A program made the position numbers and the translations under genes. The notes beneath the pieces are model-generated. The model ran no database searches. It saw only the letters and a list, made by a program, of their open reading frames with translations, and was not told where the DNA came from. Shown here piece after piece: positions 1 to 10,887 of a DNA stretch of 10,887 bases; the stretch's first letter is position 1, and the number at the start of each line of letters is the position of its first letter. The DNA comes from an uncultured Bacilli bacterium (GTDB lineage Bacteria; Bacillota_I; Bacilli_A; RF39; UBA660): contig CANQER010000028.1 in assembly GCA_947595415.1 (NCBI GenBank), positions 1 through 10,887 of the forward strand, in the 5' to 3' direction.

Positions 1-771
1 ACAGTATCATATACAGATGATTTACCAAAAAAGATAATAGTAAAACCAAATGTATATTCATGGAGAACTCAAAAAATAAATACATTTTTCCAAGCATTAT
101 ATAATTTTAATAGAGGATTAGATAGTCATATGATGAAAAATACAGAATGGGGAGCAGTGGCTTATTTATCTCATTCAAAATATGGAAAATATGGAAATAT
201 TAATTATACTACAGATTCAGAAAAAGAAGTATATATAAATAATTGTAGTAATTATGTAACAGGAATAGCAGGAGATAGTGCATCAGCTTCATATTCATCA
301 ACTACATGTACAGAAAATACATATAATACAAAACAAGGTCAAAAAGCAAGCACAACTGGTAATATAACAGGAGTCTATGATATGTCAGGTGGAGCATACG
401 AATATGTGGCAGGATATAGAAAAGGTTTAGATAGTACAAGATTAACTAATGGTGGATTCGACAGTGATCCAATAAAACAATATACAGAGTTAACAAAATA
501 TTTTGATGTTTATGAAGATACGAATAGTTTATCAAGTGACTATAGTACAAGAATATTAGGGGATGCCACAGGAGAGATGGGGCCACTTAATAGTAGTGGA
601 CGTAGTAGTTGGTATGACGATAGCGCTATCTTCGTCAACTCTAGTAACCCATGGTTCCAGCGTGGTGGTTACTATAATAACGTTAATAATGCTGGAGTGT
701 TTAGCTTCAGCACCAACAGTGGTTATTTCAACATCAACAACTCCACTCGCCTTGTATTATCTCCTAAATAA
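1..771 (+). CDS. Surface protein, C-terminal part, with FGE-sulfatase/C-type-lectin-like domain (5' end outside the window)
   Basis: The frame is open from base 1 and ends at TAA 769-771, so this is the C-terminal 256 residues of a longer protein. From about window-residue 47 it carries landmarks of a formylglycine-generating-enzyme/C-type-lectin-like fold: NTEWGAVAYLSHSKYG, then TGNITGVYDMSGGAYEYVAG, LGDATGEM, and a C-terminus of the form NPWFxRGG, AGVFSF, RLVLSP. From memory, domains of this pattern recur at the ends of exported proteins, often with pilin-like N-termini, in uncultured gut Bacilli. The fold is also used by variable proteins of diversity-generating retroelements for ligand display. 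No enzyme activity is implied. The last roughly 50 codons differ sharply in codon use (separate entry). An internal ATG at 130 is not the real start, because the conserved domain begins upstream of it. A terminator follows at 843-877. The domain call rests on motif recognition; the N-terminal domains and the anchor cannot be seen. Confidence 0.75.
   Translation, partial: TVSYTDDLPKKIIVKPNVYSWRTQKINTFFQALYNFNRGLDSHMMKNTEWGAVAYLSHSKYGKYGNINYTTDSEKEVYINNCSNYVTGIAGDSASASYSSTTCTENTYNTKQGQKASTTGNITGVYDMSGGAYEYVAGYRKGLDSTRLTNGGFDSDPIKQYTELTKYFDVYEDTNSLSSDYSTRILGDATGEMGPLNSSGRSSWYDDSAIFVNSSNPWFQRGGYYNNVNNAGVFSFSTNSGYFNINNSTRLVLSPK
610..762 (+). other. Candidate DGR variable region (C-ending codon block)
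   Basis: By hand count, 22 of the 56 codons from 601 to 768 end in C, against 8 of 200 in the preceding 600 bases. Asparagine is AAC in 7 of 10 cases here and AAT in all 16 cases upstream. The C-ending codons (AAC, GAC, AGC, ATC, GTC, TAC, TTC, ACC, TCC) can all be reached from AAC by changing only the adenines, which is the known signature of adenine-specific mutagenic retrohoming. They cluster where C-type-lectin DGR proteins vary, around NPWFxRGG and AGVFxF and before RLVL. Boundaries are approximate. No template repeat or reverse transcriptase is visible in the window, so a paralogue with atypical codon use is the main alternative. Confidence 0.5.
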
Positions 772-842
772 AAACCATTTATAACCTATCTTTGATTTAA
801 AAAGTAATTAACTAGATTAGTTCTAACACCTTAATTAAACAT

Positions 843-877
843 AAAATAGAAATAAAAACAATATTTCTATTTTTTTT
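843..877 (+). terminator. Rho-independent terminator
   Basis: A perfect 12-bp stem pairs 843-854 with 862-873 around a 7-base loop. Its 3' arm runs into an eight-base T tract at 870-877. It lies 72 bases after the stop of the first gene and ends that transcript. The stem is almost all A/T, and its A-rich 5' side mirrors the T tract, so it may also work weakly on the minus strand. The rest of the 772-929 gap shows no gene and no convincing promoter. Confidence 0.8.
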
Positions 878-929
878 AATTGTAAGTATTAATAAACATA
901 ATAAGTAAATAATAATAATGGTGATTTAG

Positions 930-2564
930 ATGATAAATGGTTATAAACTAAAAAACGATACCTTATATTTATATTTAGATATCAACTATGAATTTAGTCT
1001 ATTTGATAGTTCAAATAATAATAACTTGTACTATCAAATAAAAAAATATATCAACAATTTAAAAGATAAAATAAACTATAAAAAAATAGTCTTAGTAATA
1101 AATGGTGTAATGTTAACATCATTAGTTTTAAACAATATAGCTACTCTTCCATCATATAATATAAATTTGTATAAAGATAATTATAATAATATAACCTTAG
1201 TTAAAGAAAACGATATAAAACTAGTAAGTAATTATAACAGTAAAACTAAAATAAGTTATAAATTAAATTATAATAAAGTAACCTTAAATATAAAAAAAGT
1301 AAAAGATGCAGTAGGATATAGAATTTATCGATCATATGATAATAAAACCTATAAATTTATTGGAAGTACTAAAAGTTTAAGTTATACTGATACTAAACTA
1401 AAAATAAATCAAACTTATTACTATAAAGTAAAAGCTTATAAAATAGTAAAAGGAGAAAAAGTATATAGTTTAAACTCTAATATTGTTAAAGTAACTCCTA
1501 AATTAGATAAAGTAGGATTTAAAATTGAAAAAGTTAATAATAATACTATTAATATAAAAATAAACAAAGTAAAAAATGCAGTTGGTTATCAAATATATCG
1601 TTCTAGTAGTAAAGATAAAGGTTATAGTTTGATAAAAACAACAAAATCATTGAATTACCAAGATACAAAGTTAAAACAAAATAAAACCTATTATTATAAA
1701 ATAAGACCTTATGTATTAGTAAAAGGAAAAAAAGTATATGGATCTTTTAGTTTAGGAAGTTATAACATAAAAACACCTATAGTTACAATTTATAGAAGTA
1801 ATGGTAGTATTTTAAAAATCGAGTTAGAAAACTACCTAGTTGGGGTAGTCGCAGCTGAAATGCCAGCTAGTTTTGATATTGAAGCTTTAAAAGCTCAAGC
1901 AGTCGTAGCTAGAACTTATGCTTTAAAAAAAATAGAAGAAGGGGTAAAATTAACTGATACCACAGAAACTCAATGTTATATCGATAACGTTAAAATGAAA
2001 AGTATGTGGAAAGATGATTATAACTTTTATTACAATAAAGTAAAAGAAGCTGTTAGTAAGACAGCTGGAATAACTATAAAATATCAAAATAAATATATTG
2101 ATGCTCTTTACTTTTCTACTAGTAATGGTTATACAGAAGATGCTAGTAATGTTTGGGGAAATGATATACCTTATTTAAAAAGTGTTGATAGCTTGTGGGA
2201 TAAAGATGTAGCTGGTTATCAAAAACAAGTAACTATTAGTTTTAAAGATGTTTTAAAAAAAACAGGTGTTAAACTTACTAATGAATCTGTTGTTAAAGTA
2301 TTAAAAAGAAATGAATCTAATCGTGTAAGTGAGGTTTTATTAGGAGATAAAGTTTTTACTGGAAACAAACTTAGAAGTTTACTAGGACTTAGATCGAGTG
2401 ATTTTGATATTGTAGTTAAAAAAGATAATATCGTTATTACAACTAAAGGATATGGTCATGGGGTAGGAATGAGTCAATATGGAGCTCATATGATGGCTTT
2501 AAAAGGTTATAATTATAAAAATATCATTAATCATTACTATACTGGAGTAAGTATAAGTAAATAA
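930..2564 (+). CDS. SpoIID/LytB-domain peptidoglycan lytic protein with two FN3-like repeats
   Basis: This 544-residue protein should act on peptidoglycan outside the membrane. The C-terminal half (about 284-544) is a SpoIID/LytB domain: ENYLVGVVAAEMP carries the expected catalytic glutamate (E310), followed by EALKAQAVVARTYAL, YFSTSNGYTEDASNVWG, and a terminal GYGHGVGMSQYGAH (H510). C349 in TETQCYID may be structural. SpoIID enzymes are lytic transglycosylases acting on glycan strands, known from sporulation; related domains occur outside sporulation. Before it lie two similar beta-rich repeats (about 107-191 and 193-283), each with a VGY.IYRS motif and a TYYYK motif, read as fibronectin type III modules. 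There is no N-terminal signal peptide. Instead a single hydrophobic stretch at about 53-67, preceded by lysines, suggests a short cytoplasmic head and one membrane anchor. The start follows GGTGAT at 920-925. No sporulation genes are visible nearby, so a role in cell-wall remodelling or division is inferred. Confidence 0.88.
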   Translation: MINGYKLKNDTLYLYLDINYEFSLFDSSNNNNLYYQIKKYINNLKDKINYKKIVLVINGVMLTSLVLNNIATLPSYNINLYKDNYNNITLVKENDIKLVSNYNSKTKISYKLNYNKVTLNIKKVKDAVGYRIYRSYDNKTYKFIGSTKSLSYTDTKLKINQTYYYKVKAYKIVKGEKVYSLNSNIVKVTPKLDKVGFKIEKVNNNTINIKINKVKNAVGYQIYRSSSKDKGYSLIKTTKSLNYQDTKLKQNKTYYYKIRPYVLVKGKKVYGSFSLGSYNIKTPIVTIYRSNGSILKIELENYLVGVVAAEMPASFDIEALKAQAVVARTYALKKIEEGVKLTDTTETQCYIDNVKMKSMWKDDYNFYYNKVKEAVSKTAGITIKYQNKYIDALYFSTSNGYTEDASNVWGNDIPYLKSVDSLWDKDVAGYQKQVTISFKDVLKKTGVKLTNESVVKVLKRNESNRVSEVLLGDKVFTGNKLRSLLGLRSSDFDIVVKKDNIVITTKGYGHGVGMSQYGAHMMALKGYNYKNIINHYYTGVSISK

Positions 2565-2586
2565 GAAAATCTAAACTTCTTAAATG

Positions 2587-2595
2587 TGGTATAAT
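2587..2595 (+). promoter_or_regulatory. Possible extended -10 element before the recombinase gene
   Basis: TGGTATAAT at 2587-2595 matches an extended -10 hexamer perfectly, but no good -35 is visible 16-18 bases upstream. A start site about seven bases downstream would fall near 2602, on the ribosome binding site, giving a leader of only about nine bases. That makes it a weak promoter candidate. Read-through from the upstream gene is the alternative. Confidence 0.35.
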
Positions 2596-2601
2596 AATAG
2601 T

Positions 2602-2607
2602 GGTGAT
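2602..2607 (+). promoter_or_regulatory. Ribosome binding site that fixes the recombinase start at 2611
   Basis: GGTGAT matches the anti-Shine-Dalgarno extension (AGGAGGTGAT) and sits three bases before ATG 2611. The in-frame ATG at 2584 has no such site and would place the ribosome binding site inside the coding sequence. Confidence 0.75.
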
Positions 2608-2610
2608 AAT

Positions 2611-3474
2611 ATGGATTATGTAAAAAAATATGAAGATTATCTAACATATGAAAAAAATTATTCTAAAAATACAGTAATTAGTTATTTAGATGACTTAAAA
2701 GTATTTGAAACATATTTAAAAGGTAAAAATATATCGTTTTTAAATTGTGATTTTGAAACTATTTATGATTATATGAATTATTTGAGTAAACTAAAATATT
2801 CTAATAAATCAATATCAAGAAATATAAGTTGTCTTAGAAGTTTTTATAAGTATTTAACTAAAGAAGGATATATTAAAGAAAATCCTATGTTATTAGTATC
2901 TAATCCTAAGGTTGAAAAAAAACTACCAAAATACTTAAATGTTATTGAAATAGAAGATATACTTGATAGTATTGATCAAAATACCAAATTAGGTCTTCGT
3001 GATAAATTAATAGTTGAACTTTTGTATTCAACTGGAATAAGAGTTAGTGAGTTAGTTAATATAAAAGTAAATGATATTAATTTAAGTGAAAAAAAAATAA
3101 TCATTAAAGGTAAGGGTAATAAAGAAAGAGTAGTTTTATTTGGTAGTAATTGTTATAACTTATTAAATTCTTATTTAAAGGATCACAATCATGAATATTT
3201 AATATTAAACAGTAGAGATAATAAAATTACAGATAGAGGAATTAGGGTTATAATTGATAAAATAATAGCTAATAGTTCTGTAAAGTTAAAAATAAGTCCT
3301 CATGTTTTAAGACATACTTTCGCAACTCATATGTTAAATGAAGGGGCTGATTTAATAACAGTAAAAGATTTACTTGGTCATGAGAGTTTAGCTACTACTC
3401 AGATTTATACTCATGTTTCAAATGAAAGACTTAGAAATGTGTATTTAAAATGTCATCCAAGAAGTCGAAAATAG
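2611..3474 (+). CDS. Xer-type site-specific tyrosine recombinase (XerC/XerD family)
   Basis: This 287-residue protein has the normal Xer length. Residues 1 to about 90 form the SAM-like core-binding domain (YLTYEKNYSKNTVISYLDDL). From about 105 the catalytic domain shows the full active site: R144 in TGIRVSEL, K168 in KGKGNKERVV, H231 and R234 in HVLRHTFATHML, H257 in LLGHESLATTQ, and nucleophile Y266 in IYTHVS. Xer proteins resolve chromosome dimers at dif during division by forming a transient phosphotyrosyl link to DNA. XerC cannot be told from XerD by eye, and I see no dif site in the window. ATG 2611 is preferred over the in-frame ATG at 2584. The gene lies 46 bases after the SpoIID-type gene on the same strand. 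Single-copy housekeeping function is more likely than a phage integrase, because there are no phage or excisionase genes nearby. Confidence 0.92.
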   Translation: MDYVKKYEDYLTYEKNYSKNTVISYLDDLKVFETYLKGKNISFLNCDFETIYDYMNYLSKLKYSNKSISRNISCLRSFYKYLTKEGYIKENPMLLVSNPKVEKKLPKYLNVIEIEDILDSIDQNTKLGLRDKLIVELLYSTGIRVSELVNIKVNDINLSEKKIIIKGKGNKERVVLFGSNCYNLLNSYLKDHNHEYLILNSRDNKITDRGIRVIIDKIIANSSVKLKISPHVLRHTFATHMLNEGADLITVKDLLGHESLATTQIYTHVSNERLRNVYLKCHPRSRK

Positions 3475-3506
3475 TTGTCAAAAATTGTCAAGAAATATGG
3501 GAAATA

Positions 3507-3535
3507 TTGATATAAAAACAAGGTTTTGATATAAT
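3507..3535 (+). promoter_or_regulatory. SigA-type promoter of ppdK operon
   Basis: TTGATA at 3507-3512 and TATAAT at 3530-3535 are separated by exactly 17 bases, and TGA before the -10 gives an extended -10. Transcription should start near 3542, just before the AGGAGG ribosome binding site at 3546-3551, so the leader is about 15 bases and has no room for a riboswitch. Confidence 0.8.
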
Positions 3536-3557
3536 TTATATAGTTAGGAGGATATAA

Positions 3558-6182
3558 ATGAAATACGTTTATAGTTTTAATGAAGGTAATAAAGATATGA
3601 GAGAATTACTTGGGGGTAAGGGAGCTAATTTAGCTGAAATGATGAATATTGGTCTTCCTGTACCAGATGGTTTTACTATTACAACAGAAGCTTGTAATAA
3701 GTATTATGAAAATAATAAAGTAATAAGTGATGAAATAATAAAAGAGATTTTCGATAATATTTCTAGTTTGGAAAATAGAACTGGGAAAAAAATGGGAAAT
3801 AAGGAAAATCCTTTATTGGTATCTGTTAGAAGTGGTTCTAGAGCTAGTATGCCTGGAATGATGGATACCATTTTAAACTTAGGTTTAAACGATGAAATAG
3901 CTGCATCTTTAGAAAGTAGTAATAAAAGATTTGTCTATGATTCATATAGAAGACTTATTCAAATGTTTGCTGATGTAGTTAAAGGGTATCCAAAATCAAA
4001 ATTCGAACGTTTATTAGATGAATATAAAAATAACAAAAATGTTAAATATGATACTGAACTTGATAGTGAAGATATGTATAATATCACAATGGAGTTTAAA
4101 AAAATCTATAAAGATTTAGCTGGTAGTGATTTTCCTCAAGATCCAAAAGAACAACTTTTAGAAGCTGTTATGGCTGTTTTTAGGTCTTGGATGAATGAAA
4201 GAGCTATAGTTTATAGAAGAATGAATAATATTCCAACTTCATGGGGAACAGCTGTTAATGTTCAAGAAATGGTTTATGGTAATATGGGTGATACTTCTTT
4301 AACAGGAGTTGCTTTTACACGTAATCCTGCTACAGGGGAAAATAAACTTTATGGGGAATATTTAATCAATGCTCAAGGAGAAGATGTAGTAGCAGGTATT
4401 AGAACTCCACAATCTATTGATACATTAGAAACTTTGATGCCAGATATTTATAATGAATTTAAAGATATTGCTAAGAAATTAGAAAATCATTATTTAGATA
4501 TGCAAGATATGGAATTTACTGTTGAAAATGGGAAATTGTATATGCTTCAAACTAGAAATGGTAAAAGAACTGCTAAAGCAGCTATTAAAATTGCTGTTAG
4601 TCTAGTAAATGAAGGCTTGATAAGTAAAGAAGATGCAATATTAAAAGTTGAATCTAATCAATTAGATCAATTATTACATCCTAGTTTTGATAATGACGAT
4701 TTAAAAAATCATAAACTTATTACAACAGGACTAGCTGCTTCACCTGGTGCAGCAACAGGAAAGATATATTTTAATGCTGAAGATGTGTTTAATGCTAAAC
4801 AAAATGGTGGAAAATGTTTACTTGTAAGACTTGAAACATCTCCTGAAGATATTGAAGGAATGAATAATTCTGTAGGTATTTTAACTGTAAGAGGAGGAAT
4901 GACTTCTCATGCAGCTGTTGTAGCTAGAGGAATGGGAAAATGTTGTGTAAGTGGTTGTGGTGATTTAGTTATTGATGAAGTAAATAAAACGATTACTACT
5001 AAAGATAATGTAGTTTATCACGAAGGAGATTATTTATCAATTGATGGATCTACTGGTAATGTTTATGAAGGGAAAGTAAAAACAACTGATCAAATTATTA
5101 GTGGTGATTTTGAACTATTTATGAGTTGGGCAGATAGCTTTAGAAGATTAAAAGTAAGAGCTAATGCTGATAATCCTAAAGATGCTTTAACTGCTTATAA
5201 TTTTAAAGCTGAAGGTATTGGTTTATGTAGAACAGAGCATATGTTTTTTGAAGAAAGTCGTATTTTTGCAGTAAGACAGATGATTGTATCTGAGACTTTA
5301 GAACAAAGAAAGGAAGCTTTAAATAAAATTTTACCAATGCAACAAAAGGATTTTGAGGATTTGTTTAGAACTATGAAAGGTCTTCCTGTAACTATTCGTT
5401 ATCTAGATCCACCACTACATGAATTTTTACCTCATACAGATGAAGAAATTAAACCTTTAGCTGATAGTTTAAATATGAGTTTTGCTAGTTTAAAAGAACG
5501 TATTGAGTCTTTAAAAGAGTTTAATCCAATGATGGGTCATCGTGGTTGTAGACTTGCTATTACCTATCCTGAAATTGCTGTTATGCAAACTAAAGCTATA
5601 TTTAATGCAGCGATAAACGTTTATAAAGAAGGGTTAAAAGTTGAACCTGAAATTATGATACCTCTAGTAGGTGATGTTAATGAACTTAAGTATTTACGAA
5701 AGATAATTACTGACGAAGCTTCTTTAATATTTAAAGAAAATAATATAAATATACCTTATAAAATAGGAACTATGATTGAAATACCAAGAGCTTGTTTAGT
5801 AGCTGATGAAATAGCTCAAGAAGCAGAATTCTTTAGTTTTGGAACTAATGATTTAACTCAACTAGGTTATGGTTTTTCTAGAGATGATGCTTCTAAATTC
5901 TTAAACGATTATTATAAAAAAGGTATTTTTGAACAAGATCCTTTTAATCGATTAGATCAAAAAGGTATTGGTAAGTTAGTTTCTATCGCAGCTAGTAAAG
6001 GTAGAGAAGTAAGAAAAGATATTAAACTTGGTATATGTGGTGAACATGGAGGGGAAGAATCTAGTATCGAATTCTGTCATAATATTGGACTTGACTATGT
6101 ATCTTGTTCACCATATCGTATTCCAATTGCGCGTCTTGCTGCAGCAAAAGCTGCTATACGTGAAAAAAATAACATTAAATAG
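3558..6182 (+). CDS. ppdK: Pyruvate, phosphate dikinase
   Basis: PPDK interconverts ATP, phosphate and pyruvate with AMP, PPi and PEP. In fermentative bacteria it often runs toward pyruvate and ATP in glycolysis. The 874 residues match the usual bacterial length. The N-terminal ATP-grasp region (1 to about 340) opens with GGKGANLAEM and has the conserved loop RSGSRASMPGMMDT at 91-104. The swivelling phosphohistidine domain (about 385-510) contains GGMTSHAAVVARGMG, with the phosphorylated histidine at 451. The C-terminal PEP/pyruvate barrel includes IGLCRTEHMFF, MGHRGCRL, FFSFGTNDLTQL and ICGEHGG, whose C827 is the expected proton-transfer cysteine. All key residues are present. AGGAGG lies six bases before the ATG. 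It is the first gene of a likely four-gene operon, and the bile salt hydrolase gene starts 18 bases after its stop. No PPDK regulatory kinase/phosphorylase gene is adjacent. Confidence 0.97.
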   Translation: MKYVYSFNEGNKDMRELLGGKGANLAEMMNIGLPVPDGFTITTEACNKYYENNKVISDEIIKEIFDNISSLENRTGKKMGNKENPLLVSVRSGSRASMPGMMDTILNLGLNDEIAASLESSNKRFVYDSYRRLIQMFADVVKGYPKSKFERLLDEYKNNKNVKYDTELDSEDMYNITMEFKKIYKDLAGSDFPQDPKEQLLEAVMAVFRSWMNERAIVYRRMNNIPTSWGTAVNVQEMVYGNMGDTSLTGVAFTRNPATGENKLYGEYLINAQGEDVVAGIRTPQSIDTLETLMPDIYNEFKDIAKKLENHYLDMQDMEFTVENGKLYMLQTRNGKRTAKAAIKIAVSLVNEGLISKEDAILKVESNQLDQLLHPSFDNDDLKNHKLITTGLAASPGAATGKIYFNAEDVFNAKQNGGKCLLVRLETSPEDIEGMNNSVGILTVRGGMTSHAAVVARGMGKCCVSGCGDLVIDEVNKTITTKDNVVYHEGDYLSIDGSTGNVYEGKVKTTDQIISGDFELFMSWADSFRRLKVRANADNPKDALTAYNFKAEGIGLCRTEHMFFEESRIFAVRQMIVSETLEQRKEALNKILPMQQKDFEDLFRTMKGLPVTIRYLDPPLHEFLPHTDEEIKPLADSLNMSFASLKERIESLKEFNPMMGHRGCRLAITYPEIAVMQTKAIFNAAINVYKEGLKVEPEIMIPLVGDVNELKYLRKIITDEASLIFKENNINIPYKIGTMIEIPRACLVADEIAQEAEFFSFGTNDLTQLGYGFSRDDASKFLNDYYKKGIFEQDPFNRLDQKGIGKLVSIAASKGREVRKDIKLGICGEHGGEESSIEFCHNIGLDYVSCSPYRIPIARLAAAKAAIREKNNIK

Positions 6183-6200
6183 TATAAGGAAGGTAATATT

Positions 6201-7175
6201 ATGTGTACTGCAATAACTTATAATACAAAAGATCATTATTTTGGAAGAAATTTAGATTTAGAATACTCATATAAAGAAACTGTTACGATAACTCCTAGAA
6301 ATTATCATTTTAAGTTTAGAAAAGTAAATGATATTAATAAACATTATGCAATTATTGGTATGGCATATGTAGAAGATAATTATCCTCTTTATTACGATGC
6401 GATTAATGAAAAAGGTTTAGGTATGGCAGGGTTAAATTTCCCTAGTAATGCAGATTACAAAAATGAGTTAAGTGATAAAGATAATATTGCTCCTTTTGAA
6501 TTTATTCCTTGGGTTTTATCACAATGTAGTAATATTTTAGAAGTTAAAGACTTATTAAGTAGAATAAATTTAGTTAATTTGAATTTTAGTGATAAATTAC
6601 CAGTTTCACCCTTACATTGGATAATTGCTGATAAAAATGAAGCTATCACAATTGAATGTGTAAAAGATGGTTTAAAAATATATGATAATAAAGTAGGTGT
6701 TTTAACAAATAATCCAACCTTTGATATTCATATGTTTAATTTAAATAACTACATGAGTTTATCAATAGAACAACCAAACAATAATTTTTCTAAAAAATTG
6801 GATCTTCAAACTTATAGTAGAGGTATGGGAGCGTTAGGGTTACCTGGAGATTTATCATCTGCTTCAAGATTTGTGAAAGCAACATTTACCAAAATGAATT
6901 CTTTGTCAGGTAATTCTGAATCTGAAAGTATTAGTCAATTTTTTCATATTTTAGGTTCAGTTGATCAACAAAGAGGTTGTGTTCATATGGGTGATGATAA
7001 GTATGAAATAACTATTTATGGTTCTTGTTGTAATATGGATAAAGGAATATATTATTATAAAACTTACGAAAATAGTCAAATTACAGGTGTTAATATGTAT
7101 AATGAAGATCTTGATAGTAGTAATTTAATAAGTTACGATTTGATTAAGGGTCAACAAATACTAATGCAAAACTAA
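6201..7175 (+). CDS. bsh: Bile salt hydrolase (choloylglycine hydrolase, Ntn family)
   Basis: This enzyme cleaves the amide bond of glycine- or taurine-conjugated bile salts and acts in the cytoplasm; there is no signal peptide. Its 324 residues fit the family. The protein begins MCTAITY, so after loss of Met1 the nucleophile is Cys2. FGRNLDLEYSY supplies R16 and D19, GMAGLNFP supplies N79, VLTNNPTFD supplies N171, and LSSASRFVKATF supplies R223; together these are the known catalytic and oxyanion set of bile salt hydrolases. The later stretch with YSRGMGALGLPGD, SQFFHILGSV and YGSCCNMDKGIYYY closely resembles true bile salt hydrolases. Penicillin V acylase is the nearest alternative and less likely. 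AAGGAAGG at 6186-6193 is the ribosome binding site. The 18-base gap after ppdK, with no terminator, implies co-transcription. The gene argues for life in an animal intestine. Confidence 0.93.
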   Translation: MCTAITYNTKDHYFGRNLDLEYSYKETVTITPRNYHFKFRKVNDINKHYAIIGMAYVEDNYPLYYDAINEKGLGMAGLNFPSNADYKNELSDKDNIAPFEFIPWVLSQCSNILEVKDLLSRINLVNLNFSDKLPVSPLHWIIADKNEAITIECVKDGLKIYDNKVGVLTNNPTFDIHMFNLNNYMSLSIEQPNNNFSKKLDLQTYSRGMGALGLPGDLSSASRFVKATFTKMNSLSGNSESESISQFFHILGSVDQQRGCVHMGDDKYEITIYGSCCNMDKGIYYYKTYENSQITGVNMYNEDLDSSNLISYDLIKGQQILMQN

Positions 7176-7204
7176 TTATATAATTTAGAAAAATAGGTGA
7201 TAAA

Positions 7205-8104
7205 GTGAAAGTAATATGTATTGGTCATGCATCGTATGATATAACGATGCCAGTGTTATCATATCCTGTTGAAAATACTAAAAACAGAGTTCATGATCGT
7301 GTTGAATGTGGAGGGGGTCCTGCCTCTAACGCAGCTTATTTATTAGGTAAATGGGGCATTGATACTTGTTTTATAGGACTTGTGGGTAATGATTTATATG
7401 GTAAAAATATCAAAAAAGAGTTTGATGATATAGGAGTTAATACTAAGTATTTAAAAGTGAGTGATGAACATATCACTACTTCTAGTTTTATAATTGCTAA
7501 TCAAGAAAATGGATCTAGAACTGTATTTGCTTATAATCCTAGTGATTTAAAAATGGAAAATTTTGATATTGATTTTAAACCTGATATTATATTAGTTGAT
7601 GGTCATGAAGCTAGTTTGTCTAATTATTTGATTAATAAATATAAAGATGCTATAAGCATAATAGATGCTGGAAGAAGTAAAAAAGAAGTTGTTGAATTAG
7701 CTAAAATAGTTAATTATCTTGTCTGTTCTAAACAATTTGCTGAAGAAGTTACTAATTTAAAAATAGATTACAATAATTTTGCGACATTAGAATATATATA
7801 TAAGGAAATGAAAAAAATTTTTAATAATTATATTGTTATAACTCTAGAAGATAAAGGATGTTTATATGAAATAGATGGAGAAATAAAAATAATGCCATCA
7901 ATTAAAGTGAAAGCAATTGATTCAACAGCAGCAGGAGATATTTTTCATGGGGCTTTTACTTATGGTATAGCTAAAGGATATTCTCTTGAGAAAACTTTGA
8001 AATTAGCTAATATAGCAGGAGCTATTTCTGTTACAAGAATAGGGGGACGTTATTCAATCCCAACTAAAGAAGAAATGGACGAAGTATATAATGAATTTAA
8101 ATGA
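7205..8104 (+). CDS. PfkB/ribokinase-family carbohydrate kinase
   Basis: Family members transfer phosphate from ATP to a sugar or nucleoside hydroxyl; the substrate here cannot be read from sequence. The 299 residues are of usual length. The N-terminal signature is ECGGGPASNAAYLLGKWG, followed by CFIGLVGNDLYG. The C-terminal signature is DSTAAGDIFHGAF (239-251), with catalytic base D245. The anion-hole motif reads AAGD where GAGD is most common, a change tolerated in some members. The start is GTG at 7205, four bases after AGGTGA (7195-7200); no better ATG lies nearby and the protein opens with the usual MKVICIGHASYD-type strand. It sits 29 bases after the bile salt hydrolase gene with no terminator and overlaps the Smr gene by 14 bases, so translational coupling is likely. 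Confidence 0.9.
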   Translation: MKVICIGHASYDITMPVLSYPVENTKNRVHDRVECGGGPASNAAYLLGKWGIDTCFIGLVGNDLYGKNIKKEFDDIGVNTKYLKVSDEHITTSSFIIANQENGSRTVFAYNPSDLKMENFDIDFKPDIILVDGHEASLSNYLINKYKDAISIIDAGRSKKEVVELAKIVNYLVCSKQFAEEVTNLKIDYNNFATLEYIYKEMKKIFNNYIVITLEDKGCLYEIDGEIKIMPSIKVKAIDSTAAGDIFHGAFTYGIAKGYSLEKTLKLANIAGAISVTRIGGRYSIPTKEEMDEVYNEFK

Positions 8105-8357
8105 TGTTTTGTTTATTGAAAGTTTTCCTAAACTAGATTTGCATGGCTATGATAGAGATACAGCTGAAGTGTTGATAAACGATTTTATTAGGGATAATGT
8201 TAAACTTAAAAAAGAAATAGTTGTTATTGTCCATGGTATAGGTTTAGGTATTTTAAGAAAAAAAACTATCGAAGTATTAGGAAACAATTCTAATGTTTTA
8301 GAATATAAAGGTATTATAGGAAATAGTGGATGTGTGATAGTAAAGCTTAAAATTTGA
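8091..8357 (+). CDS. Stand-alone Smr-domain protein
   Basis: This 88-residue protein is essentially one Smr (small MutS-related) domain, otherwise found at the C-terminus of MutS2. LDLHG at 15-19 and VHGIGLGILR at 47-56 are the two hallmark motifs (usual form HGxGxGxLR). Smr domains bind or nick DNA or RNA; MutS2-type Smr domains have been linked to ribosome rescue and to branched DNA, so the role here is open. The ATG lies inside the 3' end of the kinase gene, and the 14-base overlap suggests coupled translation. No strong ribosome binding site is seen. Its TGA stop (8355-8357) lies within the -35 element of the next promoter. No terminator follows, so read-through into the leader of the 8511 gene is possible. 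Many Smr proteins are longer, so this is a minimal version, not a visibly broken one. Confidence 0.85.
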   Translation: MNLNDVLFIESFPKLDLHGYDRDTAEVLINDFIRDNVKLKKEIVVIVHGIGLGILRKKTIEVLGNNSNVLEYKGIIGNSGCVIVKLKI

Positions 8358-8382
8358 CTTATGTATTTGTTTGTGATATAAT
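8354..8382 (+). promoter_or_regulatory. SigA-type promoter P1 overlapping the Smr stop codon
   Basis: TTGACT at 8354-8359 and TATAAT at 8377-8382 are 17 bases apart, and TGA precedes the -10 as an extended element. The predicted start is near 8389. The -35 contains the TGA stop of the Smr gene. It would make either a leader of about 120 bases for the 8511 gene or a short separate RNA. Confidence 0.75.
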
Positions 8383-8388
8383 GTTTTC

Positions 8389-8454
8389 ACCAACGAGAGG
8401 TTTGCTCTAATATGGCATAAATGCAGATTTTGTCAAAAAAAAGTTAATTTATGC
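8389..8454 (+). other. Structured leader or possible small RNA between the two promoters
   Basis: Beginning at the predicted P1 start, a small hairpin can form: CCA 8390-8392 with TGG 8413-8415 outside AGAG 8396-8399 and CTCT 8405-8408. A second inverted repeat pairs 8415-8422 with 8447-8454 (GCATAAAT/ATTTATGC), enclosing an A-rich loop. No known riboswitch core or terminator is recognised. Function is unknown, and the structure may be chance in AT-rich DNA. Confidence 0.3.
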
Positions 8455-8483
8455 TTGACAATTTAAAGTTGATGTGCTATCAT
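8455..8483 (+). promoter_or_regulatory. SigA-type promoter P2 of the 8511 surface-protein gene
   Basis: A perfect TTGACA at 8455-8460 is 17 bases from TATCAT at 8478-8483, with TGC before it as an extended -10. Transcription should start near 8490, about 20 bases before the ATG and just ahead of the ribosome binding site at 8497-8507. Together with P1 this makes a tandem promoter, suggesting high expression. Confidence 0.8.
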
Positions 8484-8496
8484 ACTAGGCATATTG

Positions 8497-8507
8497 AAGG
8501 GGGAGAG
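8497..8507 (+). promoter_or_regulatory. Strong ribosome binding site that fixes the start at 8511
   Basis: AAGGGGGAGAG lies just before ATG 8511. An in-frame upstream ATG at 8451 overlaps the -35 of P2, lies before the predicted P2 start, and would add 20 hydrophilic residues before the membrane segment, so it is rejected. Confidence 0.8.
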
Positions 8508-8510
8508 ATT

Positions 8511-9800
8511 ATGTATAGTGAGAGAAAAGATACTTTTTCAATTAAAGATATCGTCTTACAAGTATTATTCATTATCTTATTCGTATTTATTTTAATTTGG
8601 TTATTCCCAATGAAGGGAGACTTAAAACAAGCTGTTAAAGAAATTAAAGGAGCTGTTGCTGGTATTTCAGTTGATAGTGGTAACAATAGTGCTTTAACTG
8701 CTCAAATATTTGGTGATAATATCACTAAAATGAAAGAAGCTGCTAAAAGTTATTATACTGATGAACGTTTACCTAAATCTGTAGGTAGTAAGGTTTCAAT
8801 GACTTTAGGTGACATGATGGATAAACATTTATTGGTTAAATTAGTAGATGGAAACAATGGTTCATGTGATCTTGAAGAATCATATGTTGAAGTTACTAAA
8901 TTAGACAAAGAATACCAAATGAAAGTTAATTTATCATGTACTGATGCATCTGACTATATAATTGAACATATGGGATGTTATACATATTGTCAAACTGCAA
9001 TTTGTGAAGCTAAAAAAGCTACAGGTACAGGTTATACTTATGTAAAATCAGGAAGTGCTACACCAGCTTCAAGTAAACCATCTACAAGTAAATCTACTAC
9101 TGCTAAGAAGGTTCCAGCTATTAACTTTGTTCAAAAATCAAATGTAAGTTCTGGAGCTAATACTGGTAAAAATACTGGTGGATCTTCTGGAAACAACAGT
9201 AATAACAACATGGGTAGTGGAAATACAAATAGTAGTGGTAATAATCAAGGTGGTATTGTTATAGGTGGAGGTACTGTAGATAACTCTAATAGTAACAACA
9301 CTACAAATAGTAACAATGTAACTAATAATTATTATTCAAATACGACTAAATGGGTAAATAAAGAAACAGAATGGATTACTTTATATTCAGTACCTTGGGT
9401 TAGAACAACTTCTAGTACACATTCATTCCAAGCTACTTTAAATATTCCATCTGAACTTAAAAATAAAGATGATATTAGAAATGTTGAATTATCAGAAGTG
9501 CAATATGTTGCACCAATGACTTCACAAAGTCAATTAAATACAACTATTAATAACCATACTGTTTGGTATGATTATGCAGGAAGTTCTTATGACTATCCAT
9601 ATAGTCAATGGAAAAGTATATATTTAGCTAAAAATGTTAAGGCTACACCAAGAATTTCTGGTAACAGAGTTATTGGATTCAGTTTAACATTCACAAGCAA
9701 TTCATCATCACAAGCTTATGTAGTTGGTGGAGCTAAGACAATGATAGCTGGTTTCCAATACAGAGTTAAATGGTCTTATCAAAAAGAAGTTCAAGCTTAA
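8511..9800 (+). CDS. Membrane-anchored surface protein with Asn/Ser/Gly-rich linker, function unknown
   Basis: This 429-residue protein is not recognised as a named family. Residues 14-32 form one hydrophobic membrane segment after a short charged N-terminus, so the rest should lie outside the cell. Residues about 35-170 form a compact region (SYYTDERLPKSVGSKVSMTL) with five cysteines at 119, 143, 156, 160 and 165, which could form disulfides. Regions of this style occur in exported pilin-like proteins of uncultured gut Bacilli, recalled from memory. Residues 172-280 are a low-complexity linker rich in Asn, Ser, Gly and Thr. Residues 281-429 look like a beta-rich domain with many Trp and Tyr, possibly a ligand- or wall-binding module. 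There is no LPXTG sorting motif. Tandem promoters and a strong terminator mark it as a one-gene, probably highly expressed unit. Confidence 0.85.
   Translation: MYSERKDTFSIKDIVLQVLFIILFVFILIWLFPMKGDLKQAVKEIKGAVAGISVDSGNNSALTAQIFGDNITKMKEAAKSYYTDERLPKSVGSKVSMTLGDMMDKHLLVKLVDGNNGSCDLEESYVEVTKLDKEYQMKVNLSCTDASDYIIEHMGCYTYCQTAICEAKKATGTGYTYVKSGSATPASSKPSTSKSTTAKKVPAINFVQKSNVSSGANTGKNTGGSSGNNSNNNMGSGNTNSSGNNQGGIVIGGGTVDNSNSNNTTNSNNVTNNYYSNTTKWVNKETEWITLYSVPWVRTTSSTHSFQATLNIPSELKNKDDIRNVELSEVQYVAPMTSQSQLNTTINNHTVWYDYAGSSYDYPYSQWKSIYLAKNVKATPRISGNRVIGFSLTFTSNSSSQAYVVGGAKTMIAGFQYRVKWSYQKEVQA
9165..9345 (+). repeat. Low-complexity Asn/Ser/Gly coding tract
   Basis: Within the surface-protein gene this stretch is dominated by AAC/AAT, AGT/TCT and GGT/GGA codons, giving runs such as GNNSNNNMGSGNTNSSG. 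It encodes a flexible linker and is a likely site of length variation between strains. No exact tandem unit is obvious. Confidence 0.65.
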
Positions 9801-9828
9801 AAAAAGTCCCCTTATTGGGGCTTTTTTA
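9801..9828 (+). terminator. Rho-independent terminator after the surface-protein gene
   Basis: CCCC 9808-9811 pairs with GGGG 9817-9820 around a five-base loop. The stem continues G9806-C9821 past a bulged T and then A:T pairs into the T tract at 9822-9827. It begins immediately after the TAA stop. This is the most GC-rich hairpin in the window. Confidence 0.92.
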
Positions 9829-9831
9829 TTT

Positions 9832-9897
9832 ACACACTTTACATTTGTGTGTTTGACAACTACTATCATTTATGATAACATAAAAAAAGGATATAAT
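9832..9897 (+). promoter_or_regulatory. Regulatory region of the 9918 gene: inverted repeats and promoter elements
   Basis: ACACAC 9832-9837 and GTGTGT 9847-9852 form an inverted repeat directly beside a perfect -35, TTGACA 9853-9858. A second palindrome, TATCAT-TT-ATGATA, spans 9864-9877. The best -10 at 17-base spacing is TAACAT 9876-9881. A perfect TATAAT at 9892-9897 has only a weak -35 (TTTATG, 9869-9874). The second palindrome sits between -35 and -10, where an operator would lie. Which -10 is used is unclear. Confidence 0.5.
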
Positions 9898-9917
9898 AAT
9901 ACAGGAGGGAGGATAAT

Positions 9918-10334
9918 ATGAAAAATGGTTATTCGATTGAGTACGTTAATGAAAATGAGTACAAAAAGTTAGAACGTTCTTTAAAAAAATACAATATGCT
10001 TGCTTATAAAAAATTATATTTTGAGTATTATCCAGCATTAAAAGAAGGTAATTTTTTAGGACAAATAGTACCTACCAATACTGAGGGTAGCGTTATGTAT
10101 GAATTAAAGTTGCCAACTGATATCCTTTTTTCAAAGGTTCATGGTGATATTAAATTAATTTATTATGTTTATGAAGATCAAAAAATTGTTATGTTATATA
10201 AATTAGAACCTGAAGATATATTGTCTGAAGGTCATCAATCTGAGTTAGTTACTTATAAAGGGGTAATGGTGTCTAAACAACATTCAGAAAAGGATTTGTT
10301 TAAGATAAACTTACTTAATATGATTGATAAATAA
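9918..10334 (+). CDS. Conserved-looking small protein of unknown function
   Basis: I cannot assign this 138-residue protein to a named family. It is soluble by appearance: there is no signal peptide or membrane segment, and it is rich in Lys, Glu and Tyr. A helical N-terminal part (YVNENEYKKLERSLKKYN) leads into a probable beta-rich core containing LPTDILFSKVHGDIKLIYYV and YEDQKIVMLYKLEPEDIL, ending in a lysine-rich tail. The coding potential is convincing: a strong AGGAGGGAGG site at 9903-9912 precedes ATG 9918, codon use matches the neighbours, and the gene has its own promoter region and terminator. The 118-base upstream gap with two palindromes suggests regulated expression. It is flanked by terminators on both sides, so it is transcribed alone and the context gives no functional clue. 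Confidence 0.8.
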   Translation: MKNGYSIEYVNENEYKKLERSLKKYNMLAYKKLYFEYYPALKEGNFLGQIVPTNTEGSVMYELKLPTDILFSKVHGDIKLIYYVYEDQKIVMLYKLEPEDILSEGHQSELVTYKGVMVSKQHSEKDLFKINLLNMIDK

Positions 10335-10357
10335 GTCTTGTATAAAGACTTTTTTTA
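10333..10357 (+). terminator. Rho-independent terminator of the 9918 gene
   Basis: A perfect 7-bp stem pairs AAGTCTT 10333-10339 with AAGACTT 10345-10351 around a five-base loop, followed by T residues to 10357. It overlaps the last two bases of the TAA stop codon. Confidence 0.85.
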
Positions 10358-10363
10358 ATTTTT

Positions 10364-10380
10364 AAAATATTAAATATTTT
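10364..10380. repeat. AT-only palindrome between terminator and tRNA promoter
   Basis: AAAATATT and AATATTTT are perfect 8-base inverted arms around one A. This is easy to reach by chance in DNA of this composition. The gap 10358-10444 shows no gene. A lone TATAAT at 10395-10400 lacks a -35. Confidence 0.4.
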
Positions 10381-10444
10381 AGCATATATTTAAATATAAT
10401 AGGGTATAAATTATCGAAAAAGAAAAAAATATTGTTAAAAAATG

Positions 10445-10473
10445 TTGCATAAAATATATTAATGTGTTATTAT
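10445..10473 (+). promoter_or_regulatory. Promoter of the two-tRNA unit
   Basis: TTGCAT at 10445-10450 and TATTAT at 10468-10473 are 17 bases apart, with TGT before the -10 as an extended element. The predicted start near 10480 gives a short 5' leader before the first tRNA at 10489. Confidence 0.72.
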
Positions 10474-10488
10474 TAATACAGTGTGAAT

Positions 10489-10565
10489 GGACCTTTAGCT
10501 CAGTTGGTTAGAGCATCCGGCTCATAACCGGGCGGTCATAGGTTCGAGTCCTATAAGGTCCACCA
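10489..10565 (+). tRNA. tRNA with CAT anticodon, probably tRNA-Ile2 (lysidine-modified)
   Basis: A full 77-base cloverleaf includes encoded CCA: acceptor GGACCTT/AAGGTCC, D-arm GCTC/GAGC, anticodon loop CTCATAA with CAT at 10523-10525, and T-loop TTCGAGT. The G1-C72 pair rules out initiator tRNA. The body, with GGACCTT acceptor and CCGGCTCATAACCGG anticodon arm, resembles the Mycoplasma and Bacillus tRNA-Ile2 that reads AUA after lysidine modification by TilS, as I recall it. Elongator tRNA-Met is the alternative. Confidence 0.95.
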
Positions 10566-10568
10566 CTT

Positions 10569-10653
10569 GCGAGTGTGGCGAAATTGGCAGACGCACTAGA
10601 CTTAGGATCTAGCGGAGTAATCCATGGGGGTTCAAGTCCCTTCACTCGCACCA
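10569..10653 (+). tRNA. tRNA-Leu (TAG anticodon)
   Basis: This 85-base class II tRNA includes encoded CCA. The acceptor GCGAGTG pairs with CACTCGC, the anticodon stem CTAGA/TCTAG closes loop CTTAGGA with TAG at 10603-10605, and the variable arm is extended, as expected for leucine. It starts only three bases after the preceding tRNA, so both come from one transcript. Confidence 0.97.
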
Positions 10654-10665
10654 GGTTGATAAAAA

Positions 10666-10733
10666 ACTTGAAAAATTTAATATAATATAAAAGCTTTTAT
10701 AGTCATTTTCTATTTTTATCGAATTTTTCAAGT
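10666..10733. repeat. 12-bp inverted repeat with nested 16-bp palindrome downstream of the tRNAs
   Basis: ACTTGAAAAATT at 10666-10677 is the exact reverse complement of 10722-10733. Inside lies a perfect 16-base palindrome, TATAAAAGCTTTTATA (10686-10701), centred on a HindIII-type sequence. No T tract follows the outer stem, so it is not a standard terminator, although the palindrome followed by T-rich sequence (10703-10718) could end the tRNA transcript weakly. Confidence 0.55.
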
Positions 10734-10768
10734 ATAATTTGCATAAAATAAAAAAGGGAATACTTAAC

Positions 10769-10804
10769 AGTGCAAAGTTGAGTACTCACCAATTGGTTCG
10801 CACT
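10769..10804. repeat. Inverted repeat containing two abutting 10-bp palindromes
   Basis: AGTGC 10769-10773 and GCACT 10800-10804 are inverted arms. Between them are TGAGTACTCA (10779-10788) and ACCAATTGGT (10788-10797), each a perfect palindrome, sharing one A. Composition is less AT-rich than the surroundings. It could be a protein-binding site or a mobile-element remnant. No function can be assigned. Confidence 0.5.
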
Positions 10805-10815
10805 TAATCTTAAAT

Positions 10816-10887
10816 TGTACCCTATAAAATGGACACGATAGGGATTTAAAATTTATTGATTAATGAATTGAAGAAGATGATTTCTGT
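10816..10887 (+). mobile_element. Possible left end of an IS3-like insertion sequence (partial)
   Basis: From 10816 the sequence reads TGTACCCTATAAAATGGACA, which resembles the terminal repeat style of IS3/IS150-group elements (5' TG end, TGGACA about 15 bases in). If so, the element extends to the right beyond the window. The remaining 52 bases contain no transposase frame that can be judged, and the other terminal repeat and target duplication cannot be seen. This is pattern memory only. Confidence 0.3.

Follow-up and report, generated by a model that had tools for sequence, protein, structure and literature searches.

A probably retired diversity-generating retroelement variable region at the tip of a C-type-lectin-like protein gene in an uncultured Bacilli bacterium

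Results

A target-like gene at the edge of a contig

We analysed a stretch of 10,887 nucleotides (hereafter the window; G000:C28:1-10887) from the assembly of an uncultured Bacilli bacterium (G000; 935,318 bases, or 0.94 Mb, in 119 contigs; completeness 68.4%). The window opens on the 3' part of a gene for an FGE-sulfatase/C-type-lectin-like protein, whose 5' part is missing since the reading frame is already open at the contig start, and the C-terminal end of the encoded protein coincides with a segment that very probably was a variable region (VR) of a diversity-generating retroelement (DGR), homologous to the template repeats (TRs) of related bacteria (Table 1). The second gene downstream of the target encodes a tyrosine recombinase, and further on lie a choloylglycine hydrolase family gene and an Asn/Ser-rich linker protein.

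Table 1. Coordinates of the features discussed (positions in the window unless a locus is named)
Feature	Location	Strand	Basis or remark
Target gene, 3' part (FGE-sulfatase / C-type-lectin-like protein)	1..771	+	Open from base 1 to stop 769-771
Probable former DGR variable region, homologous to relatives' TRs	613..768	+	Read against TRs of L073 etc.; A-type codons at ~622-740
45-codon core for statistics	625..759	+	Changes relative to leave-one-out estimate: 13/44 at A-type columns, 16/91 at the others
3' end; homing-initiation stretch in relatives, which we take to be IMH-like	742..768	+	Drifted in window copy
Post-stop stretch without hairpin	772..816	+	Downstream sequences of counted copies compared
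Tyrosine recombinase, phage-integrase family	2584-3474		3.5e-45; possibly housekeeping XerC/D
Choloylglycine hydrolase family (bile salt/penicillin acylase type)	6201-7175		CBAH 9e-111
Asn/Ser-rich linker protein	8451-9800		No Pfam match
MutS-domain-I-like small protein	L023 5624-5881		MutS_I match 1.2e-8

The window protein scores 16.1 bits against the Pfam FGE-sulfatase profile, under the cut-off of 23.3, and the profile is matched at E<=0.01 by 35 of the 60 aligned family members. A profile search of solved structures gave only PDB 5vf4, which was not significant (E=0.053).

Towards its 3' end the gene changes its codon use. C-ending codons rise from 8/200 in bases 1-600 to 22/56 in bases 601-768 (Fisher p=1.1e-10), and Asn codons go from 16 AAT/0 AAC to 3 AAT/7 AAC (Fisher p=1.8e-4); all four counts had been given by an earlier reading of the sequence alone (the sequence-only reading) and were reproduced exactly. 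The best 56-codon stretch in the eight other window CDS tested holds at most 10 C-ending codons, vs. 22 at the target end. At third positions, C/(C+T) is 20/38 (53%) in the window VR vs. 9/53 (17%) in the upstream part of the same gene, and 0.42 vs. 0.12 when pooled over the family in this genome; the upstream third positions are C-poor and resemble those of other window genes (C/(C+T) 0.12). We also considered mere Asn-rich linker usage as the source of the shift, and rejected it on the codon counts across the window CDS. The earlier reading had described the C-ending codons as all AAC or adenine-replaced AAC, which is too narrow, as four TTC, one TCC and one CGC are also present, and in the aligned core these lie mostly at conserved non-A positions of the template. 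It had also drawn the VR from 601 to 771; the VR nature of the segment stands, and by alignment reading the homology to TRs begins at ~613 (our codon-by-codon comparison with the TR of G160, a relative from another genus, runs from 625 on). In a gene this AT-rich, C-ending codons may serve as a simple clock for the last rewriting of a VR.

A family of paralogous gene ends in the same genome

A DNA search of the window's genome with bases 540-771 returned 36 matches, 22 of them at E<=2e-11 (window included). Among the contigs fetched we counted 28 family ORF ends, including the window and one contig-edge fragment (29 entries less one unrelated 20-codon ORF), and beyond these there are a partial fragment on C41 and a copy on C2. 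A prepilin-type N-terminus is present in seven of the eight copies with an uncut start, the seven spanning 503-733 codons, and Pfam N_methyl scored above its cut-off in 5/5 prepilin-type paralogues checked. The genome also has three PF00437 (T2SSE-type ATPase) matches above cut-off, which lend weak support to a pilus since the family is above cut-off in 13/14 well-known control genomes. Judging from the prepilin anchor and the fold family, the target protein probably sits on a pilus or the cell surface, where it would act as a binding module.

Among the matches listed for the window-protein and C1-paralogue queries, none was a near-identical protein from another source. The best-scoring match to the window protein was 56% identical (a search confined to proteins 0.55-1.75 times its 256 aa, so that full-length copies were excluded); with the full-length C1 paralogue, 8000 candidates were scored, and among the 120 listed the outside matches were 36-52% identical, the four best matches being without an outside source. 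The relatives that bear names are 'Bacilli bacterium' MAGs.

A hairpin follows the stop codon in 4/28 counted copies (L025, L034 and L039, and L035 with an altered loop), and one half of it is present in L131, where a contig begins; downstream of the window copy's stop we found none (Table 1). The hairpin is a weak criterion of a live target, and its absence alone was rejected as proof of death, because near-pristine VRs of G160 (see below) show no obvious hairpin either. Among the 36 DNA matches to the window VR and the 11 to the C79 hairpin copy in this 68%-complete assembly, we recognised no TR of the genome's own; the strong own-genome matches inspected from both queries are gene ends.

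A broken DGR cassette on another contig

Contig C61 of the same genome (locus L023) carries, all on one strand, genes for a MutS-domain-I-like protein, an Avd and a reverse transcriptase (RT), the only RT locus that we found in the assembly. The Avd matches bAvd at 1e-20 (74.7 bits, cut-off 40) and scores 78.1 bits against NCBIfam NF033474, just below the curated cut-off of 80. DGR-type RTs are marked by the motifs GxxxSQ plus YxDD, and the C61 RT pieces contain GIPIGNFTSQ and YMDD. Compared with the intact RT of the related locus L073, the C61 RT is split into four consecutive pieces whose frames are shifted, the two long ones 61% and 66% identical to it; against the L073 proteins the MutS-like gene is split over two frames and the Avd lies in one. 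The matched RT region was in one frame in 10/10 other cassettes given the same test (in G160 the match ends at query residue 320). Among 120 listed RT proteins, the 12 best matches to the C61 pieces are 60-74% identical.

Two of the RT breaks adjoin A-runs, and the breaks are known from one assembly only; they could be sequencing or assembly errors, though a generally error-ridden contig is unlikely since the other long genes of C61 are open. The contig ends ~197 bases upstream of the aligned start of the MutS-like gene (5872), and in relatives the TR ends ~205 (L073), 323 (L083) and 234 (L078) bases upstream of that gene; C61 terminates about where relatives carry the TR. The sequence-only reading had named the absence of both RT and TR from the genome as what would count against it; in this 68%-complete assembly an RT is present in broken form, and a TR was not found.

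Template and variable regions in relatives

Avd relatives (E<=1e-3) occur in 32 of the 193 genomes of the same family, G000 included, some of them weak, and 14 named loci were located in GTDB contigs. Seven loci have a neighbouring VR gene that belongs to this protein family (L074 excluded as a second copy of L073), and 92/96 of their TR/VR mismatches fall at TR adenines. Eleven further loci yielded six TR/VR pairs, two of them partial, with 80/81 mismatches at A; a pair was absent at three (L217, L222 and L086), and at the other two (L076 and L221) arrays stand in its place. In the seven cassettes for which TR, MutS-like gene and Avd were all placed (L073, L075, L078, L083, L218, L219 and L220), the MutS-like gene is the middle one of the three; it was undetected in the cassettes of G160 and G004.

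The arrays at L076 (JAAWDB010000110.1; 225-604 and ~2860-5026) and L221 (G164:C58) consist of tandem VR-like units that adjoin the RT. The units start near GTTTGTC, end AGTTTTCG, mostly lie 164-316 bases apart and hold ORFs of just 35-94 aa. We counted 10 unit ends in L076 and three in L221, and a CTATG...CATAG-type stem-loop follows the unit end in 8/9 L076 units folded; a regular expression for such units found one unit per matching locus in other relatives' loci. These units resemble VR target sites without a gene, or else silent donor cassettes, next to the MutS-like, Avd and RT genes. With a viral link in mind, one pattern scan of viral contigs gave 40 scattered single matches.

In G160 (92% complete) the TR on C49 matches 28 other places, representing 28 distinct VR sequences. 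Fourteen of these have at most 5/98 non-A changes and 17-22/37 A changes, and the other 14 have 6-37 non-A changes; summed over the 14 fresh VRs, 270/518 A positions vs. 30/1372 non-A positions are changed. In 26/28 VRs a G stands near the 3' end where the TR has A, so this end of the VR apparently escapes template copying. Upstream sequence was usable for 12 of the fresh copies; among them, differences per codon at third positions are 0.079 in the VR vs. 0.233 upstream, and those at first and second positions are ~1.8 and 2.6 times higher. Third-base memory stands at 0.93 in the VR and 0.35 upstream. Third positions so alike, together with so high a third-base memory, show rewriting in trans, here of many paralogues by one template. 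An in-frame stop interrupts the Avd gene of G160, so that this system too may recently have ceased to work. G160 also has a second RT (L203, G160:C16:12500-20500, at 5551-6974) with GNMVSQ and YMDD and a small protein just upstream, in an arrangement unlike a DGR cassette, and an FGE-type gene lies 2.4 kb away.

Trans rewriting of many targets is not uniform across the clade. The TR of G021 matches 16 VRs, only two of which have at most five non-A changes, and the TRs of G106 and G157 match few VRs. In 6/20 genomes examined, FGE-family members are present with no RT hit; G080, G023, G044, G116, G131 and G029 have 13-16 FGE-family matches each and no PF00078 hit. Since FGE members are plentiful in genomes without an RT hit, family size alone is no evidence of a live DGR. 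Eight tips read in G080 (13 loci fetched) vary in C content from 4/31 to 21/32, and these FGE-rich genomes without an RT hit are possibly further orphaned repertoires.

Age and drift of the variable regions in the window's genome

Eighteen copies in the window's genome are gap-free over the 45-codon core, the other ten having been omitted for indels, divergence or truncation. Column entropy among the 18 is 1.39 at columns where the G160 TR has adenine vs. 0.81 elsewhere (p<=5e-5, permutation within codon position), a test independent of these copies because the template comes from another genus. When each copy was compared with a leave-one-out estimate of the template (columns being assigned to the A-type partly by their variability), the window copy had the lowest number of A-type changes of the 18 (Table 1), the other 17 having 15-33 of 44-46. 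The sequence-only reading had called the window copy close to the template, which holds for its A-type columns; it fails at the others, where changes at 16 of 91 mark the copy as old and not freshly copied. Measured against this estimate, all 18 copies, hairpin ones included, carry 12-40 non-A changes, those of the hairpin copies perhaps overcounted because the estimate has itself drifted.

The VRs differ widely in the C share of their C/T-ending codons: the three gap-free hairpin copies lie at 0.62-0.69, the window VR at 0.53 and the oldest VR at 0.03. For the fourth hairpin copy (C65) the share is 15/34, and for the G160 TR 23/37. The gap-free hairpin copies (C79, C11 and C80) differ from one another at just 7-10 of 45 third positions. 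Across the set in the window's genome we found no homogenisation (third-position divergence 0.451 in the VR vs. 0.343 upstream), and third-base memory is no higher in the VR (r 0.29, range 0.20-0.38) than upstream (0.27, 0.13-0.40), so that the comparison does not demonstrate past trans rewriting in this genome. Taken as a group, however, the three gap-free hairpin copies are less diverged in the VR than upstream (0.193 vs. 0.287), so some of the copies may have undergone rewriting at a later time.

Discussion

The proposal of a present or former DGR variable region at the end of the target gene is supported by the cassette in the same genome, the 28 paralogous ends and the TR/VR pairs of relatives, and our results support descent from a DGR VR that is not demonstrably live. 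We consider it highly likely that bases 613-768 are the retired VR of a DGR. A cassette in this lineage would once have acted in trans on many prepilin-anchored proteins, rewriting their tips. Its RT and MutS-like gene would later have decayed and homing would have ceased, leaving the tips frozen and drifting towards codons as AT-rich as those of the genome at large, with the window tip among the better preserved. A decayed multi-target DGR that left frozen tips behind is the simplest account of the data.

We weighed this account against three others. The gene could have been duplicated from an ancestral DGR target, keeping a C-rich tip that was never itself rewritten, a rather unlikely history but one that fits the third-base memory of the VRs in this genome, which equals that upstream, and the greater third-position divergence in the VR than in the upstream part; it accords poorly with upstream sequences at a C/(C+T) of 0.12 from which many VRs stand far apart, as fits rewriting after the genes split, and with the trans rewriting of many paralogues that is plain in G160. 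It is quite improbable, in our judgement, that the VR is still live, with the RT breaks being assembly errors, or a second, intact RT and the TR lying in the third of the genome that the assembly lacks. Every gap-free copy has 12-40 non-A changes, compared with 0-5 from the real TR in 14/28 G160 VRs, the set as a whole lacks homogenisation, and a single RT locus was found; in addition, the C65 hairpin copy has a C content of only 15/34 and the window copy has no hairpin (a weak criterion, as noted). What a live VR does have on its side is an assembly 68.4% complete in 119 contigs, a C61 end at about the place of the relatives' TR, ~197 bases upstream of the MutS-like gene, and hairpin copies C79, C11 and C80 that retain template-like C content (0.62-0.69) with few third-position differences.

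That no DGR was ever involved, the family being just a set of paralogues, hypervariable or under positive selection, whose codon use is unusual, deserves almost no credence. Asn-rich stretches elsewhere do use some AAC (13/39 Asn codons in the linker gene at 8511), yet the cassette in G000, the (nearly) adenine-only TR/VR pairs in relatives and the variation at template-adenine columns already refute such an explanation.

Returning to the retired VR as our preferred reading, we tentatively extend it, with somewhat less than even confidence, to the clade: its DGR may be a genome-wide repertoire engine in which one template acting in trans keeps rewriting 14 to 28 dispersed surface-gene tips (prepilin-anchored in the window's lineage), single copies can leave homing as frozen binders, and whole repertoires outlive the machine. 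The arrays of gene-less VR-like units at L076 and L221 raise the possibility of an additional stage in which VRs act as donors or an archive. One template whose dispersed targets include 14 that are near-pristine and number up to 28 that can be recognised, beside a lineage with a decayed machine, would offer a natural series, from live or recently live through partly retired to dead, along which the fate of hypermutated proteins could be traced.

The Mtd DGR of Bordetella phage BPP-1 shares with this system the mutagenesis of TR adenines, an Avd and a C-terminal CLec target, and differs in being phage-borne with a single target; Treponema denticola, whose DGR is compared below, belongs to another phylum. 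Among the literature matches listed, DGRs in RF39, Mollicutes or Tenericutes did not appear except in one review that mentions each term once, and for VR cassette arrays beside a DGR the DGR term occurred in one broad review only.

Several VRs per element are reported for 271 of 948 DGRs in the MetaCSST survey, which also ascribes to some templates a dozen VR copies, or even hundreds; the many-VR example described there departs from the usual pattern, having non-A changes and 21 VRs merged within one ORF (PMC6642488). The same survey mentions putative pilin structures among DUF1566-type DGR-linked targets, and we therefore do not claim prepilin-type targets as such to be new (PMC6642488). Cyanobacterial remote variable proteins are described, in the sections cited, as CLec paralogues dispersed by duplication, one of which has remnant TR-VR homology with the RT not nearby and so resembles the G000 copies; the 121 DGR-diversified genes over 21 genomes differ in that most are predicted to be cytosolic and signalling-linked (PMC7517822). 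As excerpted, the report on Thiohalocapsa PB-PSB1 gives 15 target genes with 21 VRs, some diversified in trans, and is alike in its many targets per genome; it differs in having nine DGR loci, not one template, and targets tied to conflict systems, not prepilin-type surface proteins (PMC10907252).

The TvpA-type DGR of T. denticola has one RT, one TR and up to seven scattered FGE-sulfatase-type targets, and isolates without RT and TR retain leftover VRs, the very state that we propose for G000; its DGR includes an HRDC protein, and no prepilin anchor is seen in the part of the report cited (PMC4891356). Its isolates carry 2-7 targets each, compared with the 28 copies counted in G000 and the 28 VR places in G160, and, within the cited parts of these reports, it is in target number that the system described here is larger than its precedents.
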